A stretch of 52,634 bases of DNA from Sulfurimonas sp. (GTDB lineage: Bacteria > Campylobacterota > Campylobacteria > Campylobacterales > Sulfurimonadaceae). The DNA is taken from positions 1 to 52,634 of the forward strand of contig PPDH01000036.1 in assembly GCA_002899765.1 (NCBI GenBank), in the 5' to 3' direction. Under the pieces are notes generated by a model that did no database searches, was not told the origin of the DNA, and saw only the letters and a program-made list of their open reading frames with translations. Each line of letters opens with the position of its first letter. The stretch's first letter is position 1. Positions 1-52,634 of the stretch are shown piece by piece. The translations under genes and the position numbers were made by a program.

Positions 1-2
1 AT

Positions 3-95
3 ACGATAGTCAATAGAAATGAAGATTTCATGAGTATCATCGCTACACTACGAAGTGCAACTCAAGAATTGTTAGGATTTAGGTGCGAAAGCTGA
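3..95 (+). CDS. C-terminal end of an unidentified protein, truncated by the window edge
   Basis: This reading frame is open from the left edge of the window to a TGA at 93-95 and gives about 30 residues ending in LLGFRCES. I do not recognise the family. The segment is visibly richer in G and C than the ATPase gene that follows, which suggests it belongs to a different genetic background. The end of this frame lies close to the place where the AT-rich DNA begins, so it may mark a recombination junction. It could also be only a chance open frame. Confidence 0.3.
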   Translation, partial: TIVNRNEDFMSIIATLRSATQELLGFRCES

Positions 96-174
96 GATAC
101 AAAGATATAAAATAATTGAGAAATATAAAAGTGTATGTCAATCATTTTTTGAAGAAGATAGGTCTGATAAATTT

Positions 175-1212
175 ATGAGAGGTTCATATTTTAATACCAT
201 TGAAACTAAGTTAACTGCATATTATAAAGATAATAAAATTAAAGAGTTAAATGATTCTTATATTATCATCAAAATATTATCTCTTGATGAAAACAGAATT
301 AATAAACAACTGTATCTTTATTTAAAAAATAAACTTGAAAATATTTATATATCTCATGATTCATTTGAATCTTTACTTCAGTTATTTAACGATTCTAAAT
401 CGACTTTAGATTTGAACAAACTAAGAGCTTACGATACACTTAAAATATTTGATGCAATTCATTTTAATGAGTTATTAGCTAAAGATGAAGATTTAATAAT
501 TAATGCAATAACTAAAAATGAAAATATTATTATAAAAAACTATAGAGACATTATTAAATATTTACCATCTTGGTTAGACATAGAATTTTTTGATGACAAT
601 AAATCTTTTAATAATTTAAGTACAGGAGAGAAAACTTTTTTTAGATTACAAATATCTCTTCTATATCAAATAAGTAATTTAAAAGATACTTTATATAATA
701 CAATTAATATTTTTTTAGATGAAATAGAGTTAACTTTACATCCATTATGGCAAAAAAAAATATTACAAGAATTAATTTTCTCCATTTCTAAAATCAACAC
801 AAAGAAAATAAATTTATTCTTTATTACTCATTCCCCATTCATACTATCAGATGTACCAAAAGAAAATGTAATTTTTTTAGAAAAAGGAAAACAAGTTTAT
901 CCAAACATCGAAACCTTTGGAGCAAATATTCACACTCTGCTTTCTCACGGCTTTTTTATGAAAGATGGGCTTATGGGGGAGTTTGCGAAAGGTAAGATAG
1001 AAGATGTTATAAATTATCTCAACGATAAAGAATCAACTATCAAAGATAATGACGAAGCTCAAAAACTTTTAAATATTATCGGTGAACCGATTATTAAAAA
1101 TCAACTTCAAAGAATGCTTGATAGTAAAAGATTGTCAAAAGTTGATGAGATTGATAAAATAAAATCAGATATGAAAAGTTTAGCAAAAAGACTAGAAGAG
1201 TTAGAAAAATGA
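175..1212 (+). CDS. AAA/ABC-type ATPase, N-terminally truncated (Septu PtuA-like)
   Basis: This is the C-terminal part of an SMC/ABC-like ATPase of the type found in defence systems. The ABC signature LSTGE lies at residues 148-152, Walker B INIFLDEIE at 177-185, and the H-loop ITHSPF at 217-222. No Walker A motif is present, although in this family it sits near the N terminus. The frame is open upstream only to 76, and ATG 175 is the only standard start in it. The 5' part of the gene therefore appears lost, or it lies in another frame outside the window. The gene overlaps the next one by 4 bases, as toxin and effector pairs often do. The DNA is strikingly AT-rich compared with the hyp genes, which points to transfer. 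Without Walker A the protein should not hydrolyse ATP, so it may be a remnant. Confidence 0.7.
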   Translation: MRGSYFNTIETKLTAYYKDNKIKELNDSYIIIKILSLDENRINKQLYLYLKNKLENIYISHDSFESLLQLFNDSKSTLDLNKLRAYDTLKIFDAIHFNELLAKDEDLIINAITKNENIIIKNYRDIIKYLPSWLDIEFFDDNKSFNNLSTGEKTFFRLQISLLYQISNLKDTLYNTINIFLDEIELTLHPLWQKKILQELIFSISKINTKKINLFFITHSPFILSDVPKENVIFLEKGKQVYPNIETFGANIHTLLSHGFFMKDGLMGEFAKGKIEDVINYLNDKESTIKDNDEAQKLLNIIGEPIIKNQLQRMLDSKRLSKVDEIDKIKSDMKSLAKRLEELEK

Positions 1213-2144
1213 TTAAAATCAATACAACTCAAACCATTGTTGATAGTTTTTATAATTCAGTAGTAAAACTATTTGAAAATAAGTTGGTGAAAACTAAAAC
1301 TAAAAAGATTATTTGGTCAATAGAATTTAAAACAATAGATAAATTATTGAATACAAAACTCAAAAACTTTGATGAAAAAATAACTTTTGAAAAAATCATA
1401 AAAGCTGATTATACATATATGAAAGAGCTAGTAGAATTTTTAGATAAACATCCTCAAAGATACGTATTAAGCCCACAAGAAAAAGATTATTTTTTAACTA
1501 TGTACAATAGATTAAAAAAAGCAGATTTTATAAAACAGTTAAATATATATGTTTGCCCATACTGTAATAGAAATTATATTTTTAATTTTAGTAAAAATAA
1601 CACGCAAGAAGCAACCGCACAACTTGACCACTTTTTTGATAAAAAAGATTATCCATATCTTGCAATTACTCTATATAATTTAGTGCCTAGTTGTTCTACA
1701 TGTAATCAAAGAAAATCATCAAAAAGAGAAAATATTTTTTATCCTTATTTAGAGAGTTTTAACGAGAGTGCAAAGTTTAGATATAAAGGAATAAAGTCTA
1801 TTGCTAAAGATGAAAAAATAGATTTTTTAGATTCTAAAAGAGTAATGTTTAATATTGAAGCTATAAAAGATAATGAAAAAGTAGAAAAACATATAGAGGT
1901 ATTTAATCTAAAAAATTTATATGAAGAACATAAAGATATAGTTGCCGAGTTGCTTCAAAAAAAAGAGATATACAACGACAGCTACATAGATGAACTTATG
2001 CAAAAATACGAAGGAACGCTATTTAAAAACCGTGAAGATTTGCTTAGACTTGTGACATGTGGATATGTGAATGATGAAGATTTACACAAACGCCCATTAA
2101 GCAAACTCATCAAAGACATAAGTGAAGAGTTAAACCTGATATGA
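1209..2144 (+). CDS. HNH endonuclease, Septu PtuB-like partner of the upstream ATPase
   Basis: The protein has an HNH/zinc core: CPYC at residues 116-119, LDH at 139-141 with the general-base His141, N157, and a second CxxC at 162-165 followed by Asn166. This spacing is that of a beta-beta-metal nuclease stabilised by a structural zinc. HNH proteins of this kind are encoded next to SMC-like ATPases in Septu (PtuA/PtuB) and retron-associated systems and cut nucleic acid when infection is sensed. The 4-base overlap with the ATPase gene supports translational coupling. The C-terminal segment HKRPLSKLIKDI is rich in basic residues. All nuclease residues look intact, whereas the partner ATPase is truncated. 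Assignment to Septu rather than another ATPase/HNH pair is inference from gene order and motif. Confidence 0.72.
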   Translation: MIKINTTQTIVDSFYNSVVKLFENKLVKTKTKKIIWSIEFKTIDKLLNTKLKNFDEKITFEKIIKADYTYMKELVEFLDKHPQRYVLSPQEKDYFLTMYNRLKKADFIKQLNIYVCPYCNRNYIFNFSKNNTQEATAQLDHFFDKKDYPYLAITLYNLVPSCSTCNQRKSSKRENIFYPYLESFNESAKFRYKGIKSIAKDEKIDFLDSKRVMFNIEAIKDNEKVEKHIEVFNLKNLYEEHKDIVAELLQKKEIYNDSYIDELMQKYEGTLFKNREDLLRLVTCGYVNDEDLHKRPLSKLIKDISEELNLI

Positions 2145-2175
2145 GTGAAATTAAGAAAGATACGGGAAAACAGCA

Positions 2176-3261
2176 ATGAATGACATGCAAACACAAAATG
2201 ATTACAACTCTTTTTTAGCAGAGATAAAGCAACAGATAAAATCATCGCAGATAAGGGCTATAAATAGTGTAAATAAAGAGATGATACTGCTTTATTTTCG
2301 CATTGGAAAGAACATAAACCAAAAACAAAAAGAGCTTGGGTGGGGTGCGAAGGTTATTGACAATCTTAGTCATGATATCAAGAGTGCATTTCCAGAGCTT
2401 GGCGGGTTTTCTGTTAGAAATATTAAGCTTATGGTTCAGTTTTATAGAGAATATGAAACCATTGAAATTGGGCAACTGCCAGTTGCGCAAAATGAATCTG
2501 TACAAAATAGGCAACTGTTGGTTGCACAAATTCCTTGGGCTCACAATATAGTTTTGATACAAAAAATCAAAGATATAGATTTGCGATATTGGTATATGCA
2601 AAAAACTCTTGAACATGGTTGGAGTAGGGATGTATTGGCTTTAATGGTACAAAGCCAACTGCACAAGAGAGAAGGAAAACTAATATCAAACTTTAAAAAT
2701 ATTTTAGCCCCACAAGAGAGTGATTTGGTGCAACAATCATTTAAAGACCCTTATTTATTTGATTTTTTAACTATTGCCGAGCCTTTTTTAGAAAGAGAAC
2801 TTGAGTCAAATTTAATCAAACATATGGAAAAGTTTCTCATAGAACTTGGAAGCGGTTTTGCCTTTGTCGGCAGGCAGTATAAGCTTGAAGTCGGTGATGA
2901 TGACTTTTATATTGATTTACTTTTTTATCATTTGAAACTTCGATGTTATGTAGTCGTTGAACTTAAAAAAGGTAAATTCAAGCCTGAATATTCGGGGCAG
3001 GTTAATTTTTACTGTTCTGCCGTAGATGAAATTTTGGCTCATAAGGAAGATAAACCGACGATTGGGCTTATTCTTTGTCAAGAAAAAAATGAGATAGTTG
3101 CCGAATATTCACTGAGAAATATGTCGCAACCTATTGGCATATCGGAGTATGAATTGACAGAGGTTTTACCAAAAGAGTTTGAATCAAGTCTGCCGACTAT
3201 TGAAATGATAGAAAATGAGTTAAAACAGAGTTTAAATACAACGGAGAAAACAGATGACTAA
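2176..3261 (+). CDS. YhcG-family PD-(D/E)XK nuclease (DUF1016)
   Basis: The N-terminal half is the DUF1016 domain: residues 10-95 with GWGAKVIDNLSHD and SVRNIKLM, then PWAHN at 120-124 and the WYMQKTLEHGWSRD stretch. The C-terminal half is a restriction-like nuclease fold with D247 in FYIDLLFY and E262-x-K264 in VVELKKG, the expected metal-binding triad. Genes of this family are common beside type I restriction and other defence loci, and their exact role is unsettled. The gene starts 31 bases after the HNH gene and overlaps hypE by 8 bases, so it could share a transcript with the hydrogenase genes. Its base composition is closer to the chromosome average than that of the two genes before it, so it may have a separate history. 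Confidence 0.82.
   Translation: MNDMQTQNDYNSFLAEIKQQIKSSQIRAINSVNKEMILLYFRIGKNINQKQKELGWGAKVIDNLSHDIKSAFPELGGFSVRNIKLMVQFYREYETIEIGQLPVAQNESVQNRQLLVAQIPWAHNIVLIQKIKDIDLRYWYMQKTLEHGWSRDVLALMVQSQLHKREGKLISNFKNILAPQESDLVQQSFKDPYLFDFLTIAEPFLERELESNLIKHMEKFLIELGSGFAFVGRQYKLEVGDDDFYIDLLFYHLKLRCYVVVELKKGKFKPEYSGQVNFYCSAVDEILAHKEDKPTIGLILCQEKNEIVAEYSLRNMSQPIGISEYELTEVLPKEFESSLPTIEMIENELKQSLNTTEKTDD
2471..2529 (+). repeat. Two imperfect 20-bp repeats inside the YhcG-family gene
   Basis: A 20-base unit at 2471-2490 recurs at 2510-2529 with 16 of 20 identical bases and a period of 39 bases, which is 13 codons. It encodes GQLPVAQ and then RQLLVAQ just before the conserved PWAHN segment. Because the period is a multiple of three, unit number could change without breaking the frame. 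Confidence 0.6.
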
Positions 3262-4252
3262 AACAATAACATTAGCACAGGGTAACGGCGGGCAGGAGAA
3301 CAACGAACTTATCTCTAAGGTTTTTTACAAAGCATTTAAAAACGACATCCTAGACAAAAACGAAGATGCGGCTATTATCCATAACGGAGAGTTGGCATTT
3401 TCAACAGACAGCTTTACGGTTTCGCCTCTTTTTTTTGCGGGAGCGGATATCGGTAAGCTTGCTATCTGCGGTACATGTAACGATTTGGCGATGATGGGTG
3501 CTGCTCCGAAGTATTTGACATGTAGCGTCATCATCGAAGAGGGTTTTGAGACGAGAGATCTGGAACGGATTGTTCGAAGTATGAAAAAAGAGCTTGAGAT
3601 TAACGGTGCGATTGTCGTAAGCGGCGATACAAAAGTCGTGCCTCGCGGAAGTGTCGATAAGATTTTTATAAATACGACCGGAATCGGCGAAGTTTTAAAA
3701 AAGGGTATCAGTTCTAACAACATAACAAAGGATGACATCATCATCGTAAACCGAGATATCGGTTGTCATGGGGCGGCTATTTTTGTTGCGCGTGAAGGCA
3801 TAGAGATGAGCAGTTCACTCAAAAGCGACTGTGAATCGCTTTTTCCTCAGGTAAAGGCTCTTTTGGATGCAAACATAAAGATAACCGCTATGAGAGATGC
3901 GACAAGAGGCGGAGTGAGTGCAGTGCTCAACGAGTGGTCAAGACAATCAGATGTATGCATAGAGATTCAAGAGGAGAGTATCCCCATCAGTGATGAGGTA
4001 AAAGGTATCTGTGAGATGCTCGGTTTTGAAGCGACTGCTTTGGCGAACGAGGGTACTTTTGTGTTGGCGGTAAATCATGATGATGCCCAAAAAGCGGTAG
4101 AGATTTTAAAAACTTTTGAGAGTTGTAAAAATGCTGCGATAATCGCTAAAGTAACAGACACTCATCTAAAAAAGGTTATTTTAAAGAGCAGTTGGGGAAC
4201 TTCAAGATTTTTAGATACGCCAAGCTGCGAGTTGCTTCCTAGAATCTGTTAA
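3254..4252 (+). CDS. hypE: Hydrogenase maturation protein HypE (cyanide-ligand synthesis)
   Basis: HypE takes the carbamoyl group delivered by HypF onto its C-terminal cysteine and dehydrates it to thiocyanate with ATP. It then passes cyanide to iron on the HypCD complex during [NiFe] active-site assembly in the cytoplasm. The protein has the usual length (332 aa) and the N-terminal GNGGQENN motif. It has AIR-synthase-like ATP-binding segments (VSGDTKVVPRG, MRDATRGGV), and the last residues PRIC end on the carbamoyl-carrying cysteine. A GGAG ribosome site precedes ATG 3254, which lies inside the end of the YhcG-type gene. hypX follows after 4 bases. hypB, hypC, hypD and hypF are not in the window and must lie elsewhere if the pathway is complete. 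Confidence 0.95.
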   Translation: MTKTITLAQGNGGQENNELISKVFYKAFKNDILDKNEDAAIIHNGELAFSTDSFTVSPLFFAGADIGKLAICGTCNDLAMMGAAPKYLTCSVIIEEGFETRDLERIVRSMKKELEINGAIVVSGDTKVVPRGSVDKIFINTTGIGEVLKKGISSNNITKDDIIIVNRDIGCHGAAIFVAREGIEMSSSLKSDCESLFPQVKALLDANIKITAMRDATRGGVSAVLNEWSRQSDVCIEIQEESIPISDEVKGICEMLGFEATALANEGTFVLAVNHDDAQKAVEILKTFESCKNAAIIAKVTDTHLKKVILKSSWGTSRFLDTPSCELLPRIC

Positions 4253-4256
4253 AGCT

Positions 4257-5915
4257 ATGAAAATACTTCTTATCGTTTCGGCATTTAACTCTCTTACGCA
4301 AAGACTCTTTTGTGAGCTTCAAGATATGCAACATGTAGTCTCGGTGCAGTATGCCATAAGTAATGAGGCGATGATACAGAGCGTTGATGCGTTTGCGCCC
4401 GATATCATCTTTTGCCCTTATCTGAAAAAGTATCTCCCAAGTGAGATATTTTTAAATACTCCTACATTTATACTTCATCCGGGAATCAGAGGAGACAGAG
4501 GGCATAATTCGTTAGACCATGCTATAAGAGAAGATAAAAAAGAGTGGGGAGTCGTGATACTCAGAGCAAACGAAGAGTTTGACGGCGGAGATATATACGC
4601 CGAAGTAAGATTTGAGATGAGAGATGCGACAAAGGCTTCCATATATAGAAACGAAGTTGCAGATGCTGCCTCAAAAGCTCTTAAGATTTTCCTAGAAAAT
4701 ATACATGACAAAGATTTCAAACCTGCTCCTCAACTCAAAACTCCCATACATCCATATCTTACGCAAAAAGAGAGAGCAATTGATTGGCAAAAAGATACGA
4801 CAAAAGAGATTATAAAAAAGATACATGTAAGCGATAGTTTTCCGGGTGTAAAAGATGATTTTTTTGGAATAGAGTGTTATCTCTTTGGAGCGTGGGAAGA
4901 AGAAAAGTTCAGAGGAAAACCCAAAGAGATAATCGCCAAAAGAGACGGCGCAGTTTGCGTCGGTACGATTGACGGTGCTATTTGGATAAGTCACATGTCA
5001 GAAGTCGGCAGGTTTAAACTTCCCTCAACTTATGTTTTAAAAGATAAAATCAAAGGCGTTAAAGAAGAGCGGCTTCCTCTTATTTTTGATATGAGCTATA
5101 AAACATTTTACGAAATCAGCTCCCATAAAGACGGCGATGTGGCGTATTTGTGCTTTAACTTCCATAACGGCGCAATAGGCTCTGAGCAGTGCATCAGGCT
5201 AAAGTATGCGTTTGAGTATTTAAAAGAGAGTGCAAAAGTCATTGTGCTTATCGGCGCGCAGGATTTTTTTAGTAACGGCATACATCTGAACATACTCGAA
5301 GATTCCAAAAAGCAGGGAGAAGACGGCTGGAGCAACATAAATGCCATGAATGATTTGATAAAGTCAATCATATTTGCAGATGACGTAATCACGGTTGCAT
5401 CTCTGCATAAAAATGCAGGAGCAGGCGGAGTGTTTCTGGCTTTGGCATGTGATTATGTCCTTACATGTAAAGATGTTGTTTTAAACCCGCACTACAAAAC
5501 TTTGGGGCTGAGCGGAAGCGAGTATCACACATTTTCACTGCCAAAAAGAGTGGGTGCGCACAAGTCAAAAGAGCTGCTGGAACGTTGTCTGCCGATAAAT
5601 GCCGCTATAGCGAAAGAGATAAATATGGTGGATGAGGTTTTTGAAAAAGAGAACTATTTTGAGCAGTTAAGAAGTTTTACCGATAAACTGGCAAATACGC
5701 GAGACGAGTATGATGATTTTATATATGAAAAAGAGGATTATCTGCAAAGAAACAGAGAATTTATAAATGAGTGCAAAGAGAATGAGTTAAAGACAATGCA
5801 CCCGGAATTTTGGAATGAGGAGAGTTCGTTTCATAAGCTGAGACATGATTTTGTTTATAAAGTCTGCTCTATTGAAACACCTCAAAGATTAAAATCAAGG
5901 AATATAGATGCATGA
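4257..5915 (+). CDS. hypX: Hydrogenase maturation factor HypX/HoxX (CO-ligand synthesis)
   Basis: This is a fusion of an N-terminal formyl-tetrahydrofolate transferase-like domain and a C-terminal enoyl-CoA hydratase (crotonase) domain. That layout identifies HypX, which makes the active-site CO from formyl-THF through formyl-CoA and matters mainly when oxygen is present. The formyltransferase part shows HPG at residues 74-76, SLD at 85-87 and FDGGDIY at 108-114. The crotonase part from about residue 290 shows FFSNGIHLN and [17 protein letters not shown], the segments that build the oxyanion hole. Length is 552 aa, normal for the family. It starts 4 bases after hypE and overlaps hypA by 8 bases, so the three are one unit. 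Its presence suggests the hydrogenase is matured under micro-oxic conditions. Confidence 0.93.
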
Positions 5916-6249
5916 ATACAGCATAGTGCAGTCGCTTTTAGACTCATGTGAAGAGAATGCCGCAAAAAACAACGCTACAAAAGTAACTAAAGTCGTAGTT
6001 AAAATCGGTGTTATGAGCGGGGTAGAGCCTGAGCTTTTAAGAACCGCATTTGATACATTTAAAGAAAAGACGCTCTGTGAAGAGGCGGAATTTGTTATAA
6101 ATATCCAGCAAATCGTTATAAAATGCAACAAATGTTTAAATGAGTCAGTTTTAAAAAGTATAGATTATTGTTGTCCTAAATGTAAAGATACGGATATTGA
6201 GATTCTTGAGGGAGAAGATATGTATTTGATGCAGTTAGAACTTGAGTAA
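5908..6249 (+). CDS. hypA: Hydrogenase nickel-insertion protein HypA
   Basis: HypA delivers nickel, together with HypB, to the hydrogenase large-subunit precursor. The protein has the canonical start MHEYSIV, whose His2 is a nickel ligand, and a zinc site made of two CxxC pairs (KCNKC and CPKC, about residues 72-94). Length is 113 aa, as expected. The start overlaps the end of hypX. A 137-base gap follows before the hydrogenase subunit genes, so a second promoter there is possible. HypA family members also serve urease, but the context here is clearly hydrogenase. Confidence 0.95.
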
Positions 6250-6386
6250 ATGAAGAAATTTTAAGCTTTTTCTTTTTTTCACATATTTTTTAGCAGAAAT
6301 AAATATAATTTTTATGAATAGTTTAATATTTAAAATTGTACTATGCTTTAAAGTTTATTTTAATTTTGTTGCTTAAAGGGCGTTAA

Positions 6387-7940
6387 ATGAGTGAGAGAAA
6401 AATTACTATAGACCCGTTAACAAGGATAGAGGGGCATCTTAAATTTGAGACGAAAATCCAAGACGGGGTTGTTACAGAGGCTAAATGTTCTGCAGAGATG
6501 TACAGAGGAATTGAGAAGGCACTTATAGGTTACGATGCCAGAGTTGCGCAACAGGTTACGCAGAGAGTTTGCGGAGTTTGTCCTTATGCACACGCTGAAG
6601 CAGCTTCTCTTGCACTTGAAAACGCTATGGGGATAAAACCAAATCATAACGGACAATTGCTAAGAAATATGATTGTCGGAGCTTATCAGCTTCAAGACCA
6701 CCTTCTTCACTTTTATATTTTAAGCGCGTTGGATTTTATCGATATAACTGCGGTGCTAAAATATGAGGGAGATGATGAGAGCGTACTGAGTGTAAAAAAA
6801 TGGGTTCAAAACGAGCTCAAAAGTAATAAAATATTTCCTGCAGCTCCTTTTTTGCCACGCTATGAAGCGATGTATGCAAAAGAAAACAACACCAATTTTA
6901 CAGCAATCAAAAACTATTTAGAAGCTATTAAAGTCATGGCCGATTTGACAAAAGCGGTTGCAATATTCGGGGCAAAAGCACCGCACTCCGTAACGCTTGA
7001 AGCAGGCGGTGTGACAACGATTCCTACTGTAGGAAAACTTGCAAAGTATAGATCTTTAATAATAAGTGCGAGAAGTTTTATAAAAAATAATTACATAAAC
7101 GATATCGTAGCCGTAGCAAAAGAGTTTCCTGAGTATTTTAAAATCGGCGCAGGATACGGAGATTACCTCTCTTACCCATATCTGCCTGATGAAAACGGAG
7201 AAAATCATCTTTTTGTAGGCGGCTCGACAATTGACGGCAAATATGAAGAACTTGATTTGAAAAATATCTTTGAAGACCATAAATTCTCCTACTACAAAAA
7301 TAAACCCGACTCCAACGTAAGACCTCTTGACTCAAAGATATTAACACCTATAAATTATGAAGAGTTTAAAGAGGAGCAGAAAAAAGAAGACGGAAAATAC
7401 AGCTGGTCAAGAGCGCCTCGTTACAAAGGCAAAATTATGGAAGTAGGTCCGGTCGCAAGAGTTATAAACACGTATAAAAGCGGTAAAAATAAAAAGCTTA
7501 ATGCTCTTGTGGATTCTATAAATAAAAAACTTGGGCTTACTTTTAAAGAATATAACTCTGTTTTAGGGAGACATCTTTGTAGGGCAATTGTGTCAACTAT
7601 AATAATTGATAAAATCTTAGAAGATACAGAAAAAGTGGTTCCGGATGAACTCGCATTTGTAGAGAGAGATGTTCCAAAAAATGCAGTCGGATTTGGACTT
7701 ACAGAAGCAACAAGGGGTTCCTTGGCACACTGGATAGAGACTGATGAGAATGGTTTTATAAAAAACTATGACATGATTGTACCCACAACTTGGAATATCT
7801 CGCCAAAAGATGCAAGCGGAGTTCCAGGAGCCGTAGAGAAGATGCTTATAGGAACTAAAATCAAAGACCCAGACAATCCGATAGAGTTGGCAAGAATAGT
7901 GAGATCTACAGATCCATGTCTTGCATGTTCGGTTCACTAA
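6387..7940 (+). CDS. [NiFe] hydrogenase large subunit without a C-terminal extension (sensor-type candidate)
   Basis: This subunit carries the Ni-Fe(CN)2CO site. The N-terminal ligand motif RVCGVC is at residues 60-65 with H69 nearby, and the C-terminal motif DPCLACSVH is at 509-517. The stop codon follows His517 directly. Catalytic uptake hydrogenases continue beyond this His with a peptide that a specific endopeptidase removes after nickel insertion. Regulatory H2-sensing hydrogenases (HoxC/HupV) lack it. Only 9 bases separate the stop from the next gene, so no extension can be hidden in another frame. The segment DHLLHFYILSALDFIDI resembles respiratory group 1 enzymes, so the class is mixed on sight. 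Ribosome site AAAGGG precedes ATG 6387. Subunit order large-then-small is the reverse of most respiratory operons. Confidence 0.93.
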   Translation: MSERKITIDPLTRIEGHLKFETKIQDGVVTEAKCSAEMYRGIEKALIGYDARVAQQVTQRVCGVCPYAHAEAASLALENAMGIKPNHNGQLLRNMIVGAYQLQDHLLHFYILSALDFIDITAVLKYEGDDESVLSVKKWVQNELKSNKIFPAAPFLPRYEAMYAKENNTNFTAIKNYLEAIKVMADLTKAVAIFGAKAPHSVTLEAGGVTTIPTVGKLAKYRSLIISARSFIKNNYINDIVAVAKEFPEYFKIGAGYGDYLSYPYLPDENGENHLFVGGSTIDGKYEELDLKNIFEDHKFSYYKNKPDSNVRPLDSKILTPINYEEFKEEQKKEDGKYSWSRAPRYKGKIMEVGPVARVINTYKSGKNKKLNALVDSINKKLGLTFKEYNSVLGRHLCRAIVSTIIIDKILEDTEKVVPDELAFVERDVPKNAVGFGLTEATRGSLAHWIETDENGFIKNYDMIVPTTWNISPKDASGVPGAVEKMLIGTKIKDPDNPIELARIVRSTDPCLACSVH

Positions 7941-7949
7941 GGAGATAAA

Positions 7950-8897
7950 ATGGCTACTTTAACAAGAAGAGATGCAATAAAGCAGATGCTAAAAGTGATA
8001 GCTGCGGTTGGAGCGGCAAACTTTTTTACGCTTGAAGACCTTATGGCTATGGAAAACGGAAAAATGATAAAACCAAATATAGTTTGGCTTCATGGTTCCT
8101 CGTGTTCTGGCTGTTCAACCTCCTTTTTAAATATCGAAGATGTTTCTGTTCTTGATATTCTCACAAGATACACAAATATTGTTTATCATCCAGATATCTC
8201 TTTAGCAACTGGAAAACAAGTAACAGAGATACTTAACAAAGCTTCTAAGGAGCTAAAAGATAACTATCTTTTAGTAGTAGAGGGTTCTATTCCAGTGGCA
8301 ATGCCTCATGCTTGTATGATGGGTGATAAACCTATCATGGAGTGGATGGAGCAGATGAGTGCTAGCGCTTCTGCTTGTGTTGCGGGCGGAACATGTGCTG
8401 CATTTGGAGGAATTACGGGAATGCAAGGGATGGATGCAGGTGTTATGTCTATCGGCAATTTTACAAAACATAAAAAAATAAACAAGCCGGTTGTATCTCT
8501 TCCAAATTGTCCTATGAAGCCTGAACACTTAGTTTATGTCATTTTTCATTATGCAAAATTCAGAACTATTCCAGAGCTTGATGCAGAGGGAAGACCTCTT
8601 AGATTTTTCTCTCAAACCGTTCATGAGAGGTGTATTTATTACTCTGAGTTTCAAGAGAAAAATTATGCAAAAAAAATCGGTCAAGCTGGCTGTCTGCTCA
8701 GACTCGGCTGTCAAGGGCCGGTTACAAAAAATGATTGCATGACGATTGGACATAATAACAACACAAATACATGTATAAAAGCAGGTCATCCATGTATAGG
8801 GTGTGCAAGCGAGCATTTTCCAAGACAGATTATGCTTCACACTTTCAAGGACGAAAGAGCCATTGAAAAGTTTAAACATTTTAAGTTTAGGGGATAA
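7950..8897 (+). CDS. [NiFe] hydrogenase small subunit with Tat-like leader, three Fe-S clusters
   Basis: This is the electron-transfer subunit. Proximal cluster ligands are C52, C55, C149 and C187. Distal ligands are H225, C228, C248 and C254, and medial ligands are C263, C282 and C285 in GHPCIGC. The extra cysteines that make some membrane-bound enzymes oxygen-tolerant are absent: the proximal motif is CSGC, and residue 154 is Gly. The N terminus TRRDAIKQ at residues 5-12, followed by a short hydrophobic run, resembles a twin-arginine signal, so the heterodimer may be exported. There is no C-terminal membrane helix, and no cytochrome b subunit gene follows. The next gene, a chemoreceptor, starts 3 bases after the stop. 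The Tat assignment is inference, and a vestigial leader is possible. Confidence 0.92.
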   Translation: MATLTRRDAIKQMLKVIAAVGAANFFTLEDLMAMENGKMIKPNIVWLHGSSCSGCSTSFLNIEDVSVLDILTRYTNIVYHPDISLATGKQVTEILNKASKELKDNYLLVVEGSIPVAMPHACMMGDKPIMEWMEQMSASASACVAGGTCAAFGGITGMQGMDAGVMSIGNFTKHKKINKPVVSLPNCPMKPEHLVYVIFHYAKFRTIPELDAEGRPLRFFSQTVHERCIYYSEFQEKNYAKKIGQAGCLLRLGCQGPVTKNDCMTIGHNNNTNTCIKAGHPCIGCASEHFPRQIMLHTFKDERAIEKFKHFKFRG

Positions 8898-8900
8898 ATC

Positions 8901-10700
8901 ATGCAAAAGAGAAGCTTTTTTGAAACTATCTTGTTTAAACTCTCTTTCCCTCTTGTTTTTAGTGTTGTAGCCATTTCTGTTATCTCTATAACACTCAACT
9001 ATTATCTTCAAAAACAAAAACTTGAAGAGATGATAGAAGATAAGGGAAGTGCTATTTTGCATAATTATGTTGTCTCTTCAAAAGATTCTCTTGCTCGGGG
9101 TCAGCGCAAAACATTTCAAGCTGCAATGGACAATATAGCACTTCTAGAGGGTGTAAAGGAGACTGTTTTATATGCATCTTCGGGACTTATGAACTACAAA
9201 TCAAAAGAGGTGACGGTCGGAAAACCGTTTGTTCACAAAGGAGATAGTTTTTACAATCCAAATAAAGAGATTTATGAACAAACAAATGGAATGTATCTGC
9301 GAACAGACTGGAGTGATAAACCGCTTGAAGAATCAGCCGGGTTTCACGGAAGCACTTTGATGGATAAAGAGAAAAAATGTAGTAGTTGTCATTTTGAAGT
9401 TGATAGAGATTTAGAGTTTGCGGACAACAGAGCATATAAGATAGATGAATCAGAAGATACATCTACTTTTTATGAAAAAATTATCGCTGAAAAAGGGTGT
9501 ATCGCCTGCCATACAAACTGGAAAGAAGGTGATGTTTCAGGTTATCTCGGAGTGAGTATCTCAAACAAAAAAATGAGAGATCAAGTTAAAGACAACATGT
9601 GGAACTTTACGCTTACACTTGTTACGATTGCATTTATAATAATCGTTATTGCTCTTATCGTCTCTTTAAAGTTTAAAAGCAAACTGCAGCTTTTGCTCGA
9701 TGGCATTAGAAATCTCAATGAAAAAAAGGGTTCGCGAATAGAGATTAAAGAGAATGATGAGATTAAAGATATCGCCGAAGAGTTTAATCGTTATATAAAG
9801 AACATGGAAGATGGAGCAATCCAAGATAATGAGCTTATTGCCAATCTATCCGATGTTGCTTTTGAGACTGCCAAAGGTGATATGACAAAAAGAGTTGAAG
9901 TAGATGCAAGCAGCGAATCTCTCAATAAACTAAAAGAGATTGTCAACTCTATGCTTGACGCCATGAATACAAATATCCAAAAAGTGCTTGAAGTGCTTAA
10001 GAGTTATGAAAATGATAACTTTAAAGCGATTATAGAAGTATCCGATACTACAGGAAGAGTCAAAGAACTTTTTGAGAGTACAAACAGTTTGGGGAAAGCG
10101 CTCTCAAAAGCGAGCAGACAAGAACTTGAGGACGGGCACAGTCTTGAAGAACAATCTCTTAAGCTATCTGAAAATATGACTTTACTAACGGTCTCAGCAC
10201 AAGATCAGGCGCAAAAACTCAAAGAGACTTCAAAAATCATGGAGTCCATTACAGTCGCAATAAATGAGATTGTACATAGAACTAACAACGTTGTAAGTCA
10301 ATCTGAGGATATAAAATCTGCAATAAGTATTATTCGTGACATTGCAGACCAAACCAATCTTTTGGCACTTAATGCAGCTATCGAAGCAGCTCGAGCAGGA
10401 GAGCATGGTAGAGGGTTTGCAGTCGTTGCAGATGAAGTAACTAATCTTGCTGAAAAAACACAAAAAAGTCTTAATGAAATTACCGCAACAGTTGGTATCA
10501 TGACAGGTTCTATTAACGAAGTAAGTTCTACGATGCAGGAACAGTCTCAAGCAGTTTCTAATATTAATGATACTATTGGCGCACTTGAGGAGACGACACA
10601 AAAAAATGCGGATAACGCAAAAGAGGTAAGTGAGATTGTGACGCAAACCAAAGAAATGGCAGGACGATTTGTTCACAATGCCAAATCTAAAGAGTTTTAA
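8901..10700 (+). CDS. Methyl-accepting chemotaxis protein with a periplasmic diheme c-type sensor domain
   Basis: This is a transmembrane chemoreceptor. The first membrane helix is about residues 14-34, the periplasmic domain 35-231, the second helix about 235-257 and the HAMP region 258-305. The signalling hairpin follows, with its conserved tip around 479-513 ([19 protein letters not shown]). The periplasmic domain holds two covalent heme c motifs, CSSCH at 160-164 and CIACH at 200-204. Heme-bearing receptors such as DcrA-type proteins sense redox state or oxygen. The gene begins 3 bases after the hydrogenase small subunit and has no gap for its own promoter. It is therefore probably translated from the same mRNA. 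I infer that it receives electrons from the hydrogenase, so that H2 changes heme redox state and the CheA output. Confidence 0.93.
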
Positions 10701-10802
10701 AATTATAAAAAATATTTGGGATTTGTGGTTAAAAAAGTTCTATAAGAGTAGAAATATTAAAATATAATTTTATGATTAAACAATACTTAAAGCTTGTAAG
10801 AG

Positions 10803-10808
10803 TATAAT
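10803..10808 (+). promoter_or_regulatory. -10 box of the rplU-rpmA operon
   Basis: A perfect TATAAT lies 88 bases before the rplU start. No convincing -35 element is seen 17 bases upstream, as is usual for housekeeping promoters in Campylobacterota. It implies a leader of about 80 bases. Confidence 0.6.
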
Positions 10809-10832
10809 TCCGAACTTTTTGTAGAAACAAAA

Positions 10833-10863
10833 CCAATGGGAATGTAGATTATGCGCCCATGGG
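10833..10863 (+). promoter_or_regulatory. Hairpin in the rplU leader, possible ribosomal-protein autoregulatory element
   Basis: ATGGG at 10836-10840 pairs with CCCAT at 10856-10860, and two more C-G pairs lie beyond one mismatch. The hairpin sits between the -10 box and the ribosome site AAGGAA. Leaders of ribosomal protein operons often bind their own products, but nothing here proves it. Confidence 0.3.
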
Positions 10864-10896
10864 GACCCAAGTATTTAAAGATTTAAGGAATTGTAC

Positions 10897-11205
10897 ATGT
10901 ACGCAATTATCAAAAACGGTGGCAAGCAGTATAAAGTTCAAGAGGGCGATATTCTATTATTTGATAAAATGTCTCTTGAGCCTAAAGCTTCTATCGAGAT
11001 TAAAGAAGTTCTGGCTGTTAACGCAGGTGAACTTAAAGTTGGAGCGCCTTTTGTTGAGGGTGCTGTTGTAACTGCTGAGGTTATTAATGAAGGGCGTGAT
11101 AAAAAAGTTGTGACTTTTAAAAAGCGTCGTCGTAAAGACTCTAAAGTAAAAAGAGGCTTTAGAAGAGATTATACGCGTGTTCGTATTACAAAAATAGCGG
11201 CATAA
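10897..11205 (+). CDS. rplU: 50S ribosomal protein L21
   Basis: L21 binds 23S rRNA near L20 in the large subunit. The N terminus [14 protein letters not shown] and the basic C terminus ([23 protein letters not shown]) are diagnostic, and the length of 102 aa is normal. I chose ATG 10897 over a TTG two codons earlier because AAGGAA at 10885-10890 is then 6 bases away. rpmA follows after 26 bases with its own AAGGAG ribosome site. The L21-L27-Obg order is widely conserved in bacteria and is probably driven here by the TATAAT at 10803. Confidence 0.97.
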
Positions 11206-11231
11206 GCTAAAAAAACTCAAGGAGATTTAAG

Positions 11232-11489
11232 ATGGCACATAAGAAAGGTCAAGGTAGTACACAGAATAATCGTGACTCGGCTGGTAGAAGACTTGGTGTA
11301 AAGAAGTATGGTGGAGAAGCTGTAATAGCTGGAAACATTATTATTCGTCAAAGAGGAACTAAAGTTCACCCTGGTAAAAATGTAGGCATGGGCAAAGACC
11401 ATACTATATATGCATTGGTTGACGGTGTTGTATCATTCCATAGAAAAGATAAAAAACGCCAACAAGTTTCAATTATCCCCGCTGCATAA
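11232..11489 (+). CDS. rpmA: 50S ribosomal protein L27
   Basis: L27 reaches the peptidyl-transferase centre and helps place tRNA. The protein begins [16 protein letters not shown] with the mature-type N terminus. It lacks the cleavable extension seen in Firmicutes. The central [15 protein letters not shown] segment is typical, and the length of 85 aa is normal. It is cotranscribed with rplU. A perfect 12-bp stem-loop lies just after its stop, so part of the transcript may end or be processed before obgE. Confidence 0.97.
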
Positions 11490-11495
11490 TTCTAC

Positions 11496-11521
11496 AATAT
11501 TTGAGCCAAGGCTCAAATATT
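11496..11521 (+). terminator. Perfect stem-loop between rpmA and obgE
   Basis: The 12-base arm 11496-11507 pairs exactly with 11510-11521 around a 2-base spacer, so the real loop must open one or two pairs. The tail after it (TTCTACTTC) is only moderately T-rich. It may be a partial terminator that lowers obgE expression relative to L21/L27, or an mRNA processing or stability site. Confidence 0.5.
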
Positions 11522-11629
11522 TCTACTTCAAATATTGGGCCATGCGCCTAAAAAACTTTAAATATTTAACAGTTTACTTTTTATTGTTACTAGTAAATTT
11601 TTAAGTATTAAACATCAAGGAAAATATAT

Positions 11630-12736
11630 ATGTTTACAGATAGCGTTGAATTAACGGTCTCTTCAGGAAAAGGCGGTCAAGGGTGTGTAGCATTTCGTCG
11701 TGAGAAATTTGTCGTAAACGGCGGCCCAAACGGCGGAGACGGCGGGAAAGGCGGAGATATTTGGTTTAAGTGTGATAATAATACGCATACACTCTCTCAT
11801 TTCCAAAAGAAAATGCATATAAAAGCAGATAACGGTGCTCAGGGAGAAAGCTCAAATATGAGTGGAAAATCTGGTGCAAAAAGAGTTATTATTGTTCCGC
11901 CTGGTACGCAGATAATCGATATGGAGAGCGGTGAAGTTATTTTTGACATGTTAAAAGACGGGCAAGAGGAGCTTTTTATAACAGGTGGAAGAGGCGGTCT
12001 TGGAAATACCCACTTTAAGTCATCTACAAACCAAAGACCTACTTATGCACAACCTGGAGAAAAGGGTGAAACGAGAAGAATCAAGCTTGACCTTAAACTT
12101 ATAGCGGATGTTGGGTTGGTAGGTTTTCCGAATGTAGGTAAATCTACTCTTATCTCAACAGTCTCAAATGCTCGTCCTGAGATTGCAAACTATGAGTTTA
12201 CAACGCTAACACCAAAGCTCGGTCAGGTTAATATAGGTGATTTTGAGTCATTTATCATGGCTGATATTCCCGGTATTATAGGCGGAGCTCATGAGGGCAA
12301 AGGTCTTGGAATAGAGTTCTTAAGACATATAGAAAGAACAGAAATTCTTCTTTTCATGGTTGATTTGGCATCGTATAGAGATTTAAAAGAGCAGATTGAA
12401 ACGTTAAAAGAAGAAGTAGCTGCATTTTCAGACAAATTGGCGCACAGTAAATATGCTATTGCCTTAACTAGAGCCGATGTAGTGCCTACTGAAGAAATAG
12501 AAGAGCTGGTAAATGGCTTTTTAGAGATGCTCGGACTTGAAGCTACTAAAGATAGTGATATCGGTTTTGATAATACAATGCCTTATTATATTCAAAAAAC
12601 AGCAGATGAGACACTCGGCTATAACAGAGAACTGCCATATTTTGTGGTTCCTATCTCTTCGGCTGCAAATAAAAATATAGAGCCGCTTAAAAATGCTCTT
12701 TTTAAATTAGTTCAATCAAAAAGATTAGAGTCCTGA
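11630..12736 (+). CDS. obgE: GTPase Obg/CgtA, ribosome assembly
   Basis: Obg is an essential GTPase that joins late 50S assembly and stress control. The glycine-rich Obg fold occupies residues 1 to about 158 (SSGKGGQGC, GGDGGKGGDIW). The G domain follows, with GFPNVGKST near residue 165, the switch II segment DIPGI and the base-binding TRAD variant. Length is 368 aa, and the poorly conserved C-terminal domain seen in some species is short. The gene starts 140 bases after rpmA behind an AAGGAAA ribosome site and ends 3 bases before proB. Confidence 0.96.
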   Translation: MFTDSVELTVSSGKGGQGCVAFRREKFVVNGGPNGGDGGKGGDIWFKCDNNTHTLSHFQKKMHIKADNGAQGESSNMSGKSGAKRVIIVPPGTQIIDMESGEVIFDMLKDGQEELFITGGRGGLGNTHFKSSTNQRPTYAQPGEKGETRRIKLDLKLIADVGLVGFPNVGKSTLISTVSNARPEIANYEFTTLTPKLGQVNIGDFESFIMADIPGIIGGAHEGKGLGIEFLRHIERTEILLFMVDLASYRDLKEQIETLKEEVAAFSDKLAHSKYAIALTRADVVPTEEIEELVNGFLEMLGLEATKDSDIGFDNTMPYYIQKTADETLGYNRELPYFVVPISSAANKNIEPLKNALFKLVQSKRLES

Positions 12737-12739
12737 AAA

Positions 12740-13504
12740 ATGAAAAGAGTAGTCGTAAAAGTAGGAAGTGCCGTTTTAACACAAAATGACTCTATTGCTT
12801 TAGAGAGAATGAAAGATTTGGTAGATTTTTTATGTGAACTTAGAAAAACAAATGATGTTATTCTGGTCTCTTCAGGAGCGGTAGCAGCAGGCTACACAGC
12901 TTTAAAGCTACATAGAAGCGTATTGCAAAATAAGCAGGCGTTAGCTGCAATCGGACAACCGATACTTATGAACAAATATAGTAAGAAATTTGGAGTACAT
13001 GATGTGTTGAGCGCACAGGTTTTAGTCACCGCTGCAAATCTTAAAAGAGAAGATGAGATACAAAGAATCAAAGATACCGTCAACACACTTCTCTCAAACG
13101 GTGTCATTCCTATTATCAATGAAAATGATGCAACTTCCACAAAAGAGCTGGTTGTCGGAGACAATGACCAACTCTCAGCTTATATTACAAAGCATACCGA
13201 CTCTGATTTACTTATAATTCTCTCAGATATTGATGCATACTATGACAAAGATCCAAGAGAATTTTCAGATGCAAAAATAGTTAAAATCGTACATAGCATA
13301 AATCAAAACGAGCTTGAGAAAGAGGCGGCTCCTCACGGCGCTTTTGCTACGGGCGGAATATTGACGAAACTAAAAGCGGCAAACTATCTTTTAGGACACG
13401 GAATAGATATGGTTCTTACAAGCGGATATGATTTGAGCGACATAAAAAGTCTTATGCTTCAAAACAGACATGTGGGCGGAACTCTTTTTACTAAGGCTAC
13501 GTGA
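12740..13504 (+). CDS. proB: Glutamate 5-kinase, proline synthesis
   Basis: ProB phosphorylates glutamate with ATP as the first step of proline synthesis. It has the amino-acid kinase fold: KVGSAVLT near residue 6, SSGAVAAG near 45, NENDA near 131, and the nucleotide-binding VVGDNDQLSA segment. Length is 254 aa, so it lacks the C-terminal PUA domain of the enterobacterial enzyme, which is usual in this phylum. Its TGA overlaps the ATG of fmt. Confidence 0.95.
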   Translation: MKRVVVKVGSAVLTQNDSIALERMKDLVDFLCELRKTNDVILVSSGAVAAGYTALKLHRSVLQNKQALAAIGQPILMNKYSKKFGVHDVLSAQVLVTAANLKREDEIQRIKDTVNTLLSNGVIPIINENDATSTKELVVGDNDQLSAYITKHTDSDLLIILSDIDAYYDKDPREFSDAKIVKIVHSINQNELEKEAAPHGAFATGGILTKLKAANYLLGHGIDMVLTSGYDLSDIKSLMLQNRHVGGTLFTKAT

Positions 13505-14412
13505 TGAAAATAATTTTTATGGGAACACCTGATTATGCTGCGCGGATTTTAGAAAAAATTATAAGCACAAAAGATATGGAAGTCGTTGCCGTCTATACCC
13601 AGCCGGACAAACCCGTAGGGCGTAAAAAAGTTCTCACTCCTCCCATTGTTAAGACTATAGCACTACAAAACAAAATTAGCGTTTATCAACCAAAGAGATT
13701 AAGAGACGAGAGTGTCATTCAAGAACTTAAAGAGATTGAGTGTGACTATATTGTCGTTGCAGCTTACGGTCAGATACTTCCACGTGAAATATTAGAACAC
13801 GCTCCCTGCATAAATCTTCATGCTTCTATATTGCCTCAGTACAGGGGAGCAAGTCCGATACAGCAAACCCTCTTAAACGGAGATAGCAAAACAGGTGTGA
13901 CTGCCATGCTTATGGATGAGGGTCTTGATACCGGAGATATTATAAAAATCAAAGAGATTGATGTCGGCGAAAATGAGATGGCTGAGTCGCTCTTTGACAG
14001 ACTTACGGACGTGGCAAGCGAGCTTACCCTTGATGTACTGCAAAACTTTAATAAATACACACCAATCAAACAAGATGACGCACAATCATCTCACTGTATG
14101 AAAATTACAAAACAAGATGGTGAAGTCTCGTTTGAAGATGCACAGACTCTATTTAACAAGTATCGTGCATTTACACCTTGGCCTGGTATCTATCTCGCTT
14201 CAGGGCTTAAACTAAAGAAGATAGAATTAGTTGAAAGAGATAGTAAACATGAGAGTGGAAAAATTCTACATGTAGAAAAAGATTTTATTGTAGTAGGATG
14301 TAAAAAGGGAAGCATAAAAGTTTACAGAGTGCAGCCTGAATCAAAAAATGAGATGGATGTTATCTCTTATATAAACGGCAAAAGAGTAAGTGTTGCAGAT
14401 ACTCTATCTTGA
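13504..14412 (+). CDS. fmt: Methionyl-tRNA formyltransferase
   Basis: Fmt formylates initiator Met-tRNA using 10-formyl-THF. The catalytic signature is complete: LHASILPQYRGASP holds the active-site His, and GLDTGDI holds the conserved Asp. A C-terminal tRNA-binding domain with FTPWPGIYL follows. Length is 302 aa. I chose ATG 13504, which overlaps the proB stop as TGATGA, although a GTG lies one codon earlier. The end overlaps the birA start by 23 bases. Confidence 0.96.
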   Translation: MKIIFMGTPDYAARILEKIISTKDMEVVAVYTQPDKPVGRKKVLTPPIVKTIALQNKISVYQPKRLRDESVIQELKEIECDYIVVAAYGQILPREILEHAPCINLHASILPQYRGASPIQQTLLNGDSKTGVTAMLMDEGLDTGDIIKIKEIDVGENEMAESLFDRLTDVASELTLDVLQNFNKYTPIKQDDAQSSHCMKITKQDGEVSFEDAQTLFNKYRAFTPWPGIYLASGLKLKKIELVERDSKHESGKILHVEKDFIVVGCKKGSIKVYRVQPESKNEMDVISYINGKRVSVADTLS

Positions 14413-15028
14413 GAGTGTAGACTCAACACAAAAATATCTAAAAGAGCTGATTCAAGAGGGCGAAATTTCTCTTCCTTGTGCAGTTGTCGCAAATTCTCAA
14501 ACAGCCGGAGTCGGAAGCAGAGGAAATTTATGGAGCCAAGAGAGAGGCAATCTCTTTTTATCTTTTGCACTTCCTTTGCAAGATTTGCCAAAAGATTTGA
14601 AACTGGAATCCGCGTCTATCTATTTTTCCTATATTTTAAAGGAGACACTTCTAGCGTTTGGCTCAAAAGTTTGGCTAAAATGGCCTAATGATTTTTATGT
14701 AAAAAATCAAAAAGTAGGCGGAATGATTACAAACTTACACAAAGAGAGCTTAATTTGCGGTGTCGGATTAAATATTGCAAAAGCACCTGAGAATTTTACA
14801 AAGTTAGATATAGATTTAGACAGAGACGAGCTTATAAAGAGCTATTTTATAAATATCAAAAAAAAGAGTTCATGGAAGCAAGTTTTTAGTAAATATAAGT
14901 TAGAATTTTACAGAAATCAAAATTTTTATACACATAATAAAAATTTAAGAGTTTCTTTAGAAGGTGCGTCACTGCAGAGTGATGGGTCTGTTGTAATCAA
15001 CGGCGAGAGGATATACAGTCTAAGATGA
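14390..15028 (+). CDS. birA: Biotin-protein ligase, short form without HTH
   Basis: This ligase activates biotin to biotinyl-AMP and attaches it to the carboxyl-carrier protein. The family motifs are present: DSTQ near residue 11, GSRGNLWSQERGNLFLS near 42-60, and KWPNDFYVKNQKVGGMIT near 99-117. There is no N-terminal helix-turn-helix, so it is a class I enzyme that should not act as a repressor. It begins at GTG 14390 or TTG 14393 inside the end of fmt. Its stop overlaps the parA start, so translation is coupled. Confidence 0.92.
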   Translation: MLQILYLESVDSTQKYLKELIQEGEISLPCAVVANSQTAGVGSRGNLWSQERGNLFLSFALPLQDLPKDLKLESASIYFSYILKETLLAFGSKVWLKWPNDFYVKNQKVGGMITNLHKESLICGVGLNIAKAPENFTKLDIDLDRDELIKSYFINIKKKSSWKQVFSKYKLEFYRNQNFYTHNKNLRVSLEGASLQSDGSVVINGERIYSLR

Positions 15029-15810
15029 GTGAAGTAATCGTAATTGCAAATCAAAAAGGTGGTGTCGGCAAAACAACTACTGCCGTGAATTTAGCTGCCT
15101 CGCTTGCAGTTGCAGAAAAAAAAGTACTCTTAATTGACTCAGACCCTCAGGCAAACGCTACTACCTCTTTGGGATTTCATAGAAATGATTATGAATTCAA
15201 CTTATATCATGTACTTATCGGAACAAAAAAATTAAAAGATATTATACTAAAATCAGAACTTCCGACTCTTCATTTAGCACCGTCAAATATCGGACTTGTC
15301 GGAATAGAAAAAGAGTATTATGATGCGCAAAACTCTAAGGGACGTGAACTTGTTTTGAAAAAAGCAATAGCAAACATCTTAAAAGATTATGACTATATTA
15401 TTATAGACTCTCCTCCTGCTCTTGGACCGATGACGATAAATGCTCTCTCAGCTTCAAACTCTGTTATTATACCTATTCAGTGTGAATTTTTTGCACTAGA
15501 AGGTTTAGCACAGCTTTTAAACACCGTAAAGCTTGTAAGAAAATCAATCAATCAAAAATTAAACATAAAAGGTTTTCTGCCGACAATGTTTAGTGCACAA
15601 AATAATCTCTCCAAACAAGTTTTTGCAGATCTTAAACAGCATTTTGACAGTAAGCTTTTTAAAGATACAAATGGAGAGATTATTGTTGTTCCTAGGAATG
15701 TAAAACTAGCAGAGTCTCCATCATTTGGCAAACCTGCAATTCTTTATGATGTAAAATCGATCGGTTCTATATCGTATCAAAATTTAGCACAAGCGATTAT
15801 GCAAACATGA
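15025..15810 (+). CDS. parA: Chromosome-partitioning ATPase ParA/Soj
   Basis: ParA is a deviant Walker ATPase that dimerises on DNA and pulls ParB-parS complexes apart. The deviant Walker A KGGVGKTT is at residues 11-18, and Walker B-type IIIDSPPALG is near 128. Length is 261 aa, typical of chromosomal rather than plasmid ParA, with no extra N-terminal DNA-binding domain. It overlaps both birA and parB by 4 bases. The location beside atp genes is the usual Campylobacterota arrangement. Confidence 0.96.
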   Translation: MSEVIVIANQKGGVGKTTTAVNLAASLAVAEKKVLLIDSDPQANATTSLGFHRNDYEFNLYHVLIGTKKLKDIILKSELPTLHLAPSNIGLVGIEKEYYDAQNSKGRELVLKKAIANILKDYDYIIIDSPPALGPMTINALSASNSVIIPIQCEFFALEGLAQLLNTVKLVRKSINQKLNIKGFLPTMFSAQNNLSKQVFADLKQHFDSKLFKDTNGEIIVVPRNVKLAESPSFGKPAILYDVKSIGSISYQNLAQAIMQT

Positions 15811-16649
15811 AGTCACAAAAGTTAGGCAGAGGATTGGGAGCGCTTTTAGGTGAAATAGATGAGGCGTATGAAAATGAGGTTTCTCAAAAAGATTCGATTG
15901 TGGAGATTCCTCTAAAAGATATAAGACCGAATCCCTTTCAACCGAGAAAGCATTTTGAAGAGAGTTCTCTTTATGAACTTAGCGAATCTATAAAAAATGA
16001 CGGATTATTACAACCTATTGTTGTAACAGAAGATGTAGACGGATATGTTTTGATTGCAGGAGAAAGAAGACTGCGTGCATCAAAACTTGCAAAGCTAAAA
16101 ACAATTCGTGCGATTATTTTAAATAGCGATGAACAGAAGATGAGACAATTTGCCCTCATTGAAAATATTCAAAGAGATGAACTTAACTCTATCGAGCTGG
16201 CGCATGCTTACGGCGAGCTTATCAAGCTTCATGAAATTACACAAGAAGAACTCTCCTCTAGAATTCACAAAAGCAGAACACATATTACAAATACTATAAG
16301 ACTTTTACAGCTTTCACAAAAAACACAAAGAGCACTTATAGAGAAAAAGATAAGTACCGGGCACGCTAAGGTTTTGGTTGGACTTGATGAGAAACAACAA
16401 CAGTTAGTCGTAAACTCAATAATCGGACAAAAACTGAGTGTTAGAGAAGTTGAATCAACTATAAAAAGCATAAAAAAATCAAAACCTGAATCAACCGCTA
16501 AAATAGAGTCGTCATTATATAATTTTAATAATATAAAAGATAAACTCTCAGAGCTTGGTTTTAAAAGCAGAAGTTCAAATAAAAGCTTAACTATAGATTT
16601 TGACAATGAAGAACAAATAGATGATTTCTTAAACATGTTTTTAAAATAA
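15807..16649 (+). CDS. parB: Chromosome-partitioning protein ParB/Spo0J
   Basis: ParB binds parS sites and spreads as a CTP-dependent clamp. The start KLGRGLGALLG is the ParA-interacting segment. Residues about 30-120 form the CTP-binding domain with PFQPRKHF and GERRLRASK. A helix-turn-helix follows (TQEELSSRIHKSRTHITN), and a C-terminal dimerisation part ends the protein. Length is 280 aa. I did not find an obvious parS-like 16-base palindrome by eye within the gene. A 126-base AT-rich gap with the atp promoter follows. Confidence 0.95.
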   Translation: MKSQKLGRGLGALLGEIDEAYENEVSQKDSIVEIPLKDIRPNPFQPRKHFEESSLYELSESIKNDGLLQPIVVTEDVDGYVLIAGERRLRASKLAKLKTIRAIILNSDEQKMRQFALIENIQRDELNSIELAHAYGELIKLHEITQEELSSRIHKSRTHITNTIRLLQLSQKTQRALIEKKISTGHAKVLVGLDEKQQQLVVNSIIGQKLSVREVESTIKSIKKSKPESTAKIESSLYNFNNIKDKLSELGFKSRSSNKSLTIDFDNEEQIDDFLNMFLK

Positions 16650-16747
16650 AACGTTATAAGTTGAGATAAATTTAAATTACTTTATAAAAAATATAAATTT
16701 TTTTTAAATTTTTTGTCAGTTTAACAATTCTTTTAATTTTAACATAG

Positions 16748-16753
16748 TATAAT
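16748..16753 (+). promoter_or_regulatory. -10 box of the atp operon
   Basis: TATAAT lies 22 bases before the first ATP synthase start codon, with a strong TAGGAGGTG ribosome site between. Long T-rich tracts upstream replace a clear -35 box, as is typical for this phylum. Confidence 0.65.
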
Positions 16754-16775
16754 CACGCAACTTTTAGGAGGTGCT

Positions 16776-17198
16776 ATGTTAGATATAAATCCGATACTAC
16801 TTGTAGCTACATTAATCGTGTTTCTTACGCTTATTGCCGTTCTGAACAGTTGGCTTTACAATCCATTATTTGCTTATATGAGTAAAAGAGATGATGACAT
16901 CAAAAAGGACCTTGAAAAAGTAGGTTCAAATGATGATGAAATCAAAGAACTTGAATCAAAAGCAGAGTCAATAATTGTAAATGCCAAATTGGAAGCTGCG
17001 GCCTTAAGAGAGAAAGTTATTACGGATGCTAAAGAGTTAGCAGAGAGTAAGTTAGAAGCAAAACGTGCTGAACTAGCTAGTCAGTACTTAGAGTTTGAGC
17101 AGTTACTTGCTCAGACTCGTGAACAGTTGAGTAGTGATTTAAAATCACAAATTCCATTGTTCAAAGAAGCTGTAAAAGCTAAATTTAGTCAAATATAA
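16776..17198 (+). CDS. atpF': ATP synthase F0 subunit b' (peripheral stalk)
   Basis: This is one of two diverged b-type stalk subunits. A single membrane helix covers about residues 8-30, and a long charged amphipathic coiled coil (EIKELESKAESIIVNAK) runs to the end. Length is 140 aa. Pairing b' with b instead of a b homodimer is normal in Campylobacterota. Subunits a and c are not in this window, as is usual in the phylum, where atpB and atpE lie elsewhere. The gene has the strongest ribosome site in the operon. Confidence 0.92.
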   Translation: MLDINPILLVATLIVFLTLIAVLNSWLYNPLFAYMSKRDDDIKKDLEKVGSNDDEIKELESKAESIIVNAKLEAAALREKVITDAKELAESKLEAKRAELASQYLEFEQLLAQTREQLSSDLKSQIPLFKEAVKAKFSQI

Positions 17199-17207
17199 GG
17201 ATGTAAT

Positions 17208-17726
17208 GTGAGTAGAATTTTAGTATTTATGCTAATGATATCAACCTATGCATTGGCATCTAGCGGCAGTGCAGAAAACTCAGGTACAGATATAATACAA
17301 AGAACGGTAAACTTTTTACTGTTTGCAGGTCTTATCTGGTATCTTGTTGCTGAACCTGTTAAAAATTATTTTGCATCAAGAAGTCAGTCTATTGCTGATG
17401 AGATGAAAAAAGTGCAAGACAAGTTAAGAGAGACTGCAAATTTAAAAAAAGATGCTCTTGCTAAAATATCGGCGGCTGAAAAATTTGCACAGGATTTGGC
17501 AGTTAGTTCAAAAAAAGAGAATAAAATTGTCAATGACAATATTATGTCTCAATGTGATGCCGATATTGAAATCATGGCAAAGCAACAAGCTGTTTTGATA
17601 GAGTTTGAACAAAGAAAAATGGTTCGAGGTGTTGTTGAAGAGACACTTAAAGAAGTTCTTGCTCAAAGCGATGAGAGCTTTGATAAAGAAGCCATGGCAA
17701 ATGTTATCTTAAAGAAGGTGGCATAG
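17208..17726 (+). CDS. atpF: ATP synthase F0 subunit b
   Basis: This is the second stalk subunit. A hydrophobic N-terminal segment resembling a signal peptide (residues 3-17) is followed by a membrane helix at about 33-50 (FLLFAGLIWYLVAEPVKNYF) and a long cytoplasmic coiled coil. Length is 172 aa. Translation begins at GTG 17208 after AAGGATG. The two hydrophobic segments suggest the first may be cleaved, a feature seen in other Campylobacterota b subunits. It ends 1 base before atpH. Confidence 0.93.
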   Translation: MSRILVFMLMISTYALASSGSAENSGTDIIQRTVNFLLFAGLIWYLVAEPVKNYFASRSQSIADEMKKVQDKLRETANLKKDALAKISAAEKFAQDLAVSSKKENKIVNDNIMSQCDADIEIMAKQQAVLIEFEQRKMVRGVVEETLKEVLAQSDESFDKEAMANVILKKVA

Positions 17727-17727
17727 T

Positions 17728-18261
17728 ATGGAAGAGTTAATTGCAAAAAGATATATAAAAGCTATTAAGCAAGATTCTGATGCACAGAAGATGCAGGAGA
17801 TAGCTTTTGTATTTTCTATTTTAGCTGAAGCATTTAATAATGAAAAATTTATTCAAATAATCAACAATCCTGATGTTAGTAAAAAACAAAAATCAGAAAT
17901 CTTATTGGATGCAGTTAAGTCTGCTGACTTTAAAGAGGTTGAGAACTTAATAAAGCTGCTTGCCGAGCATAATCGAATCAGCATTATTCCTGCTATTGCA
18001 GAAGTAATGAGAAAAGATATTGCTCTAACAAGTAAAAGTTATAACGGAATAGTCTATAGCGATAGCGATATTGATGCAAAAGTTATAGAAGATTTAAGTA
18101 GCGGTTTAGGTAGTAAATTTGATTCAAAAATATCGTTAAAGTTTAAAAAAGACAGCTTTAACGGAATAAAAGTGGATGTTGAAGATTTGGGTATTGAGAT
18201 TAGTTTCTCAAAATCAAGAATTAACAGTCAAATTATAGAACATATTGCAAAAGCAATTTAA
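17728..18261 (+). CDS. atpH: ATP synthase F1 subunit delta
   Basis: Delta caps the F1 head and ties it to the b/b' stalk. The N terminus ([12 protein letters not shown]), a helical first domain ([16 protein letters not shown]) and a C-terminal beta domain with a short DLGIEISFS strand are typical. Length is 177 aa. It sits between the stalk subunits and alpha in the standard order. Confidence 0.93.
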
Positions 18262-18284
18262 CTTTCAACGAGAGGAGATGTGTA

Positions 18285-19802
18285 GTGGTAGCAAAAATTC
18301 AGGCTGATGAAATCAGCTCAATAATCAAAGAGCGTATTGACAACTTTGAACTAAGTGTTGATATTAATGAGACGGGTAAAATTGTTTCTTATGCTGATGG
18401 TGTTGCGCAAGTTTACGGACTTAGCAATGTTATGGCAGGAGAGATGGTAGAGTTTGAAGAGGGAACAAGAGGTTTAGTTATGAACCTTGAAGAGAGCACC
18501 GTAGGTGTTGTTATCCTTGGAATCGGGTCAATGTTAAAAGAGGGAATGTCTGTTAAAAGATTAGGTAAACTTCTTCGTGTTCCGGTTGGCGATGCGCTTC
18601 TTGGGCGTGTTGTAAATGCTCTTGGTGAACCAATTGACGGTAAAGGTCCTATTGAAACAACAGAAACTCGTTTTGTTGAAGAGAAAGCACCTGGTATTAT
18701 GGATAGAAAATCTGTTCATGAACCGCTTGCTACGGGTATTAAAGCAATTGATGCACTTGTTCCAATAGGTAGAGGTCAAAGAGAGCTTATTATCGGTGAT
18801 AGACAAACAGGAAAAACTACTGTTGCTCTTGATGCTATTATTAACCAAAAAGGCAACGGCGTTGTCTGTATTTATGTTGCAGTAGGTCAAAAAGAGTCAA
18901 CTGTAGCTCAAATCATTCGTCGTTTAGAAGAACATGGTGCATTAGAATATACTATTATTGTTTCTGCTACAGCATCTGAAGCGGCAGCACTACAATTCTT
19001 AGCTCCATATACGGGTGTTACTATGGGCGAATACTTCCGTGATAATGCTAGACATGGCTTAATCGTATATGATGATTTGAGTAAACATGCGGTTGCTTAT
19101 CGTGAGATGTCACTTATTCTTAGTCGTCCTCCAGGCCGTGAAGCATATCCTGGTGATGTTTTCTACATTCACTCTCGTCTTCTTGAAAGAGCTGCGAAAG
19201 TTTCTGATGAAAAAGGTGCCGGTTCTTTAACTGCTCTTCCAATTATTGAAACTCAGGCTGGTGACGTTGCTGCGTATATCCCGACAAACGTTATTTCTAT
19301 TACTGATGGTCAGATTTTCTTGGAAACTGAACTGTTTAATTCAGGTATTCGTCCTGCGATTAACGTTGGTCTTTCGGTTTCGCGTGTCGGTGGAGCTGCT
19401 CAGATTAAAGCTACTAAGCAAGTTGCAGGTACGTTAAGACTTGATCTGGCTCAGTATCGTGAACTTCAAGCTTTTGCACAGTTTGCATCTGATCTTGATG
19501 AAACATCACGTAATCAGCTAGAGCGTGGACAAAGAATGGTAGAGGTTCTAAAGCAGCCTCCATTTTCTCCGCTTTCTGCTGAAAAGCAAGTTATGATTAT
19601 ATTTGCAGGAAATGAAGGTTTCTTGGATGATATGGATCCATCAAATGTTGTTCGTTTTGAAGCAGAGATGTATCCTTTTATAGAAGCATCTTATCCTCAA
19701 ATATTTGAGAGTATTAGAAGTACCTCTAAAGTAGATGATGATACTAAATCATTAATTATAAAAGCACTTGAAGAGTTTAAATCTAGCTTTGTAGTAGCGT
19801 AA
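18285..19802 (+). CDS. atpA: ATP synthase F1 subunit alpha
   Basis: Alpha is the non-catalytic nucleotide-binding subunit of the hexamer. The Walker A GDRQTGKT is at residues 171-178, and the signature [20 protein letters not shown] holds the conserved region near 290-310. Length is 505 aa. The start is GTG 18285 after a GAGGAG ribosome site. All features are intact. Codon choice differs from the early atp genes, with more frequent CGT and GGT codons, as expected for a highly expressed protein. Confidence 0.98.
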
Positions 19803-19813
19803 GGAAAGATTTT

Positions 19814-22107
<2,294 letters not shown>

Positions 22108-22123
22108 TTCATAAAGGACTGAC

Positions 22124-22516
22124 ATGAATAAGTTAAAACTTGAAATCCTTACTCCTAATGGCGTTATCTATGATGGTGAAGCACTTAGCGTAACTCTTCC
22201 GGGCGAAGAGGGTGAGTTTGGAGTTCTAGCAGAACACTCTTGTTTGACTACACTGCTTGAAGCAGGTGTAATTGATATAGAGAAAGAGGATAAATCAGTC
22301 GAATCAATTCTTATTAACTGGGGCGTCGTTCAAGTTGATGAGAAGAAAGTTATAGTATTGGTTGAGGGTGCAGTAGCAATTCGCGGAGAGACTGAAAGTG
22401 CTATCTCTAAAGCACTTGAAGATGCAAAAGTGCTTATTGATTCTATTAAGGATAATAATCCTGCTATTGCTACCGTTACCGCAAGACTCGAGTCGGCAGC
22501 GCAAAATTTACTGTAG
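22124..22516 (+). CDS. atpC: ATP synthase F1 subunit epsilon
   Basis: Epsilon links the rotor to the c-ring and can inhibit ATP hydrolysis. The beta-sandwich start (KLEILTPNGVIYDGEALSV) and GEEGEFGVLAEHSCL are typical, and a short helical C terminus follows. Length is 130 aa. AAAGGAC precedes the start. tolQ begins 3 bases after its stop, so the Tol genes could be read from the atp transcript. Confidence 0.94.
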   Translation: MNKLKLEILTPNGVIYDGEALSVTLPGEEGEFGVLAEHSCLTTLLEAGVIDIEKEDKSVESILINWGVVQVDEKKVIVLVEGAVAIRGETESAISKALEDAKVLIDSIKDNNPAIATVTARLESAAQNLL

Positions 22517-22519
22517 ATT

Positions 22520-23086
22520 ATGATTAACGAAATAATTGATTTTTATATAAAAAGCCACCCTGTAACACTGGTGGTTTTAGCCCTTTTAGCCATATATTTT
22601 ATAGTGCTGAATTGGGTTTTTTTCTATCGGTACTTTTCTCTTAACAGTTGGCTTGAGACAGAGAGCAGATCTCTTGAGAGTCTTCTTATGGGAGCAACAA
22701 CTGTAGACCCCCAATCTTTTTTAAGCAATTTTTTAAAAACAAGTACAAATATTTCAAAAGATGTGTTGGCCCTCGCTTCATCAGCAGCTACAAAAGATGC
22801 TACGAAAGGGCTCTCTGTGCTTTCCATATTTGCTTCTACTACTCCTTTTATAGGTCTTTTTGGAACTGTTGTTTCAATATTAGATACTTTTACACACATT
22901 GGACAAAGCAGTGGCGGTATGTCTGTAATAGCAAGTGGAGTCTCCGATGCATTAGTAGCAACTGCTGCAGGTATTTTTGTTGCAATTTTTGCATATACAT
23001 ATCATCAAATTCTCAAAAGAAAATCATTTGAACTTATTAGCTTTATTGAGATGCAAAGCGATGCAATAATAGCTAGAAAAGTGTAA
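22520..23086 (+). CDS. tolQ: TolQ/ExbB-family proton channel protein
   Basis: This is the inner-membrane pentamer of the Tol energy module, which couples the proton gradient to outer-membrane constriction. Membrane helices lie at about residues 14-38, 95-118 (STTPFIGLFGTVVSIL) and 140-160 (ASGVSDALVATAAGIFVAIFA). The last two hold the conserved Thr and small residues of the MotA/TolQ/ExbB family. Length is 188 aa, shorter than enterobacterial TolQ. The neighbours tolR, tolA, tolB and pal decide for TolQ over ExbB. Confidence 0.9.
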   Translation: MINEIIDFYIKSHPVTLVVLALLAIYFIVLNWVFFYRYFSLNSWLETESRSLESLLMGATTVDPQSFLSNFLKTSTNISKDVLALASSAATKDATKGLSVLSIFASTTPFIGLFGTVVSILDTFTHIGQSSGGMSVIASGVSDALVATAAGIFVAIFAYTYHQILKRKSFELISFIEMQSDAIIARKV

Positions 23087-23088
23087 CA

Positions 23089-23481
23089 ATGGCTTATGAC
23101 TGGGATGAAAAACCTGAGCTAAATATTACTCCGCTTGTGGATGTTATGCTCGTTCTTTTAGCTATCATGATGGTTATAGCGCCTAACATGATATATGAGG
23201 AGAGGATAAATCTTCCTCAAAGTTCAAAAACAAAATCGCTATCTAAAATACCACCCGTTCATATTACGATAGATAAAGATAAAAATTTAAAAGTAAATAA
23301 AGACAACTATCAGCTCAATGCTTTTTTGGATAATTTTTTTCTATATTCAAAAAAGCTTGATTTAAAAGCAACCGTACTTATCAGTGCGGATAAAAGTTTG
23401 GATTACGGTGTTGTTATGTCTGTTCTGGCTGCTGTTAAACAAGCAGGTTTTACCGAGGTATCATTAGCTACTAATGGATAA
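23089..23481 (+). CDS. tolR: TolR/ExbD-family protein
   Basis: This is the partner of TolQ. The single N-terminal membrane helix starts after LNITPLVDVMLVLLAIMMV, whose Asp (residue 18) is the proton-carrying residue of the family. The periplasmic domain ends with GVVMSVLAAVKQAGFTEVSLAT. Length is 130 aa. It starts 2 bases after tolQ and overlaps tolA by 8 bases. Confidence 0.92.
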   Translation: MAYDWDEKPELNITPLVDVMLVLLAIMMVIAPNMIYEERINLPQSSKTKSLSKIPPVHITIDKDKNLKVNKDNYQLNAFLDNFFLYSKKLDLKATVLISADKSLDYGVVMSVLAAVKQAGFTEVSLATNG

Positions 23482-24244
23482 TAAAAATTCCTACTTCTAT
23501 ATAAGTGGTGTTATATCACTCTCTCTTTTTCTCTCTTTTTCACTGCTTTTTTTGCTATTTATTACATCATCAAAAGAGATGAAAACTTTTGCTATGAAAA
23601 AAGAGAACTATATATCTATATCTATGGATATTCCAAAAGTTCAGACAAGCAGTGCTAAAAAAATTGTAGATGCTCCTACTAAAAAAGAAGAAAATATAAA
23701 ACCCGTTATAAAAGATGAACCTCAGAAAGAGACGACTAAAGCGGTTGAAAAAAAAACAAGAAGCGTTGAAGATCTCTTTAGTGAAGTTTGGACACAAGAT
23801 ATTAAAAAAACTCAAGACATAAAAAAACCAAAAATTGACAAAAGAGTTTTAGATGAGATTCAAAAAAAGATTCAAAAGTCAGATATAAGCAGGAGTGAAT
23901 CTATTTCAAAAAAAATTCAGAGTATGGATGCACCAAAAACAGAAGATGAAAACTCAAAAAGCTCTACGGTAACAGAGGTTAATGAATATTTGGCTAAAAT
24001 TCAAGCTTTAGTATACGAGTACTTTTATCCGCCTGAAAACTCGCAAGGCAACACTGTAACAGCTGTTATTGAGCTTACTTCTATGGGAAAAGTAGTTGAT
24101 TTTAGAATACTGTCGTATTCGGATAACGATGCTCTAAACAGAGAGTGTGACAAAATAAAAGAGAGACTCAGCAGTATACTTTTTCCTAAAAATCCTAGCA
24201 ACAGTTCTGGGAGATACAAAATAATTCTAATTTCTGAGGAGTAA
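23474..24244 (+). CDS. tolA: TolA/TonB C-terminal-like periplasmic bridge protein
   Basis: The layout is that of TolA: one membrane helix (about residues 10-33), a long lysine- and glutamate-rich middle segment with repeated DIKK-type units, and a small C-terminal domain (about 165-256) related to TolA-III/TonB. It spans the periplasm and connects the TolQR motor to TolB and Pal. Length is 256 aa. The middle is low-complexity, so family assignment rests on layout and position. Confidence 0.85.
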   Translation: MDNKNSYFYISGVISLSLFLSFSLLFLLFITSSKEMKTFAMKKENYISISMDIPKVQTSSAKKIVDAPTKKEENIKPVIKDEPQKETTKAVEKKTRSVEDLFSEVWTQDIKKTQDIKKPKIDKRVLDEIQKKIQKSDISRSESISKKIQSMDAPKTEDENSKSSTVTEVNEYLAKIQALVYEYFYPPENSQGNTVTAVIELTSMGKVVDFRILSYSDNDALNRECDKIKERLSSILFPKNPSNSSGRYKIILISEE

Positions 24245-24247
24245 TGT

Positions 24248-25498
24248 TTGAAAATATTAATTTCATTTTTAATAACTATAACTTTTATGTTTGCAAGTGA
24301 CGCGACAATAGAGGTTATTAAAAAAGTTGATTCACTTCCATCATTGGCAATTGAAGATGCATCTGTTAGTTATGATGAAACTTTCAAAAATAGATTTTTC
24401 AAATCTTTAGTTGCAGATTTAAATGTTCTTTCAATTTTTAATGTAGAGAGATATCATCGCAAAGTCAACTATGATGCAAGCAGTGTATTGGTAGAAAATA
24501 AAGACATAAACTATGTTTTAAGATATAAATTAAGTGAAGATGACTCACGTGCGTTAAATTTAGAGCTCAAGTTGATAAGTCAGGAAAATGTTGTATTTAA
24601 TAAAAACTATAAAGTAAGTAACACAAATGTATATATGTTTGTTTCTCATGCAATTGCATATGATATAAACAAATTTATGGGAGAGCCTCCTGTTGAATGG
24701 ATGAAGAGAAAAGTTATTTTTTCAAGAATGGTAGATTCTCAAAAAAGTGAGTTAGTTATAGCTGACTATACTCTTGCATATCAGCATATAGTTGTTAAAG
24801 GCGGTTTTAATATTTTTCCAAAATGGGCAAATAAAGAACAGACAGCATTTTACTATAGCTCTTTAGATGAGAAAAAGCCTACATTGAAATATGTAGATAT
24901 AAAAACAGGTAAAAGTAAAGTTATAAAATCTTCTGATGGAATGATGATATGTTCTGATGTTAATGATGACGGCAGCCAGCTATTATTGACTATGGCACCA
25001 CAGGGGCAGCCTGATATCTATCTATATGACGTTAAAACAAAAAGCACAAAAAAAATTACAACATATGGCGGTATTGATGTCGGTGCTCAGTTTCTAGGTA
25101 AAGACAGCATAGTGTTTGTATCGGATAGACTGGGATATCCAAATATATTTTCTAAAAGCATGAATACAGGAAGTGTTGAACAGATGGTTCATTACGGCAA
25201 GAGCAATGCTGCATGTAGTGTATCGGGTCAATATATAGTTTATAAAGCAAGAGAAAGCTCAGAATCTTTTGGAGACAATACATTTAATCTACACCTCATA
25301 TCAATGGAAACTGATTTTATAAGAAGATTAACGGCAGTAGGTATTAATGAATTTCCAAGATTTTCAGTGGATGGCGATGCTATAATTTTTATAAAGAACT
25401 ATAAATCTCAAAGTTCTATCGGTATTATTAGATTAAATCACAATAAAAATTATCTCTTTCCTTTAAAATATGGAAAAGTTCAGTCAATGTACTGGTAA
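24248..25498 (+). CDS. tolB: TolB periplasmic beta-propeller
   Basis: TolB binds Pal and hands it to TolA. A short signal peptide covers residues 1 to about 16 (FLITITFMFAS). The N-terminal domain is followed by propeller blades that show WD40-like PD40 repeats such as PDIYLYDVKTKSTKKIT and FVSDRLGYPNIF. Length is 416 aa. Translation starts at TTG 24248 after GAGGAG. The ATG at 24244 is out of frame. All blades appear intact. Confidence 0.93.
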   Translation: MKILISFLITITFMFASDATIEVIKKVDSLPSLAIEDASVSYDETFKNRFFKSLVADLNVLSIFNVERYHRKVNYDASSVLVENKDINYVLRYKLSEDDSRALNLELKLISQENVVFNKNYKVSNTNVYMFVSHAIAYDINKFMGEPPVEWMKRKVIFSRMVDSQKSELVIADYTLAYQHIVVKGGFNIFPKWANKEQTAFYYSSLDEKKPTLKYVDIKTGKSKVIKSSDGMMICSDVNDDGSQLLLTMAPQGQPDIYLYDVKTKSTKKITTYGGIDVGAQFLGKDSIVFVSDRLGYPNIFSKSMNTGSVEQMVHYGKSNAACSVSGQYIVYKARESSESFGDNTFNLHLISMETDFIRRLTAVGINEFPRFSVDGDAIIFIKNYKSQSSIGIIRLNHNKNYLFPLKYGKVQSMYW

Positions 25499-25531
25499 TA
25501 GCGAGATTATAAAAATATATTAATTTTATTT

Positions 25532-25540
25532 TGGTACAAT
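25532..25540 (+). promoter_or_regulatory. Extended -10 promoter before pal
   Basis: TGGTACAAT matches the extended -10 pattern TG-N-TATAAT with one change and lies 30 bases before the pal start. It may add Pal transcription beyond that from the upstream tol genes. Confidence 0.45.
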
Positions 25541-25569
25541 CTCAACAACTAAATTTTAAGGTAGAAAAA

Positions 25570-26148
25570 ATGAAAAGCATTGTAATCTCTAGTGCGATAG
25601 CAGCACTTTTAATGTTAAGTGGATGTAGCGATAAAGATCCAAAGGTTGATGATTCAGCTGTAGATAGCGGCATGAAACAAGAAGTAGTGCAAGATCCGTC
25701 GGCTCAAGAAGTTGCACCGATTCAAACAGAGACGGTATCATCTAGTGAAGCTGCAGTTATGAGTGATGGGACTGCACAAGAAACAGACGGTCAAGTCATG
25801 ATGAGAGTTGAAAAAGAGTTGTTGACTATATATTTTGATTTTGACAAGTTCAATATAAGAAGTGACATGCAAGGAAATTTATCTACTGATGCGAATATCG
25901 CAAAGACTAAAGCTAAAGATTTTTATATTAAGCTAGAGGGAAATTGTGATGAGTGGGGAAGTGATGAATACAACTTCGCACTTGGATTGAAAAGATCTAA
26001 TACTGTTAAGAAAGCTTTAGTTGCAGAGGGTGTTGATGCTAGTCGTATTGCAATGGTAAGTTTTGGTGAGAGCAATCCTGTGTGTAATGACAAAACAAGA
26101 GAATGCTGGGCTAAAAATCGTAGAGTTGACTTTAAACTTTTACCGTAA
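25570..26148 (+). CDS. pal: Peptidoglycan-associated lipoprotein Pal
   Basis: Pal anchors the outer membrane to peptidoglycan and is the cargo of the Tol system. ATG 25570 gives a lipoprotein signal with lipobox LSGC, so Cys19 or a close residue is lipidated. A flexible acidic linker is followed by an OmpA-like domain (about residues 75-192) with YFDFDKFNI and the conserved NCDEWGSDEYN segment that binds diaminopimelate. Length is 192 aa. An upstream GTG-type start at 25531 would hide the signal peptide, so I reject it. Confidence 0.95.
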   Translation: MKSIVISSAIAALLMLSGCSDKDPKVDDSAVDSGMKQEVVQDPSAQEVAPIQTETVSSSEAAVMSDGTAQETDGQVMMRVEKELLTIYFDFDKFNIRSDMQGNLSTDANIAKTKAKDFYIKLEGNCDEWGSDEYNFALGLKRSNTVKKALVAEGVDASRIAMVSFGESNPVCNDKTRECWAKNRRVDFKLLP

Positions 26149-26151
26149 TAT

Positions 26152-27084
26152 ATGAACAAAACGAAACTAATTGCTTTAGCGGCAATAATCTTTCCTCACT
26201 ATCTATTTGGTGCCGAGCCTTCTGCGTTCGGTGCCGGGGATTTAAACAATCCCAACCCTTACGGTCTAACTTCTACTGAGACCGTTTTGCTAGAAACTAA
26301 AAAAAATCTCAATAAAGTTGTTGTAAAAAGTAATAATCAAGCAAATGAAGTTGAATCTCTTAGACAGAGAGTTGACGGATTGCAGACTATTATTGAGAGT
26401 ATCAGCACATCTTCACATGAAAACAGACTCAAAATAAAATCTTTACTTGATGAAAACAGGCTTAAGAATGAAAGTAGTATTGAGTATGAGAAGAGAGTGA
26501 TTAAGTCTATAGGGGATAATAGTGATGCAATAGTCATTAATACAAAAGAGATAGAAAAAATTAATCTTCTCATTGTTGAGATTTCTAAAATTGTTGATTC
26601 TATAAATGAATCATATGTAACAAAAAGTGAGTTTAACTCACTGGTTAATGATGTAAATAATTTTAAAGATTTAGTAGCAAAAGAGCTAAAAGATAATTTA
26701 GCACCGAAAAAATCCTTATATGAGGGAATGTCAAATGGCGATGTTGAAACAAAAGCTAAAGATCTTTACGACAAAAAACATTATGCTGAATCTATAAAAT
26801 ATTATAAATATCTTATAGAGAAGAATTATAAACCGGCTCGTTCTCACTATATGGCAGGGGAGATTGAGTATTATAGAAAAAATTATGCAGAGGCAATTGC
26901 ATATTTTAAAAAAAGCGCATCACTTTACTCTAAAGCTGATTATATGCCGGTTTTAATGCTTCATACTGCAATTTCAATGGATAGAACAGGCGATAAGAAA
27001 AATGCCGCTACTTTCTATGATGCGGTAATCTCACAGTATCCAAATAGTGAAGCTGCAAAAATTGCAAAAAAACAAATTAAATAA
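26152..27084 (+). CDS. CpoB/YbgF-like Tol-Pal accessory protein with TPRs
   Basis: CpoB coordinates peptidoglycan synthesis with Tol-driven outer-membrane constriction. A signal peptide ends near the AEP at residues 21-23. Residues 60-180 form coiled-coil segments, and about 190-310 hold three tetratricopeptide units (AKDLYDKKHYAESIKYYKYL, YYRKNYAEAIAYFKKS, KNAATFYDAVISQYPNSEAA). Length is 310 aa, longer than enterobacterial CpoB owing to the coiled coil. It starts 3 bases after pal. Confidence 0.88.
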   Translation: MNKTKLIALAAIIFPHYLFGAEPSAFGAGDLNNPNPYGLTSTETVLLETKKNLNKVVVKSNNQANEVESLRQRVDGLQTIIESISTSSHENRLKIKSLLDENRLKNESSIEYEKRVIKSIGDNSDAIVINTKEIEKINLLIVEISKIVDSINESYVTKSEFNSLVNDVNNFKDLVAKELKDNLAPKKSLYEGMSNGDVETKAKDLYDKKHYAESIKYYKYLIEKNYKPARSHYMAGEIEYYRKNYAEAIAYFKKSASLYSKADYMPVLMLHTAISMDRTGDKKNAATFYDAVISQYPNSEAAKIAKKQIK

Positions 27085-27121
27085 AAATAAAACGGTAATC
27101 TTTTTGTAATTGCTGTAATTA

Positions 27122-27130
27122 TGATAAAAT
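27122..27130 (+). promoter_or_regulatory. Extended -10 promoter before slyD
   Basis: TGATAAAAT fits the extended -10 pattern with one change and lies 24 bases before the slyD start, followed by the ribosome site AAAAGG. The preceding 70-base gap has no strong hairpin. Confidence 0.4.
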
Positions 27131-27154
27131 CACAAAAAATAAAAGGCACATAAA

Positions 27155-27667
27155 ATGGCAATAGTAACAAATCAAATTGTATCTATAGAGTATGAGGTAA
27201 GTGATGGAGAAAAAGTTGTAGATAGCAATATTGGCGGTGAGCCGTTAGTATTTATGTTCGGAAAAGGTCAAATAATACCGGGACTAGAAAGTGCGATTGC
27301 AAATATGTACGTAGGTGAAAAAGCAGAAGTTTTAGTAAAAGCCAAAGATGCATACGGCGAATATGAAGCAGAAGCTATGCAAGAGGTTCCAAGAGATCAG
27401 TTTGCAGGAATTGAGCTAGAAAAGGGAATGACTCTTTATGGGCAAGGTGAAGATGGTGGAACTGTTCAGGTCACTGTTAAAGAAATAGGCGATGAAAGTG
27501 TTATTGTTGATTTTAACCACCCGTTGGCGGGCAAAGATTTGGCTTTTGTCGTATCTATAAACAATATTAGAGAAGCATCTGCCGAGGAACTTATAAGTGG
27601 TATTCCTGTAGAAAACCAACATGATGATTGTTGTGGTACCGGTGGCGGCACTGGTTGTGGATGCTAA
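27155..27667 (+). CDS. slyD: SlyD-like FKBP peptidyl-prolyl isomerase with metal-binding tail
   Basis: SlyD folds proline-containing chains and, in species with [NiFe] hydrogenase, stores nickel and assists HypB. The FKBP part (residues 1-70 and 125-150) carries the inserted chaperone flap (about 70-125, GEYEAEAMQEVPRDQF). The C terminus is a short Cys/His-rich tail, HDDCCGTGGGTGCGC, much shorter than that of E. coli but with five cysteines able to bind metal. Length is 170 aa. The next gene begins inside or at its end. Confidence 0.93.
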   Translation: MAIVTNQIVSIEYEVSDGEKVVDSNIGGEPLVFMFGKGQIIPGLESAIANMYVGEKAEVLVKAKDAYGEYEAEAMQEVPRDQFAGIELEKGMTLYGQGEDGGTVQVTVKEIGDESVIVDFNHPLAGKDLAFVVSINNIREASAEELISGIPVENQHDDCCGTGGGTGCGC

Positions 27668-28406
27668 TTATATAACTGCTTGTGCATCTTCGGCACAGGC
27701 ATTTAAAACCGCGACACTTTTAAAAACATTGAATGTTAACTCTCTCATAATAGGAGAGGTTGGCGTTGGTAAGAGAACTTTAGCTCATTATATACTTCCG
27801 GATGCTCCAATTCTTGATGCGTCAAATTATGATGAACTTTTAACAACTCTTGAGAGTGTTAATAAGATAGTAATTACAAATTTAGAAAACTCACCAAACA
27901 TAAAAAAAATTCTAGAGATTTTAATTAGTAAAAATATTAGAGTAATCGCAACTGCTAAAAATTTATATTATAACAGAGATGCGGATAAGTTTTTCAGTGT
28001 TAAGTTTGAGATACCTCCACTTTCTGATAGACCTGAAGATGTTGAAGAATTAATAAAAAAATTCATTAAAGAAGCATCTTTGCTTTTTTCTTCAAAGGAT
28101 GGGTTTAAAGTTAAGAATTTTAAACCTGACTTGAGCCAAAATGCAAATTCTTTAAGAAGACAAGTGATGATAAATTATCTTTTGCAGGATATACGAGAAG
28201 AAGAGTTAATGGATATAGTCCAAAATTATTTAGTGGATAGATTGGGTTCAAATAGCGACTATAAAAATTTTTTACATCTTTATGAGGTTCCTATGATAAA
28301 AGCAGGGCTTCAAAGATTTAAGTCACAGCTGCAACTTTCAGATAAACTGGGACTAAATAGAAACACTTTAAGAAAAAAGATGTTTGACAACAGCAAATAT
28401 TTATAA
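27657..28406 (+). CDS. NtrC-like regulator with degenerate ATPase domain and Fis-type HTH
   Basis: This protein resembles the ATPase and DNA-binding parts of sigma-54 activators but is reduced. The P-loop GEVGVGKRT is intact. The Walker B position reads IVITNLENS with no acidic pair, and I see no GAFTGA loop that would touch sigma-54. The C terminus has a Fis-type helix-turn-helix (SDKLGLNRNTLRKKM). There is no receiver domain. It is therefore unlikely to remodel sigma-54 polymerase and may act as a plain DNA-binding regulator. The start is uncertain: GTG 27657 minimises overlap with slyD, and earlier in-frame starts lie at 27621-27642. fabD follows with its start 10 bases downstream. Confidence 0.75.
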   Translation: MDANYITACASSAQAFKTATLLKTLNVNSLIIGEVGVGKRTLAHYILPDAPILDASNYDELLTTLESVNKIVITNLENSPNIKKILEILISKNIRVIATAKNLYYNRDADKFFSVKFEIPPLSDRPEDVEELIKKFIKEASLLFSSKDGFKVKNFKPDLSQNANSLRRQVMINYLLQDIREEELMDIVQNYLVDRLGSNSDYKNFLHLYEVPMIKAGLQRFKSQLQLSDKLGLNRNTLRKKMFDNSKYL

Positions 28407-28416
28407 AAGGATACGA

Positions 28417-29355
28417 GTGAAAAAAATAGCAATGATTTTTGCAGGGCAGGGATCTCAAGCAGTAGGCATGGGAAAAGACTTTTATGACAACTCAGATGTG
28501 GCACGTGAGATGTTTGAAGAGGCAGGTAAAAGAGCCGGGTTAAAGTTTGAAGAGTTGATTTTTGGTGAGCACGAATTGTTAAATCAAACTGCATACACAC
28601 AGCCTGCGATTCTTTTGATTCAGATGATAGCTTATCGTCTATTTAAGGAAAAATGTCCGGATTTAAAAGCTGAGCTGTTTTTAGGACACTCATTGGGTGA
28701 ATTTTCTGCTATTTGCGCAAGCGGAGCGATTGATTATGTTGATGCAGTTGAACTTGTTCATAGACGCGGTCAGCTAATGCAAGATGCATGTAGTGATATT
28801 GAAGCAGGCATGATGGTTGTTATGGGACTTGAGGATGAGAGTGTCGAGAAGATATGTACTGATGCGCAAAGTCAAGGGAAGAAAGTTTGGCCTGCAAACT
28901 ACAATCAAGACGGACAGCTTGTTGTTGCAGGCATGAAGAGTGATTTAGTGTCTTTAGAGCAGACATTTAAAGATGCAGGTGCTAAAAGAGCACTTCTTTT
29001 AAACATGTCTGTAGCTAGCCATTGTGAGCTTTTATCTCCCGCACAAATCCCGCTTAAGAGTTTAATGGAGGGGATGATTGAGGATAATTTTGAAGCACCT
29101 GTTATCTCAAACGTGACAATCGAGGGGTATGCAACTAAGGATGAAGCGGTAGATCTTTTGACAGAGCAGCTTGTGAAACCTGTGAAATATAAACAGTCAA
29201 TCTTATCTATAGCAGATAAAGTTGATATTGCGATAGAGTTTGGAAACGGGGCAACGCTTAAAGGTTTAAACAAAAGAATCTCTCCAAATCTTGAGACTTA
29301 TACTATTTCAGATATGAAATCATTGCAAGAAGTCGTAGAGAAAATTTGCAACTAA
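28417..29355 (+). CDS. fabD: Malonyl-CoA:ACP transacylase
   Basis: FabD loads malonyl onto acyl carrier protein to feed fatty-acid synthesis. The oxyanion motif FAGQGSQ is near residue 8, the nucleophile lies in GHSLGEFSA near residue 90, and the C-terminal LVKPVKYKQSI is typical. GTG 28417 after AAAAGGA is the likely start. An in-frame TTG at 28384 inside the upstream gene lacks a ribosome site. Length is 312 aa. Confidence 0.95.
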   Translation: MKKIAMIFAGQGSQAVGMGKDFYDNSDVAREMFEEAGKRAGLKFEELIFGEHELLNQTAYTQPAILLIQMIAYRLFKEKCPDLKAELFLGHSLGEFSAICASGAIDYVDAVELVHRRGQLMQDACSDIEAGMMVVMGLEDESVEKICTDAQSQGKKVWPANYNQDGQLVVAGMKSDLVSLEQTFKDAGAKRALLLNMSVASHCELLSPAQIPLKSLMEGMIEDNFEAPVISNVTIEGYATKDEAVDLLTEQLVKPVKYKQSILSIADKVDIAIEFGNGATLKGLNKRISPNLETYTISDMKSLQEVVEKICN

Positions 29356-29356
29356 G

Positions 29357-30073
29357 ATGAGAATTACATTAGCTCAGACATCTCCTAGACTTAATCGCTC
29401 AAACTTAGAAGAAGCTGCATCTATAATAGATGCACATAAAGACAAGAGTGACTTAATTCTGTTTTCTGAACTCTCTTTAAACGGTTATCTGCTTCAAGAT
29501 AAGCTTTATGAAGATGCCTGGGAGATATATGAGCTGGGCATCTTAAAAGAGTTAAGTCATGATATAGATATAGTAATTGGTGCCGCTGTTAAAGATCTAG
29601 AGAGCTTTAGAAACGCGGCGCTCTATTTTTCTAAAGGGAAGCTTATCTCAAAACACTATAAAGTGCATCTTCCAAACTATGGAATGTTTGAAGAGGCTAG
29701 ATACTTTAAAGCAGGCAGTTCTTTTGAGAGTTTTTTAACTCGGTTTGGAAAAATATCTATGGTCGTATGTGAGGATCTTTGGCATAAAGATGTTCATGAA
29801 AAGTTGATGAAAGAAAATCCGGATTATATACTCTCTCTTGTCGCTTCACCTGCAAGAGGTTTTAGTGATAGCGGGCTTGACATAGAAGATAAGTGGTATG
29901 AAATCATTAAAACCGTTGCTTCGGAGTGTAAAGCTAAACTTGTCTTTGTAAACAGGGTTGGTTTTGAAGACGGTCTTGGATTTTGGGGCGGAAGCTGCAT
30001 TGTCAATGAAGATGCAAAAATAGTACATAAGTTGCAACGGCATAAAAAAACAGTAAAAACATTTGAAATATAG
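29357..30073 (+). CDS. Carbon-nitrogen hydrolase (nitrilase superfamily)
   Basis: The protein has the Glu-Lys-Cys triad of the nitrilase superfamily: E39 in FSELSLNGY, K103 near the HYKVHLPNYGMFEE segment, and C138 in VVCEDLWH. The LPNYGMFEEARYF segment resembles the amidase domain fused to glutamine-dependent NAD synthetases. Here it stands alone at 238 aa, so its substrate is unknown. An amidase role for a separate NAD synthetase is possible. It starts 1 base after fabD and ends 9 bases before mtnN. Confidence 0.85.
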   Translation: MRITLAQTSPRLNRSNLEEAASIIDAHKDKSDLILFSELSLNGYLLQDKLYEDAWEIYELGILKELSHDIDIVIGAAVKDLESFRNAALYFSKGKLISKHYKVHLPNYGMFEEARYFKAGSSFESFLTRFGKISMVVCEDLWHKDVHEKLMKENPDYILSLVASPARGFSDSGLDIEDKWYEIIKTVASECKAKLVFVNRVGFEDGLGFWGGSCIVNEDAKIVHKLQRHKKTVKTFEI

Positions 30074-30082
30074 GGGAGTTAG

Positions 30083-30775
30083 ATGAAAATAGCAATTATG
30101 GGGGCTATGCCTGAAGAGATTGCTCCAATACTTGAAAAAGTTGGCTCGTACAAAAAGATAGAGTATGCAGGAAATAGATATTATGAGGCAACATACAAAG
30201 GTGTCCAACTTGTGATAGCGTACTCTAAGATAGGGAAGGTTTTCTCGACGCTTACTGCTACAACCATGATTGAACATTTTGGAGCTACAAAACTTCTGTT
30301 TTCAGGAGTTGCAGGGGCAATATCTCCTACTCTAAAGGTTGGTGATTTAATCGTTGCTACAAAACTATCTCAGCATGATTTGGATATTACGGCATTCGGT
30401 CATCCATTTGGCTATGTACCCGAGGGAGCTGTTTTTGTAGAGACAGATAAAGAGATGGTAGAGATGAGCAAAGAGGTTGCTGCTGGCATGGGTAAAAGTG
30501 TACAGGAAGGAATCATCGCAACGGGTGATCAGTTTGTGGCAAATGAAGAGAGAAAAAACTGGATTGGAGCTACATTCGGAGCTGATGCACTGGAGATGGA
30601 AGGTGGAAGTGTTGCTGTAGTTTGTAATGCTTTAGGCGTGCCGTTTTTTATACTTCGAGCTATTAGCGATGCTGCAGATATGGATGCAAGTTTTAGTTTT
30701 GATGAATTCTTAGAGACAAGTGCTAAAGAGAGTGCCGAGTTTGTTATGAAAATGGTGGACAAAATTGTCGGTTAA
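30083..30775 (+). CDS. mtnN: 5'-methylthioadenosine/S-adenosylhomocysteine nucleosidase
   Basis: This enzyme hydrolyses MTA, SAH and, in this phylum, also 6-amino-6-deoxyfutalosine of the menaquinone pathway. The start MKIAIMGAMPEEIAPI, the SGVAG signature, the MEGGSVAVVC segment and the catalytic SDAAD near residue 198 are present. Length is 230 aa. The 3' end overlaps the next gene by 11 bases if that gene starts at TTG. Confidence 0.95.
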   Translation: MKIAIMGAMPEEIAPILEKVGSYKKIEYAGNRYYEATYKGVQLVIAYSKIGKVFSTLTATTMIEHFGATKLLFSGVAGAISPTLKVGDLIVATKLSQHDLDITAFGHPFGYVPEGAVFVETDKEMVEMSKEVAAGMGKSVQEGIIATGDQFVANEERKNWIGATFGADALEMEGGSVAVVCNALGVPFFILRAISDAADMDASFSFDEFLETSAKESAEFVMKMVDKIVG

Positions 30776-31523
30776 AATATCCAAAAAAATTATGAGCAAA
30801 CTCGGAAAAACAAATGCCGAGTTTGAACTTATAGAAGAGGGCGATAAGATATTAGTCGGACTTAGCGGCGGAAAAGATTCTCTTACATTAGTTCATGCGC
30901 TCAAAGAGCAACAGCGCCGCGCACCCTTTAAATTTGATTTTATTGCAGTAACTGTTTCATACGGAATGGGTGAAAACTTTGATAATTTGATTGAGCATTG
31001 CAAAGAACATGAAATTGAACATGTCATTCATGACACGCAAATCTATGATCTGGCGGGTGAGAAAATTAGAAAAAATTCTTCATTTTGCAGTTTTTTTTCA
31101 CGTATGAGAAGAGGTTCGCTCTACAGTGCGGCACAAAAACATGGCTGTAATAAAGTTGCTCTTGGACATCACATGGATGATGCAGCAGAGAGTTTTTTTA
31201 TGAACTTTATATACAACGGACAGCTACGCTCACTTGCACCGAAATATAGAGCCGATAACGGTTTGATTGTGGTGCGTCCTCTCATTCAGATGAGAGAACG
31301 TCAATTGGCAGCATTTGCACTTGATAATGATATAGCGACTATTGGGGATGAGGCATGTCCGGCTATGAGATTTGATGTAAAGATGCCGCATGCAAGAGCA
31401 AATACAAAAGAGATGCTATCTAAGATGGAAAAGGAGTTTCCTTCACTTTTTACAAGCTTAAACGCAGCATTTAAAAATATCTCCGTAGAGACTTTTTTTG
31501 ATAAAGAAAAGTTTAATATTTAG
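30765..31523 (+). CDS. TtcA-like PP-loop ATPase with altered iron-sulfur cysteines
   Basis: This is an N-type ATP pyrophosphatase: SGGKDS (about residues 34-39) is the PP-loop, and GHHMDDAAESFFMNFIYNG matches the TtcA/TilS family. TtcA makes 2-thiocytidine in tRNA using a cluster held by a CxxC pair and a third cysteine. Here the pair position reads CSFFSRMRRG, so the second cysteine is Phe, and the downstream cysteine in EACPAMRFD is also shifted. The protein may therefore lack the usual cluster or do another thiolation. It starts at TTG 30765 overlapping mtnN, or at ATG 30792. It converges with a minus-strand gene and overlaps its end by 11 bases. Confidence 0.82.
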   Translation: MSVKISKKIMSKLGKTNAEFELIEEGDKILVGLSGGKDSLTLVHALKEQQRRAPFKFDFIAVTVSYGMGENFDNLIEHCKEHEIEHVIHDTQIYDLAGEKIRKNSSFCSFFSRMRRGSLYSAAQKHGCNKVALGHHMDDAAESFFMNFIYNGQLRSLAPKYRADNGLIVVRPLIQMRERQLAAFALDNDIATIGDEACPAMRFDVKMPHARANTKEMLSKMEKEFPSLFTSLNAAFKNISVETFFDKEKFNI

Positions 31524-32004
31524 ACTCTATTTTCTCTTCATCTTTGGCAATTTGTAATTTTTTCTCATGCAGGGTTTCATCTTTTAGGGTTTGTAAAAAC
31601 TCTATCATGTTCTCTTGGTATGAGATGACATCTCTGTCATGTGAAAGCGCAAGCAGTTCTCTAAGTGATTCAATATCTATTTTTTTGGCATATCTCGGCA
31701 TTAACCTTAGTTCTTTTTGAATATTTGAGACGAGCGTATCAATATCAAGTTCATTGTTTTCTCTTACTTTTTTAACAAGTTCTTTGGTGTTTAACATCAA
31801 AAGATTTGCTCTCTCATCATCATTTTTATATATATTCATACCAATTTTTTTAATAATTAAGAAGTCGTCTGCTTTTATATTTTCATTGGCGCAGAGGATT
31901 AGCGCAAAGAGTTTCGCACGAAATTCTAATGAGCTATGGTTATAAACAAACAGTTCACGAAATGCATTAAATAAGTAGTGTTTCATCTTAGAGGCGAGCT
32001 GCAT
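31513..32004 (-). CDS. Uncharacterised helical protein
   Basis: I do not recognise this family. The 163-residue product has no signal peptide and no membrane helix. It looks all-helical, with an EK-rich C terminus (DETLHEKKLQIAKDEEKIE). The segment SSLEFRAKLFALILCANENIKADDFLIIKKIG weakly suggests a tellurite-resistance-like helical fold, but that is a guess. ATG 32004 has AAGG 6-7 bases upstream, and an inner ATG at 31986 is possible. It is divergent from yebC and shares the palindromic promoter region with it. Confidence 0.7.
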   Translation of the reverse strand: MQLASKMKHYLFNAFRELFVYNHSSLEFRAKLFALILCANENIKADDFLIIKKIGMNIYKNDDERANLLMLNTKELVKKVRENNELDIDTLVSNIQKELRLMPRYAKKIDIESLRELLALSHDRDVISYQENMIEFLQTLKDETLHEKKLQIAKDEEKIESKY

Positions 32005-32032
32005 TTAAATACCTTATATAAGTTAGTTTGCT

Positions 32033-32041
32033 ATTATACCA
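32033..32041 (-). promoter_or_regulatory. Extended -10 promoter for the minus-strand hypothetical gene
   Basis: On the minus strand the left palindrome arm reads TGGTATAAT, a perfect extended -10, 28 bases before the start codon at 32004. Confidence 0.6.
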
Positions 32042-32089
32042 AATCCACTTGCTAATGCATAATATAAGGTATGTATGCTTAGGCGGATT

Positions 32090-32098
32090 TGGTATAAT
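32090..32098 (+). promoter_or_regulatory. Extended -10 promoter for yebC
   Basis: The right palindrome arm reads TGGTATAAT, a perfect extended -10, 51 bases before the original yebC ATG at 32150. A GAGGAA ribosome site lies before that ATG. Confidence 0.6.
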
Positions 32099-32149
32099 AC
32101 ATTTTTGATTTTAACAAAACAGTATATAAAAAGATATGAGGAAAAGTAG

Positions 32150-32197
32150 ATGGGAAGAGCGTTTGAATATAGAAAAGCATCAAAATTAAAGAGATGA
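32150..32197 (+). pseudogene. yebC: Original 5' end of yebC, closed by an in-frame TGA
   Basis: ATG 32150 opens the frame MGRAFEYRKASKLKR, which is the highly conserved YebC/TACO1 N terminus. It then meets TGA at 32195-32197 and continues in the same frame as GAMSKLFPK. Homologues have Trp (TGG) at this codon, so one G-to-A change explains the stop. The strong ribosome site is before this ATG and not before 32204. Confidence 0.8.
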
Positions 32198-32203
32198 GGA
32201 GCA

Positions 32204-32860
32204 ATGTCAAAACTCTTCCCAAAACTTGGAAAAATAATTACTATGGCTGCAAAAGAGGGCGGAACAGACCCAGACATGAATCCTAGACTGCGTACAGCGA
32301 TTTTAAATGCAAAAGCCGAAAATATGCCAAAAGACAACATAGAAGCAGCTATAAAAAGAGCAACTGCAAAAGATACGGCGAGTATGCTTGAAGTTAGTTT
32401 TGAGGGGAAAGCTCCGCATGGTGTACAACTTTTTATAGAGTGTATGACTGACAACAATACGCGAACAGTTGCAAATGTAAAAAATATTCTTACAAAACAT
32501 GGTGGAGAGATGCTTACAAAAGGGTCTTTGGAGTTTATGTTTGATAGAAAAGCGCTGTTCGAATTTCCTCTAAAAGAGAATATGGATTTAGAAGAACTTG
32601 AACTAGAGTTAATAGATGCGGGATTAGAAGAGATAGAAGCGGAAGATGGAATCGTTATGGTTACCGGTGACTATACAAGTTTTGGTGCTCTAAACAGTGC
32701 TTTAGAGAATATGGGGATTGAGATTACAAAGGCAAACCTAGAGAGAATGGCAAATTCTCCTATTACGATAACGCAAGAACAGCACTCAGATATAGAAAAA
32801 ATATTAGACAAGCTAGAAGATGATGAGGATGTTCAGAAAATATTTACAAATATAGCGTAA
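32204..32860 (+). CDS. yebC: YebC/PmpR-TACO1 family protein (body, after in-frame stop)
   Basis: YebC proteins help translation through proline stretches and are also described as DNA-binding regulators. The frame from ATG 32204 gives 218 residues with [35 protein letters not shown] and [17 protein letters not shown], all canonical. It lacks the first 18 residues of the family because of the TGA at 32195. A GAGGAG lies only 2 bases before this ATG, so efficient initiation here is doubtful. Re-initiation after the 15-codon upstream frame, whose stop is 6 bases away, is plausible. The rest of the gene shows no further damage, so the change is either recent or tolerated. Confidence 0.9.
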
Positions 32861-32885
32861 TAAAAAATCTGCAATATAAAAGTGT

Positions 32886-32920
32886 AAAGAGTAGATATAA
32901 AATTCTTATATCTACTCTTT
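32886..32920. terminator. Bidirectional terminator between yebC and the pilus cluster
   Basis: A perfect 15-bp stem (32886-32900 with 32906-32920) around a 5-base loop lies between two convergent genes. The arms begin and end in AAA/TTT, so it can serve both strands. Confidence 0.75.
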
Positions 32921-32924
32921 GCTG

Positions 32925-34169
32925 CTATCTTCCTTGAACTGCATTGCCCATATCCCACATAGGCAAAAATATACCAAGTGCGAGCAGAAGAACCATCGCG
33001 GCGATAATAAATAGCATAACAGGCTCAATTGCTTCGTTAAGTCCATCAATAATTGCATCAAATCTCATTTTGTAATACTCTGCCACTTTTTTTATCATCG
33101 TATCTAAAGTACCACTGTCTTCACCTGCACTAATCATCTGAATAACCATATTTTCAAAAAGTTTAGTATCAGCAAGACCTTCATTTAGCGCGGCACCTTT
33201 TTCAACGGATGTTCTTACAGATGAAAGTTTTGATTTTAGCGGAAGATTGTCTATCATGGATATTGAAGTATCAAGAGCTTCTGCGATAGGAATACCTGCA
33301 CGAATCAGTTCTGAAAATACAAGTGTAAAACGACTAAGTGTTGCATACATGACAATATCTTTTATAAGATATGTTTTTAACAAAACGTTATGCCAGCCAA
33401 ATCTTATATCTTTGTAGTTGTTGATTAGATACTTAAATATTGAAAATGATATAACTAAAACAGCAAGTACGTAGAGTCCGAAGTTGTTAAAAAGATACTC
33501 TAGTTTTAGTAAGATAAGCGTGGGAAGAGGCAATTGGGCATTAAGCTCTTCAAAAATCGACTTAAACTCTGGAACAACATAAGATATAAGAATTGTAAAA
33601 GCAATTGCCATGGCAATCATAACGTTTCTCGGGTATGCCATAGCCTTCTTAAATTTTACGATATTGGCACGGATCTCCTCTAACATGTCGGCAAGAGAGT
33701 AAAGCGCCTCATCAAGGTTACCAGTTTTTTCACCCAGCTCAACCATGGCAATAGCTAAGTTGCCAAGTTCAAAACGAAAATTTTCCATTGATTTTGAGAG
33801 TGAACGACCTGAGTTGATGTCTTCTGCGAGTTTACTAAAAACCAATTTTAGATTTCGCTCTTGAGTAGATTTTGCAATTTCACTCAACGAATCATAGATA
33901 GATATACCGGCATTGGTCATAACTGCTAATTGTCTAATCGATGCAATAAGGGCATCAGGTCTAATTTTTCTTTTTTTAATATTGCTAAAAAAATTATCTT
34001 TAAACCTTTTTATTTGAGCCTCTAGCGGTTCTTCCGCTTCAGAAATCTTTATTATAATTCCTGAGTATTTTAACTTGGTTAGTTCATTGGCATGTTTTCT
34101 ATCTTCTGCATACATCCCAATCTGCTCTTTTTTACCCTTTGTGAGGATAGTTGCTATAAAGTATTTCAT
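32925..34169 (-). CDS. mshG: Type II secretion/type IV pilus inner-membrane platform protein (GspF/PilC/MshG)
   Basis: This is the polytopic platform on which the assembly ATPase acts. Two repeated GspF domains are seen (about residues 70-190 and 275-395), each with the ELGEKTGNLDEAL or SAGEDSGTLDTMI signature. Membrane helices lie near 195-215, 245-265 and 380-400. Length is 414 aa. It is the last gene of the cluster before the terminator and overlaps the ATPase gene at one base. The MshG name rests on cluster order. Confidence 0.9.
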   Translation of the reverse strand: MKYFIATILTKGKKEQIGMYAEDRKHANELTKLKYSGIIIKISEAEEPLEAQIKRFKDNFFSNIKKRKIRPDALIASIRQLAVMTNAGISIYDSLSEIAKSTQERNLKLVFSKLAEDINSGRSLSKSMENFRFELGNLAIAMVELGEKTGNLDEALYSLADMLEEIRANIVKFKKAMAYPRNVMIAMAIAFTILISYVVPEFKSIFEELNAQLPLPTLILLKLEYLFNNFGLYVLAVLVISFSIFKYLINNYKDIRFGWHNVLLKTYLIKDIVMYATLSRFTLVFSELIRAGIPIAEALDTSISMIDNLPLKSKLSSVRTSVEKGAALNEGLADTKLFENMVIQMISAGEDSGTLDTMIKKVAEYYKMRFDAIIDGLNEAIEPVMLFIIAAMVLLLALGIFLPMWDMGNAVQGR

Positions 34170-35860
34170 TATTTTGCCACCCTTAAAATTTCTTCTAAAC
34201 TTGTAATACCCTCAAGAGCTTTATTTATACCATTTTCAAAAAGTCCTACAAAGCCATCTTCAATTGCTTGAGCATGTAAAGCCTCGATAGATGCGCCTTT
34301 TGCAATAAGAGATGAAATTTTTTCATTAACAGTTAAAACTTCACAAATCATCTCTCTTCCTAGGTATCCTGTTCCATTGCATTCTTTACAGCCTGTTCCT
34401 ATATAAAACTTACTATTCTCAGGCACTAAATGTCTTATCTCTTCTATGCTTGTTGCTGAAATTTTTTCCTCTACTTTACAGTTTTTGCATATTTTTCTTA
34501 CAAGTCTTTGAGCCTGTATGGCAACCAAAGAACCGCTGATTAGGTAGGAAGGAACTCCCATGTCTATCATACGGGTTACGGCACTAATAGAGTCATTTGT
34601 ATGAAGGGTAGAGATAACTAAGTGTCCTGTTAATGCAGCTTTTATAGCTATTTCAAGGGTTTCTGAGTCACGAATCTCGCCAATCATAATTTTATCTGGA
34701 TCTTGTCTCAATATAGATCTAAGAGCAGCCGCAAAAGTAAGACCGACTTTTGGGTTCACCTGAACCTGCTGAATGAGATTCATTCTGTACTCAACGGGAT
34801 CTTCAACGGTAATAAATTTATCTTCAACATTTCTAAGTTCATTTAAAGCACCGTAAAGTGTTGTTGTTTTACCGCTTCCGGTTGGACCGGTAACAAGTAT
34901 AATACCATAAGGTGTTTTAAGTGCTTTTATAAATTTATTGTAACTAAGGTTATCCATTCCGGCTTCTTCAAGTGTCACAAGAGCTTTTTGTTTATCAAGA
35001 ACTCTCATGACTATGGATTCACCGTATAATATGGGGAGAGTAGATATACGAAAATCATACTCTTTAGAGCCGACTAGTGTAGAAAAACGACCATCTTGCG
35101 GTTTTCTTTTCTCTGCTATATCAAGATTTGAAAGCAGTTTTAATCTTGAAGCAAGAGGAGGATAAATATCTTTTTCAAAAATAAATACTTCAATAAGTTT
35201 TCCGTCAATTCTGGTGCGGACTACACAGTTTTTTTCTGTAGGCTCAATATGCACGTCACTGGCACGACTTTTAATGCAAGAATTTAATATAACATCAATT
35301 AAAAGCAATATAGAAGAAGCTTCCTGCTGTTCATCTATAGAGCTTATAGAGTTTAGTTCATCTCTGATTTTTCTTACAAGACCTTTTACGCTGTCTTTTA
35401 TTTCAACTTTAAAGAGATATGACTGAATCTGTTTTTTTGTAGCAACTGCAATTTTAATGGGCTTATGTGGAAAAAGTCTCTGCAGAGCCTCATGAGCTTC
35501 TATGTCCAGAGGATCGCAAAAAGCAACCGTTATGCTTAAATCATCCTCAGATACGGGCAGTGCATTGTATTTTTTAAGCTGAGCAAGAGAGATTTTTTCT
35601 GTAAGTCTATAGTCCATGTCTATCGAGTCTAAATCAAGGAAAAGGAGGTTTTGTTTTTGAGCAAGTTTAAGAAGCACATCTTTTTCTTGAATATAGTCGT
35701 AGTTGTCTATTATGGATAAATCATATTCACCGCTTTGTATCTTATCAACAATAAATCTAACAAGTCTGTCCATCGTCATAAAACCGGAGATTGTGATATC
35801 TCTAAGAATTAAATTTGTGTCAAGACCTTTGGCAGTGAGTCTATCTACTTGGCTCTTCAT
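34169..35860 (-). CDS. mshE: Pilus/secretion assembly ATPase (GspE/PilB/MshE)
   Basis: This hexameric ATPase drives pilin polymerisation. The N-terminal GspE-N/MshEN-like domain (about residues 60-160), which binds c-di-GMP in some MshE proteins, is followed by the ATPase with Walker A GPTGSGKTTT, Asp boxes, and Walker B IMIGEIRD. A zinc-binding pair set follows (CKNCK and CKECNGTG). Length is 563 aa. ATG 35860 has no evident ribosome site. The same frame is open a further 23 codons upstream, and TAGGAAG sits before an ATT codon there, so a rare ATT start is possible. Confidence 0.92.
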   Translation of the reverse strand: MKSQVDRLTAKGLDTNLILRDITISGFMTMDRLVRFIVDKIQSGEYDLSIIDNYDYIQEKDVLLKLAQKQNLLFLDLDSIDMDYRLTEKISLAQLKKYNALPVSEDDLSITVAFCDPLDIEAHEALQRLFPHKPIKIAVATKKQIQSYLFKVEIKDSVKGLVRKIRDELNSISSIDEQQEASSILLLIDVILNSCIKSRASDVHIEPTEKNCVVRTRIDGKLIEVFIFEKDIYPPLASRLKLLSNLDIAEKRKPQDGRFSTLVGSKEYDFRISTLPILYGESIVMRVLDKQKALVTLEEAGMDNLSYNKFIKALKTPYGIILVTGPTGSGKTTTLYGALNELRNVEDKFITVEDPVEYRMNLIQQVQVNPKVGLTFAAALRSILRQDPDKIMIGEIRDSETLEIAIKAALTGHLVISTLHTNDSISAVTRMIDMGVPSYLISGSLVAIQAQRLVRKICKNCKVEEKISATSIEEIRHLVPENSKFYIGTGCKECNGTGYLGREMICEVLTVNEKISSLIAKGASIEALHAQAIEDGFVGLFENGINKALEGITSLEEILRVAK

Positions 35861-35910
35861 GATAGAGCCATTAGCTAGTAGATCTGATGTTATTCTATCA
35901 ATAATGCTTC

Positions 35911-36456
35911 CTACCAGTAAATATGTTTTCTTACGCTAATTGAATTATGAAACTCTTCAATAACTATTTTATCTATTTTAGCATCTTTTAAAATATAAAG
36001 TTTATACTTTATTTGAGCATCATTTTCATCTTGAAAAATATAAAACTCTTTTTGCTCTTTTTTTTCAAGTTTTGTATAAAAGTCAAAAATTTTTGACAAA
36101 ATATAATCAGTCGTAGGTAAATTCAGTGAAGAGATGTCATAGTTATCAAGCAAAGCGTGGTAGAGGAGTTTTTTTTGCATAAGAATGATAGAAAAATAAG
36201 CTGCATTTGCCCTTGATTGCGGTGAGAGTTTGAGTATCGTAATAGGAACAGAGAGACGATCTATATAGTCCACCTTTAAGCATGCAAACGCATACAAAGA
36301 GATATATTCTTCATCTTTTGAATATTTGGAAAAGTTTTTAAAACAAATATTGCAAACATCTTTATACTCTTTGTTTTGATATAGTTCAAATATTTCTTGT
36401 TTTATATCTGCAAATAAACTTAGTGTTAAAAGTGCTGTTAAGAGTAGTATTCTCAT
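35911..36456 (-). CDS. Uncharacterised secreted protein of the pilus cluster
   Basis: The 181-residue product starts with a clear signal peptide (LLLTALLTLSLFA, residues 4-16) and then looks helical with possible TPR-like pairing (IFELYQNKEYKDVCNICFKNFSKYS). Two cysteines, C40 and C43, form a CxxC. I do not recognise the family. It overlaps the upstream MshN-like gene by 4 bases, which suggests it works in the periplasm with the pilus apparatus. Confidence 0.65.
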   Translation of the reverse strand: MRILLLTALLTLSLFADIKQEIFELYQNKEYKDVCNICFKNFSKYSKDEEYISLYAFACLKVDYIDRLSVPITILKLSPQSRANAAYFSIILMQKKLLYHALLDNYDISSLNLPTTDYILSKIFDFYTKLEKKEQKEFYIFQDENDAQIKYKLYILKDAKIDKIVIEEFHNSISVRKHIYW

Positions 36457-37298
36457 TTGAATTTTCCTGACAAAATCTCATCTAATAACTGTTTTGCTTG
36501 TGATGAACTTGAATGTTTAATATACTTTTTAAGTGTCTCAATCGCCATCTCTTTTTTACCAAGTTTAACAAGTGATTTTGAAAATATAATCCAACTTGCT
36601 TCTATATCATTGTTTAATTCATTTGTTGCCAAAGCATAGTTATAAGCTTGTTCATAATTTTCTAATTGATAATATTTTTTTGCGATAAATAGACTCAAAG
36701 CAGGACTATGGTTTACATTAAATCTTTTAATAACATGTTTAATGTCTGTTTCTTCATCTCTTCTTTTTATATCAATAGTGCTTGTTTCTTTTGCAACAGT
36801 TATAGATTCTTTGACTTCCTCTATCTTAGGCAGTACAATCTCCTCTTTTCTCTCTTGTATCTTTTTAACAGGTTCTTTTACTTTTTTTGCCGCCTCTTGC
36901 ATTTTTTTTTCAGTAATTTCAGTGGTTTTAAAATTCTCATTCTCTTTTTTATACATCTGAGTTTGAGATTCCATACTTTTTATAAAATCAAGTGATGGAG
37001 ACAATAGAATTTTTTCTTGTTTCTTTTGAACTTCTATTCTCTTTTTCTCTTCAATAGGCACTGAAATATTTTCACTCTTTTCTTCAACTGTACTTTTTGT
37101 TTCAAGGTTTTTTGTATAAACTTCTTTTTGCTCGGCAGCTTCATTTTTGCTTTTGGATATTGAGTTAAAATAATTAAGTGTAAAAAATGATATTGATACA
37201 AGAGCAATGGTAATACTTAGTAAAATTATTAAGTATGGAGTATAAGATTTTAGTTTATACTTTTTATGTCTGTTTTCTAGTTCATGAACATTAAGCAT
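36453..37298 (-). CDS. MshN-like TPR protein, membrane-anchored
   Basis: A cytoplasmic N terminus is followed by one membrane helix (about residues 20-45) and a long lysine/glutamate-rich periplasmic linker (EKKRIEVQKKQEKI and similar). A C-terminal TPR part follows (LFIAKKYYQLENYEQAYNYAL, KKEMAIETLKKYIKHS). In MSHA clusters MshN lies next to MshM and MshE, the order seen here. Length is 281 aa. The linker is low-complexity, so the name rests on layout and position. Confidence 0.7.
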   Translation of the reverse strand: MLNVHELENRHKKYKLKSYTPYLIILLSITIALVSISFFTLNYFNSISKSKNEAAEQKEVYTKNLETKSTVEEKSENISVPIEEKKRIEVQKKQEKILLSPSLDFIKSMESQTQMYKKENENFKTTEITEKKMQEAAKKVKEPVKKIQERKEEIVLPKIEEVKESITVAKETSTIDIKRRDEETDIKHVIKRFNVNHSPALSLFIAKKYYQLENYEQAYNYALATNELNNDIEASWIIFSKSLVKLGKKEMAIETLKKYIKHSSSSQAKQLLDEILSGKFK

Positions 37299-38106
37299 TT
37301 ATTAATCCTGTGTGCAGGGCAGCCATCTCTATTATTTTTTTTGAAATATAATTTCCTTTGATTTTATTCGGATTGTTTTGTGCATAATAGTGATATATAT
37401 CAAATAACGTATAGACTAATTTATTTGTATCTATGTAGTTTCCATCAGTTAGTTTATGAATCAGGTTTATAGATTTTTGCGTAAACATGCTTGCCGTATC
37501 TAAACAATTCACTTTCATAAGTTTTTTTTTAATATATATTTTTAATTCTGAAGATGAAGCGTTTTCAAGTTTAATACTCTCCCATATTCTTGTTTGAAAA
37601 TGTTCTTTGGCAATAATATCTTCTTTTTGGGTTTTATGAAGAGCTATGACAAACTTTACTTTTCTTGTATCTGAGAGAAGTCTGATTTTTTCCATCATAG
37701 AGGTTGAGTATAATTGAGCTTCATCAAGCATTATAACGGGAACTATAGCCTCGATGAGTTCTCTGTTTTCTACCACTTTTATAAACTGTGTAAAGTTTAG
37801 TTCGCCGTCATACCTGATTTCATAGAGATCTTGAGCAAGTGTTTTAAAAAATTCACTCTCGTCCAAAATAGGTGTTTTATAAAGATAGGCTTTTTGTGCA
37901 GAAGAAATATTTTCATGGAGCTTTGATAAGAACATGCTCTTTCCAGTGCCTGGTTTACCATACAGAAGTACCATTTTCAGCGGTTTTTCTATAGAGTCTT
38001 TTAATGCTTGATAAATCATGGAGATTCTCTCAAGTTGGATGTAATCTTTAGCGTTGACCGTATCTAAAAAAACATCCCTTGAGTTTTCATAGATACTAGG
38101 TTTCAA
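37291..38106 (-). CDS. mshM: MshM/ExeA-like AAA ATPase
   Basis: This is an AAA+ protein of the ExeA/GspA type, which helps place the secretin. Walker A GKPGTGKS is near residues 50-57, Walker B VIMLDEAQL is near 123-131, and sensor segment KVKFVIALHKT follows. Length is 271 aa, so the C-terminal peptidoglycan-binding domain found in ExeA is absent, as in MshM. It overlaps the mshL and mshN genes by a few bases. Confidence 0.85.
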   Translation of the reverse strand: MKPSIYENSRDVFLDTVNAKDYIQLERISMIYQALKDSIEKPLKMVLLYGKPGTGKSMFLSKLHENISSAQKAYLYKTPILDESEFFKTLAQDLYEIRYDGELNFTQFIKVVENRELIEAIVPVIMLDEAQLYSTSMMEKIRLLSDTRKVKFVIALHKTQKEDIIAKEHFQTRIWESIKLENASSSELKIYIKKKLMKVNCLDTASMFTQKSINLIHKLTDGNYIDTNKLVYTLFDIYHYYAQNNPNKIKGNYISKKIIEMAALHTGLINA

Positions 38107-39692
38107 TTTTCCTCTCTTAGATTATTTGTTGTAATCGAAATTGCTTCTTTTGAGTTAAGTATGATACTTTCTGATAATCCTTCATATCCTAAGTCTGATA
38201 AAGACAAACCTTTGTCATCTTTGCGAACAATATGTGGCTCGATAACTATAACAAGTTCTTGAGTTATCTTTTGCCTGTCTTCATATTTAAACAGGTAGTT
38301 TAATATAGGAATATCTCCTAAAATAGGAACTTTGTTCATATTAATATTGTTACTAGTGTTAATTAGACCGCCAAGAATAATGCGATTTCCGTCTTTTACC
38401 GTTACCACGGAAGAGAGTTGACGGCGGCGAAGGTCAGGCGGCATAGTTCTATCCGCTGATTCAACAAGAGATATATCTGAAGCTGTTTCAGATAGAGATG
38501 GGTTAATCTTTAATGTAATCATGTCGTTATCAGAAATTTCGGGTGTTATATCGAGTAAAACACCTGCAAAAACCGATTGAAGATCTTCACTTGTGCTTTG
38601 GGTTCCGCTTGTAGTGCCGGAGAGAGTCTCTGTGCTGATTATTTTATAAAAATACTCTGTTCCGGCTGTTATGAGCGCTGCTTGATTATTTAATGTTAAA
38701 ACTTTTGGATTTGATATTGAAGTTACATCTCCTTGAGTTTTAAGAAACTTTATAACTTCATTTAAGCTGCCTTTTGCCGACAACTGAAACGCATGAGCGT
38801 TGTTAACGGCTTGCTGCCCCATTGTATCAAATGATGCAGTTCCCAAGACACCGCCATCGTTGGTTAGTTCAATTAGATTATTTTTGCTGATATAATCAAA
38901 ACCCAAATCTATATTTTGAAGTTTATAGAGCTGCGACCAATCAACGCCTGTAGTTTTGCCGTCGCTTAATTGAACCGAGAGCAGTTGAACATCTATAAGT
39001 ACTTGAAGCTGTACTTTATCTTGCAGTTTTCTAAGATACTTCTCAAATCTCTCCATCTGTTTAACTGTAGCAGTAACAGTAATAATGCCCGCATTTTTGT
39101 TTATGATAGGAAGTTGTGCCTTATATACATCCTGCGGTCTGTTTAGAACTTCTTGAAATTCCGAATCCAGCTGATGCCAAAACTGAACTTCATCGGAGCT
39201 GTCAATCTTCATGCCTGATTTACCGGCACTTCCGCCGCCTAACTCTTTAGCAGTAGTTGTTCCGGTTGTTGCCGAAGCTACGCCTGCCCCTTCTGAGGAG
39301 AGGGTTATATTGGTTTTAGACTCACTTTTTCTTTGGGAGAGGATATAGTCAATATTAAACATTTTAGTCTCTAAGTATGAAATCTTTAAAATGTTATTTT
39401 CAAGGGTATATGCAAGATTATTCTCCCTTAGTACAAGATTTAACACTTCATCTATGGTTAGATTGTTTAAATTTGTCTTATTTAAAGTAGTGTCTAAAAA
39501 CTTTTGTGCGTTTGGATCGGTAACAATAATACTAAATTCGCACTCATCACTAAGCTGTTCTATAAAGTCAATTATCTTGGTATTTTTTGTCGAGCTGATA
39601 CTAAAGAGTTCATATGAACAATCAGCAATAATATTAGTTGATAATAGAACTGTTAGAAGAGTTGAGTACATTGTTATTTTTATAAGTTTCAT
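38103..39692 (-). CDS. mshL: Outer-membrane secretin (MshL/PilQ/GspD family)
   Basis: This forms the outer-membrane channel for the pilus. A signal peptide covers about residues 1-24, and an N-terminal STN/N0-type domain follows (NLTIDEVLNLVLRENNLAYTLE). A Gly/Ser/Thr-rich linker lies near 135-160. The secretin core has VQLQVLIDVQLLSVQLSDG, SNPKVLTLNNQAALI and VTVKDGNRIILGGLI. Length is 529 aa. It starts 9 bases after the PilP-like gene. Confidence 0.92.
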   Translation of the reverse strand: MKLIKITMYSTLLTVLLSTNIIADCSYELFSISSTKNTKIIDFIEQLSDECEFSIIVTDPNAQKFLDTTLNKTNLNNLTIDEVLNLVLRENNLAYTLENNILKISYLETKMFNIDYILSQRKSESKTNITLSSEGAGVASATTGTTTAKELGGGSAGKSGMKIDSSDEVQFWHQLDSEFQEVLNRPQDVYKAQLPIINKNAGIITVTATVKQMERFEKYLRKLQDKVQLQVLIDVQLLSVQLSDGKTTGVDWSQLYKLQNIDLGFDYISKNNLIELTNDGGVLGTASFDTMGQQAVNNAHAFQLSAKGSLNEVIKFLKTQGDVTSISNPKVLTLNNQAALITAGTEYFYKIISTETLSGTTSGTQSTSEDLQSVFAGVLLDITPEISDNDMITLKINPSLSETASDISLVESADRTMPPDLRRRQLSSVVTVKDGNRIILGGLINTSNNINMNKVPILGDIPILNYLFKYEDRQKITQELVIVIEPHIVRKDDKGLSLSDLGYEGLSESIILNSKEAISITTNNLREEN

Positions 39693-39701
39693 AAATCTGC
39701 C

Positions 39702-40169
39702 CTACTTATTTTTGAATTTTAGATTTTGATTTTTGATAGCTGTCGATAAGATAAGCTCTTTATCAGTACTCTTAAGAGTTACGGAGGTTTTGGTTATATC
39801 GGTTACTGTATAACTGCTAATCTTATCGCTTATTTTGTACCAACTTCCATCAATCATGGCTGATGAGTTAATAATCGCACTTAAGATAAAACTGCTCTTT
39901 TTAGGAGTGCTAATCACTGCGCTTCCTGCTTCTGCAGAAAGAGTTGTTTTTTTTGCAGAAACGATAGTTGACTTAGTACCTTTTTTTGTATCTTTTACTT
40001 CAGTCTTGTTTTTCTCTAAAAAAACAAACGGATCTCCAACTGTTGCAATGTTAACACCTCTTCTCGGTGGTTTAATCGCTTCGATTTGTTCATCTACCCA
40101 CTTTAATTCATCAGCATAAAAAGAGTTACTTAGAAAAATTGCGAGTAATAGTATTAATGTTGTTTTCAT
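39702..40169 (-). CDS. MshK/PilP-like small periplasmic protein
   Basis: ATG 40169, which shares one base with the stop of the PilO-like gene, gives 155 residues. There is a signal peptide (TLILLLAIFLSNSFYA) and a C-terminal beta domain (ISDKISSYTVTDITKTSVTLKS) like that of PilP/GspC-type linkers to the secretin. The middle is low in complexity. Family assignment is by position between a PilO-like gene and the secretin. An upstream in-frame start at 40187 would spoil the signal peptide. Confidence 0.7.
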   Translation of the reverse strand: MKTTLILLLAIFLSNSFYADELKWVDEQIEAIKPPRRGVNIATVGDPFVFLEKNKTEVKDTKKGTKSTIVSAKKTTLSAEAGSAVISTPKKSSFILSAIINSSAMIDGSWYKISDKISSYTVTDITKTSVTLKSTDKELILSTAIKNQNLKFKNK

Positions 40170-40807
40170 TAGTAAGTAATCCCCCAAACTGAAATGTCAA
40201 GATTTGTGTTTAACTTATTTTGAGCTTTTATACTAAAGTCATGAACATCAACAACTAATTCACTCTGTTCTAGTGAATTTATAAACTTAACAGTGTTTAA
40301 ATAGCTGCCTTTTACTTCAAGTGCAATATCTAAAACATGACCAAAAGCTGATTCATTATTTTCGGAATAACTGTTTGAAAAGTTAATTATCTTAATATTA
40401 TGTTTTAGCGCATTTGCAGAGATAGAATTAAGATATTCACCCCAAGCCTTTTCATCATAGATAAGAGAAGATATAGTCTCTATCTTTTCTTTGATATAGC
40501 TGTTTTTCTCTTTTTGTGCAGCAAGCTCAACATCAAGTCCTTTAATCTCTTGAGTAAGCATAGCAACTTTTGCTTCGGTATTAACTTTAAGATATAGTTT
40601 GTCTGATTCAATTTTGGTTATTATATTTTGAACTTTTTTCTTTTGAATTTCAAATTCATTCATAGATAAATCATAAAATGGATAAGCTGCAGAGAAAAAA
40701 ATTATAACAATCATAGCATATACAATATAGGTGTCTTTTTGAGATTTTTCCTTAAAAAAAATGTCAATTCTTTGCAAGGTCTCTTCTATCATTAATTTGA
40801 AATTCAT
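40169..40807 (-). CDS. MshJ/PilO-like inner-membrane alignment protein
   Basis: One membrane helix lies at about residues 27-45 (TYIVYAMIVIIFFSAAYPF). A coiled coil at 50-115 and a ferredoxin-like C-terminal domain with GHVLDIALEVKGSYLNTVKFINSLEQS follow. This is the PilO layout. PilO pairs with PilN to align the inner-membrane ring. Length is 212 aa, and it overlaps the MshI-like gene by 4 bases. Confidence 0.78.
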   Translation of the reverse strand: MNFKLMIEETLQRIDIFFKEKSQKDTYIVYAMIVIIFFSAAYPFYDLSMNEFEIQKKKVQNIITKIESDKLYLKVNTEAKVAMLTQEIKGLDVELAAQKEKNSYIKEKIETISSLIYDEKAWGEYLNSISANALKHNIKIINFSNSYSENNESAFGHVLDIALEVKGSYLNTVKFINSLEQSELVVDVHDFSIKAQNKLNTNLDISVWGITY

Positions 40808-42360
40808 AATAAATTCACCTTTAATTCACCAAAATATAATTTGGTTTCCTTTTCATAAGATATTTTATCTATTGAGAAGTGAAACTTTCCTTCGTAAACT
40901 TTAGTCAGGTACTTAATAAGATCAGTGATTTTTTTATCATTTGTAGATACCAATCCGAGTTTGAGCTCTTTTAGAAGGCTGCTGCTTTTTTTACTCTCTT
41001 GCGCTTCTGAGTATAGTGCAGATTCAAGTCTTACATTGTATTTATTTAAATCTTTTGTTAATCTATGCACAAGCTCAGCTTTCATAGGATAGTTAACTTT
41101 AACGTCATGAATTTTTATAAGAGTGTTTTTCTTTTCAACATACTCTTGCTCTTCATTTGCAAGAAGCAGAGAAATTTTTGCCTTATCTGCTTCTCTGTTT
41201 TTTATAGTAGCTTCCCTTGTGATTTTACTGTTGTGAACACTTTTGTATTCATCTTCTAAAATCTTGTATTGCAACGATTGGGCATAGGTAAGAGTCCAAT
41301 AAGTTACAGGGTATACAAAAGCAAGCACTAGTGACGCAACAGCAAGTATAATCGCATGACCGCTCTTTCTCTTTGTAAATTTTGGAGGGCGTGGATATGT
41401 AGTGAAGTTACACTCATATCTATCTTTTTGTGAAAGAGTAGTATAGATATACATGAGTGAATGGAGATGCTCAACATAACTATCATTACTCTCAAGTCCA
41501 TAGTCGAAATTGAAGCTGCTGCTCTTAATGCTAAGCTCTACCTCTGCCATTTCATCTAACTTAGTAAGAGATTTAAGTTGAGTGTCTATATATATGCACT
41601 CTATTTTATCGATATCTAAAGCTCTTTTTACATAAGTTAAAATATCATTGATGTTCTCAAAAATCTCTTTATAAAGTTTGATAACATGTGTTTTATAAAC
41701 ACTCTCTGTAGTCTTGAGATCCTCGTTTGAGAGGAAGTTTATAAAGTCTTCATACTCTATCATCTCTCCATAAATCTCACAGAATCTCTCATGCATTTGC
41801 AAAAATGAGTAATTTATAGATTTGGTATATAGAAAATTTTTCTCATTATATATGGTAATAAAGGTGTCGTTTTCTTGAAAATATACAAAACAGTGAACAC
41901 CGCTGCTTTGTATGATATCTCTAGAATAAAGTGATTTTAACAGAAGGGGAGAAGGTATAATATAGTCTATATACTTTACCTTATCAACTACATTTTTAAA
42001 TACATCATCAACTACTGCCGGGTCAATGATAAATACATGAAAATTCCTGTTATCTTCATCTAAAACATTAATTGTCTCAATGTATTGTATTTGATACATG
42101 ATAGCTTGATCAAGCCCAAGTTCATCATAAGCTTTATTGTAGATAGCATCGTATAAATCTTCTTCGGGTATATTTTTGCTAACTGTAATATGGCTATTTA
42201 TAAAGTTTTTTGTGTTTAGATAAGATATAACGTACTGTTGTTTAGAGTACAGGACAGAAGCAGTTTCATTTAAAAAGTTTGAAATGGCACTTATATATGT
42301 ATCTTTATAAGGATTGATGGAAAGTACGCTGGAGAAAGTGTGTTGTTCTTTTTTACTCAT
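40804..42360 (-). CDS. MshI-like PilM/PilN fusion protein
   Basis: ATG 42360 gives 518 residues. The N-terminal two-thirds are cytoplasmic and resemble a divergent actin-like PilM domain. One membrane helix follows at about 345-370 (AIILAVASLVLAFVYPVTYWT), then a coiled coil and a PilN-like periplasmic domain. This combination matches MshI of MSHA systems. The start overlaps the end of the upstream carboxypeptidase gene by 8 bases. An ORF start further upstream at 42438 lies inside that gene and lacks support. Confidence 0.75.
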   Translation of the reverse strand: MSKKEQHTFSSVLSINPYKDTYISAISNFLNETASVLYSKQQYVISYLNTKNFINSHITVSKNIPEEDLYDAIYNKAYDELGLDQAIMYQIQYIETINVLDEDNRNFHVFIIDPAVVDDVFKNVVDKVKYIDYIIPSPLLLKSLYSRDIIQSSGVHCFVYFQENDTFITIYNEKNFLYTKSINYSFLQMHERFCEIYGEMIEYEDFINFLSNEDLKTTESVYKTHVIKLYKEIFENINDILTYVKRALDIDKIECIYIDTQLKSLTKLDEMAEVELSIKSSSFNFDYGLESNDSYVEHLHSLMYIYTTLSQKDRYECNFTTYPRPPKFTKRKSGHAIILAVASLVLAFVYPVTYWTLTYAQSLQYKILEDEYKSVHNSKITREATIKNREADKAKISLLLANEEQEYVEKKNTLIKIHDVKVNYPMKAELVHRLTKDLNKYNVRLESALYSEAQESKKSSSLLKELKLGLVSTNDKKITDLIKYLTKVYEGKFHFSIDKISYEKETKLYFGELKVNLL

Positions 42361-43669
42361 TTTCACGGTCCTGTATAAAATGAACTTTAGACATATGACA
42401 AAATTCATCATTTTTATAAAACTCAATCCTATAAACATTGCTGTTTACATCGATAGAAAATCTTTTATCAAAATCTTTAAGCTTTATGCTTACGCCGCTT
42501 TCGTTAATCAACCCTTCTGATGTAAATCCAATTACGTTTACACGATAACCATTTTGTTCAATAATATTAAAATCGTCATTTACGATAATATCTGAAGCTT
42601 TGTTTAAAGTTACTTTAAGCCCATCAACAATAACGTCAAATTTCTCCGCACATGTCTGACCCATTTTGAAATATTGCGGATTTAGAGTCACAACCTTTTT
42701 GTTGCCTATATACACAACAAAGCTGTTATCTTCTCTTGCAACACTCCCTAGCGGGTTAGAAAACTTAAACACATTACTCTCCGATTTTATCGGAATAAAG
42801 CTTAAAGATTTTTTTGAGTTACTTAAATCAATAGAAATATTGTCATTTATATTTAAATTGCCATGCATTTGAAGCAACTCTGTTATATGCTTTTCATCTA
42901 AATCAAACTCTCTTGTAAAATCTATCTCCATTATTTTCATAAACTCTTCTATTGCGAGAAGATGGTAAAAAACTTTTTGAGAGAGAGAAGGTAGATTTTT
43001 GCTGCTCTCTATCGCAAAAGCAGGTTTGTTGTGTGTAACTGCAAAAAATGTAAGAGAGTGCTGCATGGCTTCATCATCAAATTTTGTATTGGTATTTTTT
43101 ACATCAAATGTGTGATGATCTTCTATAAGTCTTTTGTTTATTTTATTTTTTACATCAAATGCTATCGTGTTTAAATTTCCAAAAGGTTGTGTTTGATTTA
43201 AATCGCATTGGTCAATTACGCATGTTTGTCCCCAAGCATTGGGATTAAAGATGTTTCCTTTGTCTGTTTTTCTGTAAAATCCATTGCCGTCATGCAAGTT
43301 TAGGACTAAAGAGACATTTTTTTGTGTAATTATTTTTTTAATCTCTTCTACAATTTCTCTGTCTTTATCGCCGTTTTTAATCAGGGCAAATTTTCTATTC
43401 ATATCTCCGTGAATGCCTCTGGTATTTTTTTGAATACTCTGTTGGTTCAAGTTAGGCACTACCCATAGATTGTTCGAGTTTATTTTATAGTGGGTTGCTA
43501 GGATTGATGCAGAAAAATATGCACCTGGTTCATCGCCATGTATGCCTCCGATAACAAGAAGAGTAGTATTTGAGTTGGCGTTTTCTTTTTTAATAAGTTG
43601 AACATTTGCATTTAAAAAAAGAGGAGAGAGACAGAGGGTAAAAAATAGTTTTATAAAGTTGCGTTTCAT
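42353..43669 (-). CDS. M14-family D,L-carboxypeptidase, Csd4/Pgp1-like cell-shape protein
   Basis: This is a periplasmic zinc carboxypeptidase that trims tripeptide stems in peptidoglycan to dipeptides. Csd4 of Helicobacter and Pgp1 of Campylobacter need this reaction for helical shape. A signal peptide covers about residues 1-21. The zinc motif GGIHGDEPGA is near 41-50, and NLHDG near 124-128 supplies the third ligand. A catalytic Glu-containing segment AIESSKNLP is near 218, and C-terminal beta domains follow. Length is 438 aa, as in Csd4. It lies beside the Csd6-like gene, a pair with linked function. Confidence 0.88.
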   Translation of the reverse strand: MKRNFIKLFFTLCLSPLFLNANVQLIKKENANSNTTLLVIGGIHGDEPGAYFSASILATHYKINSNNLWVVPNLNQQSIQKNTRGIHGDMNRKFALIKNGDKDREIVEEIKKIITQKNVSLVLNLHDGNGFYRKTDKGNIFNPNAWGQTCVIDQCDLNQTQPFGNLNTIAFDVKNKINKRLIEDHHTFDVKNTNTKFDDEAMQHSLTFFAVTHNKPAFAIESSKNLPSLSQKVFYHLLAIEEFMKIMEIDFTREFDLDEKHITELLQMHGNLNINDNISIDLSNSKKSLSFIPIKSESNVFKFSNPLGSVAREDNSFVVYIGNKKVVTLNPQYFKMGQTCAEKFDVIVDGLKVTLNKASDIIVNDDFNIIEQNGYRVNVIGFTSEGLINESGVSIKLKDFDKRFSIDVNSNVYRIEFYKNDEFCHMSKVHFIQDRENE

Positions 43670-43681
43670 TGCTGCTTCTTT

Positions 43682-44029
43682 TTATTTTTCAGTCAATATG
43701 CGGATTTTATTATGTTCATCAAGCTCTACAACCAATGTTTTATCTCCAGTAAATTTGAATGTGTCAGATTTATAAAACTCTTTAAAATTAATTTGATAAA
43801 TATTTGATGTATTTGGATAGGGAAAAATATTTATGTCGTTAAATATAATCGTTTTTTTCTCAACTTTTTTAAAAACTCTGGTTTTATACCTTTTAAATTC
43901 ATCAATATTCATACCGTCGTTTCTTACAAATTCAGGTGAATAAAAGCTGAGGTAACCTTTTATATCATCATAAATCCAGCTATATCTCCATGAGTAGAGT
44001 TGAGATAAAAGAGATGAGAGTATTTTTTT
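43682..44029 (-). pseudogene. C-terminal NTF2-like part of the Csd6/Pgp2-like gene, after an in-frame TAA
   Basis: After the TAA at 44030-44032 the same frame stays open for 115 more codons. It reads SWRYSWIYDDIKGYLSFY, then the part from ATG 43912 with RYKTRVFKKVEKKTIIF. This matches the NTF2-like pocket domain that Csd6/Pgp2 proteins carry after the catalytic domain. The ATG at 43912 alone would give a 76-residue piece without the first helix, so an independent gene is unlikely. Frame identity was checked: the two starts differ by 735 bases, a multiple of three. Confidence 0.78.
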
Positions 44030-44647
44030 TTAAATATTTTGTTTTATATTTTTTTCATCAATGATTAAAACAGTTTTTTCTATATCTATATTTCTATCAA
44101 GACACTCTATGCTTGAGTTATTTATGGCAATACAACCTCTTGTAAACTCATCTCTGTCTTGCGATGGAAGACCATGTATCCATATTCCGGAACCGTTTTT
44201 GCCCCTGTAAGAGTCATAAATATTTGGGTATGAGGTTACAAATGCCAATGGACCGTAAAAAGGGTCAAGTTTTGTCTCCTTCGAGAGTTTTTGAGTAATT
44301 TGATATATTCCTACGGGAGTTTTCAAATCTCCCTCTTTTACTTTGTCTCCCTTTAGTTTACCCGTAAAAGCGTCATATGTTTTTCTAAAGTTAAAAGTTT
44401 GATTTTCATCAAGTGAGTAGAGATGCAGAGTAGATTTAGATTTATCACATGCAAGAACATTTGAGTATGATTCAATATAGCCAAAAGTTGTATCCTTGCC
44501 TGTAATGACTCTATCCCAATACTCCCTTTTTGTTAACTCTATGTCCATCTCTTTTTCAATTTGCTCAATACCGTTTATTCTATAACTCGTTAATATATCA
44601 CTCGCAAAAATGTTTAAACTTATAAATATAAGCAGCAGTAACTTCAT
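44030..44647 (-). CDS. YkuD-fold L,D-peptidase, Csd6/Pgp2-like cell-shape protein (catalytic part)
   Basis: Csd6/Pgp2 trims tetrapeptide stems in peptidoglycan and shapes helical cells, acting before Csd4/Pgp1. A signal peptide covers residues 1-15. The L,D-transpeptidase-type motif is complete: IWIHGLP with the catalytic His and TRGCIAI with the nucleophile Cys, near residues 150-174. The frame stops at TAA after 205 residues, while the C-terminal NTF2-like domain follows in the same frame downstream. The catalytic domain is therefore made without its partner domain unless the stop is read through. It overlaps era by 4 bases. Confidence 0.88.
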   Translation of the reverse strand: MKLLLLIFISLNIFASDILTSYRINGIEQIEKEMDIELTKREYWDRVITGKDTTFGYIESYSNVLACDKSKSTLHLYSLDENQTFNFRKTYDAFTGKLKGDKVKEGDLKTPVGIYQITQKLSKETKLDPFYGPLAFVTSYPNIYDSYRGKNGSGIWIHGLPSQDRDEFTRGCIAINNSSIECLDRNIDIEKTVLIIDEKNIKQNI

Positions 44648-45522
44648 GAACTATAACCTACCTCTTTTAAATATGATTTGTCTTTACTCCACCCTTTCTT
44701 GACTACAACCTGCAGGTCAAGATAGGCTTTTTTTCCACTGAGAGCTTCTATCTTTTCTCTTGAGTATTTTCCGATTCTCTTGATTGATTCTCCGCCTTTG
44801 CCTATAATAATCCCTTTTTGAGACTCTTTTTCAACAATTATGGTTGCTATGATTTTATCTATGTTTTTTTCTTCATAAATTTTTTCTATGGTAACGTCAG
44901 ATTCATAGGGAATCTCATCACTTACGTTTTGAAATACACCCTCTCTTATAAATCCAGCATAAATATCGCGAACAAGCTCACTTGTTAAATCTTCGGGATT
45001 AAAAAGAAACGGAGACTCCGGCAAAAGTTTTGATATAGTCTTAAGCAGATCATCATGACCTACTTTTTTAGGTACCGCCATAGGGATAAGCGCTTCAAAA
45101 TAGTCTGAAAATTGGCTGTATTGGCTTATTTTTTTAAAGAGTTTTTCTTGAGATACTTGGTCTATTTTACTTAAAACTATAATGTGTTTTATCTTAGAGT
45201 TGTTTAGTTTTAAAAATTTTTCATAATTTTCTACGTTGTCGGTAACGGGAGCAAGATAGACTATAAGGTCGCAGTCTCCCATGGCTTTTAGAGCCTCATC
45301 AAGCATAAACTGATTTAGTATTTTCTCTCTCTCATGCAGTCCGGGAGTATCAACAAAGATAATCTGCGTATCTTCATACATAACTATCGCATTTGATCTT
45401 TTCCTTGTTGCGTTGGCTTTTTGACTAACCATCGCAATGTTTTCGCCCAGCAGCGAGTTCATAAGTGTGCTTTTCCCTGCATTTGGACGACCGATTAATG
45501 AAACGAAGCCTGCTTTAGTCAT
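44644..45522 (-). CDS. era: GTPase Era, 16S rRNA maturation
   Basis: Era binds the 3' end of 16S rRNA during 30S assembly. The G1 motif GRPNAGKST is near residues 12-20, G3 VDTPGLHE near 58, and G4 SKID near 124. The KH domain carries GKGGESIKRIGKYSREKIE near 249. Length is 292 aa. It starts 8 bases after hslU. Confidence 0.96.
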   Translation of the reverse strand: MTKAGFVSLIGRPNAGKSTLMNSLLGENIAMVSQKANATRKRSNAIVMYEDTQIIFVDTPGLHEREKILNQFMLDEALKAMGDCDLIVYLAPVTDNVENYEKFLKLNNSKIKHIIVLSKIDQVSQEKLFKKISQYSQFSDYFEALIPMAVPKKVGHDDLLKTISKLLPESPFLFNPEDLTSELVRDIYAGFIREGVFQNVSDEIPYESDVTIEKIYEEKNIDKIIATIIVEKESQKGIIIGKGGESIKRIGKYSREKIEALSGKKAYLDLQVVVKKGWSKDKSYLKEVGYSS

Positions 45523-45530
45523 ATTTTTTC

Positions 45531-46853
45531 CTATAAGATATATCTAGAGAGGTCATTATCTTCAACGACCGTATCTAATTTTTCATGTACCAATTTTTCA
45601 GTAACAATAAACTCTTTGTACTCATCCGCGTTAAAACTGATATCTTCTAAGACTCTCTCTAAAACCGTATGAAGTCTTCTAGCACCTATGTCTTCTGTTA
45701 TCTCATTTGTGCGATGCGCAAGTTTTGCTATCGCTCTAACTGCCGCGTCTTCAAAAATAAGCTTCATCCCCTCCGTACTTAGCAGTGCTTCATATTGGTG
45801 AAGCAGTGAATTTTTGGTTTGGGTAAGAATTTTATAGAGAGTCTCCTCTGTTAAAGATTCAAGTTCTACTCTTAGGGGAAACCTTCCTTGAAGTTCGGGA
45901 ATAAGGTCGCTTGGTTTACAGAGATGAAATGCACCTGCTGCAATAAAAAGAATATGGTCAGTATTTATCACGCCATATTTTGTGCTTACGCTGCTCCCTT
46001 CTACTATTGGAAGCAGGTCTCGCTGTACTCCCTCTTTGCTAGGGTCGTTTCTTCCCTGAGACTTTTCGCTAATTGCAATTTTGTCAATCTCGTCAAGAAA
46101 GATAATTCCGCCGTTCTCAGCACGTTTGAGTGCTTCGGCATTTATATTTGCGGTATCAAGAAGTTTTGTACTTGCCTCGCTTTTTAAGATAGACTTTGCA
46201 TCTCGTACGCTCAACTCTTTTTTGTTATCTTCTCTGTTCATTTGAGAGAAAACTTTTGAGAACGACTCTTGAACTTTTGCCATCTCCGTAGGAAGATTTG
46301 TGTCGTTAAACTCTATGTGTATATTCTCAATCTCAAGTTCTATGATTTTATCGTCCATTTCGCCTGAGAGAACTCTTTGCTCCATAACCTCTAAAAGTCT
46401 TTGATAGTCGTCTTTTTTAGATTCACTTGCGCCGGAGGGAAGAGGGGGAAGAAGTTTTTCGACTATTTTGTTTAAAACATAATTCTCAATTTTTTCTCTA
46501 TTTTCTTCCTCTTTTTCGGCTTTGACAATGGAGATAGATGCTACAACCAAATCTCGTATCATGGACTCGACATCACGTCCTACAAAACCGACCTCGGTAT
46601 ATTTGCTTGCTTCTACTTTGATAAAAGGAACTTTCATCATGCCAGCCAAACGTCTTGAAATCTCTGTTTTACCGACACCCGTAGAGCCTATCATAAGGAT
46701 GTTTTTCGGTGTTATATCTTTTTGAAGTTCGGGGGAGAGCTGCATCCTTCTGTATCTGGTTCTAAGAGCCAGAGCGATAGTTTTTTTAGCATTGTGCTGA
46801 GAAATAACATATTTATCTAGATACTCGACTATCTCTTTTGGCGTCAAATTCAC
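45531..46853 (-). CDS. hslU: HslU ATPase of the HslVU protease
   Basis: This AAA+ unfoldase feeds substrates to HslV. Walker [10 protein letters not shown] is near residues 52-60, the pore motif is near 88 ([11 protein letters not shown]), Walker [10 protein letters not shown] is near 250, and the sensor region [14 protein letters not shown] follows. Length is 440 aa. Its ATG overlaps the hslV stop. Confidence 0.97.
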
Positions 46854-47395
46854 TTTGCTTCTCCCTCTAAGATAAGAGTTTTTATATTATGGTTTGTGTA
46901 GATACATAAATCAGCTGCAATACTAAGACTCTCACGTACCAAATCTTCTTCATCCATCTCTGTATGTTTTTTAAGAGCGCGTGCAGCAGATATGGCAAAG
47001 TTTCCGCCGCTCCCAATAGATGCTATTTCGCCGTCTTCGGGTTCGACAACATCTCCGTTGCCTGTTAGTATGAAAATATGCTCATTGTTTAAAACAATCA
47101 TCATAGCTTCAAGACGGCGAAGTACTTTGTCTTTTCTCCAAGCTTTGGAAAACTCTACGACAGATTTTAGGATATCACCTTTTTTTGCTTCTAAAAAATC
47201 TTCAAACATGTCAAAAAGATTAAAAGCATCAGCAGTACTTCCTGCAAAACCGGCTAAAATTTTTCCATTATGAAGTGTACGGATTTTTGTTGCATTTCCT
47301 TTTAGAACACTGTTTCCAAAAGTTACTTGACCGTCACCGCCGATTACCGCTTTATTCTTGCCTTTATAGGCAAGTATGGTAGTAGCGTCAAACAT
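46850..47395 (-). CDS. hslV: HslV peptidase of the HslVU protease
   Basis: HslV is the proteasome-like threonine peptidase. The catalytic Thr is in [12 protein letters not shown], so four residues must be removed to free it, against one in E. coli. [10 protein letters not shown] and [17 protein letters not shown] are family signatures. Length is 181 aa. The gene starts on the last base of rplI and overlaps hslU by 4 bases. Confidence 0.96.
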
Positions 47396-47841
47396 TATTC
47401 ACCTTGAACATCTACATGTAGTGTCGCATGGATTGCGTGACCTAGTTTAAGGTCTAAGTCATGTTCACCGACTGTTTTTATAGTAACTTTGTCTGTGATA
47501 TGTTTTTTATCTATCTCAATATTGTGCTGTTCTTGAAGCGCATGTGCTACTTCATCTTTAGTTATTGAACCAAAAAGATGACCGTTTTGTCCAAGTTTTT
47601 TAGTTATTATAATTTCTAGTTTATCGAGTTTTTTCGCAAGGTCTTTTAATTCCGCAATCTCTTTAGCAAGATTTTCTGCGGCTATTCTCTCATCCTCTGC
47701 GTGTTGAGCCAAAATTTCGGCAGTTGCATGCTTTGCAAACCCTTTCTTGATTAAAAAGTTTTGACCGTAGCCGTCTTTTACCTCTTTAACTTCGCCTGCT
47801 TTGCCTAACGTTTTGACATCTTTTATTAGTAGAACTTTCAT
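47395..47841 (-). CDS. rplI: 50S ribosomal protein L9
   Basis: L9 binds domain V of 23S rRNA. The N-terminal domain ([34 protein letters not shown]) joins by a long helix to a C-terminal domain with [11 protein letters not shown]. Length is 148 aa. It is followed directly by hslV, an order usual in Campylobacterota. Confidence 0.97.
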
Positions 47842-47851
47842 TTTTTTCTCC

Positions 47852-48589
47852 CTATCTCTCTATTTCGCCGCCGTAAGAGACGATTCCATAAGATAAATTT
47901 CCGATTTTCGTATATCCCATATCGCTTAGAATTCTCGCACAATGAGCACTTCTGCTTCCGACATGACAGTATAAAATAATATTTTCATCTCTGTTAAGTT
48001 TTGCATCTTCTAAAGCTGCAAAAAAACTGCTTGTAGGAACCAGTTTGTCGGCTCCTTTTATGTGCCCCATCTGCCACTCCATGTGTTCGCGCACATCCAC
48101 AAGTTTAAAATCTACCATTCCAAGTTCTCTTGCTTCAAGTAGTGATACAAGTTCGTCTGAATCAAGTTCTTTTTCATTAAGTAAAACTATTGCTTCTTCT
48201 TGAGTTAAACCGCGAGAGTGGGTATGAACTGCCTCTTCCATTCCCATCTCTATTTTTTTGTTTTGAGCATATTCGGGTGTACAGTAGATTCCGCAGTGGC
48301 ATACGCCGTCTTCTGGAATCTCTTTCTCAATTGCAGGTTTGCATGGGCATATTCTATCTTCGACGCTTCTTGGCTTTTCATCTACAACTTCAACCATAAA
48401 ACATGGGCAGAAACGTTTGCCATACATCATCTTGTTTCTTGCAAGACCCATTTGCACGCCTTCGTTAACTTCTGCTTGTGGATTGTAAACCCAGCCAAAC
48501 TGTTTATTTACTTTATCCGTAAATACAACAGTTTTTTCAAGTTCTGCTTGAAACTCATGTGAATTCATATCTATTTTGATTATGCTCAT
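47852..48589 (-). CDS. Ferredoxin-thioredoxin reductase catalytic-domain protein fused to rhodanese
   Basis: Residues 1-110 show the cysteine pattern of the FTR catalytic subunit: CPC at 61-63, CPC at 81-83 and CHC at 97-99. These are the six cysteines for a [4Fe-4S] cluster and a redox disulfide, and a further Cys lies at 103. Residues 160-245 form a rhodanese domain with [16 protein letters not shown] and the active loop CHVGSRS from Cys208. The fusion suggests handling of persulfide or a disulfide with electrons from ferredoxin in sulfur metabolism. The FTR variable subunit is not nearby. It starts 21 bases after argG. Confidence 0.88.
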
Positions 48590-48610
48590 GCTTTTTCCTT
48601 AGGTAAATTG

Positions 48611-49825
48611 TTATTTTTTTCTAGCTTTGCCTTCAATGATAAAACGAAGCGCATTTAGTTTAATGAAACCTGCCGCATCTTTTTGATCATAGACGGCATA
48701 CTCTTCAAAAGTACAATATTCCGGATTGAAGAGTGAATACTCGGATGAGCGTCCAACTATTGTTACATTCCCTTTGTAAAGTTTTACTTTTACTGTTCCC
48801 TCTACATTTTCTTGTGTCTTATCAATTGCTGCTTGAAGCATTTCACGCTCAGGGGCAAACCAAAAACCGTTATAGATAAGTTTTGCATATTTAGGCATCA
48901 ATTCATCTTTTAGATGTGCTTCTTCACGGTCAAGCGTGATTGATTCAATAGCACGGTGTGCTTTTAGCATAATCGTTCCGCCCGGTGTTTCATAACATCC
49001 ACGGCTCTTCATACCTACAAATCTGTTCTCGACGATATCGACACGACCGATACCGTGTTTACCTGCTAGTTTGTTTAGAGTAGCGAGCATTGTAGCAGGA
49101 CTTAACTCTTCACCGTTTAAGGAAACAGGGTCGCCGTTTTTGTAGCCGATTTCTATATATTCAGGAGTATCGGGAGCATCTTCGGGTTTTGTCGTCCATA
49201 GCCACATGCTATCTTCTGGCTCTGCATTCGGGTCTTCTAAAATACCGCCTTCATAAGAGATATGCAGCAGGTTTGCATCCATAGAGTATGGAGACTTTTT
49301 CCCTTTTTTCTCTATTTGGATGCCGTGTGTCTCAGCATAAGCTAAAAGCTTCTCTCTTGAGTTTAAGTCCCACTCTCTCCATGGGGCAATAATCGTCAAA
49401 GTAGAGTCTTTACCGAGATAACCCATCTCAAATCTTACTTGGTCGTTTCCTTTGCCCGTAGCTCCGTGGCTTACGCCATCAGCCCCCGTTAAATGAGCGA
49501 TTTCTACCTGTCTTTTTGCGATAAGCGGTCTTGCAATAGAAGTTCCTAAAAGATATTCTCCTTCGTAGATTGCATTTGCTCTAAACATAGGGAATACATA
49601 ATCTTTTACAAACTCTTCTCTTAAATCTTCGATGAATATATTTTCAGGTTTAATGCCAAGTGAGAGTGCCTTTACACGGGCAGGTTCAACCTCTTCGCCT
49701 TGACCGATGTCTGCAGTAAAAGTTACGACCTCACACTTATACTCATCTTGTAACCATTTCAAAATGACGCTTGTATCAAGTCCGCCGGAATATGCTAAAA
49801 CTACTTTTTTAACTTCTTTTTTCAT
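48611..49825 (-). CDS. argG: Argininosuccinate synthase
   Basis: ArgG joins citrulline and aspartate with ATP in arginine synthesis. The PP-loop AYSGGLDTS is near residues 10-18, then [13 protein letters not shown] near 121 and the conserved [17 protein letters not shown] near 265. Length is 404 aa. It appears to be the first gene of the long minus-strand unit. A weak TAAAAT-type -10 lies near 49860 on the minus strand, but no clear -35 is present. Confidence 0.98.
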
Positions 49826-50055
49826 GTAAAAACCCTTCTAAGCAAAATAATTAGCGCGATTTTACTACAAAAAGTATTAAAGAATGGTTAGCGTATTTTT
49901 GCGTAAGAAGTAATTTTGTTTGAAGATTAAGAAATATATTTTGTCAAAATATTTTAGACATAAGCATAGGACTTATCTCTAAAATACTTAAATACTAGGA
50001 ATAAAATTAAAAAATGTGAAGTAAACTTGTGTTTTTATTTCAAAAGGGTTTTGAA
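49826..50055. other. Intergenic region between argG and flaG
   Basis: This 230-base AT-rich gap holds the presumed argG promoter near its left end and the stem-loop downstream of flaG at its right end. I see no further gene, repeat or RNA in the middle. Confidence 0.5.
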
Positions 50056-50068
50056 TTACCCTTTTGAA
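50039..50068 (-). terminator. Stem-loop at the 3' end of flaG
   Basis: TTCAAAAGGGT at 50039-50049 pairs perfectly with 50058-50068 around an 8-base loop. It includes the flaG stop codon. No U-run follows on the minus strand, so it is a poor intrinsic terminator and may only protect the mRNA end. Confidence 0.4.
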
Positions 50069-50436
50069 TCAAAAAGTATTCCTGTTACTTCACGCATTTT
50101 CGGTAGAAAATCAGCAGCTTGTTCAGCAGGAAATCTTCGTATCATTTTGCTTGTTTCTGATTCTATAACCGATACATAAAAGATATCTTGTTGATCAACG
50201 CCAAATTTTATGTTAGTAGTCATCGGTTCTAATGCTCTGTTTAGCTGCTCAACTAACTCTTGAACCTGCTCTTTTGAATTAATTTTTTCAGAACTCGCAG
50301 AATTTTCTTTTTGTATCTCTTTGACAACGTCTACCTTTTGAGGCTGTTGTATTTGTTGTTGAGATGCTTCTGCTCTTGTTTCTCTTGAACTCATCTGTGA
50401 TTGTTGCTGTTTTGCAACATTTGCTATGCCATCCAT
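50056..50436 (-). CDS. flaG: FlaG-family flagellar protein
   Basis: FlaG proteins limit flagellar filament length in Campylobacterota. The N-terminal half is Gln/Ser-rich and disordered. The C-terminal half has the FlaG fold with LNRALEPMTTNIKFGVDQQDIFYVSVIESET and ends in the conserved IRRFPAEQAADFLPKM. Length is 126 aa. A strong AAGGAGAAG ribosome site and a sigma-28 promoter precede it. It stands alone, away from other flagellar genes in the window. Confidence 0.88.
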   Translation of the reverse strand: MDGIANVAKQQQSQMSSRETRAEASQQQIQQPQKVDVVKEIQKENSASSEKINSKEQVQELVEQLNRALEPMTTNIKFGVDQQDIFYVSVIESETSKMIRRFPAEQAADFLPKMREVTGILFDSKG

Positions 50437-50473
50437 GACCTTCTCCTTTTTTTAGACAATATTATTAAACACA

Positions 50474-50500
50474 AAATCGACATAATAAAAAATAACTTTA
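50474..50500 (-). promoter_or_regulatory. Sigma-28 (FliA) promoter of flaG
   Basis: On the minus strand TAAAGTTA, an 11-base spacer and GTCGATTT match the flagellar sigma-28 pattern TAAAGTTT-N11-GCCGATAA in 12 of 16 fixed positions. It lies 37 bases before the flaG start, so late-flagellar control is likely. Confidence 0.6.
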
Positions 50501-50541
50501 ATAACTTTAATTAAAAATGACTTTTTTTATTTTAAATTTAT

Positions 50542-50547
50542 GATAAT
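50542..50547 (+). promoter_or_regulatory. -10 box very close to the MFS gene start
   Basis: GATAAT in the context TATGATAAT ends 9 bases before ATG 50557. If used, transcription would begin within about 3 bases of the start codon, giving a nearly leaderless mRNA. No ribosome site is visible before that ATG. Confidence 0.4.
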
Positions 50548-50556
50548 CTTGCATTC

Positions 50557-51762
50557 ATGAATCAATATATCCAATTACTTAAGTCAGAACCTACGCTTAG
50601 AAGACTCTCTGCCGTGCAGCTTATTGCCTATTTTGGGGCATGGTTTAGCAATGTTGCCATCTATACGCTTCTTTTGCAGATGAAGGTTTCCCCTGAAGTT
50701 GTAGCCTTTACGGCAATGCTGCATTTTCTCTCAGGAATAGTGCAAGCACCGTTTTCCGGTTCAATAATTGACAACATGAAACCAAAAAAACTTATGTTGA
50801 TTCTAATTGCAGTTGAGATATTTGCTACGCTTTTTTTGGTTTTTGTTGATAATCTCTCGGATCTGTGGCTTCTTTATACGCTAGTGTTTTTGAAAATGGC
50901 GGCGGCAAGTTTTTACTTCACAACCGAGATGTCGCTTTTGCCTAAACTCTTAGGCGGAGGGAAACTTCAAAAGGCAAATGAACTTCACTCCATAATCTGG
51001 TCGCTCTCTTATACCTTAGGTATGGCAATCAGCGGTTTTGTTGTTTTTTTGTTTGGGGTAAAAATAGCCTTTATTCTTGATGCTTCCATGTTTGTCGTTG
51101 CCTTTTTCCTGCTTTATAGACTACGTATCGAAGTAGAGTTTATAAAGAGCAAAGAGAGCTTAAGAGAGATGATGCGAGATAGTTTCAGATACTTTAAAAG
51201 AAATCCGCATGCCATCCATTTGATGCTTATGCACTCCTTTGTAGGGCTAACCGCTTTTGATGCGCTTGTAGCACTTATGGTAGATAAATACTACGCCTCC
51301 ATCATTGCAACTTCACTTGCTCTTGGACTTTTGCATGCTTCAAGAGCTGTCGGTCTGGTTATTGGACCCGTGATTCTTGGAAACTGGGTTAACAATAAAA
51401 GGCTGGTAAATATTTTTATCTTTCAAGCATTTGCGATTTGGCTCTGGGCATATCTCATGGAAGATTTTTATATGTCGCTTTTTGCAAGCGTAATTGTTGG
51501 ACTATTTACTACGACTTTATGGTCTTATACATATACACTTCTGCAAAAAAATATAGAACAAAAATATTATGGGCGAATCGTAGCATATAACGACATGTTG
51601 TTTTTAACATCGGCTACGATTACATCTTTCATGATAGGTTTTTTGGCAACAAAAGGTTTCTCTTTGGAATTTATAACATTCCTTATCGGCTTTGGATTTG
51701 TCGTCGGTGCAGTTTATTTTAGATGGGTGCTTAGTACTCAAAATATTAAAGAGGTAGGATAA
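50557..51762 (+). CDS. Major facilitator superfamily transporter
   Basis: The 401-residue product has about 10-12 membrane helices and an MFS-type loop after the second (SGSIIDNMKPKKLMLI). The substrate cannot be told from the sequence. Overall it resembles the MFS_3/enterobactin-exporter-like branch of putative efflux proteins. The gene is divergent from flaG and is followed after 4 bases by the DUF808 gene, so the two are probably cotranscribed. Confidence 0.85.
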   Translation: MNQYIQLLKSEPTLRRLSAVQLIAYFGAWFSNVAIYTLLLQMKVSPEVVAFTAMLHFLSGIVQAPFSGSIIDNMKPKKLMLILIAVEIFATLFLVFVDNLSDLWLLYTLVFLKMAAASFYFTTEMSLLPKLLGGGKLQKANELHSIIWSLSYTLGMAISGFVVFLFGVKIAFILDASMFVVAFFLLYRLRIEVEFIKSKESLREMMRDSFRYFKRNPHAIHLMLMHSFVGLTAFDALVALMVDKYYASIIATSLALGLLHASRAVGLVIGPVILGNWVNNKRLVNIFIFQAFAIWLWAYLMEDFYMSLFASVIVGLFTTTLWSYTYTLLQKNIEQKYYGRIVAYNDMLFLTSATITSFMIGFLATKGFSLEFITFLIGFGFVVGAVYFRWVLSTQNIKEVG

Positions 51763-51766
51763 AGAG

Positions 51767-52630
51767 ATGGCATCAGGGATTTTTTTACTTTTAGACGATA
51801 TCGCGATGCTCGCGGATGATGTGGCGGTTGCAAGTAAAATGGCTACGCAAAAGACGGCTGCAATTCTTGGAGATGATTTAGCCGTAAATGCACAAAAAGC
51901 TACGGGGTTTGACCAATCAAGAGAGTTAAAAGTTATCTGGGCGATTACAAAAGGCTCTTTGAAAAATAAGGCCATCATTTTGCCCGTAGCCTTTGTTTTA
52001 ACCGCTTTTGCCCCTTTTTTAATTACGATTATTCTTGTTTTGGGTGCTCTTTTTCTTCTTTATGAGGGAGTCGAGAAGATAGAGGAGTATCTGTTTCATA
52101 AAAAAGAGGAGGTCAAAAACGAGGAGCTTTTAAACGCAACAAAAGAGAACATCTTGGAGATAGAGAAAGAGAAGATAAAGTCAGCTGTGCTTACGGATTT
52201 TATACTCTCAATAGAGATTGTGGTTATTGCTCTTGCTGCGGTATCCGACAAACCGTTTTTGGTTCAAGTCTCCTCAACCGTTATTGTGGCGTTAATAGCT
52301 ACTTTTGGAGTTTACGGATTAGTTGCAATGATTGTGAGAATGGACAATGTCGGCTTTTGGTTAATAGAAAAAAAGCGTATTCAAAGCGGCAATTTTCTAA
52401 TTGGCGCTATGCCAAAGCTTATAAAAACTCTCGCATTTGTCGGAACTTTTGCGATGATTTTGGTAGGCGGTGGAATACTTTCTCATAAGATAGAGTTTTT
52501 TCATCACTATTATCTAGAATCACTTCCTGCTTTAACCAATGATCTTTTTATCGGTTTAATTATAGGGGTTGTTGTTTTGTTTGTTGTGAAAATATTTCAC
52601 ATTCTTAAGAATAAAATAAGAAGCAGTTAA
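51767..52630 (+). CDS. DUF808 family inner-membrane protein (YedI-like)
   Basis: The start MASGIFLLLDDIAMLADDVAVASKMATQKTA is the hallmark of the DUF808/YedI family, whose function is unknown. About five to six membrane helices follow (residues 75-100, 143-160, 165-190, 220-240 and 262-280), with an acidic helix between (HKKEEVKNEELL). DDLAVNAQKATG near 46-57 is also conserved. Length is 287 aa, complete within the window, with the stop 4 bases before the edge. Confidence 0.9.
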   Translation: MASGIFLLLDDIAMLADDVAVASKMATQKTAAILGDDLAVNAQKATGFDQSRELKVIWAITKGSLKNKAIILPVAFVLTAFAPFLITIILVLGALFLLYEGVEKIEEYLFHKKEEVKNEELLNATKENILEIEKEKIKSAVLTDFILSIEIVVIALAAVSDKPFLVQVSSTVIVALIATFGVYGLVAMIVRMDNVGFWLIEKKRIQSGNFLIGAMPKLIKTLAFVGTFAMILVGGGILSHKIEFFHHYYLESLPALTNDLFIGLIIGVVVLFVVKIFHILKNKIRSS

Positions 52631-52634
52631 AAAG

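What the first reader, a model, noticed from the sequence alone, without database searches (positions are those of the whole stretch)
7911..8060. Export without proteolytic checkpoint: no C-terminal peptide yet a Tat-like leader
In exported hydrogenases, cleavage of the large-subunit tail normally gates folding, dimerisation and Tat export. Here the tail is absent by design, with only 9 bases before the next gene, while the small subunit still begins TRRDAIKQ plus a short hydrophobic run. Known sensory hydrogenases without the tail are cytoplasmic. If this pair is exported, quality control must work differently. If it is not, the leader is a relic and the link to periplasmic hemes fails.
Basis: partly seen in the sequence, partly recalled or inferred. 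Interest (0 to 1): 0.65.

Follow-up and report, generated by a model that had tools for sequence, protein, structure and literature searches.

The report
Exported tail-less hydrogenase beside a chemoreceptor
A hydrogen-splitting enzyme that lacks the usual maturation tail keeps a conserved export signal and sits in one operon with a heme-bearing navigation receptor, which suggests a hydrogen sensor for steering that is assembled without the usual cut-and-release step.

Summary
The large subunit stops at its last conserved histidine (DPCLACSVH-stop, 7911-7940); nine bases later the small subunit starts MATLTRRDAIKQ.

Neither feature is local. In 24 genomes of two phyla every small subunit keeps RR, with an invariant alanine exactly 26 residues on; all 23 aligned large subunits end at that histidine. 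RR codons change while the residues do not. Mixed stop codons and frames exclude read-through. A quick tree places the clade beside group 1 (exported) hydrogenases, apart from cytoplasmic sensors. In 21 of 24 genomes the neighbour is a heme-type chemoreceptor (partial or opposite strand in two); two others have a molybdoenzyme with its own Tat-like leader; one has neither.

Best reading: a Tat-exported, tail-less [NiFe] hydrogenase that passes electrons from H2 to receptor hemes, for taxis. Export is likely but not shown; electron path and taxis are inferred.

But that paper lists natural tail-less enzymes only in groups 2b, 2d, 4c, 4e and 4g. Nine full-text searches returned no description of an exported tail-less class with a chemoreceptor.

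The parts
3254..4252 (+). hypE
   Evidence: TIGR02124 439.1 bits, over cut-off
4257..5915 (+). HypX-like protein (formyl-transferase plus enoyl-CoA-hydratase domains), possible CO-ligand source
   Evidence: PF00551, PF02911, PF00378; the HypX name is recalled from this domain pair
5908..6249 (+). hypA
   Evidence: PF01155, TIGR00100 over cut-off
6387..7940 (+). tail-less [NiFe] hydrogenase large subunit
   Evidence: PF00374 464.8 bits; C62, C65, C511, C514 invariant in 23 of 23
7911..7940 (+). C-terminus DPCLACSVH followed directly by TAA
7950..8897 (+). hydrogenase small subunit, no C-terminal membrane helix seen
   Evidence: TIGR00391 196.5 bits over cut-off 179.5; 12 cluster-ligand columns invariant in 24 of 24
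7950..8048 (+). predicted Tat leader, residues 1-33
   Evidence: RR and A33 invariant, spacing 26 in 24 of 24; simplified rule met
7965..7970 (+). twin-arginine codons AGA AGA
8901..10700 (+). methyl-accepting chemotaxis protein with periplasmic diheme Cache-like domain
   Evidence: PF00015; model pLDDT 86.1; alignment
9378..9392 (+). first CxxCH of the MCP (residues 160-164)
   Evidence: invariant in 19 of 19 aligned MCPs
9498..9512 (+). second CxxCH (residues 200-204), before the last strand of the Cache fold
   Evidence: invariant in 19 of 19; strands

Best explanation
6387-10700 encodes a periplasmic H2-sensing chemotaxis unit. The Hyp proteins load the large subunit, which has no tail and needs no protease. 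The folded pair is exported by the Tat translocase through the small subunit's RR leader (inferred from conservation). In the periplasm it oxidises H2 and passes electrons through three iron-sulfur clusters to the two c hemes of the Cache domain of the MCP encoded next to it (inferred). Heme redox state then sets CheA activity and steers the cell relative to H2 (inferred). The checkpoint usually given by tail cleavage is replaced by the small subunit accepting only cofactor-loaded large subunit (inferred; suggested in print for other tail-less enzymes).
For: RR and A33 with fixed spacing in 24 of 24 SSUs from two phyla; only these three positions are invariant among the first 45 residues, and the RR codons differ between lineages: AGA-AGA in 12, eight other pairs in 12. 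All 23 aligned LSUs end at His. A simplified Tat rule accepts 21 of 24 SSUs and, outside them, 3 of the ORFs of 25 loci (336 ORFs in all), two of these being molybdoenzymes with SRR leaders. TatC in 22 of 25 genome handles. The LSU clade lies with group 1, apart from group 2 and HoxH-like rows (96). All metal ligands kept. MCP next to the SSU in 21 of 24 genomes (19 same strand, 1 partial at a contig end, 1 opposite strand). In 397 Campylobacterota genomes the enzyme occurs in 9, the full-length sensor in 8, both in 7 and then adjacent. c hemes are attached outside the cytoplasm (established knowledge), so enzyme and hemes must meet there. Tail-deleted hydrogenases can be exported (PMC7294309).
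Against: No localisation, activity or taxis data. PF10518 hits 3 of 24 and TIGR01409 7 of 24 leaders, the window's by neither; 3 of 24 fail the simplified rule. TatC was not found in G406, G448, G737. Three genomes have no MCP beside the pair (G348, G061, G404), and one has the sensor without a detected pair (G125). Related single-heme Cache domains behave as NO sensors (PMC12889525, abstract). Electron transfer between the two proteins is untested. Leader pN/pS is higher than in the mature part, 0.27 against 0.13.
Confidence: 0.6

Rival explanations
1. The pair is exported, but as an ordinary periplasmic uptake enzyme or as spare catalytic subunits for a membrane hydrogenase; the MCP senses NO or ambient redox directly and is only a neighbour.
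For: PMC10092268 (passages) proposes for Nautilia PV-1 that a periplasmic non-Se pair replaces the Hyd-1 catalytic subunits; PMC2628731 (section read) calls a Nautilia NiFeSe-type pair soluble, periplasmic and of unclear role. Whether either pair belongs to this clade was not tested. In G348 and G061 the partner is a molybdoenzyme, not an MCP. sCache_heme domains fused to signalling modules bind NO (PMC12889525, abstract). G125 keeps the sensor alone.
Against: MCP linkage in 21 of 24 genomes over two phyla; no membrane subunit gene next to the pair in the window; the SSU has no C-terminal membrane helix.
Confidence: 0.24
2. The pair is exported, but the leader is not cleaved and serves as an N-terminal membrane anchor holding the enzyme beside the MCP.
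For: The uncharged run is short (13 residues in the window) and no other anchor is seen.
Against: A33 is invariant with a fixed distance to RR and Leu or Ile (21) or Ala (3) at -3, as expected of a signal-peptidase site (the site rule is recalled).
Confidence: 0.09
3. The leader is a relic: the enzyme stays in the cytoplasm like other tail-less sensory hydrogenases and does not touch the periplasmic hemes.
For: Known tail-less sensory enzymes have no leader (HoxBC of pHG1; group 2 pair of this genome); generic Tat profiles miss the window's leader.
Against: RR kept in 24 of 24 with codon change, fixed spacing; the rule-positive ORFs are nearly all these SSUs.
Confidence: 0.06
4. A tail is made after all by read-through of the stop into the small-subunit frame.
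For: In the window the SSU is in the LSU's frame.
Against: Frames vary (9 of 21 in frame) and all three stop codons are used (12 TAA, 6 TGA, 5 TAG of 23).
Confidence: 0.01

Closest known systems
[NiFeSe] hydrogenase HysAB of Desulfovibrio and its [NiFe] relatives (group 1)
   Same: Periplasmic type; RR leader; fourth medial Cys (C275); best NCBIfam models for both subunits; D. vulgaris HysA groups with the three distant tail-less members at 82.
   Different: Cys, not selenocysteine, at the nickel ligand (TGT); model cut-offs not reached (538 of 600; 224 of 470); HysA has residues beyond the His (5jsu chain 507 long, match ends at 492), this one none; MCP partner.
Regulatory hydrogenase HoxBC/HupUV (group 2b)
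   Same: No tail; proposed H2 sensing.
   Different: HoxB has no leader; HoxC lies outside the group 1 part of the tree; output is a kinase, not an MCP (HydDB, PMC5037454, passages).
Tail-deleted HoxG (MBHproc) of R. eutropha
   Same: Tail-less group 1 large subunit with Tat-exported partner (PMC7294309, passages and discussion).
   Different: Made by genetic engineering, lower yield; here it is natural and conserved.
sCache_heme (DUF3365/Tll0287) receptors, GSU0582/GSU0935, DcrA
   Same: Periplasmic Cache-type domain with c heme before the last strand in an MCP (PMC12889525, abstract and passages; PMC8396549, passages).
   Different: A second, conserved CxxCH; hydrogenase next to it; no DUF3365 hit.
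[FeFe] hydrogenase group C2 (putative chemotactic)
   Same: Proposed H2 sensing through an MCP (PMC5037454, passages).
   Different: Unrelated enzyme family; no MCP-linked [NiFe] group appeared in the passages seen.

Membership tests
Group 1 (exported, uptake) [NiFe] hydrogenase | Four Cys ligands of the NiFe site | tested here: met
   C62, C65, C511, C514 in 23 of 23
Group 1 (exported, uptake) [NiFe] hydrogenase | Tree position with group 1, apart from groups 2 and 3 | tested here: met
   51-row branch 96; quick tree, long branches flagged, two PDB rows typed from output
Group 1 (exported, uptake) [NiFe] hydrogenase | RR leader on the small subunit | tested here: met
   24 of 24
Group 1 (exported, uptake) [NiFe] hydrogenase | Cleavable C-terminal extension on the large subunit | tested here: not met
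   0 of 23
Group 2b sensory hydrogenase | No C-terminal extension | tested here: met
Group 2b sensory hydrogenase | No export leader; tree position with group 2 | tested here: not met
[NiFeSe] hydrogenase | Selenocysteine at the nickel ligand | tested here: not met
   TGT codon; Cys in 23 of 23
[NiFeSe] hydrogenase | Curated model cut-off | tested here: not met
   538.3 of 600; 223.8 of 470
Tat substrate | Tat-type n-, h- and c-region | tested here: met
   simplified recalled rule met by the window and 21 of 24 in all; spacing RR to A 26 in 24 of 24
Tat substrate | Match to Tat profiles PF10518 / TIGR01409 | tested here: inconclusive
   3 and 7 of 24, window not matched; TIGR01409 finds HoxK but misses another RR small subunit of this genome
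Tat substrate | TatC-dependent export | not testable with these tools
   needs experiment; TatC gene present in this genome
sCache_heme sensor domain | Single Cache fold with CxxCH before the last strand | tested here: met
   model pLDDT 86.1; WalK sensor 4ywz_B Z 11.1, rmsd 3.2, 134 aligned; C200-H204 between strands 187-195 and 212-221
sCache_heme sensor domain | Match to the DUF3365 profile | tested here: inconclusive
   no DUF3365 row for the window MCP at E up to 0.001; no heme-Cache entry among listed fold matches
Methyl-accepting chemotaxis protein | MCP signalling domain | tested here: met
   PF00015 115.2 bits

The most novel reading that the evidence does not exclude
A natural class of Tat-exported [NiFe] hydrogenases has dispensed with tail-and-protease maturation, relies on small-subunit proofreading, and wires H2 oxidation directly to diheme chemoreceptors, giving taxis along H2 gradients in sulfur-oxidising Campylobacterota and purple sulfur bacteria.
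Probability: 0.55. Interest if true: 0.85.

Novelty: new variant of a known kind. Interest (0 to 1): 0.7.

Why it matters
Two open questions become testable with natural proteins: what the large-subunit tail is for (can a small subunit alone refuse an unloaded large subunit before Tat export?), and how bacteria perceive H2 gradients. Natural tail loss has been listed for cytoplasmic groups 2b and 2d and some group 4 enzymes (PMC7294309, passage); here it goes with an export signal conserved across two phyla. If the electron path holds, the receptor reads its stimulus as heme redox state after an enzyme has consumed it.

Tried and rejected
Read-through or recoding into a hidden tail: rejected by mixed stops and frames. 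Relic leader: made unlikely by 24 of 24 RR, spacing and codon change. Group 2 origin of the enzyme: not supported by the tree. Plasmid-borne members: none seen in the 30 of 139 matching records listed; every record's best identity was under 60%, best listed 35%. Absence of the maturation protease as proof: inconclusive. PF01750 was not found in 4 of 25 handles (G200 and G398, which appear to be the same genome, G397, G404), but G398, G397 and G404 also hold a HoxH-like large subunit with a tail, so a divergent protease may have been missed. The kinase beside the Thiospirillum small subunit as a heme sensor: no CxxCH and only a 25-residue match to one MCP, E 0.003. Sensor domain by sequence in the PDB: no match. 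No heme-Cache entry among the listed fold matches; that is not evidence of absence. Eight of the 16 sensor matches are short (40-57 residues around the second CxxCH, E about 1e-6) and were not counted as full sensors. A class-wide search around G737 (48 genomes) gave only G737 and G661. PMC6374484 reports no hydrogenases in Chromatium okenii (passages) and PMC6702916 gave no lead (passages).

Literature: nine searches (eight of them on hydrogenases) returned no listing that describes a tail-less exported hydrogenase with an MCP; the library holds open-licence papers only. Against novelty: a neighbourhood survey of [NiFe] large subunits, PMC12727194 (passages), tabulates a cluster of 87 MCP genes near large subunits, without comment in the passages seen.

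The Tat rule is simplified and written from memory; 3 of 24 SSUs fail it (two for a hydrophobic residue after RR, one for a 12-residue run). G472's LSU is frameshifted and was left out of the LSU alignment and tree; its pieces were not joined. L098, L100 and G404 are not in the MCP alignment.

Full report
What is there. The window lies in a Sulfurimonas-like genome (inferred: the nearest named relative of the large subunit is from Sulfurimonas sp. Kmv11, 96% identical). The finding's stretch joins the end of a [NiFe] hydrogenase large subunit (LSU) to the start of its small subunit (SSU). The LSU stops directly after the conserved His (DPCLACSVH); nine bases on, the SSU begins MATLTRRDAIKQ; three bases after the SSU an MCP of 599 aa begins. 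hypE, a HypX-like gene and hypA precede them.

Is it more than local. In 397 Campylobacterota genomes the window's LSU found eight other members at 54-93% identity; the remaining listed matches are 36-41%. A scan of species genomes with the SSU gave ten loci, among them Thiocystis (two), Thiospirillum, Chromatium and Methylococcaceae. The order of G402 gave eight of 210 genomes: four at 80% or more (G402 itself included), three at 65-69%, one at 44%. A draw of 398 genomes from its phylum gave two more at 43-44%. In all, 24 SSUs and 23 LSUs, one per genome, were aligned. Every aligned LSU ends at the His; every SSU has RR and an Ala exactly 26 residues after it. Within the first 45 residues of the window's SSU only R6, R7 and A33 are invariant. 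The RR codons are AGA-AGA in 12 genomes and one of eight other pairs in the other 12.

Could the tail be hidden. Stops are TAA 12, TGA 6, TAG 5 of 23; the SSU is in the LSU's frame in 9 of 21 linked pairs. There is no conserved way to make a tail.

Is the leader a Tat signal. A simplified TATFIND-like rule, written from memory, accepts 21 of 24 SSUs. Among 336 ORFs of 25 loci it accepts 21: 18 are these SSUs, two are molybdoenzymes with SRRxFLKG, one is an MCP start, probably false. Curated profiles are weak here: PF10518 3 of 24, TIGR01409 7 of 24, the window by neither. TIGR01409 finds HoxK of pHG1 and not HoxB, but also misses the canonical RR small subunit of this genome, given as its 164-residue open part. 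TatC was found in 22 of 25 genome handles, this genome included. In six close relatives pN/pS is 0.27 in the leader and 0.13 in the mature part: constrained, though less than the enzyme body. I judge export likely, not shown.

What kind of hydrogenase. NCBIfam's NiFeSe models score best for both subunits but stay below their cut-offs. The twelve cluster ligands of the SSU are invariant in 24 of 24, including the extra medial Cys C275, which aligns with Cys in the D. vulgaris NiFeSe enzyme and with Pro in a [NiFe] one. The nickel ligand is Cys. In a quick tree of 56 rows the 20-row main clade is one branch (100); the three distant tail-less members are another (96) that groups with D. vulgaris NiFeSe at 82; all of these lie with group 1, apart from pHG1 HoxC, two group 2 rows and two HoxH-like rows (96) (SH-aLRT only, long branches flagged). 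So the simplest reading is an exported-type enzyme that lost its tail, not a cytoplasmic sensor that gained a leader. This genome offers the comparisons: a tailed enzyme with RR leader and a maturation protease nearby, a tail-less group 2 pair without leader, and a tailed enzyme whose SSU is fused to a flavoprotein and shows no RR start.

The partner. In 19 of 24 genomes the SSU is followed on the same strand by an MCP of this type (18 in the alignment, plus G661). In G596 a partial match lies downstream at a contig end. In G405 the MCP is adjacent on the other strand. Three have none beside the pair: G348 and G061, with a molybdoenzyme and, scanned in G061, a 4Fe-4S protein and a NarJ/TorD-type chaperone, and G404, where LSU and SSU lie on different contigs. 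Both CxxCH motifs are invariant in the 19 aligned MCPs. The sensor region models as a single Cache-type fold between two long helices (mean pLDDT 86.1; WalK sensor 4ywz_B Z 11.1). Its second CxxCH sits before the last strand, where PMC12889525 (abstract and passages) places the heme of sCache_heme domains; the first is additional. In 397 genomes, 9 have the enzyme, 8 the full-length sensor, 7 both, adjacent in each. As if genomes were independent this overlap has P about 1e-12, but they are related. G125 has the sensor with no SSU in the 361 bases up to its contig end and no LSU match at the threshold.

How it most likely works. Shown: anatomy, conservation, linkage. Inferred: Tat export, H2 oxidation, electron transfer to the hemes, signalling to CheA, and small-subunit proofreading instead of tail cleavage. 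It also sharpens what is new: the same paper names natural tail-less enzymes in groups 2b, 2d, 4c, 4e and 4g, none in group 1.

Rivals. The main one is an exported enzyme that serves respiration beside a receptor sensing NO or redox by itself (PMC12889525; PMC10092268, passages; PMC2628731, section read). A cytoplasmic enzyme with a relic leader is unlikely. An uncleaved leader acting as anchor is compatible with export and open.

Prior sightings. The Nautilia papers describe periplasmic pairs that may belong here, without mention of a missing tail or an MCP partner in the parts I saw; membership was not tested. PMC12727194 tabulates MCP genes near [NiFe] large subunits (passages). HydDB ties chemotaxis to [FeFe] group C2 (PMC5037454, passages).

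Verdict. Observation confirmed; interpretation partly supported; a new variant of a known kind with a testable and unusual sensing hypothesis.

Noticed in passing
window 175-3261: Three genes directly before hypE look like candidate defence genes: an AAA ATPase and an HNH-type protein (PADLOC PDC-M62A and PDC-M62B best) and a DUF1016-like nuclease (PDC-S02 best). In L047 the genes before hypE look by eye like hypB, hypC and hypD instead.
   Followed up: partly
L114:2395-6500 (this genome, contig C7): A tailed [NiFe] large subunit whose small subunit is the C-terminal half of an 800-residue protein with pyridine-nucleotide-disulphide reductase and BFD [2Fe-2S] domains, no RR start; similar pairs occur in related genomes.
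   Followed up: partly
L115:7253-7255 (this genome, contig C22): The canonical RR small-subunit gene of this genome has an in-frame TAG, so its reading frame is broken there; sequencing error or real was not tested.
   Followed up: partly
L049:6410-12478 and L050:3751-9803: The same tail-less pair sits with a DmsA/PhsA-like molybdoenzyme bearing an SRR leader, a 4Fe-4S protein and a NarJ/TorD-type chaperone: perhaps a periplasmic H2-dependent reductase (L049's smaller genes not scanned).
   Followed up: partly
window 4257-5915: A HypX-like gene, expected for CO-ligand synthesis in air, precedes an enzyme without the six-Cys proximal pattern of oxygen-tolerant hydrogenases (pattern recalled; Cys list).
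   Followed up: no
L097:6758-8312 (G472): The large-subunit gene is split by a frameshift while small subunit and MCP stay open.
   Followed up: no
L044 with L101 (G404); L046 with L102 (G406): Large and small subunit genes of the clade lie on different contigs, apart from each other.
   Followed up: partly
L113:6269-8041 (G125): A diheme-type MCP of this family without the hydrogenase pair next to it, near a contig end.
   Followed up: partly
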